From Pseudomonadota bacterium (lineage in GTDB: Bacteria; Bdellovibrionota; Bacteriovoracia; Bacteriovoracales; Bacteriovoracaceae), in NCBI GenBank assembly GCA_023432655.1, contig JAEYUK010000306.1, positions 1 through 9,321 on the forward strand: a stretch of DNA of 9,321 bases, written 5' to 3'. Positions within the stretch are counted from its first letter, which is position 1; every line of letters begins with the position of its first letter. Below the pieces are notes generated by a model, which worked only from the letters and a program-made list of their open reading frames with translations, did not search any database and was not told the DNA's origin. Positions 1-9,321 of the stretch are shown piece after piece. The position numbers and the translations under genes were made by a program.

Positions 1-1908
1 GTTACCTATCGCATAGCTCACATGCTCCTTAACCTGCGAATCCCCGGAAATCAGATTCTTGCCGTAAGTTTTACCAATAAAGCTGCCGCGGAAATGAAAG
101 AAAGGGTTGCCCACTTGGTGGAAGCAAGGGCCCGCCGTGGAATCACTCTCTCTACCTTCCACTCTCTCGGTATCCGGATCCTCAGAGAAGACATCCATCA
201 CTTAGGGTATAACAATCTTTTTACCATCTACGATCAGGCCGATCAGATGAGTATTGTCCGGGAAGGACTAAAAAACTATCGATCAAATAAAAGCTATGAT
301 CGAAGCATCATCATGTCCAAAATTGGTTTTCTCAAAAACCAGGGTATTTCTGCTGACGCTTTTCCCAATAGTAAATTCTACGATCCGGAAAATAACTACG
401 ATGGGGCAACAGAATACGTTTACCATTTTTACCAAGAGAAACTTCAGTTTTGTAATGCTCTTGATTTTGATGACATTCTTTTTTTAGTGGTCCGCCTGTT
501 TACCAACTTTCCGGAAGTAGCGAAAAAATATTCTGAGAGATTTAAATATATCATGATTGATGAGTACCAGGACACGAATAGCCTGCAGTTTGCTCTCATT
601 CAGGCCCTCACCAGCACTCACCAGAATATTTGCGTAGTAGGTGACGATGACCAGGCGATCTACGGTTTCCGAGGTGCCGATATCTCTAACATTTTGAATT
701 TTGAAAAACAGTTCAGTAACACCAAGGTCATTAAGCTAGAAGAAAATTACCGCTCTACTTTTCCGATCCTTAACCTCGCGAACAAAGTCATCAAAGAAAA
801 TACCAATCGAAAAGATAAAACCATGCGGACTTCTCAGACAGAAGGCGCACTTCCTCAATTATGGGCCACAGGTGACTCTGATCACGAGGCTGCGGTCATT
901 GTCGAAGAAATCATAAAACAACAATCCCATAGTATTCCTTTGTCAGAGATAGCGATTCTCTACCGCTCCAACACGCAGGTTCCGCCTATAGAGGATCAAC
1001 TTCGAATCGGACAGGTTCCCTATAAGATTATTGGTGGGCAGAAGTTTTATGAGAAAAAAGAAATTAAAGATATCATCGCGTATCTTTCCTTAATCCAGAA
1101 TCCCAGAGATGAGCTCGCTCTCAGAAGGATTCTTAATGTGCCTAACCGCGGAATCGGCTCGGTCACTCTGAATAAAAACCTGGAAAAGTCTCTGGAGCAA
1201 AAACGCTCACTGTTCCAAATTCTCTGTGATGAGGAAGAGCACGATGGGATCAAATCCTTTATCCAGATCATCAGAAAATACCAGAGGGTCTTTAACGAAA
1301 AGTCCCTCCTCGACTCGATCAACGATCTCATCGAAGACCTTCATTACTATGATTTCATCGAGAAGAGTTATGATCAGGCGAAACTTGCGGCCCGTAAAAA
1401 AGATGACGTCAAAAACTTTATGCTGGCAGCAGATCGCTTTCAGGATCGATACCAGGAAGACGCCACCCTTAAAAACTTTGTCGAGCGACTTCTCCTGGCG
1501 GATTCTCAGGACACTCAGGCACCAGGGGAAGGCTTTAAAAAAAATGAAGTCACTCTTATGACTCTCCACGCTTCAAAGGGTTTGGAGTTTGATCATGTGT
1601 TTTTAGTCGGCATGGAGGAAGAACTTCTTCCTCACAAAAAGACCATCATTGATAATAGTGACATCAATGAAGAACGAAGACTTTGCTATGTTGGCATTAC
1701 CCGTGCTCGAAAGAAATTAATAATGACTTATGCCAAAGAAAGAAAAATCTATGGCAAAATGATTCCAAGATTTAAATCCCGTTTCGTCATAGAACTCCCG
1801 GAGTGCTACAAGGAACTGGATAGAACTAATTTTGGAGATATGACTGAAGAAGAAGTTGTCGATTACAAGAAGAACTTTTTTGGAAGCTTGATGGATAGTC
1901 TTAAATGA
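1..1908 (+). CDS. ATP-dependent DNA helicase, UvrD/Rep/PcrA family (5' end missing)
   Basis: Superfamily 1A 3'-5' DNA helicase, which couples ATP hydrolysis to unwinding in repair or replication restart. The frame is open from base 1 (VTYRIAHMLL...), and these residues match the family just after the Walker A loop, so the true start and motif I (GxGKT) lie upstream; the ATG at 22 is internal. In the 635 visible residues I see motif Ia (FTNKAAAEM, about 24-32), motif II DEYQDTN (187-193), motif III QAIYGFRGA (218-226), motif IV region LEENYRST, motif V TLHASKGLEFDHVF and motif VI RRLCYVGITRARKK. NALDFDD before motif II and the GDDDQ block resemble Rep as much as PcrA. The chain ends soon after motif VI (SLMDSLK), without the long C-terminal extension of PcrA/UvrD, which also suggests a Rep-like length. 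The stop overlaps the next gene's ATG by 4 nt. The family call is very secure; the choice among Rep, UvrD and PcrA is not. Confidence 0.96.
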   Translation, partial: VTYRIAHMLLNLRIPGNQILAVSFTNKAAAEMKERVAHLVEARARRGITLSTFHSLGIRILREDIHHLGYNNLFTIYDQADQMSIVREGLKNYRSNKSYDRSIIMSKIGFLKNQGISADAFPNSKFYDPENNYDGATEYVYHFYQEKLQFCNALDFDDILFLVVRLFTNFPEVAKKYSERFKYIMIDEYQDTNSLQFALIQALTSTHQNICVVGDDDQAIYGFRGADISNILNFEKQFSNTKVIKLEENYRSTFPILNLANKVIKENTNRKDKTMRTSQTEGALPQLWATGDSDHEAAVIVEEIIKQQSHSIPLSEIAILYRSNTQVPPIEDQLRIGQVPYKIIGGQKFYEKKEIKDIIAYLSLIQNPRDELALRRILNVPNRGIGSVTLNKNLEKSLEQKRSLFQILCDEEEHDGIKSFIQIIRKYQRVFNEKSLLDSINDLIEDLHYYDFIEKSYDQAKLAARKKDDVKNFMLAADRFQDRYQEDATLKNFVERLLLADSQDTQAPGEGFKKNEVTLMTLHASKGLEFDHVFLVGMEEELLPHKKTIIDNSDINEERRLCYVGITRARKKLIMTYAKERKIYGKMIPRFKSRFVIELPECYKELDRTNFGDMTEEEVVDYKKNFFGSLMDSLK

Positions 1909-2213
1909 AACTACTAGATTTACTCACCCTTTTTCATAACTGGATCTCTGATAAGGATTTTATCTGGTGGCCTTTCTCATTTCTTCGTCCTGAACCAAAA
2001 GAATTCATCTCGTTCAAACTGACACTCCTCATGACAGCTTGCTTTGGAAGTCTCGCCTTTCTGATGTTCACTGTGCTCGCGATCGCCAATAACGCTTTTA
2101 CGGCGAACTATGCCGTCTCTGTTTTTGTTTCCTGTTTTGTCGGTTTTTTTCTGTGGTTTAATTTAATTACAAAACCACTTTGGAATCGTCGTTCACGTCA
2201 GCTGCAGAGTTAA
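1905..2213 (+). CDS. Small two-helix membrane protein of unknown function
   Basis: A 102-residue protein I do not recognise. The N-terminal third is aromatic-rich and soluble-looking (HNWISDKDFIWWPFSFLRPEP, in part). It is followed by two hydrophobic segments at about residues 38-61 and 68-88, then a basic tail (NRRSRQ). The positive tail and two helices suggest an inner-membrane hairpin with both ends in the cytoplasm. The ATG overlaps the helicase stop as ATGA, so the two genes are almost certainly co-transcribed and translationally coupled; a GGA about 8 nt upstream could serve as the ribosome binding site. No domain or catalytic motif is visible, so the link to the helicase is positional only. 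The coding call rests on the overlap, the sensible hydrophobicity pattern and the absence of a competing frame. Confidence 0.8.
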   Translation: MKLLDLLTLFHNWISDKDFIWWPFSFLRPEPKEFISFKLTLLMTACFGSLAFLMFTVLAIANNAFTANYAVSVFVSCFVGFFLWFNLITKPLWNRRSRQLQS

Positions 2214-2233
2214 AAAAAGGCCATCCCTGGCCT
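2212..2233 (-). terminator. Rho-independent terminator for the minus-strand operon end
   Basis: On the minus strand, AGGCCA-GGGA-TGGCCT forms a perfect 6-bp stem with a 4-nt loop, followed at once by a run of T (the plus-strand A run 2212-2218). It lies about 42 nt past the lipoprotein stop, where a terminator is expected. The T run overlaps the stop codon of the plus-strand membrane gene. On the plus strand the hairpin lacks a following T tract, so it is probably one-directional. The stem is short, hence moderate confidence. Confidence 0.7.
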
Positions 2234-2274
2234 AAGTATCCATCCTTGGAAGACCCCTTCCTGACGGTCAAAAA

Positions 2275-2646
2275 TTATTCTGGAAAAAAGACTTCTTGGT
2301 CACCCACTTCGCCCGTTGTAAAACCAGTGATGGTATACCCGCGTGGCATGTAGATGCCTAAAGTGAGAAATGAAATAAGAATGTCCTGAGGATTCTTATG
2401 CTCGTAGACGATGAGCTTAGACATTCCGTTATATCCTGCACGTCTTACTTCTTCATCGATGTAAACTTCATGATGCTCAGGTTCTACGCCCCAGAAATAA
2501 AAATGGCGGTGGCCAACAATAGAAACTTCTTTTCTGTGATTGGGATTACCTTCAAATGTTACTGGGACTGAATTTTTAGAGCGAAAATGAATGGTCGTGC
2601 AACCACCAAGAGAACCGAGAAGAATAAGGACAGAAAGTATTTTCAT
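2275..2646 (-). CDS. Bor-like small lipoprotein
   Basis: A 123-residue predicted lipoprotein. A short signal peptide (MKILSVLILLGSLGG) ends in the lipobox L-G-G-C, with the lipidated cysteine at residue 16, so it should be anchored in the outer or inner membrane facing the periplasm. The body resembles the Bor/Iss family of phage lambda and enteric plasmids: the GHRHFYFWGV segment corresponds to Bor THHFFVSGI, and ISFLTLGIYMPRGYTITG corresponds to Bor GFITLGIYTPLEARVYC. The C-terminal Cys of Bor is not conserved here. Bor and Iss are linked to serum survival in enterobacteria, but that role cannot be transferred to this host. It lies 45 nt downstream of the last crotonase gene, with a possible promoter of its own in the gap and a terminator behind it. 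The lipoprotein call is strong; the Bor relationship is by eye. Confidence 0.85.
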   Translation of the reverse strand: MKILSVLILLGSLGGCTTIHFRSKNSVPVTFEGNPNHRKEVSIVGHRHFYFWGVEPEHHEVYIDEEVRRAGYNGMSKLIVYEHKNPQDILISFLTLGIYMPRGYTITGFTTGEVGDQEVFFPE

Positions 2647-2653
2647 AACCTTA

Positions 2654-2682
2654 ATTCTTAAGGCGTTAACTTATCTTGTCAA
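2654..2682 (-). promoter_or_regulatory. Candidate sigma70 promoter of the lipoprotein gene
   Basis: The minus strand reads TTGACA (2682-2677), a perfect -35 box, then a 17-nt spacer, then AAGAAT (2659-2654, 4 of 6 matches to TATAAT). The -10 box ends only 7 nt before the lipoprotein ATG, so transcription would start at or within a base or two of the start codon, giving a leaderless or nearly leaderless message. Alternatively the gene is simply read through from the operon. Sequence match only. Confidence 0.4.
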
Positions 2683-2691
2683 AAATTATTT

Positions 2692-3507
2692 TCAGTAATG
2701 ATCAAAGCTTGGACGTTTTTTCTCAAGCATTCCATCTAAGGCCTTAAAGTGGTCCGACGAGCGTTGAGTGATTCCTTGGTAAGCGGCCATGAGTTCAAGA
2801 TGAGAAACAAGGTCGTTTTGGTAGGCGTGTATGACTGCCTTCTTAGTCATCTGAAGAGCAATGGGTGGAAGTTCTGCTAATTTGTCGGCCAACTCTTCCG
2901 TTCTTTTTTCTAGTTCGCTCGGTAGGACCACTTCATTTACGAGACCTATTTTCAAAGCTTCTTCAGCGGTCACATTTTTACAAGTAAGAAACATCTCCAT
3001 CGCTTTTCCAAAACCAATCAGACGAGTTAAGAAAAAGGCTCCCCCATCACCGGGAACCAAACCAACGCGAGCAAAGGTTTCTGCAAAAATCGCAGCTGAT
3101 CCGGCAATACGAAGGTCACACATGGCCGCGAGATCGCACCCGGCCCCAACTGCGGCCCCATTAACCATGGCAATGAGCGGAGTCTTCAATTGGGAAATAG
3201 TTAGTGGGATTTGTTGAATTCCTGCCTGATAAGCTTCCCGAAGCTGATTAGACTCTCCAGCAAACATGCCAGACTTATCTTTCATCGCCTTAATGTCACC
3301 GCCGGCACAGAAATTCTTTCCGGCCCCGGTAATCACAATGACTCGAATCGAATTATCAATATCCGCGTGTTTTAAAACCTCTACCAGAGCGTTTACCATT
3401 TCAATGGAATAGGCATTACTCGCCTCTGGGCGATTAAGAGTAATCCACAGGGTGCTATTTTTTTTATGAGCTACGAGGTCAGTATAAGGTTTCAAATAAG
3501 GTGTCAT
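2692..3507 (-). CDS. Enoyl-CoA hydratase/isomerase (crotonase) family protein
   Basis: A 271-residue crotonase-fold protein acting on an acyl-CoA thioester. The oxyanion-hole segments are present: NFCAGGD (residues 66-72) and NGAAVGAGCD (116-125). The two catalytic glutamates of classical enoyl-CoA hydratase (rat Glu144 and Glu164) align with Asp125 and Phe145, so ordinary crotonyl-CoA hydration is doubtful. The loop that follows (GLVPGDGGAFFL, 149-160) resembles PaaG-like and other divergent crotonases. The C-terminal EKKRPSFD is typical of the family. It is the sixth gene of the liu-type operon; its ATG overlaps the HMG-CoA lyase stop as ATGA (3504-3507), with AGGA just upstream. Leucine breakdown needs only one hydratase, which the operon already has, so this one may serve an isomerase, a short-chain acyl-CoA or a different branched-chain step. 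Family certain, substrate unknown. Confidence 0.93.
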   Translation of the reverse strand: MTPYLKPYTDLVAHKKNSTLWITLNRPEASNAYSIEMVNALVEVLKHADIDNSIRVIVITGAGKNFCAGGDIKAMKDKSGMFAGESNQLREAYQAGIQQIPLTISQLKTPLIAMVNGAAVGAGCDLAAMCDLRIAGSAAIFAETFARVGLVPGDGGAFFLTRLIGFGKAMEMFLTCKNVTAEEALKIGLVNEVVLPSELEKRTEELADKLAELPPIALQMTKKAVIHAYQNDLVSHLELMAAYQGITQRSSDHFKALDGMLEKKRPSFDHY

Positions 3508-4406
3508 ACATTTCCTGTACTAAAATAGGCCTTTAAAAATTTTGATTCCGTAGACCTTCCAATTTTTTCCAGAATAAAACGAGAAGCTGCCGCTAGTTTA
3601 TGAATATCGACACCTGTATCTAATCCCAAAGAATTCAGAAGGTACCAAACATCCTCAGTGGCAACGTTTCCAGTGGCCCCTTTCGCGTAAGGGCACCCTC
3701 CCAGACCTCCGGCCGAAGAATCGAAGGTCGTGATTTCTTCTTCCAGCGAAGCATAGATATTTGTCAAGGCCATGCCGCGTGTATCATGGAAGTGCATCGC
3801 GAGTTTCCCGACAGGAAACTCTGATTTCATAGCGCGAATGTAACTTCTGACCTGCATAGGGACGGCCACGCCAATAGTATCTCCGACTGAAACTTCATAC
3901 ACACCTAGTTCAAAGAGTCTCTTCGTTACAGAAATGAGTTTTTTCACATCCATAGTGCCCTCATAAGGACAACCAAAGGCCGTAGAAACATAGCCCCGAA
4001 CCAGAATATTATCTTTTTTGGCTTCCTGGGCGACTTCTTGCATTCGCTCAAAGCTCTCGTCTACTGTGGCATTGATATTTTTCTTCGTGAACGAATCTGA
4101 TGTAGCCGTAAAGAGAGCTATCTCTTTTACGCCTAACTTTTTTGCTGTCTCATACCCTTTAAGATTTGGTACCAGACACGGAAACGAAATCCCGTGTCCT
4201 GATAGCTCATTTTTCACCTGGGTAAAAAGTTCGGTAGCATCTGCCATTTGCGGGATCGCCGGCGCTTTCACAAAACTTGTGACTTCAATCGACTTAAGGC
4301 CGCTTTCTGCTAACCCCTTAATGAAGTTAAATTTATCGCTAGTCTGAAGAATAGTTTTCTCGTTCTGAAGACCATCGCGAGGTCCAACCTCAACTAACCT
4401 GATCAT
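3504..4406 (-). CDS. liuE: Hydroxymethylglutaryl-CoA lyase
   Basis: Cleaves HMG-CoA into acetyl-CoA and acetoacetate, the last step of leucine degradation, in the cytoplasm. The 300-residue length is that of bacterial lyases, and the active site is complete: Arg10-Asp11 in GPRDGLQNE, Glu41 in EVTSF, the metal ligands His205 and His207 in MHFHDTRG, the catalytic Cys238 in GGLGGCPYAKGATGN, and Asn247. These align with human Arg41, Asp42, Glu72, His233, His235, Cys266 and Asn275. The start at 4406 overlaps the biotin carrier stop as ATGA and has GAGG 7 nt upstream, so translational coupling is likely. The neighbouring MCC subunits and methylglutaconyl-CoA hydratase make leucine/isovalerate catabolism the clear role, although the family also serves ketogenesis. 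Symbol by homology to the Pseudomonas liu cluster. Confidence 0.96.
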   Translation of the reverse strand: MIRLVEVGPRDGLQNEKTILQTSDKFNFIKGLAESGLKSIEVTSFVKAPAIPQMADATELFTQVKNELSGHGISFPCLVPNLKGYETAKKLGVKEIALFTATSDSFTKKNINATVDESFERMQEVAQEAKKDNILVRGYVSTAFGCPYEGTMDVKKLISVTKRLFELGVYEVSVGDTIGVAVPMQVRSYIRAMKSEFPVGKLAMHFHDTRGMALTNIYASLEEEITTFDSSAGGLGGCPYAKGATGNVATEDVWYLLNSLGLDTGVDIHKLAAASRFILEKIGRSTESKFLKAYFSTGNV

Positions 4407-4888
4407 TCTGAAACCTCGGCCAGAACTACTCCTCCCTGGACAAGTTCGCCCACTTTGTGATGAATCTTTTTCACCACTCCATCTTTGTCCGAGCGGATAG
4501 AATGTTCCATTTTCATCGCTTCTAAAATCAGAATAGGTTCACCTTTTTTTACTTCACTTCCCACTTCTTTGATGATTTTAAAAATCTTTCCAGGCATCGG
4601 TGAAGTAAGACCGCCAGCATGAGCTCCGGCTTTTTTCATTTTTTTAGCGGCCGCTGTAGCAATGGCTTCCTTACCGTTAGCAATCACCATGGCCTCACCA
4701 TCTTTATTAGGAGTTCCCACAGCTGCTTTAAATCTTCCCCCATTATCAAGGATAAGCTCCGGTCCCTCTTTTCCAATCAGAAGATAGGTATAACTTTTTC
4801 CATTGAGTGAGAAAGTAACGCTGTCTCCAGCATGCTTATAATCTTGAACCTTCACTTCCTGGCCATTAATTGTAAAAATTTTTTCCAT
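4403..4888 (-). CDS. Biotin carrier protein of methylcrotonyl-CoA carboxylase
   Basis: A 161-residue protein carrying the biotin that shuttles carboxyl groups between the biotin carboxylase and the MCC beta carboxyltransferase. Residues 1-65 are beta-rich and match the C-terminal part of the BT linker domain of MCC alpha chains. Residues 70-93 form an Ala/Lys-rich flexible hinge. Residues 95-159 are a biotinyl domain with TSPMPGKI and the biotinylation site EAMKMEH, biotin going on Lys126. It begins 1 nt after the carboxylase stop (TAG-T-ATG), with AGGA 6 nt before the ATG, so it can start on its own. In most bacteria this sequence is the C-terminus of a fused alpha subunit. Its N-terminus has no independent start domain, so it looks like a fission product or the downstream half of a frameshifted alpha gene. 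Confidence 0.93.
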   Translation of the reverse strand: MEKIFTINGQEVKVQDYKHAGDSVTFSLNGKSYTYLLIGKEGPELILDNGGRFKAAVGTPNKDGEAMVIANGKEAIATAAAKKMKKAGAHAGGLTSPMPGKIFKIIKEVGSEVKKGEPILILEAMKMEHSIRSDKDGVVKKIHHKVGELVQGGVVLAEVSE

Positions 4889-4894
4889 ACTAAT

Positions 4895-4898
4895 TCCT
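4895..4898 (-). promoter_or_regulatory. Ribosome binding site deciding the biotin carrier start
   Basis: AGGA on the minus strand, 6 nt before ATG 4888 and inside the last codons of the carboxylase gene. It supports independent translation of the carrier and argues against a simple frameshift error at this junction. The carrier frame is closed by a stop a few codons further upstream, so no longer start is possible. Confidence 0.6.
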
Positions 4899-5768
4899 AA
4901 ACCCTACAAGTTCAGTCCAAGGGTTTCTGAGTATTTGAGATCCGGCAGTCACAGTTCTTTTCTTATCACTGAAACTAAGAGCTCCGATAATATCGGCCAA
5001 ATCGTGATCACTTAAGTCACGGGCCATAAGATCTTTTTTAAAATCAGGAATAAAATGGGTATGCGTGTGACCCGCCACGAATTCTTTATGAGCAAGGATG
5101 CGCTTTAAATAATCTCGATTGGTCTTAACTCCCAAAAATAATACTTCATCCAGGCTAGAGATTGTTTTGGAAATCGCAATATCGCGGGTCTCGCCCCAAA
5201 CCACCAGTTTAGCAAGCATCGGATCGTAGTTTACTCCCACCTCTGTTCCATCAAGAAAACCGCAATCAAGCCGCACATCGCGAAGACTAGGAGTTCCGAT
5301 GCGGTCAATCTTCCCAATGGATGGCATAAAGTCCTGATCCGGGTCTTCCGCGTAAATTCGGCATTCAATGGCGTGACCTGATTGCTTGATGTCACTTTGC
5401 TTTAAGGGAAGCTTATCCCCCTGGGCCACCATGATCTGATAATTAACGAGATCATGACCTGTGACCATCTCGGTTACCGGGTGCTCCACCTGAAGCCGGG
5501 TATTCATTTCCATAAAATAGAAACTACCGTCCTGGGCCATGATGAATTCAACAGTTCCAGCTCCTCGGTAGTTAATTCCCTTAGCAATCTCAACTGCTGT
5601 CTCACAAACTTTTAATCTTAGTTCCTGAGACATATTAGGTGCCGGAGTTTCTTCTACGACTTTTTGATAGCGACGCTGAATAGAGCATTCTCTTTCAAAA
5701 AAATGGAGATGATTCCCGTGAGTGTCACTCATGAGCTGAACTTCAATATGACGGGGATTTAAAACGTA

Positions 5769-5771
5769 TTA
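5769..5771 (-). other. In-frame premature stop TAA in biotin carboxylase
   Basis: The minus strand reads GTG TTA ATT GAA TAA TAC GTT, giving V-L-I-E-stop-Y-V, where the family has V-L-I-E-K-Y-L/V. A single change at base 5771 (AAA or GAA to TAA) explains it. Reading resumes in the same frame with conserved NPRHIEVQ, so there is no frameshift. Confidence 0.95.
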
Positions 5772-6370
5772 TTCAATTAACACTTTATCAGAGGAAAAAG
5801 ATTTAAGCCCCTCAGACTTGGCCCCACGAATCCCTTCCATTAGTTCCGAATCGTTATGAACGATTCTCATGCCTTTACCGCCGCCACCGGCCGAAGCTTT
5901 AATGAGAACCGGGTAGCCAATTTTCTTCGCTTCTTGAGCGAGATTTTCATCACTCTGATCATCACCATGATAGCCTGGAGTCAAAGGAACCTTTATTTTC
6001 TCCAGCGCTTTTTTAGATCCAATCTTATCTCCCATGAGAACAATCGATTCAGGAGTCGGACCGATGAAAATAATTCCGGAACTTTCCACCAGACGAGCAA
6101 ACTCTTCATTTTCAGAGAGAAACCCATATCCCGGATGGATGGCATCCGCGCCGGATTTTTTAGCAATATCGATGAGTTTTTTCTTATTGAGATAAGTTTC
6201 AGAAAGCGCCCCACTCCCCAGGGAATAGGATTCATCAGCGTAAAGAGCATGAGGTAAATTCTTATCGTCTTCAGCATAAACCGTAACGACCTTGATTCCC
6301 ATTTCTCTTGCTGTTTTTAAAACTCTTAAAGCAATTTCGCCGCGGTTAGCGACCATTATTTTTTTAATTT

Positions 6371-7144
6371 TCATGCTTTCATCCAGGCAGGTTTATCTTT
6401 TTCAAGAAGAGCGCGCATCCCTTCTTGCCCCTCAGCACTGACTCTTCTTTCAGTAATCATCTGGCAGGTAAAGTCTTCTGACGCTTTGAGATTTTTCATC
6501 ACACCACGTATGAGTTTTTTTGCTTCTTTCGCGGCGACGGGCCCTGCGGCAAGAAACTTCTTTTTTACTTCTTCAATTTTTAAATCCAGATCCTGTCCGC
6601 TCACAACAACTTCATGCACGAGCCCCATTCTCTGGGCTTCAATCGCCCCAAAACGCTCTCCGGAGAGCATCCAGGCACGAGCATTACTTTCACCAATTTT
6701 GGAAATACAGTAAGGAGAAATGACTGCCGGAATAAGTCCTAAGCGAACTTCGGTAAAACCCATAAGAGCATTATCTGCAGCGACAACGTAATCGCAAACG
6801 CTCACAAGCCCCACTCCACCACCAAGCGCATGACCATTGATTCTTCCAATCACTGGAACATCACATTCATTTATGGCCGAAAACATGCGCGCCAGACGTT
6901 TTGAGTCCTGGAAGTTTTCTTCTTTAGTGTAATCCTTCATCGCTTTCATCCAGTTAAGATCAGCTCCTGCACAGAAGCTATTTCCTTTACCAGATAAAAT
7001 AATGAGTCTTTCATCTTTAAATGATTCAAAGAGAGTAATCATCTCTTCAATTAATTCAGCATTAAAAGCGTTATGAAGATCGGGTCGATTTAACCAAACT
7101 TCTTTAACACCCTTTTCTTTTTCAATCACTTCAATGTATTTCAT
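6371..7144 (-). CDS. liuC: 3-methylglutaconyl-CoA hydratase
   Basis: Hydrates 3-methylglutaconyl-CoA to HMG-CoA, the step between MCC and HMG-CoA lyase. The 257-residue crotonase-fold protein has oxyanion-hole segments FCAGADLNWM (57-66) and NGHALGGG (103-110) and the LiuC signature FTEVRLGLIPAVISPY (130-145). Glu132 aligns with catalytic Glu164 of enoyl-CoA hydratase, while the Glu144 position is Gly112. The one-glutamate arrangement GGGVGLV is usual for LiuC-type enzymes and separates it from classical hydratases. It starts 2 nt after the MCC beta stop with AGGA 8 nt upstream, and its own stop overlaps the carboxylase start as ATGA. Placement between MCC beta and MCC alpha matches liuB-liuC-liuD order in other proteobacteria. 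Confidence 0.93.
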   Translation of the reverse strand: MKYIEVIEKEKGVKEVWLNRPDLHNAFNAELIEEMITLFESFKDERLIILSGKGNSFCAGADLNWMKAMKDYTKEENFQDSKRLARMFSAINECDVPVIGRINGHALGGGVGLVSVCDYVVAADNALMGFTEVRLGLIPAVISPYCISKIGESNARAWMLSGERFGAIEAQRMGLVHEVVVSGQDLDLKIEEVKKKFLAAGPVAAKEAKKLIRGVMKNLKASEDFTCQMITERRVSAEGQEGMRALLEKDKPAWMKA

Positions 7145-7146
7145 GA

Positions 7147-8763
7147 TTACATCCTGAACACACCCCAGCTCGGGTCTGGGAATTCTTCGTTATGGGTCAC
7201 ACTCAAACACAGTCCCAAAATATCTCGGGTCTGAACCGGATCAATCACTCCATCATCCCAAAGTCGTGCGGATGAATAGTAAGGTGATCCCTCTTTTTCA
7301 TATTTATCCAGGATCGGTTGCTTAAAGGCCGCCAGTTCCTGCTCTGTCATTTGAGGTTTTCCAGAAGCTTTAAGACCATCTTGTTTAACTGTCGCAAGAA
7401 CGTTCGCAGCTTGCTCACCACCCATGACGGAAATACGTGAGTTAGGCCACATGAAGAGAAATCTTGGGCTAAAAGCTCGACCGCACATACCATAGTTACC
7501 AGCACCAAAAGAGCCGCCAATCACGACAGTGAACTTAGGAACTTTTACTGTTGATACAGCAGTAACAAACTTCGCCCCATGCTTGGCTATTCCTTCATTC
7601 TCATATTGTTTCCCCACCATAAAACCTGTGATGTTTTGGAGAAAAATCAGAGGAACTTTTCTTTGCCCACAAAGTTCAACAAAGTGGGCCGCTTTCTGAG
7701 ACGATTCAGAAAAAAGGATCCCGTTGTTAGCGACAATACCCACCAGATAACCATGAATCTTTGCAAATCCAGTTACTAATGTTGTGCCATATCTTTCTTT
7801 AAATTCCTGAAACTCAGAGCCATCAACTAAGCGAGCAATAATATCTCTCACATCGAACGGTTTCCTCGTATCCTGAGGAATGATGCCGTATAATTCTTCT
7901 GTTTTATAAAGAGGTTCTTTAACTTCCGTTTTAATGTATTTACCAGGATGTTTAGGACGGTAGTTTAAAGTGGCCACAATGTTTCGTGCCATCTCAAGTC
8001 CTTCTTCTTCCGTCTCAGCAAAGTGATCCGCCACACCCGATTTAGAAGTATGCACATCGGCCCCTCCTAAATCTTCAGCTGTCACTTCCTCACCGGTCGC
8101 GGCCTTAACCAGAGGAGGTCCTCCGAGAAAAATGGTTCCATTCCCTTTAACGATAATCGTTTCATCACTCATGGCAGGAACATAGGCCCCGCCTGCAGTA
8201 CAAGAACCACACACCACTGCGATTTGTGGAATTCCTAATGAAGACATCTGTGCCTGATTAAAAAAGATACGACCGAAATGTTCTTTATCTGGAAACACTT
8301 CATCTTGTTTTGGGAGAAAAGCGCCCCCTGAGTCCACGAGATAAATACATGGCAATTTATTTTCCAGTGCCACTTCTTGCGCTCTTAAATGCTTCTTAAC
8401 CGTTAAAGGAAAATAAGTTCCACCTTTAACAGTGGCATCGTTAGCTACAAATAAGCACTCCACACCATGAACAAGTCCAATCCCTGTAACGACACCAGCA
8501 GAAGGAACATCTTCATCATAAACACCGTCGGCCGCGAGTGTTGAAAGTTCCAAGAAAGGAGAACCCGGATCAAGGATCTTTTCAATTCGTTCGCGAGGAA
8601 GAAGCTTTTGTCGCGACTTATGTTTTTTAATGGCGCTATCTCCGCCACCTTGGCGAGCTTGTTCTATTTTTGATTTTAGTTCTTTTGCGAGTCCGCGGTT
8701 AAATTCGGCATTAACTTGAAACTCAGTTGAATTGACATCAATGTGTGAGGCCAAAGGCTGCAT
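7147..8763 (-). CDS. liuB: Methylcrotonyl-CoA carboxylase, carboxyltransferase (beta) subunit
   Basis: Transfers the carboxyl group from biotin to 3-methylcrotonyl-CoA, making 3-methylglutaconyl-CoA. At 538 residues it is the usual MCC beta length and holds both carboxyltransferase domains. In the N domain I see [10 protein letters not shown] (144-153), [16 protein letters not shown] (186-201) and [14 protein letters not shown] (212-225). In the C domain I see [11 protein letters not shown] (374-384), [20 protein letters not shown] (416-435) and [16 protein letters not shown] (438-453). The PKQDEVFPD and [15 protein letters not shown] blocks are those of MCC beta rather than acetyl- or propionyl-CoA carboxylase. 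ATG 8763 is chosen because GGGG lies 5 nt upstream and the upstream ATG at 8775 is in another frame. First gene of the operon, with a promoter 36 nt upstream. It cannot work unless the alpha subunit is made, so the nonsense codon downstream affects this enzyme too. Confidence 0.97.
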
Positions 8764-8798
8764 GAAAACCCCATTTTTGTGAATAAAAATAACAATTT

Positions 8799-8827
8799 AG
8801 TCTAACGTGAAGGGGTGTAAGTGACAA
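8799..8827 (-). promoter_or_regulatory. Candidate sigma70 promoter of the liu operon
   Basis: The minus strand has TTGTCA (8827-8822; 5 of 6 matches) and TAGACT (8804-8799; 4 of 6) with an exact 17-nt spacer. The implied transcript starts near 8792, leaving a leader of about 30 nt before ATG 8763 and a GGGG ribosome binding site. The AT-rich leader holds an imperfect inverted repeat ATTTTT...AAAAAT (8773-8790) that might be an operator, but I cannot assign a regulator. I see no LiuR- or PsrA-like palindrome. Confidence 0.55.
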
Positions 8828-8843
8828 TCTTTTGGGCTCAGCA

Positions 8844-9321
8844 CTACAGAGATAAATTGTTGTTGATGAGACCGTTTAAAAAGTACTGCAAATAGGCCTT
8901 AAGAAGAATGCCAGGATCTTCTTCCAGCACCCCACTTTCTCCGGTTTCCCAATTATAAGTAAAAGCTCGATCCAAAGTATGGACTCGATCATTATGCGCG
9001 AGGAAATATGTACTTCCGTCTGCATAATTAATGGCAACACCTGGATCATTATTGAAAATACTCACGGAAGTGGCCGGCAATTCACCAGAGACTTCCACAT
9101 AGTCTAAAATCGACATAGGAATATCCGCATGTTGAGTCACTCTCTTTGACTCCCCTTGCTCAATTCCAGGGCCATAAATGATAAGTGGCACCCGATAGCG
9201 ACCCACCATATTGGAATATTTGCTGGTCTCAAGTTTTTGGGAATGATCGGAGGTAATGATAAAAAGCGTATTATTAAACCACGGAGCCGTTTTAATCTTT
9301 TCAAAAAACTGCTTTAAAGCA
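8844..9321 (-). CDS. Alkaline-phosphatase-superfamily protein, sulfatase/LTA-synthase-like (5' part missing)
   Basis: The frame is open to the window edge (first full codon at 9320), so only the C-terminal 158 residues are seen and the ATG at 9209 is internal. The block PWFNNTLFIITSDHSQ contains the Asp-His metal-binding pair of sulfatase/LTA-synthase-type enzymes (ITxDHS). It is followed by YSNMVGRYRVPLIIYGPG, which matches the YxNxxxRYRVPxIxYxPG block of LTA-synthase-like phosphoglycerol transferases, and QHADIPMSILDYV, which matches the following DIxxTLLDxxG region. Such enzymes are usually membrane-anchored with the catalytic domain in the periplasm or outside the cell, but the N-terminal membrane helices and nucleophile Thr are not in view. 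Substrate cannot be inferred. The stop lies 80 nt before the liu operon's first gene and no clear terminator hairpin is seen between them, so some read-through into the operon is possible. Confidence 0.85.
   Translation of the reverse strand, partial: ALKQFFEKIKTAPWFNNTLFIITSDHSQKLETSKYSNMVGRYRVPLIIYGPGIEQGESKRVTQHADIPMSILDYVEVSGELPATSVSIFNNDPGVAINYADGSTYFLAHNDRVHTLDRAFTYNWETGESGVLEEDPGILLKAYLQYFLNGLINNNLSL

Follow-up and report, generated by a model that had tools for sequence, protein, structure and literature searches.

An in-frame TAA at codon 202 of an otherwise intact MccA-type biotin carboxylase gene: consensus error or recent null allele

The window, which is the whole 9,321-nucleotide stretch of DNA that was analysed, carries a biotin carboxylase gene whose frame is interrupted once, by an in-frame TAA at positions 5769–5771 of the minus strand. 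The TAA is best explained as a consensus base error, presumably mis-called or mis-assembled, in one 9321-base contig that is probably a small metagenome contig. The organism would then still produce full-length biotin carboxylase. We give this reading a probability of about 0.5 and rate it slightly above a real null allele, a weighting that is a judgement and not a measurement. The error is put ahead of the mutation because the stop is found on one small contig, while an intact and otherwise matching protein is on record.

The interrupted gene is part of a cluster that comprises the following features, with the kind of evidence given in brackets:

2692..3507, minus strand: enoyl-CoA hydratase/isomerase family protein, 271 aa (ORF and profile matches)
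3504..4406, minus strand: hydroxymethylglutaryl-CoA (HMG-CoA) lyase, 300 aa (NF004283, 395.6 bits against a cut-off of 246)
4403..4888, minus strand: separate biotin carboxyl carrier protein, 161 aa (ORF and profile matches)
4890..6374, minus strand: biotin carboxylase, MccA-type, 494 codons plus TAG, interrupted by TAA (frame, profile matches, relatives)
5442..5444, minus strand: codon 311, AAT, Asn (the only other residue unseen in the best 120 listed relatives)
5769..5771, minus strand: in-frame TAA, codon 202 (frame reading, AccC alignment)
6371..7144, minus strand: enoyl-CoA hydratase family protein, 257 aa (ORF and profile matches)
7147..8763, minus strand: carboxyltransferase subunit, MccB-type, 538 aa (JGI names of close relatives)

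Read along the minus strand, the order is carboxyltransferase, 257-aa hydratase, biotin carboxylase, carrier protein, HMG-CoA lyase and 271-aa hydratase, and genes for a carboxyltransferase, a carrier and an HMG-CoA lyase thus adjoin the carboxylase. As judged from its sequence, this gene set is probably a leucine-catabolism (methylcrotonyl-CoA carboxylase, MCC) cluster of a Peredibacter-like bacterium. Many close relatives of MccB are called 3-methylcrotonyl-CoA carboxylase beta subunit by JGI, and no NCBIfam model reached its cut-off against the MccB-type carboxyltransferase. The JGI names of the carboxylase relatives are mixed, being either MCC alpha subunit or acetyl-CoA carboxylase biotin carboxylase subunit. 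The position and family of the 257-aa hydratase would fit methylglutaconyl-CoA hydratase. The carboxylase itself has the expected domains: NCBIfam biotin carboxylase models match both pieces of the interrupted protein, each below the whole-protein cut-off as expected for a piece, and the Pfam biotin carboxylase N, ATP-grasp and C domains are present on the intact relative P0001.

Separate genes for the biotin carboxylase (494 aa) and the carrier (161 aa) are found in the window (4403–6374) and in 14/14 close relatives. Eight of the 113 genome matches in the phylum sit in open frames of 639–674 aa, which suggests a fused, alpha-subunit form.

The minus-strand frame 6374–4890 consists of 201 codons, the TAA, 292 more codons and a TAG at 4890–4892. 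It holds no second internal stop besides the TAA at 5769–5771, and it can be aligned to relatives over its full length. Of the features of an MCC biotin carboxylase subunit, the window gene lacks a frame open from end to end. In the alignment to E. coli AccC, the TAA falls exactly on Lys202, as the original prediction had stated. The prediction also held that the frame is intact and conserved on both sides of the stop, and this is borne out: apart from the TAA the frame is open, relatives align throughout, and 15 of 20 AccC positions, taken by us to be in or near the active site, are identical in the window. One of the remaining five is the stop itself and four differ (L204V, H236Y, I287M and K310N).

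The description of residue 202 as the ATP-binding lysine can be set beside one passage of a published study. There, inhibitors in modelled complexes are held by the E201 side chain and, through their backbone nitrogens, by K202 and L204, and the K202 and L204 contacts agree with biotin carboxylase crystal structures (PMC6271951). For K202 the passage concerns the backbone and not the side chain.

E. coli AccC (PDB 1bnc, 1dv2) is homologous throughout, with 219 of 447 aligned positions identical to the window protein; the two differ in that the window gene extends further at its C-terminus and lies in a leucine-type cluster. AccC serves acetyl-CoA carboxylase. The MccA proteins of Bacteriovoracia (e.g. 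P0001, P0004 and P0023 of Peredibacter starrii) have the same size as the window protein, 494–495 aa, from which the window differs by the stop at codon 202.

The stop is not shared by relatives. A search that read through stops covered 368 genomes of the phylum: 113 gave a match at E ≤ 1e-150, none of them with an internal stop, and 255 stayed without a match at this level. A lineage-wide split gene is rejected on this count. At the same site in relatives a lysine codon is usual: codon 202 could be read by motif in 24 of 30 fetched loci, where it is AAA in 16, AAG in seven and AGA in one, the other six being missed by the motif. The nearest genome (L083, L113) has AAG. Of 8000 scored candidates in the database, the best 120 listed relatives carry K at residue 202 in 119 cases and R in one; these are predicted full-length proteins chosen by score, which show residue conservation and could not reveal a stop. 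A scan of contigs was used only to reach the phylum and returned at least 80 loci, all distant, with a best identity of 53 percent among those listed. Of the relatives that carry a name, the best are Peredibacter starrii (87 percent) together with MAGs bearing the label Bacteriovoracaceae, Bacteriovoracia or Bdellovibrionota. Peredibacter is a predatory bacterium.

The most informative relative is P0001, whose representative equals the window over all 494 residues except 202 and 311. It is a cluster of two sequences on two contigs, drawn from the sources lgn and ena (taken to mean Logan and ENA), the longest contig being 10801; its agreement with the window rests on the cluster representative, one of the two members. 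The truncated product is represented by P0241, a 280-aa C-terminal form that consists of one sequence on one contig, whose 9321 bases match the window in length. P0241 was found with the 280-aa C-terminal piece as query, in a search limited by its length rule to proteins of about 154 to 490 aa. Of the 119 new proteins listed in that search, 14 (counting P0241) have their start in the range of residues 190 to 235; it is at 214 or 215 in five proteins other than P0241.

These fragments bear on the idea that residues 1–201 and 215–494, the latter from Met215, are translated separately and form a working enzyme. In its favour, a 280-aa frame can start from an ATG at codon 215, and the five other fragments begin at this place or one residue before it, although they may be contig-edge pieces or broken genes. 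Against such an assembly, residues 202–214 would be missing, conserved His209 among them, no clear ribosome site is seen by eye ahead of Met215, and the 113 genome matches are without an internal stop. We regard a split enzyme as the least probable of the explanations and as extremely unlikely.

It is nearly as hard to accept that the TAA is read through or recoded to give a full-length enzyme. The conservation on both sides of the stop would fit this. TAA is, however, an ordinary terminator in the window, where it ends MccB, a 102-aa ORF and the lipoprotein-like ORF, and recoding is unlikely for this reason. In addition, recoding is opposed by the lack of internal stops among the genome matches and by the base that follows the TAA, a T. 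A T in this position favours termination. The lipoprotein-like ORF (2278–2646) has a weak Pfam Bor family match (27.4 bits against a cut-off of 25) and is present in 14/14 relatives.

There remain an isolated error and an isolated mutation, which predict nearly the same sequence evidence. The first matter is whether the contig is prone to error. The other nine frames, two of which are cut by the contig ends, have no internal stops. Private changes were counted at coding sites with 11 or more sequences, wherever a single one departed from an otherwise unanimous base; there are 13 in the window, 17 in L113, and 5 to 185 in the other 13 relatives. MccB has no residue of its 538 that is unseen in its 120 listed relatives, and the carboxylase has two that are unseen in the best 120 of its own, the stop and N311. 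With 13 private changes against 17 in L113, a generally error-rich contig is rejected. This cleanliness counts against an error and for a mutation, but it tells against a bad contig and not against one wrong base.

The second matter is whether the gene is decaying. L113 is the nearest genome stretch, with 84.7 percent DNA identity and the whole window aligned end to end. Relative to L113, the carboxylase has 24 nonsynonymous codon differences, the stop and N311 included, and 185 synonymous ones, a ratio of 0.13. The other nine frames of the window range from 0.04 to 0.39, with UvrD at 0.12 (27 and 230), HMG-CoA lyase at 0.12 (17 and 139), MccB at 0.06 (12 and 205) and the carrier at 0.04 (3 and 68). 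The carboxylase is thus within the range of its neighbours, yet at about twice the ratio of MccB and three times that of the carrier. It has four residues unseen in other relatives in the window and three in L113. An established pseudogene would have accumulated further decay; a ratio of 0.13 inside 0.04–0.39 does not show this, and old decay is rejected even though the value is above those of MccB and the carrier. The original prediction of a very recent event or a base-call error is therefore supported: there is no clear nonsynonymous excess, and P0001 differs only at 202 and 311.

N311 (window 5442–5444), which the original prediction did not mention, is private to the window; the best 120 listed relatives have K in 95, R in 24 and G in one. 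A second private residue in the same gene could reflect relaxed constraint. As a control, positions with a conservation of at least 75 percent were considered, and 39 of the 120 listed relatives have two or more unique residues there; this figure takes no account of how close the nearest relative is, and many of these 39 may lack one as near as P0001. N311 as proof of relaxed constraint is rejected, since these 39 relatives likewise carry two or more unique residues.

Taken as a real and very recent nonsense mutation, the TAA would leave the strain with a null MCC biotin carboxylase allele and unable to carboxylate 3-methylcrotonyl-CoA, with its close kin intact. The inactive MCC and the halt of leucine catabolism that the original prediction proposed would apply only in this case. 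We hold this to be a serious candidate, at somewhat less than an even chance. The clean contig, N311 in the same gene and a nonsynonymous share above that of the partner subunits speak for it; the last of these points, 0.13 against 0.06 for MccB and 0.04 for the carrier, is also, with the clean contig, the lack of private residues in MccB and N311, what stands against an error. Starting from AAA, the codon of 16 of the 24 readable relatives, one base change would be enough; starting from the AAG of the nearest genome, two would be needed. In addition, the stop is known from one contig only, a near-identical intact protein exists in the database and the carboxylase shows no clear decay. The case for a consensus error is this: the stop is in 0/113 genome matches, P0001 is full length and differs at 202 and 311 only, the truncated form P0241 was found on one contig only in the C-terminal-piece search, and clear decay is lacking.

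The downstream carrier gene starts one base past the carboxylase stop, and the original prediction proposed that polar and coupling effects of the TAA would reduce the carrier. This is an inference only. AGGA, a motif resembling a ribosome site, lies upstream of the carrier start in the window and in 14/14 relatives, and for this reason the carrier need not depend on coupling. To judge from the sequence, the TAA would not have to entail a loss of the carrier.

Single-nucleotide nonsense alleles, that is, recent pseudogenes, and consensus errors in contigs share one appearance: a single stop breaks a gene that is whole in every other respect, and an intact copy is known elsewhere. Compared with such cases in general, the window has nothing distinctive, and it would be ordinary whether it is an error or a rare recent mutation. 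No paper came up when the literature was searched for premature stops and errors in metagenome-assembled genomes. That a Peredibacter-like lineage has just lost leucine breakdown through a nonsense mutation in the biotin carboxylase of its MCC, with the pathway kept by close kin, is a tentative reading that we favour less than the null allele as such. If the stop is real, a relative of predatory bacteria would have been caught losing a catabolic pathway at the first step. If it is an error, the window is a warning against reading pathway loss from one base on one contig.

The contigs of several relatives start about 1.4–1.9 kb past the window end (9321). Beyond this point (L127, 978–5883), a 16S-23S-5S rRNA operon in G107 ends about 1.4 kb past the window, and the contig breaks are probably due to this operon.
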